Positions 1-64,000 of a stretch of 64,000 nt of DNA are shown here, piece by piece. Each line of letters begins with the position of its first letter. The stretch's first letter is position 1. Below the pieces are notes generated by a model. The model saw only the letters and a program-made list of their open reading frames with translations. It had not been told where the DNA came from and searched no databases. The stretch is from NCBI RefSeq assembly GCF_016809835.1, contig NZ_JAFBIL020000002.1:310001-374000 (forward strand), written 5' to 3'. Source of the DNA: Massilia soli (GTDB lineage: Bacteria; Pseudomonadota; Gammaproteobacteria; Burkholderiales; Burkholderiaceae_D). A program made the position numbers and the translations under genes.

Positions 1-1
1 G

Positions 2-853
2 TACCTGCGCGACGAAATCCGCTGGAACGCCGCGCACAACGCCCGCCTGTCGCTTGGCGCGCGCCGTGAATCGTTCGACAAGGAGACCGTCGATGCGCTG
101 GCATTCCCGGCGCTGAACGAACGTGTCAAGCAGACGCAGAACGCATGGGAAGTGCAGGCCAGCGGCGACCTGATGCCGCTGCTGAACGTATACGGCAAGG
201 CGGGCCGCAGCTTCCGCATGCCCAACTCGGACGAGAACGCTTTCCGCTCCGGTCCTGCGCCGCTGCGCGCGCAGACCTCGCGCGACCTCGAACTGGGCGC
301 CACCTACGGCAGCCAGGACCAGCAGCTTGGTGCGCGCGTGTTCCGCCACAAGCTCAAGGACGAGATCTTCTACGACCCGACCATCAACTTCGGCGTCAAC
401 ACCAACCTCGATCCGACCCGCCGCCAGGGCGTGGAGCTCGACGCCAAGGCACTCATCGCCGCGGACTGGCGCCTGAGCGCCAGCCTTCAGCACGTGAAGG
501 CCGAGTTCACCGATGGCCCGAACGCCGGCCGCGAGATGGTGCTGGTGCCGGAGTACGTGGCCACCGCGCGCTTGTCGTGGGCGCCGGCTGGCGGCCATAG
601 CGCCGACATCGGCGTGCAGTGGGTCGACAGCCAGCGTTTCGGCAGCGACTTCACCAACAGCTGCGGTGCGCGCATTCCTTCTTACACCACCGTCGACGCA
701 CGCTACGCGCGCCGTGTTGGCCAGTGGGAGTTCGCAGTGGCGGGCCTGAACCTGGGGGACAAGGAGTACTACAGCAACGCGTTCAGCTGCCGCGCCGGTA
801 TCTACCCGGCCGATGGCCGTCAGTTCCGGGTCTCCGCCCGCTACGACTTTTAA
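2..853 (+). CDS. TonB-dependent outer membrane receptor, C-terminal part (probable cobalamin receptor)
   Basis: The frame is open from the left edge, so the N-terminus, signal peptide, TonB box and plug lie outside the window. The 283 visible residues look like the end of a TonB-dependent beta-barrel: alternating polar and aromatic strands and a final Tyr-Asp-Phe, the terminal aromatic used for outer membrane assembly. btuC follows after 9 bases and then btuD and btuF, so a BtuB-like vitamin B12 receptor is the best guess. Cobalamin specificity is inferred from context only; a siderophore receptor is the main alternative. A cobalamin riboswitch, if present, would lie upstream of the window. 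Confidence 0.85.
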   Translation, partial: YLRDEIRWNAAHNARLSLGARRESFDKETVDALAFPALNERVKQTQNAWEVQASGDLMPLLNVYGKAGRSFRMPNSDENAFRSGPAPLRAQTSRDLELGATYGSQDQQLGARVFRHKLKDEIFYDPTINFGVNTNLDPTRRQGVELDAKALIAADWRLSASLQHVKAEFTDGPNAGREMVLVPEYVATARLSWAPAGGHSADIGVQWVDSQRFGSDFTNSCGARIPSYTTVDARYARRVGQWEFAVAGLNLGDKEYYSNAFSCRAGIYPADGRQFRVSARYDF

Positions 854-862
854 GGCTGGCGC

Positions 863-1888
863 ATGATCCACAATGCGTCCCGCCAGCGTACCGTGCTCGC
901 GCTGCTGCTGTCGGCGGCGCTGCTGGTGCTGCTCGGGTCCAGCATGGTCGGCTCGGTCAGCATTCCGCTGGCCGGGCTGCCCGCGGCACTGGGCGGGCTG
1001 GTGGGAAGCGGGGAGGGCGGCATGGCAGCCACGCTGCTTGACCTGCGCCTCGGGCGCGCTTGCGCCGCCTTCGTCACCGGGGCCGCGCTGGCGCTGGCCG
1101 GCGTGATGATGCAGGCGCTGCTGCGCAATCCGCTGGCTGACCCGTACGTACTCGGTATCTCGAGCGGCGCGGCGGTCGGCGCGCTGGCGGCGCTGCTGGG
1201 CGGGGCCGCGTTGTGGGTGGTCGACCTTGGCGCCCTGGGCGGCGCGGTCGCGGTATCGGCCGTGCTGTACCTGCTGGCGCGGCGCGACCTTGGCGGCGGC
1301 GCCTTGCGCGATGCGCCGGCCGACCCGAATACCTTGCTGCTCACCGGGGTGATCCTCGGCGCCGCCTGCATGGCGCTGGTTACCCTGATGCTGTCCATCG
1401 CACCGGAATCGCGCCTGCGCGGCATGGTGTTCTGGATGGTGGGCGACTTGTCCGGCGCCGGGTGGCGCGTGCTGCCCTGGCTGATCCTGGCAGGCGCCTT
1501 GCTGTTCGCGCTGCGTATCGCGCGCCAGCTGAATGTAATGGCGCTGCACGCCGATAGCGCCGCCACCCTCGGCGTCGATGTCGGCCGGCTGCGCCGTTCG
1601 CTGTTTATCTGTTCCGGCATATTGACCGCCAGCGCGGTGACGACGGCCGGCAGCATCGGCTTTGTCGGCCTGATCGTGCCGCATGCCTGCCGCCACGCTT
1701 TCGGCCCAGACCACCGGCTGCTGCTGCCCGCCGCCGCGATCACCGGCGGCGCCTTCCTGGTGCTGGCCGATACGCTGGCGCGCACCGTGCTGGCGCCGCA
1801 GCAGTTGCCGGTCGGCGTGCTGACATCGCTGATCGGCGTGCCGGTGTTCCTGTTCCAGCTCCATCAACTCAAGCTGCGCCGCCCATGA
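863..1888 (+). CDS. btuC: Cobalamin ABC transporter permease (FecCD family)
   Basis: This 341-residue, very hydrophobic protein has the FecCD permease layout with about ten membrane spans. Visible family signatures include the segment LRLGRACAAFVTGAALALAG near residue 65, NPLADPYVLGISSGAA near residue 93, and the late GSIGFVGLIVPHACRH motif that contacts the ATPase. It would form the inner membrane channel for vitamin B12, with BtuD as ATPase and BtuF as binding protein. The stop overlaps the btuD start (ATGA), which implies translational coupling. Iron-siderophore permeases share the fold, so the substrate is assigned mainly from the btuF-like neighbour. Confidence 0.88.
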   Translation: MIHNASRQRTVLALLLSAALLVLLGSSMVGSVSIPLAGLPAALGGLVGSGEGGMAATLLDLRLGRACAAFVTGAALALAGVMMQALLRNPLADPYVLGISSGAAVGALAALLGGAALWVVDLGALGGAVAVSAVLYLLARRDLGGGALRDAPADPNTLLLTGVILGAACMALVTLMLSIAPESRLRGMVFWMVGDLSGAGWRVLPWLILAGALLFALRIARQLNVMALHADSAATLGVDVGRLRRSLFICSGILTASAVTTAGSIGFVGLIVPHACRHAFGPDHRLLLPAAAITGGAFLVLADTLARTVLAPQQLPVGVLTSLIGVPVFLFQLHQLKLRRP

Positions 1889-2661
1889 TCGAAACCTCCT
1901 CCCTCACCCTGCGCGCGGGCGAACGCACCCTGGTCGACGCGCTGACCTGGCGCGCCTGGCCCGGCCAGCTGTGGTGCGTGATCGGCCGCAACGGCGCCGG
2001 CAAGAGCACCTTGCTGCGCACCCTGGCCGGCATCCGCGCGCCCGATGGCGGCAGCGTGTCGATCGGTGGCTGCCCGGTGCTCGGGCGCGACCCGGCCGAG
2101 CTGGCGCGCGAACGCTCGTTCCTGGCGCAGTCGCGCAGCGACGCGTTTGCCTACCGGGTCATCGAAACGGTGCTGATGGCGCGCCACCCTTACCACGCCG
2201 ACCGTTATTGGGAAGGCAGCGACGACCACATGGCAGCCGAGCAGGCGCTCGCCGCGCTCGACGTGCTGCACCTGGCGCGGCGCGACGTGCGCACGCTCTC
2301 GGGCGGCGAACGCCAGCGCGTGGCCATCGCCGCGCTGCTGGCGCAGGATACGCCGCTGATGCTGCTCGACGAGCCTGCCAACGCGCTCGACCTGGCGCAC
2401 CAGGTATCGGTGATGCGCTTGCTGTCGCGCGTGTGCCGCGAGCAGCGCAAAACCGTGATAATGATCGGGCATGACCTGAACCTGGCCCACAGCGCCGCCA
2501 GCGACGCGCTGCTGCTGATGGGCGACGGCAGCTGGCTGGCCGGCAGCGTCGGCGAGGTGATGCAGCCGCCTATCCTTGGCCGCTGCCTGGGCCACCCGAT
2601 CGAGATGCTGCGCCATGGCGAACGCACGGTGTTCATCGCCGGCGACGCAACCACAACGTGA
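1885..2661 (+). CDS. btuD: Cobalamin ABC transporter ATP-binding protein
   Basis: This 258-residue ABC ATPase carries a Walker A GRNGAGKST at residues 34-42, the signature LSGGERQ at 138-144, and Walker B LLDEPANALD at 160-169, followed by a switch histidine in IGHDLN. Length and motifs fit the FecE/BtuD subfamily. It overlaps btuC by four bases and is followed after seven bases by btuF, so the three import components form one transcription unit. It would power B12 import at the cytoplasmic face of BtuC. No motif is damaged. Confidence 0.9.
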   Translation: MIETSSLTLRAGERTLVDALTWRAWPGQLWCVIGRNGAGKSTLLRTLAGIRAPDGGSVSIGGCPVLGRDPAELARERSFLAQSRSDAFAYRVIETVLMARHPYHADRYWEGSDDHMAAEQALAALDVLHLARRDVRTLSGGERQRVAIAALLAQDTPLMLLDEPANALDLAHQVSVMRLLSRVCREQRKTVIMIGHDLNLAHSAASDALLLMGDGSWLAGSVGEVMQPPILGRCLGHPIEMLRHGERTVFIAGDATTT

Positions 2662-2668
2662 CCACGAT

Positions 2669-3565
2669 ATGACCAAACCATTCCACTTCATTCTGCTCGC
2701 CCTCGCGGCGGTCATCCCTGTGGCGCATGCCGCCGTCAGCGTGGTCGACGACGCCGGCAACCGCATCACATTGCAGCAGCCGGCGCAGCGCATCATCTCG
2801 ATGTCGCCGCATGTGACCGAGCTGCTGTTTGCGGCCGGCGGCGGCGAGCGCATCGTCGGCGCCATGAACTTCAGTAATTACCCGGATGCCGCCAAGCGCA
2901 TTCCCCTGGTTGGCAGCAACAGCCAGATCGACATGGAGCGCGCGGTGGCGCTCAAGCCCGACCTGCTGATCGTCTGGCAGAGCGGTAACACCGCGCGCCA
3001 GCTGGAGCAACTGCGCAAGCTGGGCGTGCCGGTGTTCTTCAGCGAGCCGCGCAGGCTCGACGACGTGGCCACCAGCCTGACCCGGCTCGGCCAGCTGCTT
3101 GGCACCGACGCGGTGGCCCGCAAGGCCGCAGCCGACTACCGCGCGCAGATCGCCGCGCTGGCTGCGCGCCACAGCAAGCGCCCGACGGTGCGGGTGTTCT
3201 ATCAGATCTGGGACAAGCCGGTCTACACGCTCAGCGGCGACCACATGGTCAGCGACGCCATCCGCCTGTGCGGCGGCGAGAACATCTTCGCGGGCCTGAA
3301 GGTCAAGGCGCCGTCGGTCAGCATCGAGGCGGTGATGCAGGCAAACCCGGAAGCCATCGTCGGCGATGAGCCGCATGGCCCGGACGACGCCGGGATCACG
3401 ATCTGGAAGCCGTTCAGCACCATGACGGCAGTCGGGCGCGGCAACCTGTTCACCCTCGACAGCGAGCTGCTGACGCGCTCCGGTCCGCGCCTGCCGCAGG
3501 GGGTGGCTCAGCTGTGCGAGCGTCTTGAAACGGCACGCAAGCGGCGGCCTTCGAAGGGGATGTAA
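2669..3565 (+). CDS. btuF: Periplasmic cobalamin-binding protein
   Basis: The chosen ATG gives a 298-residue protein beginning with a typical Sec signal peptide (residues 1-21, ending AHA). A longer frame upstream overlaps btuD and lacks a signal peptide, so it was not used. The mature part has the class III binding protein pattern: RIISMSPHVTELLFAAGGG, then GNFSNYP-like and GSNSQIDMERAVALKPDLLI segments. It would deliver B12 from the periplasm to BtuCD. A TGTAACG/CGTTACA inverted repeat overlaps the stop but lacks a T tract. Siderophore-binding paralogues look similar, so substrate is inferred. Confidence 0.85.
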   Translation: MTKPFHFILLALAAVIPVAHAAVSVVDDAGNRITLQQPAQRIISMSPHVTELLFAAGGGERIVGAMNFSNYPDAAKRIPLVGSNSQIDMERAVALKPDLLIVWQSGNTARQLEQLRKLGVPVFFSEPRRLDDVATSLTRLGQLLGTDAVARKAAADYRAQIAALAARHSKRPTVRVFYQIWDKPVYTLSGDHMVSDAIRLCGGENIFAGLKVKAPSVSIEAVMQANPEAIVGDEPHGPDDAGITIWKPFSTMTAVGRGNLFTLDSELLTRSGPRLPQGVAQLCERLETARKRRPSKGM

Positions 3566-3588
3566 CGACAGCATTACGCCGCGTTACA
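3561..3588 (+). repeat. Inverted repeat at the end of btuF
   Basis: TGTAACG (3561-3567) and CGTTACA (3582-3588) form a 7-bp stem with a 14-base loop over the btuF stop codon. There is no following T run, so it is at most an mRNA 3-prime stabilising hairpin or a weak operator for the downstream gene. Confidence 0.3.
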
Positions 3589-3686
3589 GAGGTAAGCAAA
3601 TGCAAAAAGCGACCTGGATCACGACTTCAAGCGCGAAAAAGTGGTAACCTCCGTTTCGTTGCTTAACCACACTACGAAGGATAATT

Positions 3687-4373
3687 ATGCGTTCCCTGCG
3701 TTTTGCCCTTGCCGCCGCGAGTCTCATCGCCAGCACGGCCTTTGCCTCGCCAACCGCGCCAACCAGCGGCGTTGAATACGTCACCTTGGCCCAGCCGCAG
3801 CCTGCGCAAGTCGTTGGCAAGAAAGTGGAAGTCATTGAATTCTTCATGTATCACTGCCCGGCCTGTAACGCACTCGAGCCATCGCTGGCCGCGTGGGTGA
3901 AAAAGCAGGGCGACAACATCAACTTCAAGCGTGTGCACATGCCGATGCAGGGCGCCAACGACCCGGAGGCGCATCTGTACCTGACGCTCGAGGCGATGGG
4001 CAAGCTCGAAGAGATGCACCCGAAGGTGTTCCGCGCCTTCCACGTCGAGCGCCAGCGCCTGAACCGTGACGACGCGATCATCGAATGGGTCGCCAAGAAT
4101 GGCGTCGACAAGGCCAAGTTCCTCGAATACTGGAACTCGTTCGGCGTGCTGTCGAAACTCAAGCGTACCCAGCAGGTACTGGCTGCCTACAAGGTCGACT
4201 CGGTGCCGACGCTGATCGTCGACGGCCGCTACATGACATCGCCATCGGTGGTCGGCGCGGCAGTCAAGGGCTCGACCAACGCCAACATCGCCCAGTCGAC
4301 GCTGCAGGTGATGGACGCGCTGGTGGCCAAGGTACAGAAGGACAAAGGACTGGCGCCAGCGGCGAAGAAGTAA
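3687..4373 (+). CDS. dsbA: Thiol:disulfide interchange protein DsbA
   Basis: This 228-residue protein has a signal peptide (residues 1-20) and a thioredoxin-like DsbA fold. The active site is C57-P-A-C60 in the context EFFMYHCPACNALEP; the usual DsbA dipeptide is Pro-His, so this Pro-Ala is a variant that would change the redox potential. The cis-proline loop SVPTLIVDGRY is present late in the protein. It would introduce disulfides into periplasmic proteins. A good RBS (GAAGGA) lies 6 bases before the ATG. A strong intrinsic terminator follows the stop, so dsbA is probably a single-gene unit. No dsbB partner is nearby. Confidence 0.9.
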   Translation: MRSLRFALAAASLIASTAFASPTAPTSGVEYVTLAQPQPAQVVGKKVEVIEFFMYHCPACNALEPSLAAWVKKQGDNINFKRVHMPMQGANDPEAHLYLTLEAMGKLEEMHPKVFRAFHVERQRLNRDDAIIEWVAKNGVDKAKFLEYWNSFGVLSKLKRTQQVLAAYKVDSVPTLIVDGRYMTSPSVVGAAVKGSTNANIAQSTLQVMDALVAKVQKDKGLAPAAKK

Positions 4374-4395
4374 GCCGTTTTCAGGCCAGTCAAGA

Positions 4396-4419
4396 CCCCG
4401 CTGCGGCGGGGTTTTTTTT
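4396..4419 (+). terminator. Intrinsic terminator after dsbA
   Basis: A perfect 6-bp stem (CCCCGC / GCGGGG) with loop TGCG is followed by eight T residues. It sits 22 bases after the dsbA stop. Confidence 0.92.
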
Positions 4420-4510
4420 GGCCTGCCGCAAGCGTACTGGAATAACTTGCTGCGATTGTTTAAAATGAAGCGTCTGGCGCCCCTTGGCGGCACATGAAAA
4501 GGCGACCGAA

Positions 4511-4828
4511 ATGAGCAAAGCAGAAGAGAAATTACTGAAGATTTACGACGGCTCGCGGCCGGATGAGCAAGGCCTGTTCGAGATCCCCTACATCAACCAG
4601 GTGGCCTGGACGCTGGTGGTGGTGCTGCTCGGTGTCGTGATCTGGCTGTCGATCGCCCTGATCAACGCCGAGAACCAGCGCAACGCGCTGATGACCCAGC
4701 AGTGTGCCGATCCTGTCTTCAAGGGCGAAGTCGACCGCAAGTGCCTGGAACTGGTGTCCTCGCGCGAGCACTGGTGGCAGCACCTGTGGTACGGGGTGAG
4801 GCACCTGAGCCCGGAAGAGGTCAAGTAA
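4511..4828 (+). CDS. Small single-span membrane protein of unknown function
   Basis: The ATG at 4511 gives 105 residues beginning MSKAEEKLLKIYDG; a start 27 bases upstream is possible but has no better RBS. One clear membrane helix (about residues 29-51, VAWTLVVVLLGVVIWLSIAL) separates a short cytosolic N-terminus from a roughly 50-residue tail with two cysteines (QQCADP and DRKCLEL). I do not recognise the family. It has its own terminator downstream and lies between dsbA and a sensor kinase on the other strand. The cysteines and the dsbA neighbour could suggest a disulfide in the tail, but this is a guess. Confidence 0.7.
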   Translation: MSKAEEKLLKIYDGSRPDEQGLFEIPYINQVAWTLVVVLLGVVIWLSIALINAENQRNALMTQQCADPVFKGEVDRKCLELVSSREHWWQHLWYGVRHLSPEEVK

Positions 4829-4833
4829 ATACA

Positions 4834-4855
4834 ACTCCGCTGCGGCGGAGTTTTT
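4834..4855 (+). terminator. Intrinsic terminator after the small membrane protein gene
   Basis: A 7-bp perfect stem (ACTCCGC / GCGGAGT) with the same TGCG loop as the dsbA terminator is followed by a T5 run. The two terminators share the core CCGCTGCGGCGG. Confidence 0.88.
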
Positions 4856-5003
4856 ATTTGGCGCCTGGAATCGCGGCATTGAGACTTGGAATGCAAGACT
4901 TAACGTGGCCCAGCCTTCGCAGGGGCGACGTTGGCCTGCACTGCCGGTTTCGTTGTGGCCGTGGCTTCTAAAACGACGCTTGGCTGCCCAGCGATAGGAC
5001 GGT

Positions 5004-6311
5004 TCAGCGCGCCGCTGGCAGCGTGATGACAAAGCGCGCGCCGCCCAGCGGCGAGCCGGCCACGGCGATGGCGCCGCCATGCAAGGCCAGCGCCTTCAGG
5101 GCGATCGACAGGCCCAGTCCGAAGCCGCCGGTGGCGCGGTCGCGGCTGCGGTCGAGCCGGTAGAACGGTTCGAAGATCTTGTCGCGCTCGTCGACCGGAA
5201 TGCCGGGGCCGTCGTCGTCGATCATGATCTCGATGGCGCCGTCGCCCAGTCGGCGCGCGCTCAGCTCGACCCGGCCCTGCGCGTATTTCTGGGCGTTGCG
5301 CATCACGTTGCAGATCGCCCGCGCCAGCAGGCGGCGGTCGCCGGTCACCTCGCCCAGGCCGTCGAGGGGGCCGAACACGGGTGCGGGGCCGCCAGGGTCG
5401 AGCGAATCGCGGCAGCCGGCCAACGCCTGCGCCAGGTCGAACCGTTCCAGCTGCAGCGCCTGCGGGCTGTCGAGCCTAGTCATGCTGAGCAGCTCGCCGA
5501 CCAGCGTGTTGAGCTCCTGCAGGTCGCCTTCCATCGCCGCGATGCGCCCGCCCAGCGCAGGGCCGGCGGCGCCGCGCAGCAGCTCGAGCGCAAATTCCAG
5601 CCGGGCGATCGGCGTGCGCAGCTCGTGCGACACCGAGTGCACCAGGTTGCGCTGGGCGTCCAGCAAGCCCTCGATGCGCGAAGCCATGTGGTCGATCCGT
5701 TCGGCCAGCGGATAGATGCTGGCGCTGGGCTGCATGCGCGCGCGCGCCGACAGGTCGCCGGCGCCGAAATCATCCGCCACTTTCGACAGCGCCTGCAAGC
5801 CGTTCCAATGGGAGCGCGACCACATCAAGATCGGGATCAGCAGTGCGAGCGCGACGATCACGTAGCGCACCGCCTCCATCTCGAGCGCCAGCCCGACGTC
5901 GATCGGCAGGTCCTGCGCATGGATCACGTCTTCTTCACTGCCGATGTAGTGGTGGCCGGTCAGGTCGACCCGCCGGAAGAACGCCTTGCTGCCGGCATCG
6001 AGCACCACCTCGCCGCGCTCCAGCGCATCGAGCTGGGTGCGGCCGAGCAGCGCGCGCGCCTGCGGCAGGGGTATCAGGTCGAGTTTGACGCCGGACACCT
6101 CGCGCACCTTGTTCAGGCGCTCGAGCCATTCATCGGTGGGGGCCTTGTCGACGTACTGTTCAATCAGGAAAATCTGGGCGGCGGCCTGGCGGCGCGCGAT
6201 GTCGTCGAGCGGATCGCCGAACAGCCGGCTCATCGCGAAGTAGATGACGAAGGTGGCGGCGGTGATGGACAGCATCACCAGCAGGAAAAAACGGAAGAAA
6301 ATGCGGTTCAC
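5004..6311 (-). CDS. Sensor histidine kinase, RstB-like
   Basis: This 435-residue kinase uses a GTG start at 6311. It has a membrane helix at residues 7-28, a periplasmic sensor region of about 120 residues, a second helix near 149-165, a HAMP-like linker, the phosphoacceptor H229 in SVSHELRTP, and an ATPase domain with DDGPGIP and GGFGLGLSI. The order and length match RstB. Its likely partner is the RstA-like regulator at 9160-9846, which is unusual in being separated by three opposite-strand genes. A 14-base sequence upstream of it (6391-6404) is repeated exactly upstream of that regulator. The signal it senses is unknown. Confidence 0.85.
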   Translation of the reverse strand: MNRIFFRFFLLVMLSITAATFVIYFAMSRLFGDPLDDIARRQAAAQIFLIEQYVDKAPTDEWLERLNKVREVSGVKLDLIPLPQARALLGRTQLDALERGEVVLDAGSKAFFRRVDLTGHHYIGSEEDVIHAQDLPIDVGLALEMEAVRYVIVALALLIPILMWSRSHWNGLQALSKVADDFGAGDLSARARMQPSASIYPLAERIDHMASRIEGLLDAQRNLVHSVSHELRTPIARLEFALELLRGAAGPALGGRIAAMEGDLQELNTLVGELLSMTRLDSPQALQLERFDLAQALAGCRDSLDPGGPAPVFGPLDGLGEVTGDRRLLARAICNVMRNAQKYAQGRVELSARRLGDGAIEIMIDDDGPGIPVDERDKIFEPFYRLDRSRDRATGGFGLGLSIALKALALHGGAIAVAGSPLGGARFVITLPAAR

Positions 6312-6390
6312 AGGCGCGCGCCTTTGCCTTGCCTGCTATCTCTGGCGATTAACAAACTTGCCGAAAACATAGTTTTTCTCCCTGACGCGC

Positions 6391-6404
6391 ATTGTATAAG
6401 AGCA
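6391..6404 (-). promoter_or_regulatory. 14-base motif upstream of the sensor kinase, candidate promoter or regulator site
   Basis: ATTGTATAAGAGCA on the plus strand (TGCTCTTATACAAT read toward the kinase gene) is identical to 9866-9879 upstream of the response regulator. Read toward the gene it ends with TACAAT, a good -10 hexamer; no convincing -35 is seen. It lies 80 bases from the GTG start. Confidence 0.45.
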
Positions 6405-6417
6405 GCGGCTTCCGTGG

Positions 6418-6432
6418 GGAATTACAAATTCC
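6418..6432. repeat. Short palindrome in the divergent intergenic region
   Basis: GGAATT-ACA-AATTCC is a perfect 6-bp inverted repeat with a 3-base spacer between the divergently read kinase and lipoprotein genes. It could be an operator; no family is recognised. Confidence 0.3.
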
Positions 6433-6507
6433 AGACAATTGCCTGACATGTGCAGGGTGAATGGAAACCCGGCCGTCCTTAAGATAGACGTATGGATTTT
6501 TCCGTTT

Positions 6508-6542
6508 GCCCACTGATACGACAAGTGTCGTGGGCTTTTTTT
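6508..6542 (+). terminator. Intrinsic terminator with no gene in front of it
   Basis: GCCCAC (6508-6513) pairs with GTGGGC (6530-6535), extended inside by GATAC/GTGTC with one wobble pair and a bulged T, and is followed by a long T run. It reads on the plus strand, where the only upstream space is 6312-6507, so it would end a leader or a small RNA. Confidence 0.75.
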
Positions 6543-6600
6543 ATTCTTGTTCAGTCGGGGCGCCACCAGCGCTGACCGGTTCAAGGGGAGTGTTGCTACC

Positions 6601-7515
6601 ATGAGATTTCTGGATCGCCTGATTGGCATGATGTCGCTGGCCGGCCTCATGTTGCTGTCGAGCTGCGGAGGCGGGGTGGACGCCGCCGTCCAGGCCGACC
6701 GCCAGGCCAGTCCGGGAACCGTGGTCGGGCAGCCACCCCCTTCGGCCAGCCAAGCCCCGGTTGAATTGCGTGTGACCACGGTTGCCGAGGACGCGTTTTC
6801 CGGCGTCCGCGAAGCGAAAAACGTGGTCGTGCGCGACGCCGACGCGCTGGCCGCCCTGTGGGCCGAGCACAGCAATGGCCGCAGCCCAGCGCCTTTGATG
6901 CCATCGGTTAATTTCAGCGCCCAGATGGTGGTGGCCGTGTTTGCCGGCCATTCTGGCAGCGGTTGCCGCCAGATACGTATCGACAAGATCAGCCTTGACG
7001 CAGGCAAGCTGGTCGTCAGCTATGAAGAGCGCGACCTGCAGACCTTCGCGATCTGCACCCAGGCGGTCAGCTCGCCGATGGTTGCCGTGACTGTCGCGCG
7101 CACCGATGCGGCGGTTCAATTCGTCGACCTCAAGCCGGTCCAGCTGGCGTTTCGCGAGCTCGACCGGAGCAGCCGCTCGCTGGTGGCCCAGCCGAAGAAC
7201 GTCGTGGTGCGCGATGCCGCCGCGCTGGCCGCCCTCTGGGCAGAGCATGGCGGCCCGGCGCCGTTGCCGCAGGTCGACTTCCAGCGCCACATGGTGATCG
7301 GCGTGTTCGCCGGCAGCCAGCCGAACGGCTGCCATTCCACCGCGATCGACGCTATCGCGCGCGCACAGGGCAAGGTGACGGTCGCCCGCACCGACACCGT
7401 ACCCGGTCCCGGCGTCATGTGCACGCTGGCGATCGTCCACCCGGCGCACATCGTGATGGTCGAGCGCTCCGACGCTCCTGTCGAGTTTACGTCACAGGTA
7501 AAGGCCATCCAGTAA
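6601..7515 (+). CDS. Lipoprotein with two tandem PrcB-type domains
   Basis: The ATG at 6601 gives 304 residues with a lipoprotein signal ending LLSSC, so Cys22 would be lipidated. Two homologous halves follow: each has the pattern KNVVVRDAxALAALWAEH, then a hydrophobic strand (MVVAVFAGHSGSGC in the first, MVIGVFAGSQPNGC in the second). This resembles the protease complex subunit PrcB C-terminal domain family. An upstream start would hide the signal peptide. The RBS is GGGGAG near 6583. It lies between the two halves of an RstAB-like system together with two other envelope genes, so a cell-surface role controlled by that system is plausible. Function unproven. Confidence 0.75.
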   Translation: MRFLDRLIGMMSLAGLMLLSSCGGGVDAAVQADRQASPGTVVGQPPPSASQAPVELRVTTVAEDAFSGVREAKNVVVRDADALAALWAEHSNGRSPAPLMPSVNFSAQMVVAVFAGHSGSGCRQIRIDKISLDAGKLVVSYEERDLQTFAICTQAVSSPMVAVTVARTDAAVQFVDLKPVQLAFRELDRSSRSLVAQPKNVVVRDAAALAALWAEHGGPAPLPQVDFQRHMVIGVFAGSQPNGCHSTAIDAIARAQGKVTVARTDTVPGPGVMCTLAIVHPAHIVMVERSDAPVEFTSQVKAIQ

Positions 7516-7523
7516 TGGAATTG

Positions 7524-7552
7524 TTGGGTTGCCGCGTGGTACACCGTAAAAT
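7524..7552 (+). promoter_or_regulatory. Candidate sigma70 promoter for the MipA/OmpV gene
   Basis: TTGGGT, a 17-base spacer, and TAAAAT lie 22 bases before the ATG at 7574. The -10 overlaps the short inverted repeat CCGTA-AAA-TACGG (7545-7557), which could be a regulator site. Confidence 0.4.
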
Positions 7553-7573
7553 ACGGCACCCGAACTCGACACA

Positions 7574-8446
7574 ATGACAATGGAAAAGCTTTTCGCCCTC
7601 GCCCTGGCCGGCGCCTGCAGTGCAGCTGCTGCCCAGACGCCCGCCAGCAACCCGATGCCCGACGGCAGCCACGACATGTATGTCGGGCTGGGCGTCGTCA
7701 CGGCGCCGGTGTACGAAGGCTCGGGCCAGCGCCGCGTGCGCGCGCTGCCGGTCTTGCAGGCTGCCTTCAGCAATGGCGTGTTCATTTCCGGGCTCAGCGC
7801 GGGCATCCACTTGTCGAACCAGCCATCGGTCGAATTCGGGCCGTTGCTGGCGATTCACCCGCGGCGCAGCGAATCGGGGCTGTCCGGCGAGGTTGGCATG
7901 GTGGTCAGCGGCTCGGACCAGACCCTGGCGCCGCCGGGCGAGTACAACCCGCTGAAGTCGCAGGTCGGCGACCGCAGCCCGCTGCGCGGCATGGAAGTGC
8001 AGCGTGCGCGCCTGCAGGCTGGCGGGTTCTTTAATTACTACCTGACGCCGCAGCTGCGCCTGACCAACAGCCTGCTGGTCGGTTCCGGCAACGAAGGCGA
8101 GGGCGCGCTGTTGCGCATCGGTGTGCAGCACGTCAGCCGCCACCTCGCGCCCAACCATTTCGTGTCGCTCGGGGTCGGCATGACGCTGGCCAACCGCAAG
8201 CACAACCAGGCCTACTTTGGCGTGACCGAGGTCGAGTCGCTGCGCGGGTTGAATCCCGAGTACGCGGCCCATGGCGGCCTCAAGGACGTGCATGTGAATG
8301 CGCGCTGGAACTGGTCGTTCAGCCCGTCCTGGCTGGTGACGACCGGTATCCAGGCAAGCCGCCTGCGCGGCAGTGCCGCCGACAGCCCGCTCACCGAGCG
8401 GCCCACCAACCTGACCGTGTCGACGGCACTGGCTTACCGATTCTGA
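7574..8446 (+). CDS. MipA/OmpV family outer membrane protein
   Basis: This 290-residue protein starts with a short signal peptide (MTMEKLFALALAGACSAAAA) and continues as a barrel-like sequence with the MipA/OmpV features: VGLGVVTAPVYEGS near the mature N-terminus, strand after strand of alternating residues, and a terminal aromatic (ALAYRF). ATG at 7580 is an alternative start. Family members either scaffold murein synthesis (MipA) or act as outer membrane proteins controlled by two-component systems. It lies between RstB-like and RstA-like genes, a common neighbour type for this family. It is followed after two bases by the next gene. Confidence 0.8.
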   Translation: MTMEKLFALALAGACSAAAAQTPASNPMPDGSHDMYVGLGVVTAPVYEGSGQRRVRALPVLQAAFSNGVFISGLSAGIHLSNQPSVEFGPLLAIHPRRSESGLSGEVGMVVSGSDQTLAPPGEYNPLKSQVGDRSPLRGMEVQRARLQAGGFFNYYLTPQLRLTNSLLVGSGNEGEGALLRIGVQHVSRHLAPNHFVSLGVGMTLANRKHNQAYFGVTEVESLRGLNPEYAAHGGLKDVHVNARWNWSFSPSWLVTTGIQASRLRGSAADSPLTERPTNLTVSTALAYRF

Positions 8447-8448
8447 CC

Positions 8449-9150
8449 ATGCGCCCATCCCGCCACCTTCCGGCTCTTGTTGCCCTGCTGCTTGCGGCAG
8501 GCAGCGGTGCGGCCTTGGCCGCGGCGCCGGAATGGGTCAGCTATCGCGACGCCTACCGCGCGATGGTGCTGTTCGAAAAGTATGGCAAGCCGAAGAACTA
8601 CCTCCAGAACCACTACCAGGTGATGGCGCGCGACAAGGGCGTCAGCCTCGAGGGCGTGCAGCTCAGCCTGCAGGGCAAGACCATGCAGGTCAACCTGCCG
8701 CTCGACGCGACCGGCCGCACCGTGTTCCCGTTCCTGAAGGCTGCGTACGACGAGAACGCCGCGCTGGTACTGAACCGCAAGGTCGCCAGCTACGTGTTCC
8801 GTCCGCGCATCTCGATTGTCGTCCAAGCCGATGGCCTGTATGAAACAGCCGAACTGCGCGCCGCCTGCGAACAGGCGCTCGCGTGGCAGCGCCACATCGA
8901 CGCCAGCGCGGGCGCCAAGAAATGCGTGGGCGTGCGCTTCGCCTTTACCGGCGCGGCGGGCGAACCGGAAGTCCGGCTGAGGAGGGGGGCTGCGGGGGAA
9001 ACGGTGATTCCGGCGGTAACCGGCGCCGCGTTCAGCGACGACCCGAACGCGGCCTTCCGCGTGGTTAGCTACCGCTTCGCCGACAGTGCGGCGCCAGGGC
9101 AAATCGTGATGACCGACGCGCCGCTGTCGATTGCGGCGCTGATCGAATAA
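8449..9150 (+). CDS. Secreted protein of unknown function
   Basis: This 233-residue protein has a clear Sec signal peptide (residues 1-24, ending AALA). The mature part is mixed alpha/beta with FPFLKAAYDENAALVLNRK and SYVFRPRISIVVQADGLYE, and two cysteines (AACEQ and KKCVG) that could form a disulfide. I do not recognise a named domain. It starts two bases after the MipA/OmpV gene, so the two are almost surely co-transcribed, and it ends nine bases from the convergent response regulator gene. A periplasmic partner of the OmpV-like barrel is a reasonable inference. Confidence 0.7.
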   Translation: MRPSRHLPALVALLLAAGSGAALAAAPEWVSYRDAYRAMVLFEKYGKPKNYLQNHYQVMARDKGVSLEGVQLSLQGKTMQVNLPLDATGRTVFPFLKAAYDENAALVLNRKVASYVFRPRISIVVQADGLYETAELRAACEQALAWQRHIDASAGAKKCVGVRFAFTGAAGEPEVRLRRGAAGETVIPAVTGAAFSDDPNAAFRVVSYRFADSAAPGQIVMTDAPLSIAALIE

Positions 9151-9159
9151 GCGCCGGGC

Positions 9160-9846
9160 TCAGGCCCAGGCCGATGGCGAGAACAGGTAACCCTCGCCCC
9201 ACACCGTCTTGATTTTCTCCGACTCGGCGTCGTCGAACTTGCGGCGCAGCTTGGAGATGCAGTTATCGATGCTGCGGTCCAGGCCATCGAACTCGATCCC
9301 GCGCATCTTCTTGAGCAAGGCATCGCGCGACAGCACGGTGCCGGCCGACTCGGCCAATACCAGCAGCAGCTTGTACTCCGTATTGCTCAGCACGCAAGGC
9401 TGGCCACGCCAGGTCACGCTGCGGTCGCTGGTCGAAATCGACAGCGCGCCGAAGCTCAGCATGCCGGTATCGGGCGCGCTGCGGTTCTGGGTCCGGCGCA
9501 TCAAGGCGCGCAAGCGTGCCAGCAGCACGCGCGGCTGCACTGGCTTGTTGACGAAATCGTCGGCACCCTGTTCCAGGCCGGACACCTCATCATACGAATC
9601 TTCGCGCGCCGTCAGGATCAGGATCGGCACATCGCCCAGCTCGCGCAACTGGCGGCACACCACCATGCCATCGAGGCCGGGCAGCATCAGGTCAAGCACC
9701 ACCACATCGGGCGACAGCTCGCGAAAGCGCTGCAGCGCCTCGTCACCCCGCGTGACCACATCGACCGAAAATTCGTAGGCCGTCAGGTACTCCGTCACCA
9801 ACTGCGCCAGGCGCGCATCGTCTTCCACCAGCAGTAATTTGTGCAT
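9160..9846 (-). CDS. OmpR-family response regulator, RstA-like
   Basis: This 228-residue regulator has a receiver domain with acidic pair E8-D9-D10, phosphoacceptor D52 (VVVLDLMLPG), T/K switch residues (LTARED, NKPVQ), and a C-terminal winged helix with LSNTEYKLLLVLAESAGTVL and RSIDNCISKLRRK. Overall it matches RstA/OmpR regulators. A GGAGA RBS precedes the ATG. The probable kinase lies 2.8 kb away at 5004-6311 on the same strand; the three genes between them read the other way. The same 14-base element lies 20 bases upstream of the start. It likely controls the interposed envelope genes, by inference. Confidence 0.87.
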   Translation of the reverse strand: MHKLLLVEDDARLAQLVTEYLTAYEFSVDVVTRGDEALQRFRELSPDVVVLDLMLPGLDGMVVCRQLRELGDVPILILTAREDSYDEVSGLEQGADDFVNKPVQPRVLLARLRALMRRTQNRSAPDTGMLSFGALSISTSDRSVTWRGQPCVLSNTEYKLLLVLAESAGTVLSRDALLKKMRGIEFDGLDRSIDNCISKLRRKFDDAESEKIKTVWGEGYLFSPSAWA

Positions 9847-9865
9847 CGCAATCTCCTAACCGGCC

Positions 9866-9879
9866 ATTGTATAAGAGCA
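9866..9879 (-). promoter_or_regulatory. 14-base motif upstream of the response regulator, candidate promoter or regulator site
   Basis: ATTGTATAAGAGCA on the plus strand is identical to 6391-6404 upstream of the kinase gene. Read toward the regulator it ends in TACAAT, a -10-like hexamer 20 bases from the ATG, which would give a very short leader. Confidence 0.5.
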
Positions 9880-9950
9880 AATCGCAAAAAGGACGAATGC
9901 GGGGACAAGACGACAAATGGATACATTTGAATGACAAAGCGCACCGCGAA

Positions 9951-10046
9951 AACATTCCAAAATCGGGGACAACATTCCAAAATCGGGGACAGACCACCAT
10001 TTTGGAAGATTCCAAAATGGTGGTCTGTCCCCGATTTTGGAATGTT
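9951..10046. repeat. REP-like element: 20-bp tandem repeat plus 37-bp perfect palindrome
   Basis: A 20-base unit (AACATTCCAAAATCGGGGAC) occurs twice in direct tandem at 9951-9970 and 9971-9990. The second copy begins the left arm (9971-10007) of a 37-bp inverted repeat whose right arm is 10010-10046, perfect, with a 2-base loop GA. The core GGGGACAGACCACC is of the kind seen in REP elements linked to REP-associated tyrosine transposases, from memory. No transposase gene is in the window. Reading frames through it are palindrome artefacts. Confidence 0.88.
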
Positions 10047-10050
10047 GGCG

Positions 10051-10080
10051 AAAAAAAATCCGCCGTAGCGGATTTTTTTG
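10051..10080 (-). terminator. Bidirectional intrinsic terminator after sodB
   Basis: ATCCGC / GCGGAT with loop CGTA is flanked by A8 on the left and T7 on the right, so it works in both directions. It ends 14 bases from the sodB stop and separates sodB from the REP-like palindrome. Confidence 0.9.
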
Positions 10081-10093
10081 GGCGCGGCTTGAA

Positions 10094-10672
10094 TTAAGCG
10101 GCGTTTTGGGCGACGAAGTCCCAGTTGACCAGGCCCCAGAACGATTCTACGTACTTGGCGCGCAGGTTGCGGTAGTCGATGTAGTAGGCGTGCTCCCAGA
10201 CGTCGCAGGTCAGCAGCGGGGTGTCGCCTGTGGTCAATGGGGTGCCGGCGTTCGAGGTGTTGACGATGTCAACCGAACCGTCCGCTTTCTTGACCAGCCA
10301 GGTCCAGCCGGAACCGAAGTTGCCGAGGCATGACTTGGTGAACTCTTCCTTGAACTTGTCGAACGAACCCCACTTGGCGTTGATCGCGTCCGCCACCACG
10401 CCAGTTGCCTGGCCGCCGCCGGCCGGCTTCATGCCGTTCCAGTAGAAGGTGTGGTTCCATACCTGGGCTGCGTTGTTGAACACGCCGCCGCTCGATTTCT
10501 TGATGATCTCTTCCAGCGTCATGGTCTCGAACTCGGTGCCCTTGATCAGGTTGTTCAGGTTCGTGACATAGGTCTGGTGGTGCTTGCCGTAGTGGTACTC
10601 GAGCGTTTCTTTGGAGATGTGCGGTGCGAGGGCGTCCATCGCGTATGGCAGTGCCGGCAGAGTGTGTTCCAT
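10094..10672 (-). CDS. sodB: Superoxide dismutase [Fe]
   Basis: This 192-residue cytosolic enzyme shows the complete Fe/Mn-SOD ligand set: H27, H74, D157 and H161 (motif DVWEHAYY). The [14 protein letters not shown] segment and the length indicate the iron form. It dismutates superoxide to hydrogen peroxide and oxygen. The RBS AAAAGGA is 9 bases before the ATG. A TACAAT hexamer on the coding strand at 10731-10726 could be its -10. A bidirectional terminator follows. It is a single-gene unit between xseA and the RstA-like regulator. Confidence 0.96.
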
Positions 10673-10782
10673 GTTGTTGTCCTTTTATTGATTGGAAATG
10701 CGTTATTTCTTCAGAAACGACGCTTATTGTAATTCGTCTCGGGATTCAGTGCACATTGCTGCGCGCCGGAAAATACGACGGC

Positions 10783-12144
10783 CTATTCCAGCGCTTTCTG
10801 GACACTCGCCACGCCAACCTCGGCCGTGCCTTCGGCCAGCCGCACCGTCAGCGCCGCGCGCGCGTGAATCTGGTCCGGCGAGCGCAGCACCTTGCCGCGG
10901 CTGTCGCTGACAATCGCATAGCCGCGCTCCAGCGTGCGCTGCGGGTTGAGCAGTTCAAGCTGGGCCGCCAGCGCGCCGAGCGCGTCGCGCCGCTGGCCCA
11001 GCTGGCTGGCAATGCTGGCCGCGCAGTGGCGCTGCTGCGATGCCAGCTCTGCGCGCAGCGCGCGCACGTCCGGACGATGGCGCGCCCAGCGCGCGCGCAG
11101 CTGCGCCAGCGCCATGCCGTGGCGGTTGACCGGCGCGCGCACGGCGTGGGTGAGGGCGGTCGACAGCGCGACCACCTTCAGGCGCTGGTGCCCGATCTGG
11201 GCCGATGGGCTGAGCAGGCGCCGCGTGTAGTTGTCGAGATTGAGGTTGGCTTCGGACAGCATGCGCCGCATCGCGCGCCGCAGGTCGGTGGCGTCGCCCG
11301 ATAACGACGCCATCCAGTCCGCGCGCGGCGTCGCCGCCAGTTCGGCCGCCGCCGTCGGCGTGGCGGCGCGCAGGTCGGCGGCAAAGTCGGCGATCGTGAA
11401 ATCGGTCTCGTGGCCGACGCCGGCAATCACCGGCATGCTGCAGCCGGCGATCGCCCGCGCCACGACTTCTTCGTTGAAGCTCCACAGGTCTTCGATCGAG
11501 CCGCCGCCGCGCACCACCAGCAGCACGTCGACTTCGGCGCGGTGCGATGCGGTCGCAATCGCGTCGGCGAGCTTCTGCGCGGCCAGCTGGCCCTGCACCG
11601 GCGCCGGGTAGAGCACGATGCGCAGGTGCGGCGCACGCCGCTGCAGCGCCGTCAGCACGTCGCGCAGCGCAGCCGCCTGCGGGCTGGTGACGATGCCGAC
11701 CGAGCGGGTAAACATCGGCAACGCGCGCTTGCGGTCCTGGTCGAACAGGCCCTGCGCGGTGAGCTTGTCCTTCAGCCGCAGGAAGGCTTCGTACAGCGCG
11801 CCGACGCCGGCGCGGCGGATCGCTTCGACATTGATCTGGTAGTCGCCGCGCGCGCCATACAAGGTCACCAGCGCGCGCACTTCGACCTTGTCGCCTTCGC
11901 GCGGAATGAAGCCGGCAAACTGCGCGCGGCCGCGGAACATCACCGCGCGCACCTGGGCCGCGTCGTCCTTGAGGGTGAAGTACCAGTGCCCGGAGCTGGC
12001 GCGCGTGAAGTTGGAGATTTCGCCGCCAATCCAGGTGAGCGGAAAGCTGCGCTCGAGCAGGCGCGCCACCTGGGCATTGAGCGCGGTGACGGTCAGGACC
12101 GGCGGGGCGGCAAATTCAGGGGCGTCGTCGGAAATGGTATGCAT
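10783..12144 (-). CDS. xseA: Exodeoxyribonuclease VII large subunit
   Basis: The ATG at 12144 gives 453 residues beginning [11 protein letters not shown]; 17 further upstream codons are open but are not family-like. The N-terminal OB-fold includes [20 protein letters not shown], the catalytic domain has [31 protein letters not shown] and [19 protein letters not shown], followed by a long helical region and the C-terminal [10 protein letters not shown]. This is the complete XseA architecture. With XseB (not in the window) it degrades single-stranded DNA in both directions. The upstream region is the gene-free DnaA-box array. Confidence 0.96.
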
Positions 12145-12273
12145 GGTGAGACGGGGCGCGTGCGGCTTTTTGTCGCAAAGCCGCCATGGTATCAAGTTAT
12201 CTGCATAAGTGATTGATTTTCAAAGAAGTTAACGGCTGCCTCAATTTGCCGCAGGACGCAAAAACCTTTATGG

Positions 12274-12337
12274 ATCAAGGACTTTGCCTAGCTCAGTCGG
12301 ATTTACGCACAAAGTTATCCACAATTTGTGTGGGGAA
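12274..12337 (+). repeat. DnaA-box repeat unit 1
   Basis: ATCAAGGACTT at 12274; core 12303-12337 with TTACGCACA, exact DnaA box TTATCCACA at 12315-12323, and TGTGGGGAA. Confidence 0.85.
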
Positions 12338-12402
12338 GTTTTGCCGTTGCGAGAGCGCGGCGCGTGATGAAAAATTGAGCTTTGGAAACAAACTCTTTAT
12401 GA

Positions 12403-12466
12403 ATCAAGGACTTAGTTGTTTGTCAATCCAATTGCGCACAGTGTTGTCCACAGAAGGTGTGCAGAA
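12403..12466 (+). repeat. DnaA-box repeat unit 2
   Basis: ATCAAGGACTT at 12403; core 12432-12466 with TTGCGCACA, near-consensus TTGTCCACA at 12444-12452, and TGTGCAGAA. Confidence 0.8.
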
Positions 12467-12541
12467 AGCGCTTGAACGGCCGTCGGCCGCAGCAGCTTAT
12501 CCACTGCCATATTTTTAAGCGATACCATTTTATCGTTAATA

Positions 12542-12604
12542 ATCAGGTGCTTGCAGAGTGTTGGGCGGCTTGCGCACAGTGTTCTCCACAGAAGCTGTGC
12601 AGAA
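12542..12604 (+). repeat. DnaA-box repeat unit 3
   Basis: ATCAGGTGCTT at 12542 (28 bases before the core rather than 29); core 12570-12604 with TTGCGCACA, TTCTCCACA at 12582-12590, and TGTGCAGAA. Most diverged unit in the first half. Confidence 0.75.
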
Positions 12605-12733
12605 CGGCGGTCGGTCCGCTTGTCCCGGTCGCCAGTTGCGTTGGATCCGTTCGCCCAGGCCCAAAAACCAGCCAAAAACCCATCCATCACCCCGCTTGCA
12701 TACTATTTATGCAAGGAAAGAAAAGTGTTTCAA

Positions 12734-12797
12734 ATCAAGGGGATTGCATCAAAGAAATCAGCTTGCTCACAATCTTATCCACAGTAAGTGTGAAGAA
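12734..12797 (+). repeat. DnaA-box repeat unit 4
   Basis: ATCAAGGGGATT at 12734; core 12763-12797 with TTGCTCACA, exact TTATCCACA at 12775-12783, and TGTGAAGAA. Confidence 0.85.
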
Positions 12798-12871
12798 GCC
12801 GGCCGGCGCCGGGATCACGCGGTGTGCGGTGCGCTGATGAAATTTTAGGCGAGAGGAAATTGTCTCGCTGA

Positions 12872-12935
12872 ATCAATGACTTGCACTTCGATCAGGGGTG
12901 TTGCGCACAATTTTATCCACAGTTAATGTGTGAAA
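12872..12935 (+). repeat. DnaA-box repeat unit 5
   Basis: ATCAATGACTT at 12872; core 12901-12935 with TTGCGCACA, exact TTATCCACA at 12913-12921, and TGTGTGAAA. Confidence 0.85.
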
Positions 12936-12999
12936 TTAACCGAAACCCGGGCCGGGCGAATCTGCCCGTATTTTAGGCTATGCAATTTCTTCCTTTGAA

Positions 13000-13063
13000 A
13001 TCAATCGCTTAGGGCCATGCCCGCCCGATTGCGCACAATTTTATCCACAGATTCTGTTCGCAA
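13000..13063 (+). repeat. DnaA-box repeat unit 6
   Basis: ATCAATCGCTT at 13000; core 13029-13063 with TTGCGCACA, exact TTATCCACA at 13041-13049, and a weaker third 9-mer TGTTCGCAA. Confidence 0.85.
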
Positions 13064-13171
13064 CTTGTGTACAACCGCAGGTCTGCAACGCCGACCTCGC
13101 CGCGCGGGCTGCGAGGGGACACGTCGTCCAATCCTGCCTTGATTTTGATCAATGCAAAAAAACGTTGTGGA

Positions 13172-13235
13172 ATCAACGGCTTAGGTATATGCATGCGTGC
13201 TTGCACACAATCTTATCCACACATCCTGTGCAGAA
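13172..13235 (+). repeat. DnaA-box repeat unit 7
   Basis: ATCAACGGCTT at 13172; core 13201-13235 with TTGCACACA, exact TTATCCACA at 13213-13221, and TGTGCAGAA. It ends 84 bases before the exbB start. Confidence 0.85.
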
Positions 13236-13318
13236 CCCTACTTGCCGTCTAGCTGGCAACACGTTACATTGCCGGGGTTGTCTCACCCCCGGCTGTTCCA
13301 TTTACTCAGGAGTTTGTT

Positions 13319-13924
13319 TTGCTCGCCATTATTCAAGCTGCAGGCTGGCCTATCTGGCCGTTGCTGATCGCCTCCGTCATCGCACTGGCGCTGATTATCG
13401 AACGCCTCATCTACCTGCGCCGCGCCAGGATCCTGCCTCCCCAGCTGCTCGACGAGGTCGTCCGGGTCTACCATAATGGCAAGATCACCAAGGAAGTGAT
13501 CGACAAGCTGGAACAGAATTCGCCGCTCGGCACGGTGCTGGCCGCCGCCCTGCGCAACGCTAACGCGCCGCGCGAGGTGATGAAGGAATCGATCGAGGAG
13601 GCCGGGCGCGGCGTCGCCCACGTGCTCGAGCGCTTCCTCACCACCCTCGGCACCATCGCCTCGCTGGCGCCGTTGATGGGATTGTTCGGCACCGTGGTCG
13701 GCATGATCGAGATCTTCGGCGCGCAGAACGCCACCGGCACCAACCCGGCCCAGCTGGCCCACGGTATTTCAGTCGCCCTGTACAACACCGGCTTCGGCCT
13801 GGCCATCGCGATGCCGTCGATGATCTTCTATCGCCACTTCCGCGCGCTCGTCGACAGCTTCGTCATCGACATGGAGCAGCAGTCGGTCAAACTGGTCGAC
13901 ATCATGCACGGCGCCCGCAAATGA
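13319..13924 (+). CDS. exbB: MotA/TolQ/ExbB family proton channel protein
   Basis: This 201-residue protein starts at a TTG supported by an AGGAG RBS six bases upstream; no ATG fits. It has three membrane helices (near residues 7-27, 105-130 and 150-172) and the family motif LERFLTTLGTIASLAPLMGLFGTVVGMI. It would form a proton-driven energy transducer with ExbD for TonB-dependent uptake. The stop overlaps the next start (ATGATG). No tonB is present in the window, although a TonB-dependent receptor lies at its left end. A TolQ or AglR-like role is possible. Confidence 0.88.
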   Translation: MLAIIQAAGWPIWPLLIASVIALALIIERLIYLRRARILPPQLLDEVVRVYHNGKITKEVIDKLEQNSPLGTVLAAALRNANAPREVMKESIEEAGRGVAHVLERFLTTLGTIASLAPLMGLFGTVVGMIEIFGAQNATGTNPAQLAHGISVALYNTGFGLAIAMPSMIFYRHFRALVDSFVIDMEQQSVKLVDIMHGARK

Positions 13925-14376
13925 TGAACTTTCGCCGCGGCCAGCGCCGCGAAGACCCCGAGATCAACCTGATCGCGTTTATCGACGTGCTGCTGGTCGT
14001 GCTGATCTTCCTGATGGTGACGACTACCTACAGCAAGTTCACCGAACTGCAGATCACGCTGCCGACGGCCGACGCCGAGAAGGCGCTCGACAGGCCGTTC
14101 GAGATCAACGTGACCGTCGACGCCAAGGGCAACTACACCGTCAACAACGTGCCGGTGTCCTTCCACAGCGTGGCTGGGCTGGCCGAAGAATTGAAGAACG
14201 CCGCCCGCACCGGCCCTGACGGCCAGCCGATGGCCACCCCGGCCGCCAGCCCGGTCGTCATCGTCAACGCCGACCAGTTCGCCATGCACCAGATGGTGAT
14301 CAACGTGCTGGAAGCTTCGCGCATCGCCGGCTACGACAAGCTGACCTTCGCCGCGCAGACCGGCACCAAGAAGTAG
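13921..14376 (+). CDS. exbD: Biopolymer transport protein ExbD/TolR
   Basis: This 151-residue protein has a short cytosolic N-terminus (MMNFRRGQRREDPEINLIAF), one membrane helix (about residues 18-38) containing the conserved Asp of IDVLLVVLIFLM, and a periplasmic domain ending YDKLTFAAQTG. This is the ExbD/TolR layout. It overlaps exbB by four bases and precedes lpxK by 35 bases, a conserved order in Burkholderiales. ATG at 13924 is an equally good start. It would convert proton flow through ExbB into work on TonB or a TonB-like partner. Confidence 0.9.
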   Translation: MMNFRRGQRREDPEINLIAFIDVLLVVLIFLMVTTTYSKFTELQITLPTADAEKALDRPFEINVTVDAKGNYTVNNVPVSFHSVAGLAEELKNAARTGPDGQPMATPAASPVVIVNADQFAMHQMVINVLEASRIAGYDKLTFAAQTGTKK

Positions 14377-14411
14377 CAGCGCGGGCGAAGCCGCTTCGCC
14401 CCGCCTATCGC

Positions 14412-15446
14412 ATGCCGCACAATCAACCTTCTCTCGAATCGACCTTGTCGCGCGCCTGGCTGCGGCGCGGGCCGCTGGCCTGCGCGCTGCTGCCGCTGTC
14501 GCTGCTGTTCCGCGCGCTGGCGGCGCTGCGCGTGCGCCTGTTCAAGGCGGGCGTGCTGGCGTCGACGCGCTTGCCGGTGCCGGTGGTCGTGGTCGGGAAT
14601 ATCTTCATCGGCGGCACCGGCAAGACCCCGCTGACGATCTGGCTGGCCGAGTCGCTGCGCGCGGCCGGCTTCACCCCGGGGATCATCTCGCGCGGCCACG
14701 GCGGCGAAGCCGGTGCCGCGCGTGCGGTCGACGCAACCTCGCGCGCCCAGGACGTCGGCGACGAACCGCTGCTGATGGCGCGCCGCACCGGCTGCCCGGT
14801 GGTGGTCGGACGCAAGCGCGCCGCGGCAGGGCAGGCGCTGCTGGCCGCGCATCCTGAAGTGGACATCCTGATCGCCGACGACGGCCTCCAGCACTACGCC
14901 TTGCAGCGCGATGTCGAGGTGCTGCTGTTCGACGCCCGCGGCGTCGGCAATGGCTGGCTGCTGCCGGCCGGTCCCCTGCGCGAGGCGCCGTCGCGGCGCC
15001 GCGATGTCACGGTGGTCAATGCGCCGCACATCACGCCGCAGCTGGCGCAGGCGGTCGGCGGCTCGCCGTTCCAGATGCGCCTGGCCGGCGACTACGCCGA
15101 GCCGCTCGCTGGCGGCGCGCGCGTGGCGCTGTCGTCCCTGGCCGGCAAGCGCCTTGCGGCCGCCGCCGGCATTGGCAACCCGAAGCGCTTCTTCGACATG
15201 CTGCGCGCTGCCGGCCTGGCGTTTTCCGAGCTGCCGCTGCCCGACCATCACGACTTCCTCGACGACCCGTTTGCCGCCGTCGACGCCGACATCATCCTGA
15301 TCACCGAGAAGGATGCAGTAAAATGTGGGCAACTTGAAAACCTGATCAACGATCCACGCCTGTGGGTCGTCCCGGTGACGGCGCAGCTTGACCGCGCGCT
15401 GGCCGAACAAATTGTGGAGAAATGTCGTGGATGCTCGCCTGCTTGA
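14412..15446 (+). CDS. lpxK: Tetraacyldisaccharide 4-prime-kinase (lipid A biosynthesis)
   Basis: This 344-residue enzyme has an N-terminal membrane-anchor region, the P-loop GGTGKT at residues 67-72 ([14 protein letters not shown]), [27 protein letters not shown], and [11 protein letters not shown], which carries the catalytic Asp pair. This is the full LpxK signature. It phosphorylates the 4-prime position of the lipid A disaccharide at the inner membrane. The gene overlaps trm112 by 20 bases and is followed by kdsB, so lipid A and Kdo steps are co-expressed. Confidence 0.95.
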
Positions 15447-15597
15447 TATCCTGGTCTGCCCGCTGTGCAAAGGCCCCCTCGAATACGATAAGAAAGCGCA
15501 GGAACTGATCTGCCACGGCGACCGCCTGGCGTTCCCGGTGCGCGACGGTATCCCGATCATGTGGGCTGAAGAAGCGCGCAAGGTCGAGCCGAAGTAA
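15427..15597 (+). CDS. Trm112 family zinc-ribbon-like small protein
   Basis: This 56-residue protein is read from a GTG at 15427 preceded by GGAGA. It begins [18 protein letters not shown] with the C11-P-L-C14 pair and continues with [20 protein letters not shown], the conserved core of the bacterial Trm112/YcaR family. The second cysteine pair is reduced to a single Cys (ICHGD), as in many bacterial members. Eukaryotic and archaeal Trm112 activates methyltransferases; the role of the bacterial protein is not settled. It sits between lpxK (20-base overlap) and kdsB (1-base overlap), its usual place in betaproteobacteria. Confidence 0.92.
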
Positions 15598-16349
15598 TGC
15601 GCTTCATCGTCATCATACCGGCGCGCCTCGCGTCGACCCGCCTGCCGAATAAACCGCTGGCCGACCTTGGCGGCAAGCCGATGGTCGTGCGCGTCGCCGA
15701 ACGCGCGCAGCTATCGGGCGCCGCGCGCGTGATTGTCGCCACCGACCACCCCGACATCGCTGCCGCCTGCGCGTTGCACGGCGTCGAAGCGGTCATGACC
15801 CGCTCCGATCATCCGTCCGGCACCGACCGCATCGCCGAAGTGGCGCGCGCCATGGCGCTGGCGCCAGATGACGTGCTGGTCAACCTGCAGGGCGACGAAC
15901 CGCTGATCGACCCGGAACTGCTGGCGGCATGCGCGGCGCTTATCTCGCCTGAGGTGCCGATGGCCACCTGCGCCCATCCGCTCGACGACGCCGCCGACTG
16001 CTTCAACCCGAACGTCGTCAAGGTGGTGCTCGACAAGCATGGCCGCGCGCTGTACTTCTCGCGCGCCACCATCCCCTGGCACCGCGACGCCTTTGCGCAA
16101 TCGACGGCCACGCTGCCGGCCGCGTATACGCCGCTGCGCCACATCGGCCTGTACGCCTACAGCAATGCCTTCCTGCAGGCTTATCCGGGCCTCGAAGCGT
16201 CGCCGCTGGAACAGGTCGAAGCGCTCGAGCAGCTGCGCGTGCTGTGGCATGGCTATCCGATCGCGGTCCACATCACCGACAGCGCGCCGGCCGCAGGCGT
16301 CGACACCCCGGAAGACCTCGCGCGCGTGCGCCAGCATTACCCCCAGTGA
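15597..16349 (+). CDS. kdsB: 3-deoxy-manno-octulosonate cytidylyltransferase
   Basis: This 250-residue enzyme begins [20 protein letters not shown], the nucleotide-binding loop of KdsB, followed by [29 protein letters not shown], and [13 protein letters not shown], all diagnostic. It activates Kdo with CTP for attachment to lipid A. Its ATG overlaps the trm112 stop by one base (TAATG). It closes the lpxK-trm112-kdsB operon; a 169-base AT-richer gap with a probable promoter separates it from adk. Confidence 0.96.
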
Positions 16350-16485
16350 CCGTTCATTTTCAGGTCCTGCGCAAGATCAAACAAAAAATAGCGGCGCATT
16401 TCCGATTGGCTTAATCAATGACTTTTGTGGTAAGTTTCGTACCAAGGTAGTCAGATATGCATCAATGTGGATTTGTTGCTAAAAC

Positions 16486-16491
16486 TATAAT
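16486..16491 (+). promoter_or_regulatory. Consensus -10 element upstream of adk
   Basis: A perfect TATAAT lies 28 bases before the adk ATG in an AT-rich stretch. No good -35 is present at 16-18 bases upstream, so the promoter may need an activator or an alternative contact. Confidence 0.45.
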
Positions 16492-16500
16492 CATATTTAA

Positions 16501-17175
<675 letters not shown>

Positions 17176-17184
17176 TCAAGAACA

Positions 17185-17206
17185 GCGGACCGCGGTCCGC
17201 TTTTTT
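17185..17206 (+). terminator. Intrinsic terminator after adk
   Basis: GCGGAC / GTCCGC with loop CGCG is followed by T6; it starts 10 bases after the adk stop. Confidence 0.9.
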
Positions 17207-17362
17207 CATGCTCGCTGAATAAAGCCTGCGCGCGGAGTAGTCGTCGCGCGGGTAGTCCGGTTTTTTTGGTTTCAAAGTTTTGCAGTACGCAGTTGTTGGA
17301 CTGGTAAGCGGTCTTTCGGATGTGTTTTTGTGTTACTTGATTAGAAAAACAAGGGGACTTTT

Positions 17363-19504
<2,142 letters not shown>

Positions 19505-19557
19505 GCGCGGCCCGGCCGGTCGCCGTCAGGCGCCTGGCCGGCTATCGCCGCGCCGGC

Positions 19558-19585
19558 TTGAAGTCCCGTGGCTGCCGCGTATACT
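19558..19585 (+). promoter_or_regulatory. Candidate sigma70 promoter for the DUF1059 gene
   Basis: TTGAAG, a 16-base spacer, and TATACT end 34 bases before the ATG at 19620, leaving room for a short leader with the AGGAGG RBS. Confidence 0.55.
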
Positions 19586-19619
19586 GGAACGGCCAGATGA
19601 CTTATCGCAGGAGGTTGCC

Positions 19620-19814
19620 ATGGGACGCAAATTCATCGACTGCCGTGAGGTTCCGAGCGAGTCTCATTGTTCCGTCACGATCGCAGCGGACAGCGAAAAC
19701 GAACTGCTCGACGCGGCCGTCCAGCACGCGGTCGCCGTGCACGGGCACCAGGACAGCCCGGAGTTACGCGGGCAGCTCAAGCAAGCAATGCACGAAGGAG
19801 CGCCGACGGCCTAG
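19620..19814 (+). CDS. DUF1059 family small protein
   Basis: This 64-residue protein is preceded by a perfect AGGAGG Shine-Dalgarno (19609-19614) and a plausible promoter. It has the DUF1059 pattern: KFIDCREVP near the start, a second Cys (SHCSVTI), then ADSENELLDAAVQHAVAVHG and SPELRGQLKQAM. Cys8 and Cys17 are the conserved cysteines of the family. Its function is unknown; it is probably a soluble cytosolic protein. It stands alone between hppA and a convergent gene, with strong translation signals, so it is likely well expressed. Confidence 0.85.
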   Translation: MGRKFIDCREVPSESHCSVTIAADSENELLDAAVQHAVAVHGHQDSPELRGQLKQAMHEGAPTA

Positions 19815-19844
19815 CCGCCGGCCGCGGGGCGGCCATCGCCCCGC

Positions 19845-20312
19845 TCAAGGCCCGCAGCCGCTACGCTGCATCGGGAAATCAATCGCCTTCGGTGTGCCGT
19901 TCAGCGTGCCTTCAATGCGCGCTGTGAGGTTGGCGTCGCCGTCGCGGCGGTAAATCACGCGCTGCGGAAAGTCGTGTGCCCGATTCTCGAACACCACGTG
20001 GTTGCCGCTCAGTTCAAGCGCGGCGAAGCTGGCCGTCGGCTGCCCGGACGGCATTGCGATGAACGCCAGCTTGCCAGGCTCGCTGTCGCGGATCTGCAGG
20101 AACTCATGCGCCACCGTTTTGCCGCCCTTGACGGTGCGGCTCATGCCGAGCATTGTGCCGCCGGCCGGCGCCATCCAATGTTCGCCCGATCCCGCTTCGG
20201 CGCCGGCGGCGCGCCAGCATCCCTGCAGCCAGCCAAGCTGCGCCAGCGTACCGGGCCCGGCCTGCGCGGCGCCGATGGCGCAGGTGAGCACGCCGGCGAT
20301 CAGCGCGCGCAT
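19845..20312 (-). CDS. DUF6265-like secreted protein
   Basis: The ATG at 20312 gives 155 residues beginning MRALIAGVLTCAIGAAQA, a clear signal peptide. The mature part has LGWLQGCWRAAGAEAGSGEH, GGTMLGMSRTVKGGKTVAHE, and FENRAHDFPQRVIYRRDGD, a pattern shared with DUF6265 proteins of probable calycin-like fold. An upstream extension of the frame overlaps the CoA transferase gene and lacks a signal. It is translationally coupled to that gene (TGATG overlap). Its role is unknown; Cys near both ends could pair. Confidence 0.75.
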   Translation of the reverse strand: MRALIAGVLTCAIGAAQAGPGTLAQLGWLQGCWRAAGAEAGSGEHWMAPAGGTMLGMSRTVKGGKTVAHEFLQIRDSEPGKLAFIAMPSGQPTASFAALELSGNHVVFENRAHDFPQRVIYRRDGDANLTARIEGTLNGTPKAIDFPMQRSGCGP

Positions 20313-21610
20313 CACAGCACGCACAGCTTGTCGGCGGCTTCGCGCAGCGAGGCGCGGAAGTCCGGGTGCGCGATCGCGATCATCGCCTGCGCGCGCTGCT
20401 TGGCAGATTTGCCGCGCAGCTGGGCCACGCCGTATTCGGTCACCACATAGTTGACGTCGTTCTTGCTGGTGGTCGCGTGGGTGCCTGCGGCCAGCACCGG
20501 CACGATGCGCGAAATGGTGTTGTCCTTCGCCGTCGACGGCAGCACGATGAACGATTTGCCGCCGCGCGAACGGTTCGCCGCGCGCACGAAGTCGACCTGG
20601 CCGCCGGTGCCCGAATAGGGCAGGTGGGCGATGCTCTCGGAGCCGCACTGGCCCAGCAGGTCGACCTGCAGGCTGGCGTTGATCGAGATCAGGTTATCGT
20701 TCTGGCCGGCGATGTACGGATCGTTGGTGAAGTTCGACGGGTGCATCTCGATCATCGGGTTGTGGTGCATGAACCGGTACAGCTTCTGCGAGCCGAGCGC
20801 GAAGGTCGCCACCATCTTCCCCGGCATGAAGGTCTTGCGCCGGTTGGTCACCGCGCCCGCCTCGATCAAGGTCAGGATGCCGTCGCCCAGCATTTCCGTG
20901 TGAATGCCCAGGTCATGCTTGTGCGTCAGCTGCATGACCACCGCGTCCGGAATGCCGCCATAGCCGATCTGCAGGGTCGAGCCGTCGTCGATCATGTCGG
21001 CCACATATTTGCCGATTGCTTCCTGCACCTGGCCGATCTTCGGCAGGCCCACTTCGAGGATCGCGTCGTTGCTCTCTACAATTGCCGTCACCTGCGCGAT
21101 GTGGACGTGGCACTGGCCGTGCGCGAACGGCACGCCGGGGTTCACTTCCAGGACCACGGCGCGCGCCCTGGCGATCGCCGCCATCGTGTAGTCGGTGCCG
21201 AGGCTGAGCGCGAAGAAGCCCTGCTCGTTCATCGGCGAGGCCATCGCGAAGACCACGTCGGACGGCATCAGGCCGCGTTCGATCAGTACCGGGATCTCGG
21301 AAAAATAGTTGGGGATGAAGTCGCACCAGCCGCCCTGGCCGGCGCTGCGCGAGGCGCCTCCGAAGAACAGCGCGGCATGCCGCACGTGGTGTGACGTTTC
21401 TTGGTCAAAATATCCGAACTTGCGCATCGCCAGGATCTGCGCGACCTTGACGTCGTGAAAGCTTGTGCGCCGGGCCGACAGCGCCGTGAGCAGGGCGGGC
21501 GGTTCGCCGACGCCGGTGGGTACGACGATCATGTCGCCATCGCGAACATGCTCCAGTGCATCTTCCGCGCTGCAGATTTTTGCGGCGTATTGCTGTTGTG
21601 GTGTTTGCAT
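20312..21610 (-). CDS. Acetyl-CoA hydrolase/transferase family protein
   Basis: The ATG at 21610, with RBS GGAGACAG, gives 432 residues. Seven codons upstream are open but unsupported. The sequence matches the Cat1/4-hydroxybutyrate CoA-transferase group: DGDMIVVPTGVGEPPALL, LEVNPGVPFAHG, LQIGYGGIPDAVV, the glutamate-containing HTEMLGDGILTLIEAGA, and PYSGTGGQVDFVRAANRSRG, then VVTEYGVAQLRGKS. It would transfer or hydrolyse CoA from short acyl-CoAs in central carbon metabolism. A small secreted-protein gene overlaps its stop. The acceptor cannot be told from sequence. Confidence 0.87.
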   Translation of the reverse strand: MQTPQQQYAAKICSAEDALEHVRDGDMIVVPTGVGEPPALLTALSARRTSFHDVKVAQILAMRKFGYFDQETSHHVRHAALFFGGASRSAGQGGWCDFIPNYFSEIPVLIERGLMPSDVVFAMASPMNEQGFFALSLGTDYTMAAIARARAVVLEVNPGVPFAHGQCHVHIAQVTAIVESNDAILEVGLPKIGQVQEAIGKYVADMIDDGSTLQIGYGGIPDAVVMQLTHKHDLGIHTEMLGDGILTLIEAGAVTNRRKTFMPGKMVATFALGSQKLYRFMHHNPMIEMHPSNFTNDPYIAGQNDNLISINASLQVDLLGQCGSESIAHLPYSGTGGQVDFVRAANRSRGGKSFIVLPSTAKDNTISRIVPVLAAGTHATTSKNDVNYVVTEYGVAQLRGKSAKQRAQAMIAIAHPDFRASLREAADKLCVL

Positions 21611-21754
21611 TGCTGTCTCCTGTGCGCCCATGCTATCGCGGCAAGCTGACCGCGCGCTGACTTGGCCCGAATGTTACGGTGTGTATCGACGGTCGTGCGC
21701 GCCCTCCGCATGGGCAATAATGACAGCATACCGATCAGGCAGCCGGAGCGCACC

Positions 21755-22216
21755 ATGAGATTCGCGAGATTCGTCACCATCCTGTCAGTGGTACTGGCAA
21801 CGGCCAGCACTGGCGCGGCCGGGCAGGACAAGGAACCGGCGCAAGCGCCGGCCAAAGCGTCCGCGGCCAAAGCGTCCGAGGCGCTGCCGCTCAAACCCGA
21901 CCCGTCGACACTCAAAAAGCCGCTGGTCAAGCGCCGCGCCGTGCATCAGCGCATCGATGGGATGCCCACGCCGCCGCCCATCGTCACGGAGGGCTACCGG
22001 CCGACCCTGACCCCGCGCGGCCCGATCGTCTCCGGCCAGCCCATGCCGGCGTTGCCGCCGCCAGCCCCGCCGATGCCGTCGCAAGTGAACAGCTGCGATG
22101 GCGGCGGCTGCACCGACACCGGCGGCGCCCGCTACACCGGCGGGGTAGGCAACACGGTGCTCGACCAGAACGGGCGCAACTGCACGCGCAGCGGCACCAC
22201 CGTGCAATGCTTTTAA
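21755..22216 (+). CDS. Secreted proline-rich protein of unknown function
   Basis: The ATG at 21755 gives 153 residues with a signal peptide (about residues 1-21, MRFARFVTILSVVLATASTG). An upstream start would bury it. The mature chain is rich in Pro, Ala and Lys in its first half, with two Lys-Ala-Ser repeats (KASAAKASEA) and PMPALPPPAPPMPS in the middle. It ends with four cysteines (SCDGGGC and NCTRSGTTVQC) that could form two disulfides. I recognise no domain. It is divergent to the CoA hydrolase gene and upstream of the dehydrogenase. Confidence 0.65.
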   Translation: MRFARFVTILSVVLATASTGAAGQDKEPAQAPAKASAAKASEALPLKPDPSTLKKPLVKRRAVHQRIDGMPTPPPIVTEGYRPTLTPRGPIVSGQPMPALPPPAPPMPSQVNSCDGGGCTDTGGARYTGGVGNTVLDQNGRNCTRSGTTVQCF

Positions 22217-22268
22217 TGGCAGTTTTTCGGTCGACCCGGTAAAAAGTTCGCTACAATCCTGTAGGTTG

Positions 22269-22284
22269 ACGTTTACGTAAACGT
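22269..22284. promoter_or_regulatory. 16-bp perfect palindrome, candidate operator of the short-chain dehydrogenase gene
   Basis: ACGTTTACGTAAACGT is self-complementary and lies 25 bases before the ATG at 22309, just after a TACAAT -10-like hexamer (22252-22257). It resembles, from memory, operators of MerR-family LiuR regulators of branched-chain amino acid and fatty acid breakdown. Confidence 0.6.
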
Positions 22285-22308
22285 TAAAAGAACTTTTCTG
22301 AGGAAACC

Positions 22309-23067
22309 ATGCAAATCCAAGACAATGTCTTCATCGTTACCGGCGGCGCGTCGGGCCTGGGCGCTGCGACCGCGCGCATGATCACCGAAGCGGGCGGCAA
22401 GGTTGTCATCGCCGACGTGCAGGTCGACGCGGGCACCGCGCTGGCCACCGAATTGAACGGCCAGTTCGTCAAGTGCGACGTCACTTCCGAGGCCGACGGC
22501 CAGGCCGCCGTTGCCGCTGCCACCGCGATGGGCACGCTGCGCGGCCTGATCAACTGCGCCGGCGTCGCGCCGGCGGTCAAGACCGTCGGCAAGGACGGCC
22601 CGCACCCGCTCGACGTGTTCCAGCGTACCGTCAACATCAACCTGGTCGGCACCTTCAACATGGCGCGCCTGGCCGCCGACGCAATGTCGAAGACCGAAGG
22701 CCTTGACTCCGGCGAGCGCGGCGTCATCATCAACACCGCCTCGGTGGCGGCGTTCGACGGCCAGATGGGCCAGTGCGCCTACGGCGCATCGAAGGCGGCG
22801 GTGGCCGGCATGACGCTGCCGATGGCGCGCGACCTGGCGCGCAACGGCGTGCGCGTGATGACCATCGCACCGGGCATCTTCGAGACCCCGATGCTGATGG
22901 GCATGCCGGAAGAAGTGCGCGAGTCGCTCGGCAAGATGGTGCCGTTCCCGCCGCGCCTCGGCCGTGCGGTCGAATACGCGCACCTGGCCAAGGCCATCAT
23001 CGAAAACACCATGCTCAACGGCGAGACGATCCGCCTGGACGGTGCGATCCGGATGCAGCCGAAGTAA
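22309..23067 (+). CDS. Short-chain dehydrogenase, 3-hydroxyacyl-CoA dehydrogenase type (HSD17B10-like)
   Basis: This 252-residue Rossmann enzyme has the nucleotide motif [13 protein letters not shown] near residue 10, NCAGVAPA, and the catalytic set with [14 protein letters not shown] followed by YGASKAAV. The long insertion [17 protein letters not shown] and the end [17 protein letters not shown] match 3-hydroxy-2-methylbutyryl-CoA / 3-hydroxyacyl-CoA dehydrogenases (human HSD17B10 group). It would oxidise hydroxyacyl-CoA with NAD in isoleucine or fatty acid breakdown. The palindromic operator upstream fits catabolic control. A terminator follows. Confidence 0.87.
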
Positions 23068-23092
23068 TTGATGTAGCATTGCAAGAGTATCG

Positions 23093-23123
23093 GGCGCGCG
23101 GCCTTGGTCGCGCGCCTTTTTTT
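23093..23123 (+). terminator. Intrinsic terminator between the dehydrogenase gene and ggt
   Basis: GGCGCGCG (23093-23100) pairs with CGCGCGCC (23109-23116), loop of eight, then T7. Only 17 bases separate its end from the ggt ATG. Confidence 0.9.
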
Positions 23124-23140
23124 ATTCCGGAGGAGAGTTC

Positions 23141-24919
23141 ATGGTCAAGTTGAAGATGCTGGCGCTCGCTGCGCTGTTGGCAGGCGCGTTCGCGCAGGCA
23201 GAGGTGCTTGCGCAGGACGCCGCGCAAGCCGCGCCGGAAGTGGGCATCAACTACACCGACAAGGCTGGCTGGGCGTCGAAGAAGTTCATGGTCGCCGCGG
23301 CCAACCCGCTGGCCGTCGAAGCCGGCTACACCATCCTCAAGCAGGGCGGTTCGGCGATCGACGCCGCCATCGCCACCCAGCTGGTGCTGACCCTGGTCGA
23401 GCCGCAGTCGTCGGGCATCGGCGGCGGCGCCTTCCTGGTGCATTACGACGGCAAGGACGTGCAGGCCTTCGATGGCCGCGAGACCGCGCCTGCCAAGGCG
23501 ACCGAGACCCTGTTCCAGAAGCCCGACGGCACCCCGGTCTCGCGCACCGAGGGTGTGGTGGGCGGCCGCTCGGTGGGCGCGCCGGGCCTGCTGCGCATGC
23601 TCGAGATGGCGCACAAGCAGCACGGCAAGCTGCCCTGGAAGACGCTGTTCGCGCCGGCGATCGGATTGTCCGAGCGCGGCTTCCCGGTCAGCGAGCGCCT
23701 CAACGGCATGCTGCTGTGGGACAAGCATATCCGCAAGGACCCGGTGGCCGCGGCCTACTTCTACGACCAGGCCGGCAAGCCATGGCCGGTCGGCCACCTG
23801 CTGAAGAATCCCGCGCTGGCCGATACGCTGCGCGCGATTGCCGCCGGCGGCGCCGACGCTTTCTACCGGGGCTACATCGCGCGCGACATCGCCGCCAAGG
23901 TGGCCGCGCATCCGACCAATCCCGGCCTCCTGAGCGCTGCCGACATCGCCGGCTACCAAGCCAGGCTGCGCACCCCGGTGTGCAATGACTACCGCAGCTT
24001 CACGGTGTGCGGCATGCCGCCGCCGTCGTCGGGCGGCATCGCGGTGGCGCAGATGCTCGGCATCCTCGAGACCAGGGACATGCGCGCGCTGGCCCCGGTC
24101 GACGGCAAGGTCGGCGCCGACGCGGTGCACCTGTTCTCGGAAGCCGGACGCCTGGCCTACGCCGACCGCAACCGCTACGCGGCCGACACCGACTTCGTCC
24201 CGCTGCCAGGGCGCGGCATCCCGAGCCTGCTCGACAAGACCTACCTGGCGCAGCGCGCCGCGCTGATCGGCGAGAAGTCTATCGGCGTGGCCAAGGCCGG
24301 CAAGCCGCCGGGCATGGATGTCGCCTGGGGTACCGACAATGCGATCGAAACCCCGTCGACCTCGCACCTGGTGGTCATGGACAGCAGCGGCGCGGGCCTG
24401 GCGATGACGACGACGATCGAAGACGCCTTCGGTTCGCGCCAGATGGTGCGCGGCTTCCTGCTCAATAACCAGCTGACCGACTTCTCGTTCGATTCGAAGG
24501 ACGCCGACGGTCCGGTGGCCAACCGGGTCGAGCCGGGCAAGCGTCCGCGCAGCGCGATGTCGCCCACCATCGTGTTCGACAAGAAGACCAGGAAGCTGGT
24601 GCTGGCGGTCGGTTCGCCCGGCGGCCCGGCCATCATCAACTACGTCGCCAAGGTGCTGGTCGGCACGCTGGACTGGGGCCTGAACGTGCAGCAGGCCATC
24701 AGCCTGCCGAACTTCGGCAGCCGCAACGGCCCGACCGAGCTGGAAGCGGGGCGCTTTTCACCCGCCGTGCATGACGCGCTCAAGGCGCGCGGCCACCAGA
24801 TCCGCAGCTACGACATGAACTCGGGGCTGCACGGCATCCAGCGCCTGACGATCCACGGCCAGCAGTTCTGGTTCGGCGGCGCCGATCCGCGCCGCGAAGG
24901 CGTTGCCAAGGGCGACTAA
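23141..24919 (+). CDS. ggt: Gamma-glutamyltransferase
   Basis: This 592-residue protein has a signal peptide (residues 1-24) and the full GGT fold: ANPLAVEAGYTILKQGGSAIDAAIA near the start, LVEPQSSGIGGGAFLVHYD, and the autoprocessing site with Thr407 in PSTSHLVVMD, plus GSPGGPAIINYV in the small subunit. It would cleave itself at Thr407 and then hydrolyse or transfer the gamma-glutamyl group of glutathione in the periplasm. The RBS GGAGGAGAG is strong. A strong terminator sits just before the gene with no room for a promoter between, which hints at attenuation or read-through. Confidence 0.95.
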   Translation: MVKLKMLALAALLAGAFAQAEVLAQDAAQAAPEVGINYTDKAGWASKKFMVAAANPLAVEAGYTILKQGGSAIDAAIATQLVLTLVEPQSSGIGGGAFLVHYDGKDVQAFDGRETAPAKATETLFQKPDGTPVSRTEGVVGGRSVGAPGLLRMLEMAHKQHGKLPWKTLFAPAIGLSERGFPVSERLNGMLLWDKHIRKDPVAAAYFYDQAGKPWPVGHLLKNPALADTLRAIAAGGADAFYRGYIARDIAAKVAAHPTNPGLLSAADIAGYQARLRTPVCNDYRSFTVCGMPPPSSGGIAVAQMLGILETRDMRALAPVDGKVGADAVHLFSEAGRLAYADRNRYAADTDFVPLPGRGIPSLLDKTYLAQRAALIGEKSIGVAKAGKPPGMDVAWGTDNAIETPSTSHLVVMDSSGAGLAMTTTIEDAFGSRQMVRGFLLNNQLTDFSFDSKDADGPVANRVEPGKRPRSAMSPTIVFDKKTRKLVLAVGSPGGPAIINYVAKVLVGTLDWGLNVQQAISLPNFGSRNGPTELEAGRFSPAVHDALKARGHQIRSYDMNSGLHGIQRLTIHGQQFWFGGADPRREGVAKGD

Positions 24920-24980
24920 GTGTCCACTTGGCGGCAACTTTTGCTACCGCTTGGAGGACATTGCCTGCTAACCTTGCTGT

Positions 24981-26150
24981 ATGGGATTAAATCAAAAAAC
25001 CGGGCTGATTCTCACCGGCGGCGGCGCACGCGCCGCCTACCAGGTCGGCGTGCTGCAGGCGATATCGCGCATCTTGTGGGAGGCCGGCTGGCCGCCTGCG
25101 CGCTCGCCCTTCGACATCATCTGCGGCACCTCGGCCGGCGCGATGAACGCCACCGCGCTGGCCTGCCGCGCCGATAACTTCGGCGAGGGCGTGCAAAAGC
25201 TGCTCGACGTGTGGGAGAACATCGCCGTCGAACAGGTCTACCGCGCCGACTCGATCGGCGTGCTGCGCTCGGGCGCGCGCTGGCTGTCGCTGCTGTCGTT
25301 CGGCTGGCTGCTGCGCAAATGGCGCGCCGCGCCGCCGGCTTCGCTGCTCGACAACACGCCGCTGGTCGGCCTGCTGCACCGCATGCTCGACCTGCCGCGC
25401 CTCGACGCCGCCTTGTCCGAAGGCCTGCTGCATGCGCTGGCCGTGACGGCCTCGTCATACACCGCCGGCAACCACCTGACCTTCTACCAGTCCGCCAGCC
25501 AGATCGCGCCGTGGGTGCGCATGCAGCGCATCGCGCTGCAGGACCAGATCGGCGTCGAGCACCTGCTGGCGTCGGCGGCGATCCCGTTCATCTTCCCGGC
25601 GGTGCCGCTGTTCGTCGATGGCCGCCATGAATACTGCGGCGATGGCTCGATGCGCCAGCTGGCGCCGATCTCGCCGGCGATCCACCTCGGCGCGACCAAG
25701 GTGCTGGTGGTCGGCGCCGGGCGCCTGGCCGAGCCGCGCCACAACGGCCCGGCCAACCCCGGTTACCCGAGCCTGGCGCAGATCGCCGGCCACGCGATGT
25801 CCTCGATCTTCCTCGACAGCCTGGCGGTCGATATCGAGCGCCTGAACCGCATCAACCTGACCTTGTCGCTGCTGCCGGGCGAGTACCGCGACATGACGCC
25901 GCTAAAGCCAGTCGACCTGCTGGTGATCGCGCCGTCCGAACGGCTCGACGATATCGCCAGCCGCCACATCGGCAGCCTGCCCAAGCCGGTGCGCACGCTG
26001 CTGTCGGGGATCGGCGCCACCGAGGCGCGCGGTTCGGCGCTGGCGTCCTACCTGCTGTTCGAAGCGAGCTATACGCGCGAGCTGATCGCGCTGGGGCGAA
26101 CCGACACCGAGCAGCGCAAGGACGACGTCCTGGCCTTCTTCGCCTCATGA
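24981..26150 (+). CDS. Patatin-like phospholipase
   Basis: This 389-residue protein has the patatin catalytic elements: oxyanion loop TGGGARAAYQVG at residues 12-23, nucleophile Ser51 in GTSAG, and the Asp of YCGDGSMRQLAP. It would act as a serine lipase or acyl hydrolase with a Ser-Asp dyad. There is no signal peptide, so it is cytosolic or injected/associated with the inner membrane. The ATG of the following 1440-residue hybrid kinase overlaps its stop (ATGA), tying a lipase to a two-component system. Substrate is unknown. Confidence 0.88.
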   Translation: MGLNQKTGLILTGGGARAAYQVGVLQAISRILWEAGWPPARSPFDIICGTSAGAMNATALACRADNFGEGVQKLLDVWENIAVEQVYRADSIGVLRSGARWLSLLSFGWLLRKWRAAPPASLLDNTPLVGLLHRMLDLPRLDAALSEGLLHALAVTASSYTAGNHLTFYQSASQIAPWVRMQRIALQDQIGVEHLLASAAIPFIFPAVPLFVDGRHEYCGDGSMRQLAPISPAIHLGATKVLVVGAGRLAEPRHNGPANPGYPSLAQIAGHAMSSIFLDSLAVDIERLNRINLTLSLLPGEYRDMTPLKPVDLLVIAPSERLDDIASRHIGSLPKPVRTLLSGIGATEARGSALASYLLFEASYTRELIALGRTDTEQRKDDVLAFFAS

Positions 26151-29100
26151 GGCGTGACATGACGCGCACCGCCAGGCAATGGCTGGCGGCACTGGCGCTG
26201 TTCGGCTTACTGGTCGCCAGCAGCCAGGCGGTCGCGCCGGCGCGCTCGCTGCGCTTCGAGCACCTCAGCGTGGCGCACGGCCTGGCCCAGGAGTCGGTGC
26301 TGGCGATCGTGCAGGACCGCGCCGGCTTCATGTGGTTCGGCAGCCAGGCCGGCCTGTCGCGCTTCGACGGCTACAGCGTGGTGGTCTACCGCCACGAGCT
26401 CGATAATCCCGGCAGCCTGGTCAACAACTGGATCCGCGTGCTGCATGTCGATGAGCGCGGCGACCTGTGGATCGGCACCGACGGCGGCATCGATCGCTTC
26501 GATCCGGCCACCAATACCTTCACCCACTACTTCCCGCAGGAGACGGTCAGGCGCGGCAATGGCAACCGGCATATCCGCGCGATCGCCGACGACGGCGAGG
26601 GCGGCCTGTGGGTCGCGACCAGCGACGGCCTGCAGCATCTCGATCCGGCCACCGGCAAGTTCACGGTGTGGCACAACGTGCCTGGCGACCTGTCCAGCCT
26701 CGCCGACGACCAGGTCAACGCGCTGGCGGTCGACGCCAGCGGCCAGCTGTGGGTCGGCACGGCGACCGGCCTTGACAGCCTGGCGCCCGGCGCGCGCACT
26801 TTCGTGCACCACCCGGTCGGCGACGGCGACCTGCGCTTCAACGCGGTGCAGGCGCTGGTCGTCGACGCCCAGCAGACCTTGTGGATCGCCAGCATGGGCG
26901 GCCTCGAACGCAGCGCGGCCGCCGTGCGCGCCCACGGCGAGCCGCTGGTGCGGCGCCGGCTCGGCGCGGCCGCTGGCCTGAGGGCAGGCATGATCGCCAG
27001 CCTGTACGAGGACGCCGACGGCAGCATCTGGGTGGGCAGCTACGCCGATGGCCTGTACCGCTGGGACCCGCGCGCGCGCCGCTTCCAGGCCCACCGCCAT
27101 CTCGCGGGCGACGCCCACAGCGTGGCCGACAACCGCATATCGGCGCTGTACCGCGACCGCCTCGGCACGCTGTGGGTCGGTACTTGGTTCGCCGGCGTCA
27201 GCCGGGTCGACCTGAACAGCGGCGGCTTCTCGCGCATCATGCGCCAGCCCGACGCCGCCGGCGCGCTGTCCGGCAACAAGGTGCGCGCGATCGCCGACGA
27301 CGGCGCAGGCAAGCTGTGGTTCGGCACCAACAGCGGCTTGAATCACTACGATCCGCTGACCGGCATGGCGCGCGTCTACCGGCACGACCCGGACAACCCC
27401 AACAGCCTGGCCGACATGGGTGTCGGCGCGCTGGCGCGCGACCGCGGCGGCGCCTTGTGGGCCGGAGGCGACGCCGGGCTGACGCGCTTCGACCCGGCCA
27501 CCGGCCGCTTCACCCGCACCTCGCTGGGCGACCCGGAAAGCGACAAGGTACGCGGCATGCTGGCCGACCGGGGCGGCAGCATCTGGGTGGCCACGCGCGG
27601 CGGCCTGCACCGGGTCGACCCGGCCACGCGCAAGGTCGCCAGCTACCGCCATGAACCGGGCGACCCGGGTTCGCTGGCCGACGACGTGGTGCGCCCGCTG
27701 CTCGAAGACCGCGCCGGCCGTTTCTGGGTCGGCACCTTCGACGGGCTGGACCTGATGGACCGCAAGAGCGGCACCTTCCGCCACTTCCGCCATGCGGCCG
27801 ACGATCCCGCCAGCCTGTCGCATGACGAAATCCACTACCTGCTGGAAGACAGCAAAGGCACCATCTGGGTCGGCACCGCGGGCGGCCTGAACCGCATGCA
27901 CATCGACGCGCGCGGCAAGGTCAGCTTCCGGCGCTACACCGTCCGCGACGGCATGTCCGACGATGCCGTCGCCGCGATCCTTGAAGACGGCGAAGGCTTC
28001 CTGTGGGTCAGCACCAATACCGGCATCTCGCGGCTTGAACCGCGCACCGGCAAGTGGCGCAACTACAGCGCCAGCGACGGCACCATCGAGGGCGCTTACT
28101 TCGACGGGTCGGCCCTGCGTGCGCCCGACGGCACCTTGTACTTCGGCGGCTTCAATGGCGTTACCGCCTTCAACCCGGCCGCGATTACCGACAACCGCAT
28201 CCCGCCGCGCGCCGTGGTGACCGGGCTGCAGATCTTCAACCAGCCGGTGGATCAGGCGCGCCCCGGCCTGGTCAAGGGACCGGTCGAGCGCCTGCGCGCG
28301 CTCACGCTCGATGCCTCCGACTCGGTGTTCTCGCTGGAGTTCGCGGCGCTCCATTACGCCGCGCCGCAGCGCAACCGCTTCGCCTACCAGCTGGAGGGCT
28401 TCGACCGCGAGTGGGTCGATACCAGCGCCGGGCGCCGCTTCGCCACCTACACCAACCTCGATCCGGGCACCTACACCTTCCGCGTCAAGGCCGCCAACAA
28501 GGACGGCGTGTGGGGCGTGCCCGGCGAGCCGCTGGTCATCACGATCCTGCCGCCGGTGTGGAAGACCTGGTGGTTCCGCACCCTGGCCACCCTGATGCTG
28601 CTGGGATGCGCGTGGCTGGCCTACCGCGGGCGGCTGTCCGGCTTGCGGCGCCAGAAGGCGCTGCTCGAACGCCAGGTCAGCGCGCGCACCGAGGAGATCG
28701 AACAGCAGAACCGGCTGCTGGAACAGCAGAAGCGCGAACTGGAAGCCGAGCGTCTCGAGGCCGAGCGCCAGCGCGCCGAGGCCGAGCGCCGCCGCGCGGA
28801 CGCCGAGCGCCAGAAAGAAGAGGTCCAGCGCCAGAAGGAAAACGTCGAACAGGCGCACCGCGACATCTCGGTGCTGTCCGAGCGGCTCAGCCTTGCCAAG
28901 CGCCGGGCTGAAGAAGCGACGCGCCAGAAGTCGGAATTCCTGGCCAACATGAGCCACGAGATGCGCACCCCGCTGGCCGGCGTGATCGGCATGCTGGGCT
29001 TCGCGCTGCGCGACCAGAAGCTGCAGCCGGCCACCCGCGAGCAGGTCGGGCGCGGCCAGGCCAATGCCCGCTCGCTGCTGGCGATCATCAACGACCTGCT

Positions 29101-30469
29101 CGACTTCTCCAAGATCGAGGCCGGCAAGCTGGCGCTCGAACACATCGATTTCAGCCTCGAGAACAAGATCGACACCGTCGCCAGCCTGTTCGAGGAGCAG
29201 GCGGCGGCGCAGGGGGTCGAGTTCATCATCGAACTGGGCGACGACCTGCCGCGCTTTGTCGCCGGCGACCCGACCCGCTTGCGCCAGGTGCTGGTGAACC
29301 TGGTCGGCAACGCCTTCAAGTTCACCAGGCAGGGCAGGGTGACCTTGCGCGTCGAGCGCGCCGCCGGCGATGCGCCGTCCAGCGTCAACATGATCCGCTT
29401 CTCGGTGCAGGACACCGGCATCGGCATCGCACCGGAAGCGCTGGCGCGCCTGTTCCAGAAGTTCGAACAGGCCGACAGCACCACCACGCGGCGCTACGGC
29501 GGCACCGGCCTTGGCCTGGCGATCTGCCGCGAGCTGGTGCTGCTGATGGGCGGCACCGTGACCGCCGAGAGCGTCGAGGGCGCCGGCAGCACCTTCAGCT
29601 TCGTGCTGCCGCTGGCCCCGGGCCGCAAGCCCGAACAGGCGCCGCAAGTGCCGCTGGCGCCGCATTCGCACCGCCTGACGGTGCTGTGCGCGGAAGACTT
29701 CCCGACCAACCAGATCATCATCCGCACCATGCTCGAAGACCTTGGCCACTACGCCGACGTGGTGGGCAACGGCGCGCTGGCGGCGGCGGCCTGCGCGCGC
29801 ACCGACTACGACCTGATCCTGATGGATGGCCGCATGCCGGAACTCGATGGCGCCAGCGCCACCCGGCTGATCCGCGCCGGCGGCCCGGCCGGCGCGCCGG
29901 TGCGCGATCCCGGCCTGATGATCGTCGCGCTGACCGCCAACGCCAGCGAAGAAGACCGGGCGCGCTACCTGGCCGCCGGCATGGACGACTTCCTGACCAA
30001 GCCGATCGACGAAGCGGCGCTGCACGCCCAGCTGGGCCAGGCGGTGGTGCGCCAGCTGGCGCGCGGCGTCGCACTGGCGCCGATGCCGCCTCAGGGACCG
30101 AGCACCAGCGAACTCGATGCGATGTTCGGCGTGCAGACCGGGGCGCGGCCGGCCGCAGCGCCGGGCGCGGGCGAGGACGCATTGCAGCGGCGTATCCGCG
30201 CCGCATTCGCCGCCGATGTGCCGGCGCGCCGCGCCGAGCTGGATGCTGCCATCGCGGCACGCGACCAGGAAGCGGCGGCGCGCCTGCTGCACGGCATCAA
30301 AGGCAGCGCCGCCCACCTGCATGAAAGCGCGCTGCAGGCGCTGTGCGGCGAACTCGAAGCGGCCGCCGACGCCGGCCACTGGGACTTGATCGATACCGCG
30401 CGTGCGCCGCTGTACGCGCTGCTGGACGGCTTTGCCGCCGCCCGCATGAATACTGGAGATGCTGCATGA
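26147..30469 (+). CDS. Hybrid two-component sensor with periplasmic double propeller, kinase, receiver and HPt domains
   Basis: This 1440-residue protein begins with a signal/anchor, then about 14 Reg_prop propeller repeats (motifs such as LWIGTDGG, LWVGTATG, IWVGTAGG) to near residue 680, a Y_Y_Y domain (about 725-800), a membrane helix (about 803-822), and a coiled coil rich in AERQRAEAER. The kinase core has H937 in SHEMRTPLAG and an ATPase with GTGLGLAI. A receiver has D1227 (LMDGRMP) and the C-terminal HPt has H1382 in LLHGIKGSAA. It has no DNA-binding domain. It overlaps the patatin and the next response regulator by four bases each. A start at 26159 is possible. Confidence 0.9.
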   Translation: MRRDMTRTARQWLAALALFGLLVASSQAVAPARSLRFEHLSVAHGLAQESVLAIVQDRAGFMWFGSQAGLSRFDGYSVVVYRHELDNPGSLVNNWIRVLHVDERGDLWIGTDGGIDRFDPATNTFTHYFPQETVRRGNGNRHIRAIADDGEGGLWVATSDGLQHLDPATGKFTVWHNVPGDLSSLADDQVNALAVDASGQLWVGTATGLDSLAPGARTFVHHPVGDGDLRFNAVQALVVDAQQTLWIASMGGLERSAAAVRAHGEPLVRRRLGAAAGLRAGMIASLYEDADGSIWVGSYADGLYRWDPRARRFQAHRHLAGDAHSVADNRISALYRDRLGTLWVGTWFAGVSRVDLNSGGFSRIMRQPDAAGALSGNKVRAIADDGAGKLWFGTNSGLNHYDPLTGMARVYRHDPDNPNSLADMGVGALARDRGGALWAGGDAGLTRFDPATGRFTRTSLGDPESDKVRGMLADRGGSIWVATRGGLHRVDPATRKVASYRHEPGDPGSLADDVVRPLLEDRAGRFWVGTFDGLDLMDRKSGTFRHFRHAADDPASLSHDEIHYLLEDSKGTIWVGTAGGLNRMHIDARGKVSFRRYTVRDGMSDDAVAAILEDGEGFLWVSTNTGISRLEPRTGKWRNYSASDGTIEGAYFDGSALRAPDGTLYFGGFNGVTAFNPAAITDNRIPPRAVVTGLQIFNQPVDQARPGLVKGPVERLRALTLDASDSVFSLEFAALHYAAPQRNRFAYQLEGFDREWVDTSAGRRFATYTNLDPGTYTFRVKAANKDGVWGVPGEPLVITILPPVWKTWWFRTLATLMLLGCAWLAYRGRLSGLRRQKALLERQVSARTEEIEQQNRLLEQQKRELEAERLEAERQRAEAERRRADAERQKEEVQRQKENVEQAHRDISVLSERLSLAKRRAEEATRQKSEFLANMSHEMRTPLAGVIGMLGFALRDQKLQPATREQVGRGQANARSLLAIINDLLDFSKIEAGKLALEHIDFSLENKIDTVASLFEEQAAAQGVEFIIELGDDLPRFVAGDPTRLRQVLVNLVGNAFKFTRQGRVTLRVERAAGDAPSSVNMIRFSVQDTGIGIAPEALARLFQKFEQADSTTTRRYGGTGLGLAICRELVLLMGGTVTAESVEGAGSTFSFVLPLAPGRKPEQAPQVPLAPHSHRLTVLCAEDFPTNQIIIRTMLEDLGHYADVVGNGALAAAACARTDYDLILMDGRMPELDGASATRLIRAGGPAGAPVRDPGLMIVALTANASEEDRARYLAAGMDDFLTKPIDEAALHAQLGQAVVRQLARGVALAPMPPQGPSTSELDAMFGVQTGARPAAAPGAGEDALQRRIRAAFAADVPARRAELDAAIAARDQEAAARLLHGIKGSAAHLHESALQALCGELEAAADAGHWDLIDTARAPLYALLDGFAAARMNTGDAA

Positions 30470-31182
30470 AGGTGATGGTGGTCGACGACGACGTGGTCTC
30501 GCGCATGGTGCTGATGCACCTGGTGGACAGTTGCGGCAGGTATCAGATCAGCGAGGCCGCCGACGGCCAGGACGCGTGGGAGCAGCTGCAGGCGGGGCTG
30601 CGGCCGGCGCTCCTGTTCTGCGACCTGCGCATGCCGCGCGTGTCCGGACTGGAGCTGTTGGAACGGGTGCGCGCCGACCACGCCTTCAGCGCGATGCCGT
30701 TCATCCTGGTGACCTCCAGCACCGACAGCGCGACCCTCGACCAGGCCAGCGCGCTGGGCGTCTCGGGCCTGATCGTCAAGCCGTTCCAGGCCGGCCAGGT
30801 GAAGGTGCACCTGGCGGCATTTTCCGAGGCGCCCGAAGGCTGGGTGCACCGCGCCGAGCCGCCGGCCGCGACCATCGCGCGGCTGCGCATCGACGCGCGC
30901 CGCCTGCTGGCCTACCTGGGCGGGTTCCAGGCCCAGCTCACCGCCGCCAGCGGCGAGATCGACGCCATGGCCGCGCGCGGCGAAGCGGAGGCGGCGCGCG
31001 AGCGCATCGAGCGCCTGCGCAAGGGCTGCGCCACGCTCGGCCTGGCCGGCGCCGCCGACGCGTTCGACGCGCTCGGAGCGGGCGGGCAGGAAGGCGACCA
31101 GGTGCATGCGGTCTTGCTCGAGGCGCTGCGTTCGGTGCTGGCCCAGACGGCCCTCGCGCAGCCGCTTCTGGCAGGACATTGA
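30466..31182 (+). CDS. Response regulator with C-terminal helical domain
   Basis: This 238-residue protein starts with a receiver domain: V6-D7-D8-D9, D53 in LFCDLRMPRVSG, T/S and K switch residues (VTSSTD, IVKPFQ). Residues 135-238 are helical and Ala/Arg/Glu-rich (AARERIERLRKGCATLGLAG), resembling an HPt-like bundle but with no obvious phosphoacceptor histidine. It has no DNA-binding motif. The ATG overlaps the hybrid kinase stop, so it is the likely final receiver of that relay. Its output could be protein-protein contact. The stop codon lies inside an FNR-like box of the next gene. Confidence 0.8.
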   Translation: MKVMVVDDDVVSRMVLMHLVDSCGRYQISEAADGQDAWEQLQAGLRPALLFCDLRMPRVSGLELLERVRADHAFSAMPFILVTSSTDSATLDQASALGVSGLIVKPFQAGQVKVHLAAFSEAPEGWVHRAEPPAATIARLRIDARRLLAYLGGFQAQLTAASGEIDAMAARGEAEAARERIERLRKGCATLGLAGAADAFDALGAGGQEGDQVHAVLLEALRSVLAQTALAQPLLAGH

Positions 31183-31192
31183 CGCAGATCAA
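31179..31192. promoter_or_regulatory. FNR/ANR-type box upstream of the aromatic CoA ligase gene
   Basis: TTGAC-GCAG-ATCAA matches the FNR consensus TTGAT-N4-ATCAA at nine of ten positions. It overlaps the stop codon of the response regulator gene. A start site about 41 bases downstream would leave a leader of roughly 33 bases before the ATG at 31260. Confidence 0.6.
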
Positions 31193-31259
31193 AAAGGGCT
31201 TGCCGGGGGAATAGTTTAGGATTAAAGTTTCCGCAACTTACCTCCACGACGGCGTGACC

Positions 31260-32906
31260 ATGGCAAAGCTGAACGCAGCAGAACTGACTCCATCCGGCTA
31301 CACCGATGGGTTCGCCCGAGCGCACCTGCCGCCGACCGACCAGTGGCCGGCCTTTTTGTTCGACCTGCCCGGGCTGGATTATCCCGAGCGCCTGAACTGC
31401 GTGACCGAACTGCTGGACGGCGCCATCGCGCGCGGCGAGGGCGAGCGCATCGCCGTCATCGGCGAACACGAGACCCTGACCTACGCGCAGCTGCAGGCGC
31501 GGGTCGACAGCTTCGCCCACGTGCTGCGCGACGACCTGGGGCTGGCGACCGGAAACCGGGTGCTGCTGCGCGGCGCGAACAACCCGGCGATGGCCGCCGC
31601 CGTGCTGGCGGTGTTCAAGGCCGGCTGCATCGCGGTGCCCACCATGCCGCTGCTGCGCGCACGCGAGCTGGCCACCATCATCGGCAAGGCGAAGGTCGAC
31701 GCGGTGCTGTGCGCGGCCGCGCTGCGCGAGGAAATCGACGCGGCGCTCGAGACCGGCGACAGCGGCGGCGTCGCGCATGGCGCGCTGTTCTTCAACGATC
31801 CTGGCAATGCGCGTTCGCTGGAAGCGCTGGCGGCGCGCCACCAGGCGCCGTTCGCGGCTGCCGACAGCGCCGCCGATGACGTCTGCCTGATCAGCTTCAC
31901 CTCGGGCACCACCGGCATTCCGAAGGGGACCATGCACTTCCACCGCGACGTGCTGGCGATCTGCGACTGCTTCCCGCGCCATACGCTCGGCGCGCGGCGC
32001 GACGACATTTTCATCGGCACGCCGCCGCTGGCGTTTACCTTCGGGCTCGGCGGTTTGCTGCTGTTCCCGCTGCGGGTCGGCGCGGCCGGTGTCCTGCTTG
32101 AGAAGCTCACGCCCGACACCCTGCTTGCGAATATCGAAAAATACCGCGCGACGGTGTGCTTCACGGCGCCGACGTTCTACCGCCAGATGGCGGCGCTGGC
32201 CGCCGCGTACGATCTGTCGAGCCTGCGCGAAACCGTCTCGGCCGGCGAAGCGCTGCCGCTGCCCACGCGCGAGGCGTGGCAGGCGGCAACCGGGCTGGCA
32301 ATGATCGACGGGATCGGCGCCACCGAGCTGCTGCACATCTTCATTTCGGCCGCCGGCGCCGACATCCGCCCCGGCGCCACCGGCAAGCCGGTGCCCGGCT
32401 ACCAGGCCTGCGTGCTCGACGCCAGCGGCAAGCCGGCGGCGCCCGGCCAGGTCGGGCGGCTGGCGGTCAAGGGCCCGACCGGCTGCCGCTACCTAGCCGA
32501 CGAACGCCAGCTCGCCTACGTCGTCGACGGCTGGAACCTGACCGGCGATGCCTACGAGATGGACGCCGACGGCTACTTCTACTACCGCTCGCGCACCGAC
32601 GACATGATCATCTCGGCCGGCTACAACATCGCCGGCGCCGAGGTCGAAGACGTGCTGCTGCGCCATCCGGCGGTGGCCGAATGCGGCGTGGTCGGCTGCC
32701 CGGACCAGGAGCGCGGGCAGGTGGTCGAGGCGCACGTGGTGCTCAAGCCGGGCTTCGAGGCGACGCCCGAGATGGCGCTGGCGCTGCAGAACTTCGTCAA
32801 GGCCGACATCGCGCCGTACAAATATCCGCGCTCGGTGAAGTTTGCCGACAAGCTGCCGCGCACCGAGACCGGCAAGCTGCAGCGCTTCAAGCTGCGCCAC
32901 CCATAA
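31260..32906 (+). CDS. Benzoate/2-aminobenzoate-type CoA ligase
   Basis: The ATG at 31260 (an in-frame GTG lies six bases before) gives 548 residues of an adenylate-forming acyl-CoA synthetase. The phosphate-binding loop TSGTTGIPKG begins at residue 214; the late motifs YYRSRTDDMIISAGYNI and PRTETGKLQRFKLR carry the hinge Asp/Arg and catalytic Lys. The segment VFKAGCIAVPTMPLLRAREL resembles 2-aminobenzoate-CoA ligases. It would activate an aromatic acid with ATP and CoA. A MarR regulator follows after 27 bases and an FNR-like box lies upstream, suggesting substrate- and oxygen-dependent control. The exact substrate is uncertain. Confidence 0.85.
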   Translation: MAKLNAAELTPSGYTDGFARAHLPPTDQWPAFLFDLPGLDYPERLNCVTELLDGAIARGEGERIAVIGEHETLTYAQLQARVDSFAHVLRDDLGLATGNRVLLRGANNPAMAAAVLAVFKAGCIAVPTMPLLRARELATIIGKAKVDAVLCAAALREEIDAALETGDSGGVAHGALFFNDPGNARSLEALAARHQAPFAAADSAADDVCLISFTSGTTGIPKGTMHFHRDVLAICDCFPRHTLGARRDDIFIGTPPLAFTFGLGGLLLFPLRVGAAGVLLEKLTPDTLLANIEKYRATVCFTAPTFYRQMAALAAAYDLSSLRETVSAGEALPLPTREAWQAATGLAMIDGIGATELLHIFISAAGADIRPGATGKPVPGYQACVLDASGKPAAPGQVGRLAVKGPTGCRYLADERQLAYVVDGWNLTGDAYEMDADGYFYYRSRTDDMIISAGYNIAGAEVEDVLLRHPAVAECGVVGCPDQERGQVVEAHVVLKPGFEATPEMALALQNFVKADIAPYKYPRSVKFADKLPRTETGKLQRFKLRHP

Positions 32907-32933
32907 GCTGCTCCCATCACCAGCGAGGACGCG

Positions 32934-33446
32934 ATGCGCGACCAGGAAGACCAGCAGGACGACGGCCACCCGGACCTGGCCAGCCGCCTGACCGACGAGC
33001 ACCACCAGTCGCTCAAGCTATGGCTGCGCATGCTGTCATGCACGGTGCGCATCGAGAACGAGATCCGCAGCCGCCTGCGCGCCAGCTTCAACATCACGCT
33101 GCCGCGCTTCGACCTGATGGCGCAGCTCGAGCGTCACCCCGACGGCCTGCGCATGGGCGAACTGTCCAGGCGCATGATGGTCACCGGCGGCAACGTCACC
33201 GGCATCACCGACCAGCTCGAGCGCGAGCAGCTGGTGATGCGGGTGCCGCACCAGACCGACCGGCGCGGCTACAGCGTCAAGCTGACCGAGGAGGGGCGGC
33301 GCGCGTTTGCCGAAATGGCGATCGTGCACGAGGAATGGATCGCGTCGATGCTGAAGGACATGTCTGGCGCGGAAAAGGCGCAGATGATCGAACTGCTGGC
33401 GCAAATGAAGCAGCGGCTGGACGGAATCGGGCAGGGCGACACGTAG
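32934..33446 (+). CDS. MarR family transcriptional regulator
   Basis: This 170-residue protein has the MarR winged helix between about residues 55 and 130: FDLMAQLERHPDGLRMGELSRRMMVTGGNVTGITDQLEREQLV followed by a wing with VPHQTDRRGYSVKLT (shown here in parts of the domain). The long dimerisation helices flank it. The N-terminal 20 residues are unusually acidic and Gln-rich. It is placed directly after the aromatic CoA ligase, and MarR proteins next to such genes often respond to the aromatic acid or its CoA ester. It probably controls this operon and perhaps others, by inference. Confidence 0.88.
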   Translation: MRDQEDQQDDGHPDLASRLTDEHHQSLKLWLRMLSCTVRIENEIRSRLRASFNITLPRFDLMAQLERHPDGLRMGELSRRMMVTGGNVTGITDQLEREQLVMRVPHQTDRRGYSVKLTEEGRRAFAEMAIVHEEWIASMLKDMSGAEKAQMIELLAQMKQRLDGIGQGDT

Positions 33447-33463
33447 TGCGACGCGGTGCGCCG

Positions 33464-33518
33464 GGTAGGGCGGAAGAGCGCAGCGTCATCCGCCGAATGG
33501 GCGTCGGCGCGACGCGCC
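33464..33518. repeat. REP-like hairpins between convergent genes
   Basis: GGCGGA (33469-33474) pairs with TCCGCC (33489-33494) around AGAGCGCAGCGTCA, a form common as a short intergenic element in Burkholderiales from memory. A second GC hairpin follows with CGTC and GACG arms. It may end transcription of both convergent genes. Confidence 0.5.
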
Positions 33519-33534
33519 CTTCGAGCCGCTGCCG

Positions 33535-35418
33535 CTAGCGCAGGCGCTTGAGGATCTCCGACAGCCGGTAGGGCTTGGAAACGAACGCGAATTCGTCGAT
33601 GTCGCCCTGCTGCTGGCGCAGCGCCGGCATCGGATAGCCCGAGGCCAGCACGATGCGCGCGTTCGGATAATCGCGCCGCACGATGCGCGCCAGCTCGATC
33701 CCTGACATGTGCGGCATCATCACGTCGCTGAACACCACGTCGACATCGACATTGCGTTCGAGCAGGGCCAGCGCGTCCCTGCCGTTGTTGGCCACCAGCA
33801 CGTCGTAACCGAGGCTGTCGAATAGCGTCGCCGCCAGCTGCGCCAGGTCCGGCTCGTCCTCGACGATCAGCACTTTCTCGCGGCCATCGGCATTCGGCGG
33901 GCAATCACCATCGGGCTCGTCGCTGGCAAGCAGCAGGATGCGGAAGGTGGCGCCCTGGCCGGGGGTGCTCTCGACGGCGATGTCGCCGCCGGACTGGACA
34001 ATGAATCCATGCACCTGGGCCAGGCCCAGCCCGGTGCCCTTGCCGATCGCCTTGGTGGTGAAGAACGGTTCGAACACCCGCGTTGCCACGTCGGCAGACA
34101 TGCCGGTGCCGGTGTCGCTGACGGTGACTTCGACGTAGGCGCCGGGCGCCAGCCGTGCGTGGCCGTCAAGCACCACGTTGCGGGTCTGCACCAGCAGCCG
34201 CCCGCCGTCCGGCATCGCGTCGCGCGCGTTGACCACCAGGTTGAGGATCGCCGTTTCAAAGCGCGCCTCATCGATGCAGGTGGTGCGCAGGTCGCTCGCC
34301 AGCGCCATCTCGAACACCACCGAGGAGTGGACCGCGCGCCGCAGCACGCCTTCAAAGCCCTCGATCAGGCGGTTGACGTTGTAGGTGGCCGGCGCCAGCG
34401 GCTGCTGGCGCGCGAACGCCAGCAACTGCTGGGTCAGCGAGGCGCCGCGCTCGATCGCGCGGTTCATGCTGTCGAGCACCCGCGCGTCGATCGCGTGGGC
34501 CTGGACCTTGATGATCTCGAGGCCGCTGGAGACCACCGACAACAGGTTGTTGAAATCGTGCGCGATGCCGCCGGTGAGCTGGCCGATCGCTTCCATCTTC
34601 TGCGACTGGAACAGCGCGGCGCGGGTCTGCTCGAGCGACTGCGCGGCCTGGCGCTGCTCGGTGACGTCGCGGGTGATCTTGGCAAAACCGAGCAGGGTGC
34701 CGCTGTCGTCGCGGATCGGGTCGACCACGACATGGGCCCAGAAGCGCGAGCCGTCCTTGCGCACGCGCCAGCCTTCGGACTCGTATTTGCCGTCGCGCTC
34801 GGCGGTGGCGAGCGCCTTTTGCGGCATGCCATCCTGCCGGTCCGGCTCGGTATAGAAGCGGGAGAAATGCGAGCCGACCACCTCGCTGGCGCGGTAACCT
34901 TTGATGCGTTCGGCGCCGGCGTTCCAGTTCGACACCTCGCCGCCGGGCGACAGCATATAGATCGCGTAGTCGACCACGCCCTGAACCAGCAGGCGGAAAT
35001 GCTGTTCGCTGGCGTGCAGGGCGTCGCGCGCAGCTTTCTTATCGGTGATGTCGCGGGTGATCTTGGCAAAGCCGAGCAGTTCGACGCCGTCGAACACCGG
35101 GTCGATGACGACGCTGGCCCAGAACCGCGAACCGTCCTTGCGCACGCGCCAGCCTTCGCACTCGAACTTGCCTTCATGGCGCGCGGTCAGCAGCGCGGCG
35201 GCGGGGACGCCCCGGGCCTGGTCTTCCGGCGTGTGGAAGCGCGAGAAATGCTGGCCGACGATCTCATCGGCCAGGTAGCCCTTGAAGCGCTCGGCGCCGG
35301 CGTTCCAGGAACTGACCCGGCCTTCGGCGTCGAGCAGGTAAATGGCGTAATCGCGGATGCCCGAGAGCAGCAAACGCTGGCGCTCGTCGAGGGTCAGGGA
35401 AGGGATTTGGTTCGTCAT
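33535..35418 (-). CDS. PAS-PAS hybrid histidine kinase with receiver domain
   Basis: This 627-residue cytosolic kinase has two closely related PAS domains (about residues 12-130 and 145-260) that share EGWRVRKDGSRFWA and LLGFAKITRD, pointing to a tandem duplication. The kinase core has H287 in GGIAHDFNN, and an ATPase with NARDAMPDGG and GKGTGLGLAQVHG. The C-terminal receiver has D565 in VVFSDVMMPH. There is no membrane helix, so it senses an internal cue, perhaps redox or a small ligand. No output regulator is next to it. It is convergent with the MarR gene. Confidence 0.9.
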   Translation of the reverse strand: MTNQIPSLTLDERQRLLLSGIRDYAIYLLDAEGRVSSWNAGAERFKGYLADEIVGQHFSRFHTPEDQARGVPAAALLTARHEGKFECEGWRVRKDGSRFWASVVIDPVFDGVELLGFAKITRDITDKKAARDALHASEQHFRLLVQGVVDYAIYMLSPGGEVSNWNAGAERIKGYRASEVVGSHFSRFYTEPDRQDGMPQKALATAERDGKYESEGWRVRKDGSRFWAHVVVDPIRDDSGTLLGFAKITRDVTEQRQAAQSLEQTRAALFQSQKMEAIGQLTGGIAHDFNNLLSVVSSGLEIIKVQAHAIDARVLDSMNRAIERGASLTQQLLAFARQQPLAPATYNVNRLIEGFEGVLRRAVHSSVVFEMALASDLRTTCIDEARFETAILNLVVNARDAMPDGGRLLVQTRNVVLDGHARLAPGAYVEVTVSDTGTGMSADVATRVFEPFFTTKAIGKGTGLGLAQVHGFIVQSGGDIAVESTPGQGATFRILLLASDEPDGDCPPNADGREKVLIVEDEPDLAQLAATLFDSLGYDVLVANNGRDALALLERNVDVDVVFSDVMMPHMSGIELARIVRRDYPNARIVLASGYPMPALRQQQGDIDEFAFVSKPYRLSEILKRLR

Positions 35419-35657
35419 TGTCCGCTTATGGTCGTCATGCGATGCAGCCGGCTCCGGACAGGGCGGGAACCAGCCTTGGACGAAATTGACAACAATTTCC
35501 GTTGGTAACTATTTAGCAATTATATAGCGAAACTGCCGGTTGGCGCGCCCGTCCGGCGCAGCGGTGCCGGGCGCCGGCCAACAAGGCCCGGCTCGCTTGT
35601 GCGCGGCGCGTGGCAGGGGCATCATAGGGCGCATCGCGATCATCAGCGCTGGCCGCC

Positions 35658-37763
35658 ATGGAACCATCTTCCCTTGCTGAGTTCATCCGCAACCACACCG
35701 CGGCGATCGTCGACGAGTGGGTGGCGTTCGCGCGCGAGCTGGCGTCGGCGCAGAGTTTCACCGACGAGGTGCTGCGCGACCACATTCTCGGCATCCTCGC
35801 CGCCATCGAGGCCGACCTGTTGCAGCCGCAGACCGGCGAACAGCAGGCGCTCAAGGCCAGGGGCCGGGCGCCGCGTGCGCGCCAGGCCAGCGAGGCCGAG
35901 CAGCACGGCTCGGCGCGCTTGCTGGAAGGCGTGACGGTGCATGACGCGATGGCGGAGTTCCGCGCGCTGCGCGCCAGCATCCTGCGGCTGTGGACCGAGT
36001 CGGCGGCCACCCGCAGCGGCGCCGCCTTCAGCGACCTGGTGCGCTTTAACGAGGCGATCGACCAGGCCCTGAGCGAATCGCTGGTCGGTTTCTCCGAGGA
36101 CAAGGAGCGCAGTACGCGGCTGTTTGAAACCCTGCTGTCCTCGTCGCCTGACCTGAGTTTCATCCTCGACCGCGAGGCGCGCCTGATTTATGCGAACGCG
36201 GCCGTCGCCAGCCTGTACGGCATGGCGCCGAGCGCGCTGCGCGGCAAGCGCTTCGGCGAGTGCGCCGGCGCCGACCAGGCCGCGCTGAACGACGACGTGC
36301 GCCAGGCGGTGCTGGACAAGGGCACGCGCCGCGGCGAACTGACGATCGCCCGCGCGGCCCAGCGCGTGACCTACGAATACCTGCTGGTGCCGGTGCTGGA
36401 CACGCACGGCGAGGTCGAGGCGGTGGCCGGCACGGCGCGCGATGTGACCGAGCGCATCGCCAGCGAAGCGGAAAGCAAGCGCCGCGCCCATTTCGACCAG
36501 CTGACCCGGCTGCCCAACCGCAGCCTGTTCTTCGACCGGCTCGAGCAAGAGATCAAGCGCTCGGCCCGGATCGGCCTGCCGTTCGCGCTGCTGTTCATCG
36601 ACCTGGACGGCTTCAAGGACGTCAACGACCTGCACGGGCATGACGCGGGCGACGCCCTGCTGTGCGAGGCGGCCGCGCGGATCGGCGCGTGCATCCGCGA
36701 CTCCGATACCGTGGCGCGCCTGGGCGGCGACGAGTTCACGGTCCTGATCACCGAGGTGCGCCACATGCAGCACGTCGACATCCTCGCCGGCCACATCCTC
36801 GATGAACTGCGCCGGCCGTTTGCGATCGCCGGCAAGGAGGTCGCCATTTCGGGCAGCATCGGCATCGCCGTGTTTCCGCAGGACGCCGCCAACGCGGCAG
36901 AGCTGATCCGGCGCGCCGACCAGGCCATGTACCAGGTCAAGAACGGCGGGCGCGGCCACTTCGCGTTCTTTACCGCCGCGATGCGCGAGAGCGCGCAGGC
37001 GCGCATGGCCATGCTCGGCGAGTTGCGCACCGCGCTGGCGCGCCATCAGCTGCGGGTGTACTTCCAGCCGATCGTCGCGCTGGCCGACAACGCGATCGTC
37101 GGCGCCGAGGCGCAGCTGCGCTGGCAGCATCCGTCGGGCCGGCTGATCGCGGCGGCCGACTTTGTCGACCTGGCCGAGGAAGCCGGGCTGGCCGGCGAGA
37201 TCGACGAGTGGGTGCTGAACGAGGCGCTGGCGGCGGCGCGCGGCTGGCCGCAGCGCGGCGCGGCGCCGATTTTTGTCAGTGTCAACAAGTCGGCATCGGG
37301 CCTGGCCGGGAAACCGGCCGACGGCCACTGGCAAGCCGTCATCGAGCGGCTGGCCGCAGCCGCCGTGCCGGTGACGCTGGAACTGCGCGAGGCGGTCTTG
37401 CTGAGCGATGCGCCGGGCGCCCGTCGTAAGCTGGAACAGCTGGCGCGCGCGGGCGTGCGGGTGTGCGTCGACGATTTCGGCGCCGGCTGTGCATCGGTCA
37501 CCGGCCTGACCAGGATCGCGCTCGACAGCCTGAAGCTCGACCCGGCGCTGGTGCGCGGCGCCGATGGCGCCAAGGCCGCAATGGTCAGGGCGATCATCGC
37601 CATGGCGCATGCGCTGGGGCTGCGGGTGATCGCGGCAGGGGTCGAAACGCATGAGCAGAAGGCCGTGCTGGCCGCGGCGGGCTGCGACTATGCCCAGGGC
37701 AGGCTGTTTTCAGGCGCGCTGGATGGGGCGCGCTTCGCCGGCATGTTGCATGCCGCGCATTGA
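35658..37763 (+). CDS. RsbRD-PAS-GGDEF-EAL protein; diguanylate cyclase with a degenerate EAL domain
   Basis: This 701-residue protein has an N-terminal helical RsbRD-like region (about 1-150), a PAS domain (155-275), a GGDEF domain with intact active site GGDEF at 356-360 and an inhibitory RxxD site (RDSD) five residues before it, then an EAL domain. In EAL the signature reads E484-A-Q (usual EAL), and the metal-binding Glu of the usual AEGVE motif is Ala660 (AAGVET), while DDFGAG and KLD remain. The phosphodiesterase is therefore probably inactive and the protein a net c-di-GMP producer. It may link internal signals to the exopolysaccharide genes downstream. Confidence 0.9.
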   Translation: MEPSSLAEFIRNHTAAIVDEWVAFARELASAQSFTDEVLRDHILGILAAIEADLLQPQTGEQQALKARGRAPRARQASEAEQHGSARLLEGVTVHDAMAEFRALRASILRLWTESAATRSGAAFSDLVRFNEAIDQALSESLVGFSEDKERSTRLFETLLSSSPDLSFILDREARLIYANAAVASLYGMAPSALRGKRFGECAGADQAALNDDVRQAVLDKGTRRGELTIARAAQRVTYEYLLVPVLDTHGEVEAVAGTARDVTERIASEAESKRRAHFDQLTRLPNRSLFFDRLEQEIKRSARIGLPFALLFIDLDGFKDVNDLHGHDAGDALLCEAAARIGACIRDSDTVARLGGDEFTVLITEVRHMQHVDILAGHILDELRRPFAIAGKEVAISGSIGIAVFPQDAANAAELIRRADQAMYQVKNGGRGHFAFFTAAMRESAQARMAMLGELRTALARHQLRVYFQPIVALADNAIVGAEAQLRWQHPSGRLIAAADFVDLAEEAGLAGEIDEWVLNEALAAARGWPQRGAAPIFVSVNKSASGLAGKPADGHWQAVIERLAAAAVPVTLELREAVLLSDAPGARRKLEQLARAGVRVCVDDFGAGCASVTGLTRIALDSLKLDPALVRGADGAKAAMVRAIIAMAHALGLRVIAAGVETHEQKAVLAAAGCDYAQGRLFSGALDGARFAGMLHAAH

Positions 37764-37764
37764 C

Positions 37765-37839
37765 TGGTCCCCCCGACTGGAATCGAACCAGTATCCCACG
37801 CTTAGGAGGCATGTGCACTATCCATTGTGCTACGGGGAG
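37765..37839 (-). tRNA. tRNA-Arg (anticodon CCT)
   Basis: Read on the minus strand, the 75 bases fold into a complete cloverleaf: acceptor CTCCCCG / CGGGGGG with one G-U pair, D arm GCAC/GTGC, anticodon stem CATGC/GCGTG with loop CTCCTAA (anticodon CCT), and T arm with TTCGATT. The CCA end is encoded. It overlaps no protein gene and lies two bases after the GGDEF gene stop. Confidence 0.93.
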
Positions 37840-38016
37840 GACGCTCTGGATTCGGCGATCGGCGCCGCGCTGGCGTTGCCGGTGTCGTGAATCGAGCGCA
37901 ATTATAGCCGAGGACGGGCGACAAATAGAATGGCTGGCCCGATCTATCGGTACAATGCGTGTTTCTTTCATTTCGGCCGTGCATTCCCAGCATGGCCTCG
38001 TACCGGTAAATTAGTC

Positions 38017-39921
<1,905 letters not shown>

Positions 39922-39950
39922 CGGCTTGTAACCCGGCACGAGGGAGCGCC

Positions 39951-40685
39951 ATGCAAGAGAAAGACCAGACGCCGCCGGTGTCCGCCGCCGCCCCGGACGG
40001 CGGGCCCGCCGACGACGTGCCGATGTTCAGCCGCGCCGCCTGGGCGCGCATCCTGCCGTTCCTCACCTATATCGGTTTCATCCTGGTCGTCGACCTGCTC
40101 GGCCGTTTCGGCTGGAATGCGCACGACTTGAGATGGGTCTACGCCGTCAAAATCAGCGCCGTCATGCTGATGCTGTTCCTGTTCCGCCGCCACTACACCG
40201 AATTGCGCCATGCCAAGCTGGGTCGTGGCGCCGCCGTCGCCGCCTTGATTACCGGCGTGGCGGTGCTGGTGCTGTGGGTGAGCCTGAATGCCGACTGGAT
40301 GCTGATCGGATCGCCCGACGGTTTCAACCCGACCACCGATGGCCGGGTCGACTGGATGATGGTGGCGGTGCGCGTCTTTGGCGCGGCGCTGGTGGTGCCG
40401 GTGATGGAAGAATTATTCTGGCGCTCGTTCCTGATGCGCTGGATCGATGACGCGGATTTTGAGAAGGTCGAACCCGCGGCAGTGAGCCTGAAAGCGTTTG
40501 TTGTCACAACTTTATTGTTCGGCTTTGAACACAATCTCTGGCTGGCCGGAATCGTCGCGGGCGTCGCGTTCAGTGCCTTGTATATTCGACATCGCACCTT
40601 GTGGTCGCCGATCCTGGCCCATGCTTTAACCAATGGCCTGCTGGGCGTTTGGATCGTCTATACCGGTAACTGGACTTATTGGTAA
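39951..40685 (+). CDS. CAAX-protease-like protein of exosortase loci
   Basis: This 244-residue membrane protein has about six helices and the CPBP/ABI site residues: E153-E154 in MEELFWRS, H194 in FGFEHN, and H224 and N228 in HALTN. It matches the CAAX prenyl protease-related family that travels with exosortases (TIGR03008 as I remember it). Next to it begins the XrtB-type polysaccharide cluster. It might process or protect exosortase substrates, by inference. It starts 30 bases after uup with RBS GGGAGCG and ends 39 bases before epsL. Confidence 0.85.
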   Translation: MQEKDQTPPVSAAAPDGGPADDVPMFSRAAWARILPFLTYIGFILVVDLLGRFGWNAHDLRWVYAVKISAVMLMLFLFRRHYTELRHAKLGRGAAVAALITGVAVLVLWVSLNADWMLIGSPDGFNPTTDGRVDWMMVAVRVFGAALVVPVMEELFWRSFLMRWIDDADFEKVEPAAVSLKAFVVTTLLFGFEHNLWLAGIVAGVAFSALYIRHRTLWSPILAHALTNGLLGVWIVYTGNWTYW

Positions 40686-40723
40686 TAGGTAATCCGAGGG
40701 TTCGGCGGCACAACCATCGACAC

Positions 40724-41965
40724 ATGGCCGCTATGCTGAATCCTTTCAAGACTTGCCTGGGCGCCGGTGCGCCCCGCGCCTGCCGGATCGCCTTGCTGAT
40801 CGGCGCCGTCTGCAGCATCCCCGCCGCCTCCGCGGCCCCCGGCGACGAGGGTCTCGACGTGATGGCCGGGCTGGGCTACTTTCATGACGATAACCTGTTC
40901 CGCCTGCCGGACGGGCAGCCCGGCTTCGAGGGCCGGCGCAGCGATTCGGCACGCCAGGCCCATGCCGGGCTGGTCTTCAACAAGACCTACGGCCGCCAGA
41001 ACATTGTCGCGCAGGCCAAGATCACCAAGGTCGAATTCGACCACTTCGACCAGCTCGACTACGATGGCAAGGACCTGCAGGCGCGCTGGAACTGGCAGCT
41101 GGGCAATCGCTTCGACGGCGTGCTGGGCGCCCACTACCTGCAGACGCTGGCGCCGTACACCGACTTCCGCAGCAACGAGCGCAACCTGCGCGAGCACCGC
41201 CGCCAGTTTTTCGATGGCGCCTGGCGCTTCCATCCGAGCTGGCGCGCGCGTACCGCCGCCTCGCATGACACGTACCAGTACGAGCTGCTGGCGCAGCGCT
41301 TCAACAACCGCGCCGAGGATGCGGTCGAAGTGGGCGCCGACTACCTGCCACGCAGCGGCAGCACGGTCGGCCTGGTGGCGCGCAGGATCAAGGGCGAATA
41401 CGACAACCGCCGCGTGTTCGGCGGGCTGGCGCTGGACGAGCGTTTCACGCAGGACGAGCTGAAGGCGCGCATCCACTGGATCGCCAGCGGCAGCAGCACG
41501 GTGCAGGTGCTGGCCGGCCACGCCAGGCGAACATACAGGGCGCGCTCCGAGCGCGACGCCAGCGGCTTCAACGGCCGCATCACGGCCAGCCACCAGCCGC
41601 GCGGCAAGATGCGCTACACGGCGGCGGCATGGCGCGAGTTCTCGGCGGTCGAGAGCAATGTCATCAGCTACAGCCTGAACCGCGGCGCCAGCATCGGCGC
41701 CACCTGGGACGCGCGCGCCAAGGTCCGGGTCGAGGCCAACGCCAGCTACGAACAGCGCGCCTACAACGCGCGCGTGCCGCTGAGCGGCGCGCAAGACCTG
41801 GACGACTCGCTCAAGCAAGCTTCGCTGGCGGCCACCTGGACCCCGCGCCGCAGCCTCGCGCTCACCGCTGCGCTGGCGCACCAGCGGCGCAGCGGCTCGC
41901 CGTTCCTCGGCCTCGGCAAGTTCAAGGCGAACACCGTGTCGCTGGTCGCCAACGCCCAGTTCTGA
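40724..41965 (+). CDS. epsL: Exopolysaccharide-locus outer membrane barrel, EpsL-like
   Basis: The ATG at 40724 gives 413 residues with a signal peptide ending near residue 38 (SIPAASA); ATG at 40733 is equally possible. The mature chain shows barrel strands (GLGYFHDDNLFRL, LQARWNWQLGNRFDGVLGAHYLQ is one) and a C-terminal Phe (LVANAQF). It resembles EpsL of the Methylobacillus-type eps operon and XrtB-linked barrels. It could form a secretion pore for the polysaccharide. epsB follows after two bases. Exact function is unproven. Confidence 0.75.
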   Translation: MAAMLNPFKTCLGAGAPRACRIALLIGAVCSIPAASAAPGDEGLDVMAGLGYFHDDNLFRLPDGQPGFEGRRSDSARQAHAGLVFNKTYGRQNIVAQAKITKVEFDHFDQLDYDGKDLQARWNWQLGNRFDGVLGAHYLQTLAPYTDFRSNERNLREHRRQFFDGAWRFHPSWRARTAASHDTYQYELLAQRFNNRAEDAVEVGADYLPRSGSTVGLVARRIKGEYDNRRVFGGLALDERFTQDELKARIHWIASGSSTVQVLAGHARRTYRARSERDASGFNGRITASHQPRGKMRYTAAAWREFSAVESNVISYSLNRGASIGATWDARAKVRVEANASYEQRAYNARVPLSGAQDLDDSLKQASLAATWTPRRSLALTAALAHQRRSGSPFLGLGKFKANTVSLVANAQF

Positions 41966-41967
41966 GC

Positions 41968-43350
41968 ATGACCGTCAATGACATCCCGCTGATCTCTTTC
42001 TTCCAGCGGGTCCTCGACCCGCTGATCATCATGGGCACGCTGTACGCCGCGACGCTGCTGTACCGGGAGCCGTTCAATGGCTACTCGCTGGTGCTGATGG
42101 TGCTGGCGTTCTTTATTTCATCGGCCGTGTACCAGCATGTCGACCCGTACAAGCCGTGGCGGCGCGGGCGCATCGGCGCGTATGTGCGCGATACCGTGCT
42201 CGGCTGGGTGGTGACGATCGGCGTGCTGCTGTTCCTCGGCTCGGCCAGCGGACTGTCGTATTATTTTGAAGAGCGCGTCATCCTCGCCTGGTTCGTCGCC
42301 ACGCCGCTGATCCTGCTGGCCAGCCACCTGGCGGTGCGGCGCTCGTCGATCGGGCCGGGCAGGAAGGGCGGGGTGCGCTCGGTGGTGGTGGTGGGCGCCA
42401 ATAGCACCGGGCTCAAGTTTGCCGGCAACTGCGCGCGCCAGCCCAACCTGTTCATGGAAGTGCGCGGTTTTTTCGACGACCGCGCCAGCGATCGCCATCC
42501 GGAGGCCTTGCGCCATCCGATGCTGGGCAAGATGGAGGACATCGCCGCTTACGTGCGGCGCCACAACATCAAGATGATTTTCATCAGCCAGCCGATTTCG
42601 GCGCAGCCGCGCATCCGCACGCTGTTCGCCGAGCTGCAGGACACCACCGCCTCGGTCTATTTCCTGCCGGACGTGTATGTGTTCGACCTGATGCAGGCGC
42701 GCTTCGACAATGTCGGCGGGATGCCGGTGGTGGCAATTTGCGAGAGCCCGTTCATGGGCGTCAACAGCATGGTCAAGCGCACCAGCGACATCGTGTTCGG
42801 CAGCGCCATCTTGCTGTTGCTGCTGCCCCTGATGGCGCTGATCGCCGCCGCCGTCAAGCTCAGCTCGAAGGGGCCAGTGATTTTTCGCCAGCGCCGCTAC
42901 GGCTTGTACGGTGAAGAAATCATCGTCTACAAGTTCCGCTCGATGACGGTGACCGACGACGGCGGTACCATCGTGCAGGCGCGCAAAAACGACGCGCGGC
43001 TCACGCCGATCGGCGCATTCCTGCGCCGCAGTTCCCTCGACGAGCTGCCGCAGTTCGTCAACGTGCTGCAGGGACGCATGAGCATCGTCGGGCCGCGCCC
43101 GCACGCGGTGGCGCACAACGAGCTGTACCGCAAACTGATCAAGGGCTACATGCTGCGCCACAAGGTCAAGCCGGGCATCACCGGCTGGGCCCAGGTCAAC
43201 GGCATGCGCGGCGAAACCGAGGTGCTCGAAAAGATGGAGGCGCGCATCCAGTACGACCTCGACTACCTGCGCAGCTGGTCGCTGTGGCTGGACCTGTGGA
43301 TCATCCTGAAGACGGTCAAGGTGGTGCTGACGCGCGAGAACGCGCACTGA
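41968..43350 (+). CDS. epsB: Undecaprenyl-phosphate sugar phosphotransferase (initiating transferase)
   Basis: The ATG at 41968, three bases after the epsL stop, gives 460 residues. There are four N-terminal helices, a CoA-binding-like Rossmann region (VVVVGANSTGLKFAGN), and the polyprenol phosphosugar transferase domain: KRTSDIVFGSAILLLL, GPVIFRQRRYG, YKFRSM, and KPGITGWAQVNG. It is a polytopic WbaP/WcaJ-type enzyme that puts the first sugar-1-phosphate, probably glucose or galactose, on the lipid carrier. It starts repeat-unit assembly for this cluster. Confidence 0.92.
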   Translation: MTVNDIPLISFFQRVLDPLIIMGTLYAATLLYREPFNGYSLVLMVLAFFISSAVYQHVDPYKPWRRGRIGAYVRDTVLGWVVTIGVLLFLGSASGLSYYFEERVILAWFVATPLILLASHLAVRRSSIGPGRKGGVRSVVVVGANSTGLKFAGNCARQPNLFMEVRGFFDDRASDRHPEALRHPMLGKMEDIAAYVRRHNIKMIFISQPISAQPRIRTLFAELQDTTASVYFLPDVYVFDLMQARFDNVGGMPVVAICESPFMGVNSMVKRTSDIVFGSAILLLLLPLMALIAAAVKLSSKGPVIFRQRRYGLYGEEIIVYKFRSMTVTDDGGTIVQARKNDARLTPIGAFLRRSSLDELPQFVNVLQGRMSIVGPRPHAVAHNELYRKLIKGYMLRHKVKPGITGWAQVNGMRGETEVLEKMEARIQYDLDYLRSWSLWLDLWIILKTVKVVLTRENAH

Positions 43351-43427
43351 TCAATGCAGCAAAAGTTCCATCAACCGGCGCATCCTTTTACCCTGCTTAA
43401 GCCGTCGCCGCTCGATTGGCGGCGCGG

Positions 43428-43455
43428 TTGAATTTGGTTTTCCAGCCGTTAGAAT
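43428..43455 (+). promoter_or_regulatory. Candidate sigma70 promoter for gmd
   Basis: TTGAAT, a 16-base spacer and TAGAAT lie 84 bases before the gmd start, in a 189-base gap after epsB. The long leader leaves room for extra control. Confidence 0.5.
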
Positions 43456-43539
43456 GTCCTGAAAATTGCCATGTTTTCAATAACGCCCGAACGGCGTAGC
43501 ATGTTGTCATCACGGCAGACAAGAAGGGGTGGGATCATC

Positions 43540-44655
43540 ATGAAAAAAGCGCTGATTACCGGGGTCACCGGCCAGGACGGTTCCTACCTCGCCGAGCTGC
43601 TGCTGGCCAAGGGCTACGAGGTGCACGGCATCAAGCGCCGCTCGTCGCTGTTCAATACCGACCGCATCGACCATATCTACCAGGACCCGCACGCGCCGAA
43701 CCCCCACTTCTTCCTGCATTACGGCGACCTCTCCGATACCTCCAACCTGACCCGCATCCTGCACGAGGTGCAGCCGGACGAGGTCTACAACCTGGGCGCC
43801 ATGAGTCATGTGGCGGTGTCGTTCGAGTCGCCCGAGTACACCGCCGACGTCGACGGCATCGGCACCCTGCGCCTGCTCGAGGCGATCCGGTTCCTGAAGA
43901 TGGAAAAGACCACCCGCTTCTACCAGGCCTCGACCTCCGAGCTGTACGGGCTGGTGCAGGAAACCCCGCAGCGCGAGGGCACCCCGTTCTACCCGCGCAG
44001 CCCGTATGCGGTGGCCAAGCTGTACGCCTACTGGATCACCGTCAATTACCGCGAGGCGTACGGCATGTATGCCTGCAACGGCATCCTGTTCAACCACGAA
44101 TCGCCGCGCCGCGGCGAAACCTTCGTCACCCGCAAGATCACCCGCGCGCTGGCCAATATCGCGCTCGGGCTGGAGCCGAAGCTATTCCTTGGTAACATGG
44201 ACGCGCTGCGCGACTGGGGCCATGCGCGCGACTACGTCGAAATGCAGTGGCTGATGCTGCAGCAAGACCAGCCGGAAGACTTCGTCATCGCGACCGGGCG
44301 CCAGTATTCGGTGCGCCACTTCGTCGAGGTGGCCGCGCGCGAGCTCGGCATCGACATCGCATGGCACGGCCATGGCAGCGGCGAAACCGGCACCATCGCG
44401 GCCATCCGCGGCGAGCGCGCCAGGGGCGCCCGGGTCGGCCAGACCATCGTCGCGATCGACCCGCAGTATTTCCGTCCGACCGAGGTCGAGACCTTGCTGG
44501 GCGACCCGAGCCGGGCGCGCGACAAGCTCGGCTGGGTGCCGCGCATCACGTTTGAAGAAATGGTGCAGGAGATGGTGGCGCATGACCTCGACAAGGCGCG
44601 CCGCCATGCCCTGCTGAAGTCGCATGGATATAACGTAGCAATTTCTCTGGAGTGA
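43540..44655 (+). CDS. gmd: GDP-mannose 4,6-dehydratase
   Basis: The ATG at 43540, with RBS AAGGGG, gives 371 residues. An open extension upstream is not family-like. The NADP motif [14 protein letters not shown] and [16 protein letters not shown] are typical, as are the catalytic Thr/Ser-Glu and Tyr-Lys set in [15 protein letters not shown] and [15 protein letters not shown], and [16 protein letters not shown]. It makes GDP-4-keto-6-deoxymannose from GDP-mannose. fcl follows after three bases, so the pair yields GDP-L-fucose for the polysaccharide. Confidence 0.97.
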
Positions 44656-44658
44656 GTT

Positions 44659-45624
44659 TTGAATATCGAGCAACCACGCATTTTCGTCGCCGGCCATAAC
44701 GGCCTGGTCGGTTCGGCCATCGTCCGCGTCCTTCGGGGCCAGGGCTTGAGCAACATCGTCACGCGCAGCCATAAGGAGCTGGAGCTGACCGACCAGGCCC
44801 AGGTCCGCGCATTCTTCCGCAGCGAGAAAATCGACCAGGTCTACCTGGCCGCGGCCAAGGTCGGCGGCATCCATGCCAACAATACCTATCCGGCGGAATT
44901 TATTTACGACAACATGATGGTGCAGGCGAATGTGGTCCATGAAGCCTGGAAGAGCGGCGTTGGGAAATTGCTGTTCCTTGGTTCGTCGTGCATCTATCCG
45001 CGCATGGCCGAGCAGCCGATCCGCGAAGAGTACCTGATGAGCGGAGCGCTGGAGCCGACCAACGAGCCGTATGCGATGGCCAAGATCGCCGGCATCAAAC
45101 TGTGCGAAAGCTACAACCGCCAATACGGCACCGATTACCGCAGCGTGATGCCGACCAACCTGTACGGCCCGGGCGACAACTACCACCCGGAAAACAGCCA
45201 CGTGATTCCGGCGCTGATCCGGCGCTTCCACGAGGCCAAGGTGGGTAATGCGGCCGAAGTGGTGATCTGGGGCAGCGGCCGGCCGATGCGCGAGTTCCTC
45301 TACGTCGACGACATGGCCGCGGCCAGCGTGTACGTGATGCAGCTCGACCGCGAGACCTACGGCAACAACACCGATCCAATGCATTCGCACATCAACGTCG
45401 GCACCGGCCAGGACGTCACCATCGCCGAGCTGGCCAGGCTGGTGGGCAAGGTGGTCGGTTATGGCGGCAACATCGTGTTCGACGCGAGCAAACCCGACGG
45501 CACGCCGCGCAAGCTGCTGGACGTCTCGAAGCTGCGCACGCTCGGCTGGACCGCGCGTACCACGCTTGCCGACGGCCTCGACAGCGCCTACCGCGCTTTC
45601 CTGGAAACCCAGCCGGCGCGGTGA
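44659..45624 (+). CDS. fcl: GDP-L-fucose synthase
   Basis: This 321-residue protein starts at a TTG (44659) with GGAG six bases upstream; no ATG fits the family start. It has [14 protein letters not shown] for [36 protein letters not shown] with catalytic Ser and Cys, and [10 protein letters not shown] with the Tyr-Lys pair. It epimerises and reduces the Gmd product to GDP-L-fucose. It is placed directly after gmd. A 136-base gap separates it from epsD and may hold a promoter. Confidence 0.96.
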
Positions 45625-45760
45625 TGTCTGAGTGAAGAAGGGGGGGCTGAGCGGGTCTTCCCGAGCGTGTCGTTGTAAAGCGTATTGTTGATTCAGTAAC
45701 ACCTGATTGACGGCAAAAAATACGAGGAATTCTCTTTAACAACACTGACATGGCGATCCG

Positions 45761-46729
45761 ATGAACTACCAGACCCCACCGACACCACGGCGCGCACTGG
45801 GCGCCGCCCCGTTGATCGTTGCGATCCTCGCCGCTGCCGCGCTGAGCGGCTGCGGCGACAAGCAGACCGGGGCCAGCAAGCCCGGCCAGGCGATCGCCAG
45901 CGTCAACGGTGAAGAGATCACCACGATGCAGCTGAACGAAGAGCTGCAGCGCGCCAACATCGCACCGGCGCAGCAGCAGGCCGCCAGCAAGCAGCTGGTG
46001 CGCGTGCTGGTCGACCGCCAGCTGTTGCAGCACGAGGCCGAGAAGGAAAAGCTCGACCGCGATCCGAAAGTCATGCAGGCGATCGAACGCGCCAAGGCGC
46101 TGATCATCGCCCAGGCCTACATGCAGAAACACATCGGCACGCAGGCCAGGCCGACCCGCGCGGAAGTGGAAGCCTATTTCGCCGCGCACCCGGAATTCTT
46201 CAGCAAGCGCAAGGCCTTCGACATGCAGCAGCTGGTGATCGCCACGCGCGACCTGACGCCGGAAGCGCGGAAGGCCGCCGAAGCGTCCAGGTCGCTGGAA
46301 GAGATGGCGGCCTGGTTTGACGCCAACAACGTCAAGTACGCGCGCAACCGGGTGACCCGTAGCACCGCCGACATGCCGCCGGAGCTGTCGGCCAAACTGA
46401 TGTCGATGCAGAACGGCCAGATCTTCGCCGTGCGCGAAGGCGAGCGCAGCCTGCTGGTATCGATTGCCGAGGTGCGCGAAGCGCCGGTCAGCGTCGATGT
46501 CGCCGCCCAGCAGATCGAACAATTCCTGATCAACAAAAAGAACAAGGAGGCCGCCGATGCCGAACTGGCGCGCCTGCGCTCGACTGCCAAAATCGCGTAC
46601 CTGAACAAGGACCTGGCGCCGGATGCGGCGGCGCCGGCGGCGCCGCCGGCATTGCCGGCCGCGACCGCGGCAGGCGGCGACGCGGCCGACAAGGCGGCAC
46701 TCGAGCGCGGTGTCGCCGGACTGAAGTAA
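45761..46729 (+). CDS. epsD: EpsD family peptidyl-prolyl isomerase-like lipoprotein
   Basis: This 322-residue protein has a lipoprotein signal with Cys31 in ALSGCGDK. The body has SurA/parvulin-like N-domain helices (QAIASVNGEEITTMQLNEEL, LVRVLVDRQLLQHEAEKEK) and a PPIC-like part with FAVREGERSLLVSIAEV. It matches EpsD of exosortase-B loci, a putative chaperone of export proteins. The tail is Ala/Pro-rich. It begins the epsD-epsE-epsF-epsG run, each separated by only 16-42 bases, so they form an operon. Isomerase activity is not proven. Confidence 0.85.
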   Translation: MNYQTPPTPRRALGAAPLIVAILAAAALSGCGDKQTGASKPGQAIASVNGEEITTMQLNEELQRANIAPAQQQAASKQLVRVLVDRQLLQHEAEKEKLDRDPKVMQAIERAKALIIAQAYMQKHIGTQARPTRAEVEAYFAAHPEFFSKRKAFDMQQLVIATRDLTPEARKAAEASRSLEEMAAWFDANNVKYARNRVTRSTADMPPELSAKLMSMQNGQIFAVREGERSLLVSIAEVREAPVSVDVAAQQIEQFLINKKNKEAADAELARLRSTAKIAYLNKDLAPDAAAPAAPPALPAATAAGGDAADKAALERGVAGLK

Positions 46730-46771
46730 ACGTCAATTGAGCAACCTTAACTCCACGGAAGAGGGCACATC

Positions 46772-47569
46772 ATGAAACGACTCGTACACTGGTTGATGGC
46801 AGGCGCCCTGGTAGCGGGCATGGGAATGGCGGGCGCCGCGGACGCCGCCGAAACCCCGCTGGGCGCGGGCGACGTGGTCAAGCTGTCGGTCTACGGCAAC
46901 CCTGACCTGGCGCTCGAGACGCGCATCAGCGAAGCGGGCACCATCACCTTCCCGCTGGTCGGCCAGGTGGACATCGGCGGCCTGTCGGTCGCCGCCGCCG
47001 AAAGGAAAATCGCCGGAATGCTCGAGAAGGGCGGCTACCTGAAGAAGGCCCAGGTCAACATGATCGTCACCACCCTGCAAAGCCAGCAGGTGGCGGTGCT
47101 GGGCCATGTGAACCGTCCGGGCCGCTATCCGGTCGAAGGCAAGCGCAGCGTGCTCGACCTGCTGGCGCTGGCCGGCGGCATGGCGGCAGACGGCGGCGAT
47201 TCGATCAGCCTGGTGCGCAACCGCAACGGCGCCGTCAGCAGGGAAACCATCGACATCGTGCAGATGGTGCGTTCGGGCCAGCTCGACCAGAACATGGAGG
47301 TGTCCGGCGGCGACGTGATCTACGTCGAACGGGCGCCGCGCTTCTACATCGTCGGCGAAGTCCAGCGCCCGGGCGCGTTCAGGGTCGAGCGTTCGATGAC
47401 CGTGCTGCAGGCGCTGTCGGCCGGCGGCGGCCTGACCCAGCGCGGCACCGACCGCGGCATCAGGATCACCCGCAAGGATGCCAGCGGCAAGCCGGTCATG
47501 ATCCAGGCGAAGCACGACGACCTGGTGCAGGTCGACGATGTGATCACGGTCAAGGAAAGCTGGTTCTAA
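46772..47569 (+). CDS. epsE: Polysaccharide export protein EpsE (Wza-like)
   Basis: This 265-residue protein has a signal peptide (about 1-27, ending ADA) and the polysaccharide export domain: LGAGDVVKLSVYGNPDLALE, ISEAGTITFPLVGQVDIGGLS, then SLBB domains with VAVLGHVNRPGRYPVEG and FYIVGEVQRPGAFRVE. It is smaller than Wza and lacks the C-terminal amphipathic helix that forms its outer membrane pore, so EpsL or another barrel may supply the pore. It would form a periplasmic export channel. epsF follows after 36 bases. Confidence 0.92.
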   Translation: MKRLVHWLMAGALVAGMGMAGAADAAETPLGAGDVVKLSVYGNPDLALETRISEAGTITFPLVGQVDIGGLSVAAAERKIAGMLEKGGYLKKAQVNMIVTTLQSQQVAVLGHVNRPGRYPVEGKRSVLDLLALAGGMAADGGDSISLVRNRNGAVSRETIDIVQMVRSGQLDQNMEVSGGDVIYVERAPRFYIVGEVQRPGAFRVERSMTVLQALSAGGGLTQRGTDRGIRITRKDASGKPVMIQAKHDDLVQVDDVITVKESWF

Positions 47570-47605
47570 GCTTTCTCCTGTAGAGCAGCGCAACGAGGGG
47601 CAACC

Positions 47606-49018
47606 ATGAATGTCCACCAATTCTTGCTGATCCTGCTGGCGCGTAAAAAGCTGATCCTGGCGGTGCTGGCCGCCACGCTGCTGCTGACCCTGGGCTACAG
47701 CCTGCTCCAGGCAAAGACCTACAAGGCGACCGCCTCCGTGCTGTTGAATTACAAGGGCATCGATCCGCTGACCGGGCTGACCATGCCCGGCCAGCTGCTG
47801 CCGGGCTACATGGCCACGCAAATCGACATCATCAGCAGCAAAAACGTCGCGCTGCGCGTGGTCGACCAGCTCAAGCTGGCCAGCAGCCCGGCCGTCGTGC
47901 AGCAGTTCAACGACGCCTCCGACGGCCGCGGCACGGTGCAGGATTGGCTGGCCGAGCTGTTGCTGCGCAAGCTAGAGATCGTGCCCTCGCGCGAATCGAG
48001 CGTGCTGGAAATTTCGTTCAAGGGCGCCGACCCGACCTTCGTTGCGGCGGTGGCCAATGCCTTCGCCGATGAATACCAGAAGCTGTCGGTGCAGCTGAAA
48101 ACCGAACCGATGAAAAAGGCCACCACGTATTTCGACGGCCAGACCAAGCAGCTGCGCGACAACCTCGAAGCGGCGCAGGCGCGGCTGTCGAAGTACCAGC
48201 AGGAGAAGGGCATCGTCAGCCTCGACAACAACCGGGTCGATGTCGAGCTGTCGCGCCTGAACGACCTGTCGGCCCAGATGGTGGCGTCGCAGTCGCAGTC
48301 GATCGAGGCCGGCTCGCGCGAGCGCATGGCCAACGGCGCCGGCGGCAGCTCGCCCGACGTGGCCAACAACGCGATGGTGCAGAGCCTGCGCGTCTCGCTC
48401 AGCATGGCCGAGTCGAAACTGGCCGAGATGGGCCAGCGGCTGGCGCGCAACCACCCGCAATATGTCGCCTCGAAGGCCGAAGTCGACCAGCTGCGCCGCC
48501 AGCTCAACGGCATCGTGTCGAACGTGTCCTCCAGCGTCAGCAACAACGCCGAAGTGCTGCGCCAGCGCGAGAACGAATTGCGCAGCGCGGTGGCGGCGCA
48601 AAAGATCAAGGTGCTTGAGCTTAACCGCGCGCGCGACGAGCTGGGCGTGCTGCTCAAGGACGTCGAGAGCGCCCAGCGCGCCTTCGACACCACCTCGCAG
48701 CGCCTGTCGCAGACGCGCATCGAGGGCCAGTCGGAACAGTCCGATATCTCGGTGCTCAATCCGGCCACGCCGCCGATGGCCGCGGACGGCCCGCGCGTGC
48801 TGTTCAATACGCTGGTGTCGCTGCTGCTGGGCACCATCCTCGGGGTCGCCATCGCGCTGCTGGCCGAAATGCTCAACCGTCCGATCCGCTCGCCGGGCGA
48901 CCTGAAAGAGGCGCTCGGCATTCCGGTGCTCGGCACGATCGAATGGAATCCACCGCGCCGCCACGAGCGCGCGGGACTGAAGAACCTGTTGAATCCGCGC
49001 CGGTTGCGCTTGAACTAA
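47606..49018 (+). CDS. epsF: Chain-length determinant protein EpsF (Wzz/PCP-2a-like)
   Basis: This 470-residue protein has an N-terminal helix (about 16-36, [18 protein letters not shown]), a long periplasmic coiled coil (about 190-395) with [11 protein letters not shown] and [11 protein letters not shown], and a second helix near 410-430 ([20 protein letters not shown]), the polysaccharide co-polymerase plan. The Pro-rich motif before the second helix reads [13 protein letters not shown]. It would set chain length with the kinase-like EpsG, encoded 16 bases downstream. Confidence 0.92.
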
Positions 49019-49034
49019 AGGGACGGACCAGACC

Positions 49035-49958
49035 ATGAACTCTCCAGTGCTATCGGCGGCGACGCCAGCGCCCGACCATCATCACATCTTTCCTCCGGCC
49101 GACCGTCCCGGGGGGGAGCGCCCGGCGCCCGAGACCGCCAGCATGGGGGCGATGCTGCTCGACTCGGGCAAGCTCAGCGCCGAAAACGCCGAGCGCGTGC
49201 TGCGCATGCAGAAGGAACTGGGCATCCGCTTTGGCGAAGCGGCCCAGCGCCTCGGGCTGGTCACCGAGGCGGATATCCAGCAAGTGCTGGCGCGCCAGTT
49301 CGAGTATCCCTACCTGCAGCGCGGCGAAGCCAATTTCTCGCCCAACCTGGTGGCCGCGTTCGAGCCGTTCTCGCCGCAGGTCGAAGCGCTGCGCGCGGTG
49401 CGCAGCCAGCTGATGCTGCGCTGGTTCGCGCGCGGGCGGCGCGCGCTGGCCATCGCCGGCGTGGGCGAGGGCGATGGCGTGAGCCAGTTCGCGGCCAACC
49501 TGGCGGTGGTGTTTTCGCAGCTGGGCGAACAGACCTTGCTGGTCGATGCCAACTTGCGCCATCCTTGCCAGCACGAGATCTTCGACCTGAAGGGGCGCCA
49601 GGGCTTGTCGGACCTGCTGGCCGGACGCGCCGATCTCGACGTGGTGCAGCGCATTCCTTCCTTCGTCGACCTGTCGGTGCTGCCGGCCGGCACCTTGCCG
49701 CCGAATCCGCAAGAACTGCTGGCGCGCGCCTCGTTCCGCGCCCTCAATACCCAGCTCGAGTCGCGCTACGACGTCGTGCTGTACGACGTGCCGCCGTTCT
49801 CCAAGGGCGTCGACGCGCTGGCCGTGGCCAGCCGCGCCGGCGGCGTGCTGCTGGTCGCGCGCAAGGACCGCACCCGCATCTCCAGCGTCAGCCGGATGGC
49901 CGAACAGATGGCGCAGGCCGGCGCCGAAGTGATCGGTTCGGTGGTGGTGGACTTCTGA
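49035..49958 (+). CDS. epsG: Chain-length tyrosine-kinase-like protein EpsG, with altered P-loop
   Basis: This 307-residue protein has an N-terminal domain with MGAMLLDSGKLSAENAERV and LGLVTEADIQQVLARQFEYP, similar to the GspE/MshE N-terminal fold that in some proteins binds c-di-GMP. The C-terminal BY-kinase-like domain has NLAVVFSQLGEQTLLVDANL and VVLYDVPPFSKGVDAL. Its P-loop reads GVGEGDGVSQ (residues 142-151), lacking the usual lysine, and no Tyr cluster is seen at the end. It is the cytosolic partner of EpsF. Kinase activity is doubtful. It overlaps xrtB by one base. Confidence 0.88.
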   Translation: MNSPVLSAATPAPDHHHIFPPADRPGGERPAPETASMGAMLLDSGKLSAENAERVLRMQKELGIRFGEAAQRLGLVTEADIQQVLARQFEYPYLQRGEANFSPNLVAAFEPFSPQVEALRAVRSQLMLRWFARGRRALAIAGVGEGDGVSQFAANLAVVFSQLGEQTLLVDANLRHPCQHEIFDLKGRQGLSDLLAGRADLDVVQRIPSFVDLSVLPAGTLPPNPQELLARASFRALNTQLESRYDVVLYDVPPFSKGVDALAVASRAGGVLLVARKDRTRISSVSRMAEQMAQAGAEVIGSVVVDF

Positions 49959-50869
49959 TGAGCGCGCACGTACAGCGTGGCATGCGCTTCGACCTGGAGC
50001 GCGCCCGCGCCGCGATGCCCGAGTGGCTGCCGGTCGTGGTGGGGCTGCTGGTGCTGTTCGTGCCGACCTTCCACCGCCTGGCCACCGGCGCCTGGGGCAC
50101 CGAGGAACAAGGCCACGGCCCGATCATCTTCGCGCTGTTCGCCTGGCTGACCTGGCGCAAGTGGCCCGAGATGCTGGCCGCCACCAACCCTGGCGACAGC
50201 TCCTGGACCGGCTGGCCGCTGCTGGCCATCGGCTTGCTGCTGTATATGTTCGGACGCTCGCAGAACATCCTGATGCTCGAAGTGATGTCGATCGTGCTGG
50301 TGCCCGCCGCCGTGCTGCTGGTCAAGCGTGGCGCGCGCGCGCTCAAGGTGCTGTGGTTCCCGTTCTTCTTCCTGCTGTTCATGGTGCCGCTGCCGGCCGA
50401 ATTTGTCGCGATGGTGACGATGCCGATGAAGATGGCGGTGTCCTACGTGACCGAGAACCTGCTGTTCATGGCCGGCTATCCGATCAGCCGTTCCGGCGTG
50501 ATCCTGCAGATCGGCCAGTACCAGCTGCTGGTGGCGGACGCCTGCGCCGGCCTGCAAACCCTGCTGACCCTGGAAGCGCTGGGCCTGTTCTACCTGAACC
50601 TGGTCCGCCACCCTTCGGCGTTTCGCAACATTGCGCTGGCGGTGCTGATCATCCCGATCTCGTTCGCGGCCAACGTGATCCGCGTGATCACGCTGACCCT
50701 GATCACCTATTACTTTGGCGACGCCGCCGGCCAGGGCTTCCTGCACGGCTTTGCCGGCATGGTGCTGTTCATCACGGCGCTGGTGCTGATCCTGGGCATG
50801 GATACGCTGCTGCAGTGGATCATCCGCCGCAGGCAGGGGCCATCCGCGCCGGCGCGGGGGACGGCATGA
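49958..50869 (+). CDS. xrtB: Exosortase B
   Basis: The ATG at 49958 overlaps the epsG stop (TGATG) and gives 303 residues with eight membrane helices. The exosortase catalytic triad is visible: C196 in ADACAGLQTL, R242 in ANVIRV, and H263 in FLHGFAGMVLF. The location inside eps genes and next to epsI marks the XrtB type. It would cleave and possibly transfer proteins with a PEP-CTERM tail at the periplasmic face. No such substrate gene is seen in this window. epsI overlaps by four bases. Confidence 0.94.
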   Translation: MSAHVQRGMRFDLERARAAMPEWLPVVVGLLVLFVPTFHRLATGAWGTEEQGHGPIIFALFAWLTWRKWPEMLAATNPGDSSWTGWPLLAIGLLLYMFGRSQNILMLEVMSIVLVPAAVLLVKRGARALKVLWFPFFFLLFMVPLPAEFVAMVTMPMKMAVSYVTENLLFMAGYPISRSGVILQIGQYQLLVADACAGLQTLLTLEALGLFYLNLVRHPSAFRNIALAVLIIPISFAANVIRVITLTLITYYFGDAAGQGFLHGFAGMVLFITALVLILGMDTLLQWIIRRRQGPSAPARGTA

Positions 50870-51570
50870 ACCGCCGCGTCCTCGCCAGCGTGGTGCTGGC
50901 CGCCGCGATGGTCAGCGCGTCGGCGCTGACGGGCGCGCTGACGCCCACCGTCAGGCTGGCCGAACAGCAGGGCAAGTTCCAGCTGGAGACGATGATCCCG
51001 GCCGCGTTCGGCGACTGGCAGGTCGACGCCTCGATCGTGCCGCTGCAGGCCGACCCCGAGCAGCAAGAGCTGCTGGAAAAAATCTACGACCAGACCTTGT
51101 CGCGCACTTACGTCGACCGCGACGGCCAGCGCGTGATGCTGTCGATCGCCTACGGCGGCGACCAGAGCCGCGCGCTGCAGATCCACCTGCCCGAAGTGTG
51201 CTACGTGGCGCAGGGCTTCGACATGCTCGACGCGCGCAACGAGTCGCTCGATACCGGGCACGGCATCGTGCCGGTCAAGCGCCTGGTCGCCAGGCAGAAT
51301 GCCCGCAACGAACCGATCACGTACTGGATCACGGTCGGCGACAAGGCCATCAAGTCGGGCATCGAGCAAAAGATGCAGCGCTTCGCCTACGGGCTGTCAG
51401 GCAAGATCCCGGACGGCATGCTGGTGCGGGTGTCGACCATCGGGCCAAGCCCGGCAGCGGCCTACCGGGTGCAGGACCGCTTTATCAAGGACATGCTGGG
51501 CGTGGTCGGCGGCCGCGACCGGGTGCGCCTGATCGGGGCAGCCAGCGCCGAGCGCACGGCCGCGCGCTGA
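50866..51570 (+). CDS. epsI: Exosortase-associated EpsI family protein
   Basis: The ATG at 50866 overlaps the xrtB stop (ATGA) and gives 234 residues with an N-terminal signal anchor (about 5-24). The periplasmic part has IPAAFGDWQVDASIVPLQAD, MLSIAYGGDQSRALQIHLPE followed by a conserved Cys in VCYVAQGF, and ITYWITVGD, all typical of EpsI, which is fused to or next to exosortases. It likely works with XrtB in polysaccharide or protein anchoring. The next gene overlaps it by one base. Confidence 0.9.
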   Translation: MNRRVLASVVLAAAMVSASALTGALTPTVRLAEQQGKFQLETMIPAAFGDWQVDASIVPLQADPEQQELLEKIYDQTLSRTYVDRDGQRVMLSIAYGGDQSRALQIHLPEVCYVAQGFDMLDARNESLDTGHGIVPVKRLVARQNARNEPITYWITVGDKAIKSGIEQKMQRFAYGLSGKIPDGMLVRVSTIGPSPAAAYRVQDRFIKDMLGVVGGRDRVRLIGAASAERTAAR

Positions 51571-53033
51571 TGGATTCGCTACTGCAGTATGTGTTGACCG
51601 CGCTGCCGTTCATCGTCGTGCTGGCGATGGCGCTATTGTCGGTGGTGGGCATCGGGATCGGCCTGGTGCAGCCGCGCATGCTGGCCTACGCCTATCTCGG
51701 CGTGTTCTTCCTGTTTAACTCCTCGACCTACGGCAACCTCGCCCTGATGTCCGGCGGGAATATCTACGGCCGCGGTTCCGGCTTGCTGTATTTCCCGCTG
51801 CTGCTGTGGTACCTGCTGGGCGCCTGGTGCTGCGCGCGCGTGGCGGCCACGTTTTCGCGCCAGCCGGTGCAGCCCTGCAACCTGATTCCCTGGTTCTGGG
51901 GCTGGGCCGCGCTGCTGGCGCTGCACGTGGTGACCGCCTTTTTCCTCGACGTCAAGCTGCGCGACGCGCTGGCGCCGTCGGGATTCTCCAACATCGTGTG
52001 GATGGCGCCGCTGATTTCCCTGCTGCTGCTGTCGTTCCGCACGCGCGCCCATGTGATCGAGCTGTCGCGCTTCGTGATGCTGATGGGCCTGGGGCGGGCC
52101 AGCTACGGCCTGGCGCGCTGGGCCCTCGGCGGCGGTGACCCGAACAATGTCTACGCGAACATGAACGCGATCAAGATCAAGCTGACCTTCTTCGACATCA
52201 ACGACAGCCTGCTGTGCGCGATCGCCCTGGCGATCGCCGCGGTCAACCTGTTCCAGGTCGGCCAGGCCCATGGGTCGCGCTGGTGGCGCAGCGTCGAGTG
52301 GGCCACCGTGCTCGCCACCAGCGCCTGCATCGTGCTGTCGTACCGCCGCACCGCCTGGATCGGACTGCTGCTGGCGCTGGTCGTCGTCGCCTTGCGCTTC
52401 CCGCTGGCGCGGCGCACCCAAATGCTGCTGTTCGGGCTGCCGGCCGCCGGCGCCGCCGTGCTGTTCGTCGCGATCCGGCGCCTGTCGCAGACCAAGGGCG
52501 CCACCGGCGGCGGCATCGAGCGCTTCTTCTACGACATGGGCTCGCGCCGCTTCGGCGCCGAAAGCGAGCGGGTGCTGGAACTGAAGTACGCGCTGGCCGA
52601 TTTCTTGTCGAACCCGATCACCGGCATCGGCTCGTGGGGCCGGTACACCGGCTTTCATCGGATCAGCTGGCAGTCCGGCCCCGACGGCGGCACCTTCATC
52701 CACAGCGGGGTGCTGCACCTGACGCTCAAGAGCGGCCTGCTGGGGCTGGCGCTGTTCCTCGGCCTGGCGTTCGCCTTCTATGCGTTCACGCGGCGCGCGC
52801 TGCGCCAGCTGCCGCCCGAGCTGGTCGGCCTGGGTACCGCCGGGCTGGCCGGCATCGCCTTCATGCTGCCCGACTTCCTGATCGGCACCCCCGTGCCGCA
52901 GCTGCGCACCACCCAGCTGCTGGCGTTCTGCATGGCGCTGCCGTATCTCGCGATGGCCGGCACAGCGGCGGCGAAGACGGCGCCGGCGGCCGCGCCGCTG
53001 CGCTTCGGCGGCGCCGGGCTGGTGAGGCAATGA
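51570..53033 (+). CDS. O-antigen ligase/polymerase-like membrane protein
   Basis: This 487-residue protein starts at an ATG overlapping the epsI stop (TGATG). About 11-12 membrane helices are predicted by eye, with a long periplasmic loop holding RRFGAESERVLELK and NPITGIGSWGRYTGFH, then HSGVLHLTLKSGLLGL, which is the Wzy_C-type motif region. It is likely the polymerase that joins repeat units of the cluster, or a ligase. It shows low sequence conservation, normal for Wzy. The flippase gene follows after 31 bases. Confidence 0.82.
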   Translation: MDSLLQYVLTALPFIVVLAMALLSVVGIGIGLVQPRMLAYAYLGVFFLFNSSTYGNLALMSGGNIYGRGSGLLYFPLLLWYLLGAWCCARVAATFSRQPVQPCNLIPWFWGWAALLALHVVTAFFLDVKLRDALAPSGFSNIVWMAPLISLLLLSFRTRAHVIELSRFVMLMGLGRASYGLARWALGGGDPNNVYANMNAIKIKLTFFDINDSLLCAIALAIAAVNLFQVGQAHGSRWWRSVEWATVLATSACIVLSYRRTAWIGLLLALVVVALRFPLARRTQMLLFGLPAAGAAVLFVAIRRLSQTKGATGGGIERFFYDMGSRRFGAESERVLELKYALADFLSNPITGIGSWGRYTGFHRISWQSGPDGGTFIHSGVLHLTLKSGLLGLALFLGLAFAFYAFTRRALRQLPPELVGLGTAGLAGIAFMLPDFLIGTPVPQLRTTQLLAFCMALPYLAMAGTAAAKTAPAAAPLRFGGAGLVRQ

Positions 53034-53064
53034 GGGCCGCGCCCTTCGACAGCAGGCAACCGCC

Positions 53065-54588
53065 ATGAACCTGCGCCTGATGCGTAACGCGATGTCGAAC
53101 CTGATGGGCGCGGTGGTGCCGGCGCTGGTCGCGCTGGGCACCGTGCCGCTGGTCGTCAAGGGGCTGGGCGAGGCCGGCTACGGCATGTATTCGCTGGTCA
53201 CGGCGATCGTCGGCTACTTCGCCGTGATCGACATCAACGTCACTGCCGGCTCGGTCAAGTTCATCGCCGAGCACAATGCGCGCGCGGACCGCGACAAGAT
53301 CAACCAGACCCTGTTCTTCGGCATCATCGTGTACGCGCTGATAGGTTTGCTGGGCGGACTCGGCCTGTTCTTCGGCGCCAGCTATTTCATCAACGACGTG
53401 TTTGCCGTGCCGCCGGCCCTCGTGCCCGAAGCGCTCGCCACCTTGCGGCTGGCCGCGCTTGGCTTCTTGCTCGGCCAGCTGCAGACCTACCTGCAAAGCG
53501 TCCCGCAGGCGCTGATGCGCTACGACATCTCCAGCCGCATCGAAATGGTCTTCGGAACGCTGGTGCCCCTGCTGACGGTCGCGGTGCTGATGCTCGGCTA
53601 CGGGCTGTTCGAAGTGGTCCTGCTGCGCGTGGCCGCCAGCGGCGTCCATTGCCTGATCCTGTGGCGCGCGATCCGCAGCTTGCTGCCGGCGCTGGCGTTC
53701 CGCTGGGCCGGCGCGCAGGTGCGCCGCGAACTGCTGGGCTTTAGCGCGTACTCGTTCCTGTCGCGCTTCGCCTCGCTGTCCTACGCCCATGCCGACAAGC
53801 TGATCATCGGCGCGCTGGTCGGCGTCACCGGACTGGCCTATTTCACCGTCGCCGCCACCCTGGCCAACCGCATCCTCGGCCTGACCTACCGGCTGTCGGG
53901 GGTGCTGTTTCCGGCGGCCAGCGCGCTGGCCGCCGGCGGCGAGTTCGAGCGCCTGAACCGCCTGTACCTGACCGCCAACCGCTACGTGGTGTTCCTCAAC
54001 GCGGCGATCCTGGTGCTGGTCGCGGTATTCGCCGAACCGGTCCTGCGTTACTGGATGAACCCCGATTTCGCCCGCAACGGCGCGCTGGTGCTGGCCGTGA
54101 TGGCGATGTCGCAGTTCATCGACTCGCTGACCAGCCTGCCATCCCTGGTCAACGACGGCATGGGGCACCCGCGCGTGTCGGGCCTGTTCGCGGTTGCGCG
54201 CGCCTGCACCGGGCTGGTGATCGTCTATCTCGGCGTGCGCCTGGGCGGCATCGATGGCGCCGCCTGGGCCCACCTGGCCGCGTCGGTGCTGTTCACCATC
54301 GCCTTCCTGGGTTTCGTCCACGGCCGCACCGTGCGCACCTCGCTGCGCGACTTGCTGGTGCACAGCTATTTCCCGGCCCTGACCGGGGTTTCCGCCATCG
54401 CGCTGGGCGCGCACCTGCTGGGCGAGCGGCTGGCGCCGACCGTGTCGAATTTCGCCTGGCTGCTGATGGCCACCATGGCGCTGCTGTTTGCGCACGGCAT
54501 GCTGTTCGTCATCGAGCGCGGCGACCGCGAGGCCGCCTGGCGCAAGCTCAAGAAGGCGCTCGGCCACACGCGGGGGAAGCCGGCTTGA
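53065..54588 (+). CDS. Polysaccharide repeat-unit flippase (Wzx/oligosaccharide transporter)
   Basis: This 507-residue protein has 12-14 membrane helices and the MOP-superfamily pattern: an N-terminal VPALVALGTVPLVVKGLGEAGYGMYSLV-like segment (seen in two parts) and FSAYSFLSRFASLSYAHADKL in the middle. It would flip lipid-linked repeat units to the periplasm for the polymerase. It overlaps the next glycosyltransferase gene by four bases. The C-terminal 20 residues are positively charged. It lacks MATE drug-pump signatures; a Wzx role is taken from context and family shape. Confidence 0.86.
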   Translation: MNLRLMRNAMSNLMGAVVPALVALGTVPLVVKGLGEAGYGMYSLVTAIVGYFAVIDINVTAGSVKFIAEHNARADRDKINQTLFFGIIVYALIGLLGGLGLFFGASYFINDVFAVPPALVPEALATLRLAALGFLLGQLQTYLQSVPQALMRYDISSRIEMVFGTLVPLLTVAVLMLGYGLFEVVLLRVAASGVHCLILWRAIRSLLPALAFRWAGAQVRRELLGFSAYSFLSRFASLSYAHADKLIIGALVGVTGLAYFTVAATLANRILGLTYRLSGVLFPAASALAAGGEFERLNRLYLTANRYVVFLNAAILVLVAVFAEPVLRYWMNPDFARNGALVLAVMAMSQFIDSLTSLPSLVNDGMGHPRVSGLFAVARACTGLVIVYLGVRLGGIDGAAWAHLAASVLFTIAFLGFVHGRTVRTSLRDLLVHSYFPALTGVSAIALGAHLLGERLAPTVSNFAWLLMATMALLFAHGMLFVIERGDREAAWRKLKKALGHTRGKPA

Positions 54589-55799
54589 AGATCCTGATGG
54601 TGTCCGAAGACTTGCCCGGCGCGCAGATCGGCGGGCTGGGCAAGCACGTCGTGACCTTGTCCAACAGCCTGATTGCGCAGGGGCACCACGTCGACATCCT
54701 GGGCCGCAACGACCGCGGCCCCGGCGCCGGCGCGGCCCAGATCGGCTTCCACGGACGCCTGATCCCCGGCTTCGACTACGCGCGCCCGGGCTGGAAGGAA
54801 TTGCAGCTCGGCGTCTTCAATCCGCTCAAGCGGCCTTACTTCGCCACCAAGATCGCCCGCGCCATCGATGACCATGCCGGCGGCTACGATGTGGTGCACT
54901 ACCACGGCCACTTGCCGATGACCGGGTTGTACCTGCAGCCGGGCATCAATTTCGTGCAGACCCGCCACGACCAGGGCAGCGAATGCCTGACCCACCTGCG
55001 TTTCCGCGCCGGCGCGGTATGCACGACGGTCGTTGCGCAAGATTGCTCGGCATGTATTTCCGCCAGCGCCGGGCCGATCCGCAAGTCGGTCACGGCGCTG
55101 GCCGTACGCGGCTACCGCGGCGGCGCCGCCGCCTCGTTCGGGCGCCAGAAGACCATCTTCGTGTCCGAGTTCCTGCGCCGCCAGTTCCTGCGCGCGGTGC
55201 CTGGCGCCGACCTGTCGCACAGCCGCGTGATCCACAACTTCATCGACTATGCGCGCCTGGCGCGCCACAGCCGCGCCGCCGCGGGCGACGTCAACCGGGG
55301 ACAGGTGATGCTGGTCGGGCGCATCGACGCCGGCAAGGGTTTCGCCGAGTTCCTCGCCGAAGCGGCGCCGCGGCTGCCGCCGCACGCGCAGCTGCTGATC
55401 GTCGGCGACGGCCCCGGGCGCGCGGCGCTGGCCGCGGCATACGCCAGGCCCGCCATCCGCTTCCTCGGCTGGAAAGAATACGACGAGGCCATCGCGCTGG
55501 CGGTGCGCAGCCAGGTGTGCGTGGTGCCGTCGGTATGCGAAGAGGCGTGCAGCACCACCGTGCTGGAAGCGCTGGCGCTGGGCAAGGCCTGCCTGGCGCT
55601 GGCGCGCGGCGGCACCCCCGAATTGGCCGGCTACCAGCGTTATCCCGGACAGCTGCAACTGGGCGCGACCATGCGCGAACTGGTTGACAAGCTGCTGCTC
55701 CAGCTGGCCGCCGCGCCGCTGGTGCTGGCGCCGGCGCAGTCGTTCGGCGCCGATGCCCTGCAAGTGATTCCGACACTACTGGATTTCTATGCTGAATAA
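54585..55799 (+). CDS. Glycosyltransferase, GT4 family
   Basis: This 404-residue protein starts at a TTG (54585) inside the flippase stop region; the sequence MKILMVSEDLPGAQIGGLGKH is a typical GT-B N-terminus. The nucleotide-sugar site lies near residues 240-330 with VMLVGRIDAGKGFAEFLAE and PSVCEEACSTTVLEALALGK. The middle part is unusually cysteine-rich (HDQGSECL, AVCTTVVAQDCSACIS). It would add one sugar of the repeat unit in the cytosol. The donor is unknown. The following GT2 gene overlaps it by 11 bases. Confidence 0.86.
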   Translation: MKILMVSEDLPGAQIGGLGKHVVTLSNSLIAQGHHVDILGRNDRGPGAGAAQIGFHGRLIPGFDYARPGWKELQLGVFNPLKRPYFATKIARAIDDHAGGYDVVHYHGHLPMTGLYLQPGINFVQTRHDQGSECLTHLRFRAGAVCTTVVAQDCSACISASAGPIRKSVTALAVRGYRGGAAASFGRQKTIFVSEFLRRQFLRAVPGADLSHSRVIHNFIDYARLARHSRAAAGDVNRGQVMLVGRIDAGKGFAEFLAEAAPRLPPHAQLLIVGDGPGRAALAAAYARPAIRFLGWKEYDEAIALAVRSQVCVVPSVCEEACSTTVLEALALGKACLALARGGTPELAGYQRYPGQLQLGATMRELVDKLLLQLAAAPLVLAPAQSFGADALQVIPTLLDFYAE

Positions 55800-56541
55800 A
55801 CCCACCTTCACCATCGTCACCTGCACCTGGAACAGCGCCGCCACGCTGGGCGACACGCTCGCGTCGGTGGCGGCCCAGACCTGGCAAGACGTCGAGCATA
55901 TCTTTGTCGACGGCGGCTCCACCGACGCCACGCTCGACCTGATCGACGCTTATCCTGGCAACAAGCGGTTGTTGCGCGACGTCCAGGGCGGCATCAGCCA
56001 CGCCATGAACGAGGGCATCCGCCACGCCAGCGGCGACTACATCGCGCACCTTCACTCGGACGACTACTACTTTTGCAGCGATGTGCTTGCCACCGTGGCG
56101 GAACGCTTCGCCGTCGACAAGGTCGACTGGCTGTTCGGCAACATCCGGGTGCTGAAGGAGGGCGTGCTGCACCGGCCGCACCCGATGCACCCGTTCAGCT
56201 ACCGCGCGCTGGCCGCCGGCAAGGCTTTCGTGCCGCATCCGGCGGTGTTCGTGCGCAAGGCCGCCTTCGACCGGGTAGGGCTGTTCGACGAACGCCTGAC
56301 GTACGCGATGGACATCGACTTGTGGCTGCGGCTGGGCGCGCTCGCCCGGCCGTCGATGGTGGGGCGCACCTTCACGGTGTTCCGCGACCACGCCGGCAGC
56401 CTGTCGTCGGCCAACCGGATCAAGGCGCGCCAGGAAGAGTTCAGCGTGCGCCGCCGCCATCTTGGCAAGGCGCCGCTGGCCTTCGGCGTGTACTGCCTGC
56501 GCTACCTGAAACGCATGCGCCAGTTACGGCAGGAGGCATAG
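55789..56541 (+). CDS. Glycosyltransferase, GT2 family
   Basis: This 250-residue protein has the GT-A start TIVTCTWNSAATLGDTLASV, VDGGSTDATLDLI with the first Asp, and the DXD-like HSDDYYFCSD near residue 90, followed by FVPHPAVFVRKAAFDRVGLFDE and DIDLWLRLG. It overlaps the upstream GT4 gene and belongs to the same run. It would add a sugar to the lipid-linked unit. A 276-base AT-rich gap with inverted repeats follows, ending this transcription unit. Confidence 0.9.
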   Translation: MLNKPTFTIVTCTWNSAATLGDTLASVAAQTWQDVEHIFVDGGSTDATLDLIDAYPGNKRLLRDVQGGISHAMNEGIRHASGDYIAHLHSDDYYFCSDVLATVAERFAVDKVDWLFGNIRVLKEGVLHRPHPMHPFSYRALAAGKAFVPHPAVFVRKAAFDRVGLFDERLTYAMDIDLWLRLGALARPSMVGRTFTVFRDHAGSLSSANRIKARQEEFSVRRRHLGKAPLAFGVYCLRYLKRMRQLRQEA

Positions 56542-56608
56542 TACTGGGTGAATTGTTAAATATCTGTTCAATATCTTAAGCTTGGCGGCGCGACGATCTT
56601 GCTGTTTT

Positions 56609-56631
56609 TTGATCAATTGACAGGCAGTCAA
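56609..56631. promoter_or_regulatory. Compound palindrome upstream of the heparinase-like gene
   Basis: TTGATCAA (56609-56616) is joined to TTGAC-AGGCA-GTCAA (56617-56631), two adjacent inverted repeats in the 276-base gap before the lyase gene. The second resembles an FNR box but has a 5-base spacer. A CATAAT -10-like hexamer lies at 56660-56665. Confidence 0.4.
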
Positions 56632-56817
56632 AGGGTGTTGCGTAGGCGCGGAAACCTTGCATAATCATGGGCTTGAATGAGAAAATTGCCTCACTGAAAT
56701 TTATTTTGCGGTACTATGACTCCAGGCTAAAGCGGACTCGGCGATTTAACAATCGCGTACAGTGGATCGTGCGCCGCAGCGAACCCGCAGCATGTCATTT
56801 TTATCGGAGTTAGTTTC

Positions 56818-59064
56818 ATGAAACATCATTCGCACCGAATCGTCCGCGCCGCCGCCATCGCCGCACTGCTCGGCGCCAGCCTCACGGCGCGCGCCGACTG
56901 GGCCCAGTCAGCCGACCCGCTGGTGATCCAGGCCGCGCCGCGCGACTACCAGATCCAGCCGCAAAACCCGCCTGGTTTCACCTGGGCCCGCCATCCGGCC
57001 GGTCCGGCCCAGTACGAGATCGAAATCCTGGCCCAGGGCTCGGCCACGCCGATCCGCGCCATCGTCGACCGCAACTGGTTCCTGCCGACCAAGGCGCTGG
57101 CGCAGGGCAACTACACCTGGCGCGTGCGTCCGGCCACCTCGAACGACTGGTCGGCCCAGCGCCCGTTCTCGATCACCGCGCGCTCGACCGTCTTCGAAGT
57201 GCCCGACAATGCCACGCTGCGCGCGCGCATCCTGGCCAAGCCGCGCCCGCGCTCGCTGCCCCATACCGTGACCCCGTTCTCGACCTGGAACACGGCCAAG
57301 AAGACCGACCTGGAGGCGTACTCGAGCCGCCTGGCCAATGAAGTCAAGCTGCAGATCACCGCGCTGCCGCTGTTGTCGGACAACCGCTGGCCGCTGGTCA
57401 TCACCTCGCCGCTGACGGCGGCAATGGCGGCCCAGCAGACCGACATTCGCCAGCGCATCAATGAAGCGAGCCGCCAGCTGGAAGCGGCCGCGCTGGTCTA
57501 CCGCATCAAGGGCGACAAGATGTTCCTCGATGAAGCGCTGCGCAAGGGCGACCAGCTCGCCGCGCTCAACCTCAAGGGCCCGACCAGCTATGTCAACCAG
57601 GACCAGGCCACGCGCCAGATCGCGCTGTCCTTGATCAAGGCGGTCGACATCCTGGCCGGCAACCTCGACGCCACCCGCAAGGCCAGGTGGCTGTCCACCG
57701 TCACGCTGCGCTCGAACGAGATCTATGCCAACCTGGCGGGCGACAACGGCCGCCTCGACCAGTACCCGTTCGACTCGCACGCCAACACCAGCCTGGTGTT
57801 CATGGTGCTGATCTCGAGCCTGTCGCTGGGCGATATTCCCGATGCCCAGAAGTGGTTCGACTTCTCGTTCCGCGCCTACGCCAACAGCCCGTCGCCATGG
57901 AGCGGACCGGAAGGCGGCTACGCCAACGGCACCGCCTACGCCGAATACACGGCCGGCTACCTGGTCGCGCTGTGGGACCCGCTGTCGCAGGCGACCGGCG
58001 TCAACTTCTACGCCAAGCCCTGGACCCTGGGCTTCCTCGACTTCGCCACCCAGTTCACGCCGCCTGGCTCGAACAAGCACTCGTTTGGCGACGGTTCCGA
58101 GCAAAAGCCCGACACCCGCGTGTTCCGCGCCTTCGCCTCGCGCCTGGTCTCGCCGCGCGCGGCCTGGTACGTCAAGGGCCTGGGCGGCCTGGAAGATTCG
58201 CTCAGCCTGCTGCAAGCGCCGTATCCGCTGCCGGTTGCCCACACCAGTTTCCTGTCGCCGCCGTCGAACTCCGCCTACTACCCGAGCATCGGCTGGGCGG
58301 CGATGCACAGCGACATCGGTTCATCCGGCCGCACCTCGGTGTACTTCAAGTCCAGCCCGTACGGCTCGTTCAACCATAGCCACGGCGACCAGAACGCCTT
58401 CCTGCTGTCGGTCGCCGGCCAGCCGCTGCTGACCAAGGCCGGCTGGTACGACTGGTACGGCTCGCCGTACTGGAAGGACTGGTACCACCAGAGCAAGTCG
58501 CAGAACACGATCACCTTCGACAACGGCGTCGGCCAGCTGGTCGACGGCTATCGCGAGACCTTGCAGCGCAACGGCCGCATCACCGGCTTCGCCGCCCAGC
58601 CGACCTACGACTTCGCCGAGGGCGACGCCCAGCTGGCCTACGGCCCGCAGCTGACCCAGGCCAAGCGCCAGCTGTGGTACCTGCGCAACCAGAACGCCGT
58701 GGTCATCCGCGACAAGCTCAGCTCGGCAGTTGCGCGCAAGTATGAATTCAACATGCATGCGCCGATCGCCTTCGTCGTCGAGGATGCCAAGAACGTCAAG
58801 GTGGCGATCAACGGCCAGTCGGTGTGCGTGCGTTCGCTGGGCGGCGCGGCGTGGGAAAAGCGCATCGGCGCGGCGCCCAAGCCAGGTACCGTGGAAGACC
58901 ACGGCGCCTTCGTGCAGGCCGGCGCCGCCACCGTGCTGACCGAGTTCCTGGTGGTGCTCGACGTCGGCTGCAAACGCCCGGCGATGAGCGTCACCACCAA
59001 CGGCAGCGGCGCCTCGGCCACGCGCACGGTGACGGTTGGGGCGCAGTCGATTACGCTCAATTAA
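56818..59064 (+). CDS. Heparinase II/III-type polysaccharide lyase
   Basis: This 748-residue secreted protein has a signal peptide (about 1-26), an N-terminal DUF4962-like beta domain (AAPRDYQIQPQNPPGFTW and YTWRVRPATS), an alpha/alpha toroid (about 150-430) and the heparinase II/III beta domain with YFKSSPYGSFNHSHGDQNAF and YDWYGSPYWKDWYHQSKSQN, which hold likely catalytic His/Tyr residues. It probably trims or degrades the polymer made by this cluster in the periplasm. RBS CGGAG precedes the ATG. A very strong terminator follows. Substrate is unknown. Confidence 0.88.
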   Translation: MKHHSHRIVRAAAIAALLGASLTARADWAQSADPLVIQAAPRDYQIQPQNPPGFTWARHPAGPAQYEIEILAQGSATPIRAIVDRNWFLPTKALAQGNYTWRVRPATSNDWSAQRPFSITARSTVFEVPDNATLRARILAKPRPRSLPHTVTPFSTWNTAKKTDLEAYSSRLANEVKLQITALPLLSDNRWPLVITSPLTAAMAAQQTDIRQRINEASRQLEAAALVYRIKGDKMFLDEALRKGDQLAALNLKGPTSYVNQDQATRQIALSLIKAVDILAGNLDATRKARWLSTVTLRSNEIYANLAGDNGRLDQYPFDSHANTSLVFMVLISSLSLGDIPDAQKWFDFSFRAYANSPSPWSGPEGGYANGTAYAEYTAGYLVALWDPLSQATGVNFYAKPWTLGFLDFATQFTPPGSNKHSFGDGSEQKPDTRVFRAFASRLVSPRAAWYVKGLGGLEDSLSLLQAPYPLPVAHTSFLSPPSNSAYYPSIGWAAMHSDIGSSGRTSVYFKSSPYGSFNHSHGDQNAFLLSVAGQPLLTKAGWYDWYGSPYWKDWYHQSKSQNTITFDNGVGQLVDGYRETLQRNGRITGFAAQPTYDFAEGDAQLAYGPQLTQAKRQLWYLRNQNAVVIRDKLSSAVARKYEFNMHAPIAFVVEDAKNVKVAINGQSVCVRSLGGAAWEKRIGAAPKPGTVEDHGAFVQAGAATVLTEFLVVLDVGCKRPAMSVTTNGSGASATRTVTVGAQSITLN

Positions 59065-59109
59065 GGTAACATCGTCGACGCCGGGTGCGCCCGGTGCTGG
59101 CGGGAACAT

Positions 59110-59153
59110 TGTCCTTCCGTCCGCGCTTGCGCTAACGGGAGGACATTTTTTTT
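59110..59153 (+). terminator. Strong intrinsic terminator after the lyase gene
   Basis: An 11-bp stem (TGTCCTTCCGT with ACGGGAGGACA, one G-U pair) is followed by T8. The next gene starts only 25 bases later, with no room for its own promoter. Confidence 0.92.
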
Positions 59154-59177
59154 GCCCAGGGATGCCATGCGTTTGCG

Positions 59178-60038
59178 ATGCCGATGAAACAGGTCATCCT
59201 GATCCACGCCCACAAGGACCTCGGCCAGCTCAATGCGCTGGTAGGGCAGCTGGCGCACGACGGCTTGATCCTGTACGTCCATGTCGACGCCAAGTCGGCG
59301 CTCGATGTGGCGCGCATCGACCCGCGCGCGCGCCAGGTCCGCCGGCGCATCGCGGTGCACTGGGGCGACTGGAGCCAGGTGCGTGCCACCCTCAACTCGC
59401 TGGCCGAGATCGTCGCCGCCGTGCCGGCGTTCGACAAGGTCGTGTTCATCAGCGCCCAGGATTACCCCTTGCTGTCGAACGAGGCCCTGATCGCCGCGCT
59501 CGACGCGGCGCGCGGCAGCGAACTGCTCGAATGCGCGGCGATCGGGCCGCAGGGCTGGGCGTGCCAGGAGCGCTACCAGTACTTCCACTGGCCGCGCGGC
59601 GGGCGCCTCGCCAGGCTTGCCGGCAAGCTGTTGCTGCGATCGATGCGCGCGCTCGGCTGGCGCCGCGCGATGGCCGCCGGCATGCGTCCGTTCGGCGGCT
59701 CGTGCTGGTGGGCGCTCAGCCGCCCATGCATCGAGATGATCCTCCAGCGCATCCAGGCGCAGCCGTCTATCGAGGCGTACTTCCGCACCGTGGCCTGTCC
59801 CGACGAAATGTTTTTCCAGACCCTGGTGATGGATTCGCCGTTCGCGTCCCGCGTCGTCTCCAACAATTTCCGCTTCATCCGCTGGCCCGACGGCGGGGCG
59901 CGCAACCCGAAGATCCTCGACGCCGGCGACTTCGACGAGATTGCCCGCTCCGGCGCGCAGTTCTGCCGCAAGCTCGACGCCGCCGGCAGCGCCGGCCTGC
60001 TGCCGCTGCTGGAGCGCTTGCGGCAAGACCGTAATTAG
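59178..60038 (+). CDS. Beta-1,6-N-acetylglucosaminyltransferase-like protein (GT14)
   Basis: This 286-residue protein resembles core-2/I-branching enzymes: [20 protein letters not shown] at the start, [43 protein letters not shown], and [17 protein letters not shown] with [11 protein letters not shown], which holds the likely catalytic Glu. ATG at 59184 is an alternative start. It would add a branching sugar to the polysaccharide. It starts right after a strong terminator, so its expression may depend on read-through. Confidence 0.88.
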
Positions 60039-60142
60039 TTCCGCACGCGCCGTCCGGCACGACTGAGCCAGCGCAAGCCCGGCAAGCCGCGCGCTGGCAT
60101 CGTCGAGTCATGCGATGCCGGCATGCCTGGCGGGGAGGGGCG

Positions 60143-61231
60143 ATGAATGTATTGATGGTCGGGGCCGGCAATGCCGGATGCGCACTGGGCGCCTTGCTGG
60201 CGCTGGACGGGCACCGCGTGGCGATGCTTAAAACATCGCGGTCCATGCACGATGAGAACTTCGATGCCGTGTGCGCCAGCGGCACCATCAGCGTGGCCGG
60301 CAACGCCGGCGGCGCGGTCCAAAGCGCCCCCATCGCGCTGGCCACGCGCGATCCGGACGCAGCGTTCGCGGTCGCGCCCGAGGCCATCATCGTCACCACC
60401 CAGACCCAGTGCCATGCGCGTATCGCCGCGCTGATCGGCCCCCGTCTAGCGGCCGGCCAGCTGGTGCTGCTGGCCCCGGGCTACATGGGTTCCTGCCATT
60501 TCCTGCCGTGGCAGGCCAGCGCCGGCTTCCTGCTGGCCGAAGGCGAAAGCCTGCCGTACGACGCGCGCCTGGCGGCGCCCGGCGCCGTCACCATCCTGTT
60601 CCGCAACACCCGCAACGCGCTGGCGTTCGTGCCGCGCGCGCGCGGCGCCGAAGGCCTGGCGCGCGCCGCGCGCCTGTTTCCCACCTATGTTGCCACCCGC
60701 ACCAACGTGGTCGAATCGGCGCTGCACAACCCGAACCTGATCGTCCACACCATCGGCACCTTGCTTTCGGCCAGCCGCATCGAATACGCGCGCGGCGACT
60801 TCTGGATGTACCGCGAAGCCTTCACGCCATCCGTGCTGCGCCTGCTTGCCCGGCTCGACGCCGAAAAAAACGCCGTCATCGCCGCCACCGGCGGCAAGCC
60901 CTCGCCGTATTTCGACGAGTGCCGCTTCCGCAACGAACAAGACCTGGCACAGGAGCCGCTGTCGGTGTTCCGCCGCTATGCGCAAGAGGGCGGCCCGAAG
61001 GGGCCGGCCAGCCTCGACACCCGCTTCATCACCGAAGACGTGCCGATGGGGCTGGCGCTGATGTCCTCGATCGGCAGGCTGATGGAGGTGCCGACGCCGG
61101 TGGCCGACGCGCTGATCGTCATCGCCGGCGGCCTGCTCGGGCGCGACTTCGGCGCCGGGGCGCGCACCCTGGCCAGCCTCGGCCTGGGGCACCTGACGGC
61201 GGCCGAATTCCACCGCACCATCAACGGATAG
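60143..61231 (+). CDS. Opine dehydrogenase-like NAD(P)-dependent enzyme
   Basis: The ATG at 60143, with RBS GGGGAGGGG, gives 362 residues; the frame is open upstream without support. It has the dinucleotide motif [38 protein letters not shown], and the octopine dehydrogenase domain with [18 protein letters not shown] and [16 protein letters not shown]. Such enzymes join a keto acid and an amino acid reductively. Within a polysaccharide cluster and next to an adenylate-forming enzyme it might make an opine-like substituent, by inference. Confidence 0.82.
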
Positions 61232-61235
61232 CGCG

Positions 61236-62537
61236 ATGACGCTCTCAGCCTGGCTTGCTGCGCAGTACTACGCCTGGCGGCCATGGCTGCCCGAGCGCCT
61301 GCTGTACCACCCGGATTTTTTCCGCGTGCTGGCGCTGCTCGAACTGGACCCGGCGCTCGGCGCGGCGCAGGCCAAGGTGCGCTTGCGGCATATCCTGGTC
61401 GATGCGCTGACCCATGTGCCGTACTACCGCGACAACGTGCCGGTCACGCCCGGCGAGGCGCGCCACGAACCCCTGCACGAGGTGTTCGCGCGCTTCCCGC
61501 TGCTGTCCAAGGACCAGGTGATGGCCCAGCAACGCGCCTTCCTCGACCAGCGCTTCGATCCCCGCAAGCTGCTGTACGCCACCAGCGGCGGCTCGTCGGG
61601 GCAGGGCATCGGCATGTGGCGCAGCAAGCGCGTGGCCGACATCGAGAAGGCGTTCTTCACCCGCGAATGGGGCAGGTTCGGGTTCAGCTTCAGCAAGTCG
61701 CGCACCTTGCGCATTGGCGCCGATGCGCGCCGCCTGGCCCACGAAAGCCCATGGCGCCTGGTCGGCAACCGTCTCATGCTCTCGCCATACCACGTCAACC
61801 CGCGCCACCGGGAAGCGATCGGCGGCGCAATCAGGCGCTTCCAGCCAGCCTTTGTGCACGCCTACCCAAGTTCGGCGGCGGCGCTGGCCGAACTGCTCTC
61901 GCCCGACGACATCGCGGTGCCCCCGAAGGCGGTGCTGCTGGCATCGGAGCCAGCCACCAATTTGCAGCTCGCCGCGATCGCCCGCCTGTTCCGCTGCCCG
62001 ATCTCGCTCAATTACGGACTGTGCGAACGCACCAACCTCGCGTTCGCCAGCCATGTCGATGGGGTCACCTCGCCCTATGTTTTCGACCCTTTGTATAGCT
62101 GCTCTGAAAACCGGGTGGCCGACGGGCGCGCCGAAATCGTCGGCACCTCGCTGTGGAACGACGTCATGCCCTTGATTCGCTACCGCACCGGCGACTACGG
62201 CCTGATCGAGCCGGACGGGCGCTGCGCCGCCATCGACGGGCGCGGCCACGAATTTCTGGTCGACCGCTACGGCAACCATATCCCGGGGCTGGCCATCGTC
62301 ATCGACGAGTCGACCTGGGACTTCGTGCGCCTGTACCAGGTGCGCCAGACCCGGCCCGGCGCGATTTCGCTCGCGGTGGTGGGGCGCCACGGGCCGCTGA
62401 GCGCGGCGCAGAAAGGATTCTTGCAGCACGCCCAGCGGCGCCGGTGGGGCGGCTTCTTCGATATCGCCATCGAGGAGGAGAGCGACATCCCGCTGGCGGC
62501 CAATGGCAAGCGCCGGCTGGTGGTGGGCTTGCCCTGA
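61236..62537 (+). CDS. CapK/PaaK-like adenylate-forming enzyme
   Basis: This 433-residue protein resembles phenylacetate-CoA ligase/CapK: THVPYYRD near residue 60, the ATP loop ATSGGSSGQGIGMW near 113, LNYGLCERTNLAF, and MPLIRYRTGDYGLIE with the hinge Asp, DGRGHEFLVDRYG. It lacks a clear C-terminal lysine motif of PaaK but ends IPLAANGKRRLVVGLP, which may supply it. It starts four bases after the opine-dehydrogenase-like gene, so the two act together. It may activate a carboxylate for transfer to a sugar. Confidence 0.82.
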   Translation: MTLSAWLAAQYYAWRPWLPERLLYHPDFFRVLALLELDPALGAAQAKVRLRHILVDALTHVPYYRDNVPVTPGEARHEPLHEVFARFPLLSKDQVMAQQRAFLDQRFDPRKLLYATSGGSSGQGIGMWRSKRVADIEKAFFTREWGRFGFSFSKSRTLRIGADARRLAHESPWRLVGNRLMLSPYHVNPRHREAIGGAIRRFQPAFVHAYPSSAAALAELLSPDDIAVPPKAVLLASEPATNLQLAAIARLFRCPISLNYGLCERTNLAFASHVDGVTSPYVFDPLYSCSENRVADGRAEIVGTSLWNDVMPLIRYRTGDYGLIEPDGRCAAIDGRGHEFLVDRYGNHIPGLAIVIDESTWDFVRLYQVRQTRPGAISLAVVGRHGPLSAAQKGFLQHAQRRRWGGFFDIAIEEESDIPLAANGKRRLVVGLP

Positions 62538-62625
62538 GCGGGCGCGCACAATTGCCATTGTTGCAATAACGAAATGGCCACATGGGTTAAAATTCTTCAG
62601 CCCCATTCGTTGCAACTAGGAAATC

Positions 62626-63852
62626 ATGCGTCGCACGCCCCTGTCCATCGCCTTCGTCATCCGCGATCCGCTGCCGCCGATCCGTGCCGACGTGCTGACC
62701 CTGTTCGGCGCCGAGATGCCGCGCTACGGCATTGGCACCGAGCTGGTCGGGCAGGCGGGCGGCGCCGCGCCCGCGGACGGCTGGGACGGCGGCGCGGTCC
62801 ACCCGGTCGGCAGCCTCAGGCACCGGCTGGCCAGCGTGCTGTCGCCGTTCTGGGACGCCGCCGGCCTGGTCCGGGCCTGGCGCCGCGGCCCGCTCGATGC
62901 GATCCAGGTGCGCGACAAGATCGCCAGCGGACTGGTCGGACGGGTCGCCGCCGCCGCGCTGGGCCTGCCTTTCGTCTACTGGATGTCGTTCCCGATCGTG
63001 GAGGGCTTCGAGGCGCGCCGCGACCAGCTCGGCCGGCAAGGCAGCACGCTGCTGTGGCTGGCCCACGCGATCCGCGCCGCGCTGTCGCGCTTTGTGCTCT
63101 ACCGGATGGTGCTGCCCGGCGCGCGCCATATTTTCGTGCAGAGCGACGCGATGGCCGACTGGCTGGCGGCCAAGGGCGTCGCGCGCGCCCGCATGACGGC
63201 GGTGCCGATGGGCGTCGACGCGGCCGTGTTCCGGCGCGAGTCGGTCATCCCGAGCACCGACCCGCGCCTCGATGGGCGCCGCGTGATCGTCTACCTTGGC
63301 CGCATCGCGCAATCGCGCGACTCCGGTTTCCTGCTGGACGTGGCCGCGGCGCTGCGCGAGCGCCAGCCCGACATCCTGCTGGTCATCGCCGGGGACGCGC
63401 CGTCCGCCGACGAGATGGCCTGGATGCGCAGCAGCATCGCCGCGCGCGGGCTCGGCGACCATGTGCTGCTGACTGGCTGGCTGCCCCAGCACGCCGCGCT
63501 CGGCTACGCGGTGCGCGCCGAAGTGGGCCTGTCGCCGATTCCGCGCGGGGTGCTGTTCGACGTGTCCTCGCCGACCAAGCTGCTCGAGTACCTCGCGCTG
63601 GGCATTCCCAGCGTCGCCAACGACATCCCCGACCAGCAGCTCGTGGTCACCCAGAGCGCCGCCGGCCTGTGCGCCCCGATGGAGGCGGCGGCGTTCCGCG
63701 ATGCCGTCCTGGAACTGCTGGGCAACCCGATCATGGCGTCGCAGTTCGCCGCGCGCGGCCCGGCCTGGGTGCGGACCCACCGTACCTACACCGTGCTGGC
63801 CGGGCGGGTCGCCGCCGCGTACGAGCGCATCCTGCCCGACCGTGCCGGATGA
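62626..63852 (+). CDS. Glycosyltransferase, GT4 family
   Basis: This 408-residue GT-B protein begins MRRTPLSIAFVIRDPLPPIR, has a middle with HIFVQSDAMADWLAAKGV and VPMGVDAAVFRRES, and the donor site region VIVYLGRIAQSRDSGFLLDV, DHVLLTGWLPQHAALGYAV, and SSPTKLLEYLALGIPSVAND. It is preceded by AGGAAATC as RBS. It continues the polysaccharide cluster. The donor sugar is unknown. Two small hairpins follow its stop, and the next gene is probably beyond the window edge. Confidence 0.9.
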   Translation: MRRTPLSIAFVIRDPLPPIRADVLTLFGAEMPRYGIGTELVGQAGGAAPADGWDGGAVHPVGSLRHRLASVLSPFWDAAGLVRAWRRGPLDAIQVRDKIASGLVGRVAAAALGLPFVYWMSFPIVEGFEARRDQLGRQGSTLLWLAHAIRAALSRFVLYRMVLPGARHIFVQSDAMADWLAAKGVARARMTAVPMGVDAAVFRRESVIPSTDPRLDGRRVIVYLGRIAQSRDSGFLLDVAAALRERQPDILLVIAGDAPSADEMAWMRSSIAARGLGDHVLLTGWLPQHAALGYAVRAEVGLSPIPRGVLFDVSSPTKLLEYLALGIPSVANDIPDQQLVVTQSAAGLCAPMEAAAFRDAVLELLGNPIMASQFAARGPAWVRTHRTYTVLAGRVAAAYERILPDRAG

Positions 63853-63884
63853 GCCCGCACCTGTCTTGCTGCGCACAACTGCCA

Positions 63885-63916
63885 GGACCCCGTCCGGGTC
63901 CGATGAGGTATCATCG
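63885..63916 (+). terminator. Tandem hairpins after the last glycosyltransferase gene
   Basis: GGACCC/GGGTCC (63885-63901) and CGATGA/TCATCG (63901-63916) form two adjacent stems; only a short AT-rich stretch follows, so termination is uncertain. Confidence 0.35.
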
Positions 63917-63929
63917 ATTTATTGCTCCA

Positions 63930-64000
63930 ATGATATTACTGGATGATGAAAACGCTGCAACACACCGGCGGAATGCGCGCGTGACGGCCATGGCTCCCAG
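63930..64000 (+). CDS. Possible start of a further gene, cut by the window edge
   Basis: An ATG at 63930 opens a frame that stays open to the right edge (about 23 residues, MILLDDENAATHRRNARV first). No RBS is seen. Other starts nearby (GTG at 63981, ATG at 63991) are equally possible, so this is only a placeholder for the next gene of the cluster. Confidence 0.2.
   Translation, partial: MILLDDENAATHRRNARVTAMAP

Follow-up and report, generated by a model that had tools for sequence, protein, structure and literature searches.

What is the role of an intergenic region in which DnaA boxes are repeated in seven similar units? The window considered here is a 64,000-nucleotide stretch (C22:310001-374000) of the Massilia soli genome assembly (4.99 Mb, 39 contigs). 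Between the gene for XseA on the - strand and an ExbB-type gene on the + strand (from 13319), it contains seven cores of 35 nt, all on the + strand, starting at window positions 12303, 12432, 12570, 12763, 12901, 13029 and 13201, with core-to-core spacings of 129, 138, 193, 138, 128 and 172 bp. Re-mapping of the cores on the + strand confirmed the number, orientation, places and spacings of the units given in an earlier, sequence-only reading of this DNA. Two further statements of that reading also hold: five cores contain the exact DnaA consensus TTATCCACA (units 1, 4, 5, 6 and 7), and an ATCAA-type box starts 29 bases before the core in six of the seven units and 28 bases before it in unit 3, where it reads ATCAG. 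The only open frames in the intergenic region are of 92-126 aa, all running through the repeats, and are not taken for genes. We consider it fairly probable, judging from the sequence, that the seven units are compact modules of the DARS2 type (DARS, DnaA-reactivating sequence) arranged in tandem. The features of the locus are as follows.

10783..12141, - strand: xseA (exonuclease VII large subunit; TIGR00237, 458 bits against a cut-off of 180), divergent left neighbour and conserved flank; the start codon is our choice, and the longest frame begins at 12195
12237..12337, + strand: unit 1, with TGC..GCA (Fis-like) element, A/T tract, IHF-type site 12273-12285 (GATCAAGGACTTT, 7/9 consensus positions) and core 12303-12337 (box III TTACGCACA, 3 bp, box II TTATCCACA, 5 bp, inverted box I); full-unit profile E 4.5e-16
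12366..12466, + strand: unit 2, with IHF-type site 12402-12414 (exact WATCAANNNNTTR) and core 12432-12466
12504..12604, + strand: unit 3, with IHF-type site 12541-12553 (AATCAGGTGCTTG, 8/9) and core 12570-12604
12697..12797, + strand: unit 4, with IHF-type site 12733-12745 (7/9) and core 12763-12797
12835..12935, + strand: unit 5, with IHF-type site 12871-12883 (exact consensus) and core 12901-12935
12963..13063, + strand: unit 6, with IHF-type site 12999-13011 (exact consensus) and core 13029-13063, in which box I is imperfect (TGTTCGCAA)
13135..13235, + strand: unit 7, with IHF-type site 13171-13183 (exact consensus) and core 13201-13235; the genome's best unit by the full-unit profile (E 1e-18)
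13319..13924, + strand: exbB-type gene (MotA/TolQ/ExbB family; PF01618 above cut-off), right neighbour and conserved flank
13921-14376, after the exbB-type gene: exbD-type gene (ExbD/TolR family; PF02472 above cut-off)
After the exbD-type gene: lpxK, kdsB and adk, each above curated cut-offs

The full-unit profile is a sequence-only profile built from 62 units of 12 loci, the window units among them. A second profile, of the core only, was built from 54 cores; since these include the seven of the window, it is not independent of the array. It ranks the seven window units as the top matches in the genome (E 1.9e-9 to 1.2e-6), followed by a place at 4.5e-4. The exact sequence TTATCCACA is present 22 times in the genome (4.99 Mb), compared with 6 for a reversed-pattern control, and five of the 22 fall within the ~0.9 kb of the array. 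The two-box pattern, allowing at most one mismatch, has eight matches genome-wide and none in the control. The earlier designation of the locus as a DnaA-box array is upheld.

Anatomy of the units in related arrays

The anatomy of the units was derived from a set of 102, drawn from the window and 17 further loci. They were selected with a pattern covering boxes III and II, which accounts for part of the conservation of these two boxes. Same-genus relatives contribute ten of the 18 loci, and we count this against the DARS2 reading. The sample leaves aside a locus between hemE and priA with four cores of the same geometry (L027 in G017) and two other box clusters, L035 (G030) and L031 (G021). 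Three elements are conserved across the units: TGC-N11-GCA at -66 to -50, AATCAANNNNTTR at -30, and the core itself, with the consensus TTGCKCACA-3-TTATCCACA-5-TGTGCAGAA. The 9-3-9-5-9 geometry of the core is found in all seven window units. The TGTG of box I stands 5 bp after box II in 86 of the 102 units; unit 6 of the window, where box I is weak, has TGTT instead.

The element at -30 is the IHF consensus, printed as WATCAANNNNTTR (PMC4585315). At -30 or -29, this consensus is exact in 41 of the 102 units and fits at eight or more of its nine positions in 75 (shuffles: mean 0.1, maximum 2). The predicted IHF site is next to the core, 17 bp upstream of box III. The earlier proposal that a second protein is bound at a fixed phase thus appears to be right, with IHF as the candidate.

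The TGC-N11-GCA element has an A/T-rich centre (79% A+T over the central seven positions), and G-N13-C, the outer frame of the Fis consensus, is present at -65 in 86 of the 102 units. The element was scored against GNNYRNNNNNYRNNC, which we take to be a form of the Fis consensus; at least five of the six positions fit in 51/102 units (shuffles: mean 3.9, maximum 10), and the fit is full in 28/102. The form printed in PMC4585315 (GNNYANNNNNTRNNC) is fully matched in 16/102 units. We refer to the element as Fis-like and do not call it Fis, an assignment that would be weak. Both the DARS core geometry and this third conserved element were absent from the earlier reading.

Conservation within the unit was followed by aligning the window array with two related arrays (L017 and L019). 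Identical columns make up 199/245 of the core (box II 62/63, box III 55/63, box I 51/63), 78/119 of the TGC..GCA element, 64/91 of the IHF site, 47/133 of the A/T tract, 43/119 of the linker and 125/398 of the DNA between units. At the same index, units of different species are more alike (mean likeness 0.77 between the window and L019, 0.64 between the window and L017) than at different index (0.55 and 0.54, respectively), from which we conclude that the array is old and that its units hold their places. An exception is L034 (G029), in which five of the units form a 245-246-bp repeat of near-identical sequence, which is a recent amplification. L034 also carries a GCATCGCTACGATGC palindrome near the place of the TGC..GCA element.

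Comparison with DnaA-binding loci of E. coli

On the reverse strand of MG1655, the DARS1 core reads TAATACACA-TGG-TTATCCACA-GGAAT-AGTGGATAA and the DARS2 core TTCTTCACA-ACT-CTATCCACA-GAAAA-GGTGAATAA. Both are 9-3-9-5-9 with the last box inverted, a geometry identical to that of the array cores, and the letters of boxes III and II agree with a table in PMC11317965. A common structure of three boxes with equal spacing and an opposite box I is described for DARS1 and DARS2, and a marked trait of DARS sites is that the molecules on boxes I and II meet head to head (PMC5742627). Close matches to a double box with 2 or 3 bp between the boxes are reported at 15 of 16 E. coli DnaA-bound regions, and pairs 3 bp apart also occur at datA, oriC, polA and purH (PMC11317965). 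Because such pairs occur elsewhere too, it is the inverted box I that separates DARS from other DnaA sites. The E. coli DnaA regulon has a class of double DnaA boxes, 2-3 bp apart, and the box III-box II pair of the array shares this arrangement with its 3-bp spacing. The class, however, is defined by the pair alone, without the inverted third box or the fixed IHF site (a comparison made for datA and oriC only).

A core profile from the 102 units was used to score seven chosen stretches of E. coli DNA (214 kb together, under 5% of the genome). DARS2 ranks first with +18.7 bits and DARS1 second with +9.4, followed by the DARS2 box V region (+1.1), datA (-1.5), oriC (-2.4) and the best other place (-4.0).

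DARS2, located upstream of mutH (core at NC_000913.3 2969135-2969169), shares with the array the three boxes in 9-3-9-5-9 geometry with box I inverted, IHF-type sites beside the core, and a position far from the origin. Beyond the IHF-type sites come Fis sites in DARS2 and, in the array, the Fis-like element, which is only a probable Fis site. DARS2 carries IHF and Fis sites (PMC5742627), the IHF sites lying between the core and the Fis sites; function depends on IBS1-2 and FBS2-3 and on where they stand, and shifting them is harmful (PMC4245941). A cluster of ATP-DnaA boxes (V and V-a to V-c) overlaps the Fis sites (PMC8682772). IBS1-2 were not located by a consensus search of the E. coli sequence, and the places of the other DARS2 boxes suggest that they lie on the box III side of the core. 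The module order of core, IHF-type site and Fis-like element would match that of DARS2, compressed to ~100 bp, with a partial fit for Fis. In contrast to the array, DARS2 is a single copy with a ~400-bp regulatory region, two IHF sites and extra boxes, whereas the array modules are ~100 bp each, with one IHF site 17 bp from the core, in seven tandem copies and with other gene neighbours.

DARS1, upstream of uvrB (core 813107-813141), has the same core geometry and the ~100 bp size of the array modules, but is a single copy and is active in vitro without added factors (PMC5742627). datA resembles the array in combining DnaA boxes with an IHF site in non-coding DNA at a conserved place. It differs in lacking an inverted box 5 bp after the pair, in lying nearer to oriC and in being a single copy.

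The proteins on which DARS2 depends have counterparts in the Massilia soli genome, which contains ihfA, ihfB and a Fis-family gene. The ihfA and ihfB products score above curated cut-offs, and two HU-type proteins are also present. The Fis-family protein (77 aa), encoded directly after dusB, scores 121.3 bits against a cut-off of 122 (NF002517) and 86.6 against 99 (NF001659). DnaA is 61% identical to E. coli DnaA in domains III-IV and retains Lys178, Val211, Lys243, Arg245, Asp269, Arg281, Arg285, Leu290 and Arg334, of which Leu290 and Asp269 have been tied to DARS2 and DARS1 (PMC5742627). Arg227 (AID-1) of E. coli DnaA is replaced by His, and this counts against the DARS2 reading.

Distribution and gene context

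With the full-unit profile (E<=0.001; E-values are rough, and the distant weak matches were not read one by one), at least one match is found in 114 of 116 genomes of the family, covering 44/44 genera, some with a single weak match only. Matches are present in 198/250 genomes of the order (eight family genomes included) and, mostly weaker, in 115/299 genomes of the phylum (members of the same order included). All 16 same-genus genomes contain 6-9 two-box matches on one strand. Of the genus genomes, G005, G006, G009, G011, G013 and G015 have six or seven such matches on one strand, and G006 has one cluster on C6. Array hosts among the matches listed are Massilia, Janthinobacterium, Duganella, Pseudoduganella, Rugamonas, Collimonas and one Herbaspirillum-labelled strain.

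The earlier expectation that the units are conserved between xseA and exbB in relatives is borne out. For the 84 fetched loci with at least three units, a set that includes some genomes twice and in which many loci, as 8-kb pieces, have truncated flanks, both genes are alongside in 69, one in 14 and neither in only one (L027, at hemE-priA). In L142, also from this family, the three units are weaker and their IHF sites perfect; the xseA-exbB genes are not in evidence there.

Genomes outside the family usually carry one copy or a few. Fourteen loci were chosen from the best matches in other families. Single elements lie at xseA-exbB in four of these (L130, L131, L136, L140), beside hemE in six (L127, L128, L129, L134, L138, L139; five of the six also with priA) and elsewhere in four (L132, L133, L135, L137). 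Only one of the 14 elements reaches eight of the nine IHF positions, which is counted against the DARS2 reading. G242, from another family (f31), has eight unit-profile matches on several contigs, perhaps an independent expansion. The strict core pattern also has matches in gamma-proteobacteria beyond the enterobacteria: L173, L239 (Stutzerimonas stutzeri chromosome) and L151, L154 and L224 (Pseudomonas).

Chromosomal position

The observation that the array is not next to dnaA is correct: in this genome dnaA is on contig C11 and the array on C22, and in seven other genomes the two lie 0.146-0.328 of the contig or genome apart. The individual distances, worked by hand, are 0.312 (G012), 0.146 (G017), 0.313 (G033, main contig), 0.275 (G067), 0.292 (G087), 0.328 (G108) and about 0.21 (G142); G116 and G065 (weak units, 0.335 by the short way, not at xseA) were dropped. 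The corresponding distances from oriC in E. coli are 0.21 for DARS2, 0.33 for DARS1 and 0.10 for datA. The short distance in G017 is counted against the DARS2 reading.

GC skew was sampled in three of these genomes. In G012 it is mostly minus to ~1.4 Mb (the cumulative minimum), noisy to ~2.1 Mb, then mostly plus as far as 5.6 Mb, and minus again from 5.9 Mb on, which places the array (3.68 Mb) inside the plus half. The skew is about zero at the array itself and is noisy, with single 20-kb samples of either sign in both halves. In G017 it turns plus at ~5.4-5.6 Mb and minus at ~3.0-3.8 Mb, and the array (0.90 Mb) is again inside the plus half. The sampled skew contains no switch at the array in G012 or G017; that of G033 is too flat to read.

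Support for a probable DARS2-type array and alternative explanations

The DARS2-type reading draws on the core geometry, which is that of DARS1 and DARS2, together with the fixed IHF-type site and the conserved TGC-N11-GCA element. It draws further on the core profile, which ranks DARS2 and DARS1 first, on the family-wide occurrence, on the presence of ihfA, ihfB and Fis-family genes, on DnaA Leu290 and Asp269, and on the chromosomal position. At the level of sequence, the array has the features of a DARS core with an IHF site; its ADP-release activity is putative.

The main rival is a datA-like sink or inactivator, in which initiation is held back because the 21 boxes either titrate DnaA or act with IHF to stimulate ATP hydrolysis. 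We regard this as rather unlikely, and titration may hold alongside reactivation. Twenty-one boxes in ~0.9 kb, among them five of the genome's 22 exact consensus boxes, would suit titration; datA likewise combines DnaA boxes with an IHF site (PMC4585315), in E. coli a large part of DnaA titration is due to the DARS loci and datA themselves (PMC12371093), and seven copies fit titration as well. However, a pure sink needs boxes and not a fixed three-box geometry with a conserved IHF phase, and datA, which has no inverted box 5 bp after its pair, scores -1.5 with the core profile, compared with +18.7 and +9.4 for the DARS loci. It also lies 0.10 from oriC, whereas the arrays lie 0.15-0.33 from dnaA. 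The datA-like sink proposed earlier is retained as a possible function, but the box geometry of the array is that of DARS1 and DARS2 and not of datA.

Another explanation is that the array serves xseA and/or exbB as a promoter region under the control of DnaA, IHF and Fis, linking their expression to the cell cycle. This would explain why the array fills a divergent intergenic region and why at least one of the two genes is beside 83 of the 84 loci with at least three units. Yet single elements of the same kind are found beside hemE or elsewhere at 10 of the 14 loci from other families, and seven repeated modules exceed the needs of a promoter. A scan for sigma-70-like promoters found one compared with 0.9 expected, and a terminator scan gave nothing above shuffles. 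We consider this explanation improbable. Still less credible, to the point of being very improbable, is a main or secondary replication origin. DnaA boxes, IHF sites and A/T tracts do occur together in the array, and the usual origin place looks box-poor, since the 4.4 kb around dnaA in this genome (L012, C11:937417-941799, rpmH side included) contains only one TTWTNCACA box. Against this, other box clusters exist in the genome (at hemE-priA and mtnN), and the array is flanked on either side by plus skew in the samples from G012 and G017, so it is not the origin there. The earlier suggestion that the array is the origin itself is accordingly not supported, and we rejected it as a candidate.

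Proposed mechanism and significance

If the locus is a DARS2-type array, each core would hold ADP-DnaA molecules on its three boxes, with those on boxes I and II oriented head to head. IHF, 17 bp upstream of box III, would bend the DNA so that another protein, probably Fis bound at the TGC..GCA element, is brought up to the DnaA complex. ADP would then be released, and apo-DnaA would leave and rebind ATP, so that ATP-DnaA would be regenerated for the next initiation. The seven modules would multiply this recharging output, and since the array would be replicated well after the origin, its dose would double within the cycle. We infer the protein occupancy, the direction of nucleotide exchange and the cooperation between units. 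The array is probably a multiplied control element for the timing of chromosome replication.

A more specific proposal is that the family turned a single DARS2-type element into 3-9 compact, IHF-bent modules at one fixed place, acting as a cooperative DnaA-recharging hub, with unit spacings tending to a common helical face (~10.7 bp); we put this forward tentatively, as possible though on the doubtful side.

A search by title and abstract start found no literature on DARS arrays or on DARS in Oxalobacteraceae, with subscription papers and preprints outside its range. None was found on DARS2 with Betaproteobacteria, where Greek-letter hyphenated spellings may escape the match. DARS papers, in the parts available, describe work in E. 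coli and conservation mainly in E. coli-related gamma-proteobacteria. One of them states that the DARS2 spacing is conserved in 'beta- or gamma-' proteobacterial species (PMC5742627), so to propose DARS2 outside the gamma-proteobacteria is not entirely new. A natural multi-copy DARS2-like array, with fixed and variable positions readable over dozens of species, would show which DARS parts are essential, and would extend the ADP/ATP-DnaA switch beyond the enterobacteria. The range of one to nine units would offer a natural dosage series for how DnaA recharging sets the timing of initiation.

Spacing of the units

Across the window and 70 other patterns, unit spacings cluster near 117, 128, 139, 150, 161, 171, 182, 192 and 203 bp, about one helical turn apart. 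For 124 spacings from 26 less-similar patterns, R is 0.374 at a period of 10.73, a value reached by 0/2000 jittered sets (L027 was left out of this test). The 84 distinct spacing values give no significant phasing (573/2000 jittered sets as high), and differences between orthologous gaps in 13 arrays peak at a period of 11.7 (R 0.26), with R of only 0.16 at 10.5. Helical phasing of the units is a lead, suggested by one test and not by two, and the spacings are also related by descent.

Other DnaA-box clusters in the genome

Upstream of the methylthioadenosine/SAH nucleosidase gene (mtnN), five exact DnaA boxes lie within 0.6 kb (C11:656532-657166; L097 8533-9167). This cluster has two copies of a stretch around TACTACTATNNNTGTATACATAC, reading as TAG/TAA triplets beside a box, which we take to be DnaA-trio-like; the TACTACTATNNNTGTATACATAC-type pattern, with at most three mismatches, is found in 7/12 genomes. 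The cluster is a possible origin or regulatory region.

The hemE-priA intergenic region carries cores of DARS geometry in this genome (C11:853650; L100 5651, +23.6 bits; hemE and priA confirmed), in G017 (C1:5746336-5747358, the four cores of L027) and in G012 (C1:1515335 area, L078). By eye, the core of this genome has no IHF consensus at -30. In G012 and G017 the region lies within roughly 0.1-0.3 Mb of the minimum of the sampled, noisy GC skew. An isolated core of DARS geometry (C38:168410-168444; L098 6411, +21.3 bits) overlaps the end of an open frame of 204 aa that has no match in Pfam, and a weaker one is found at L098 9858 (+5.1).
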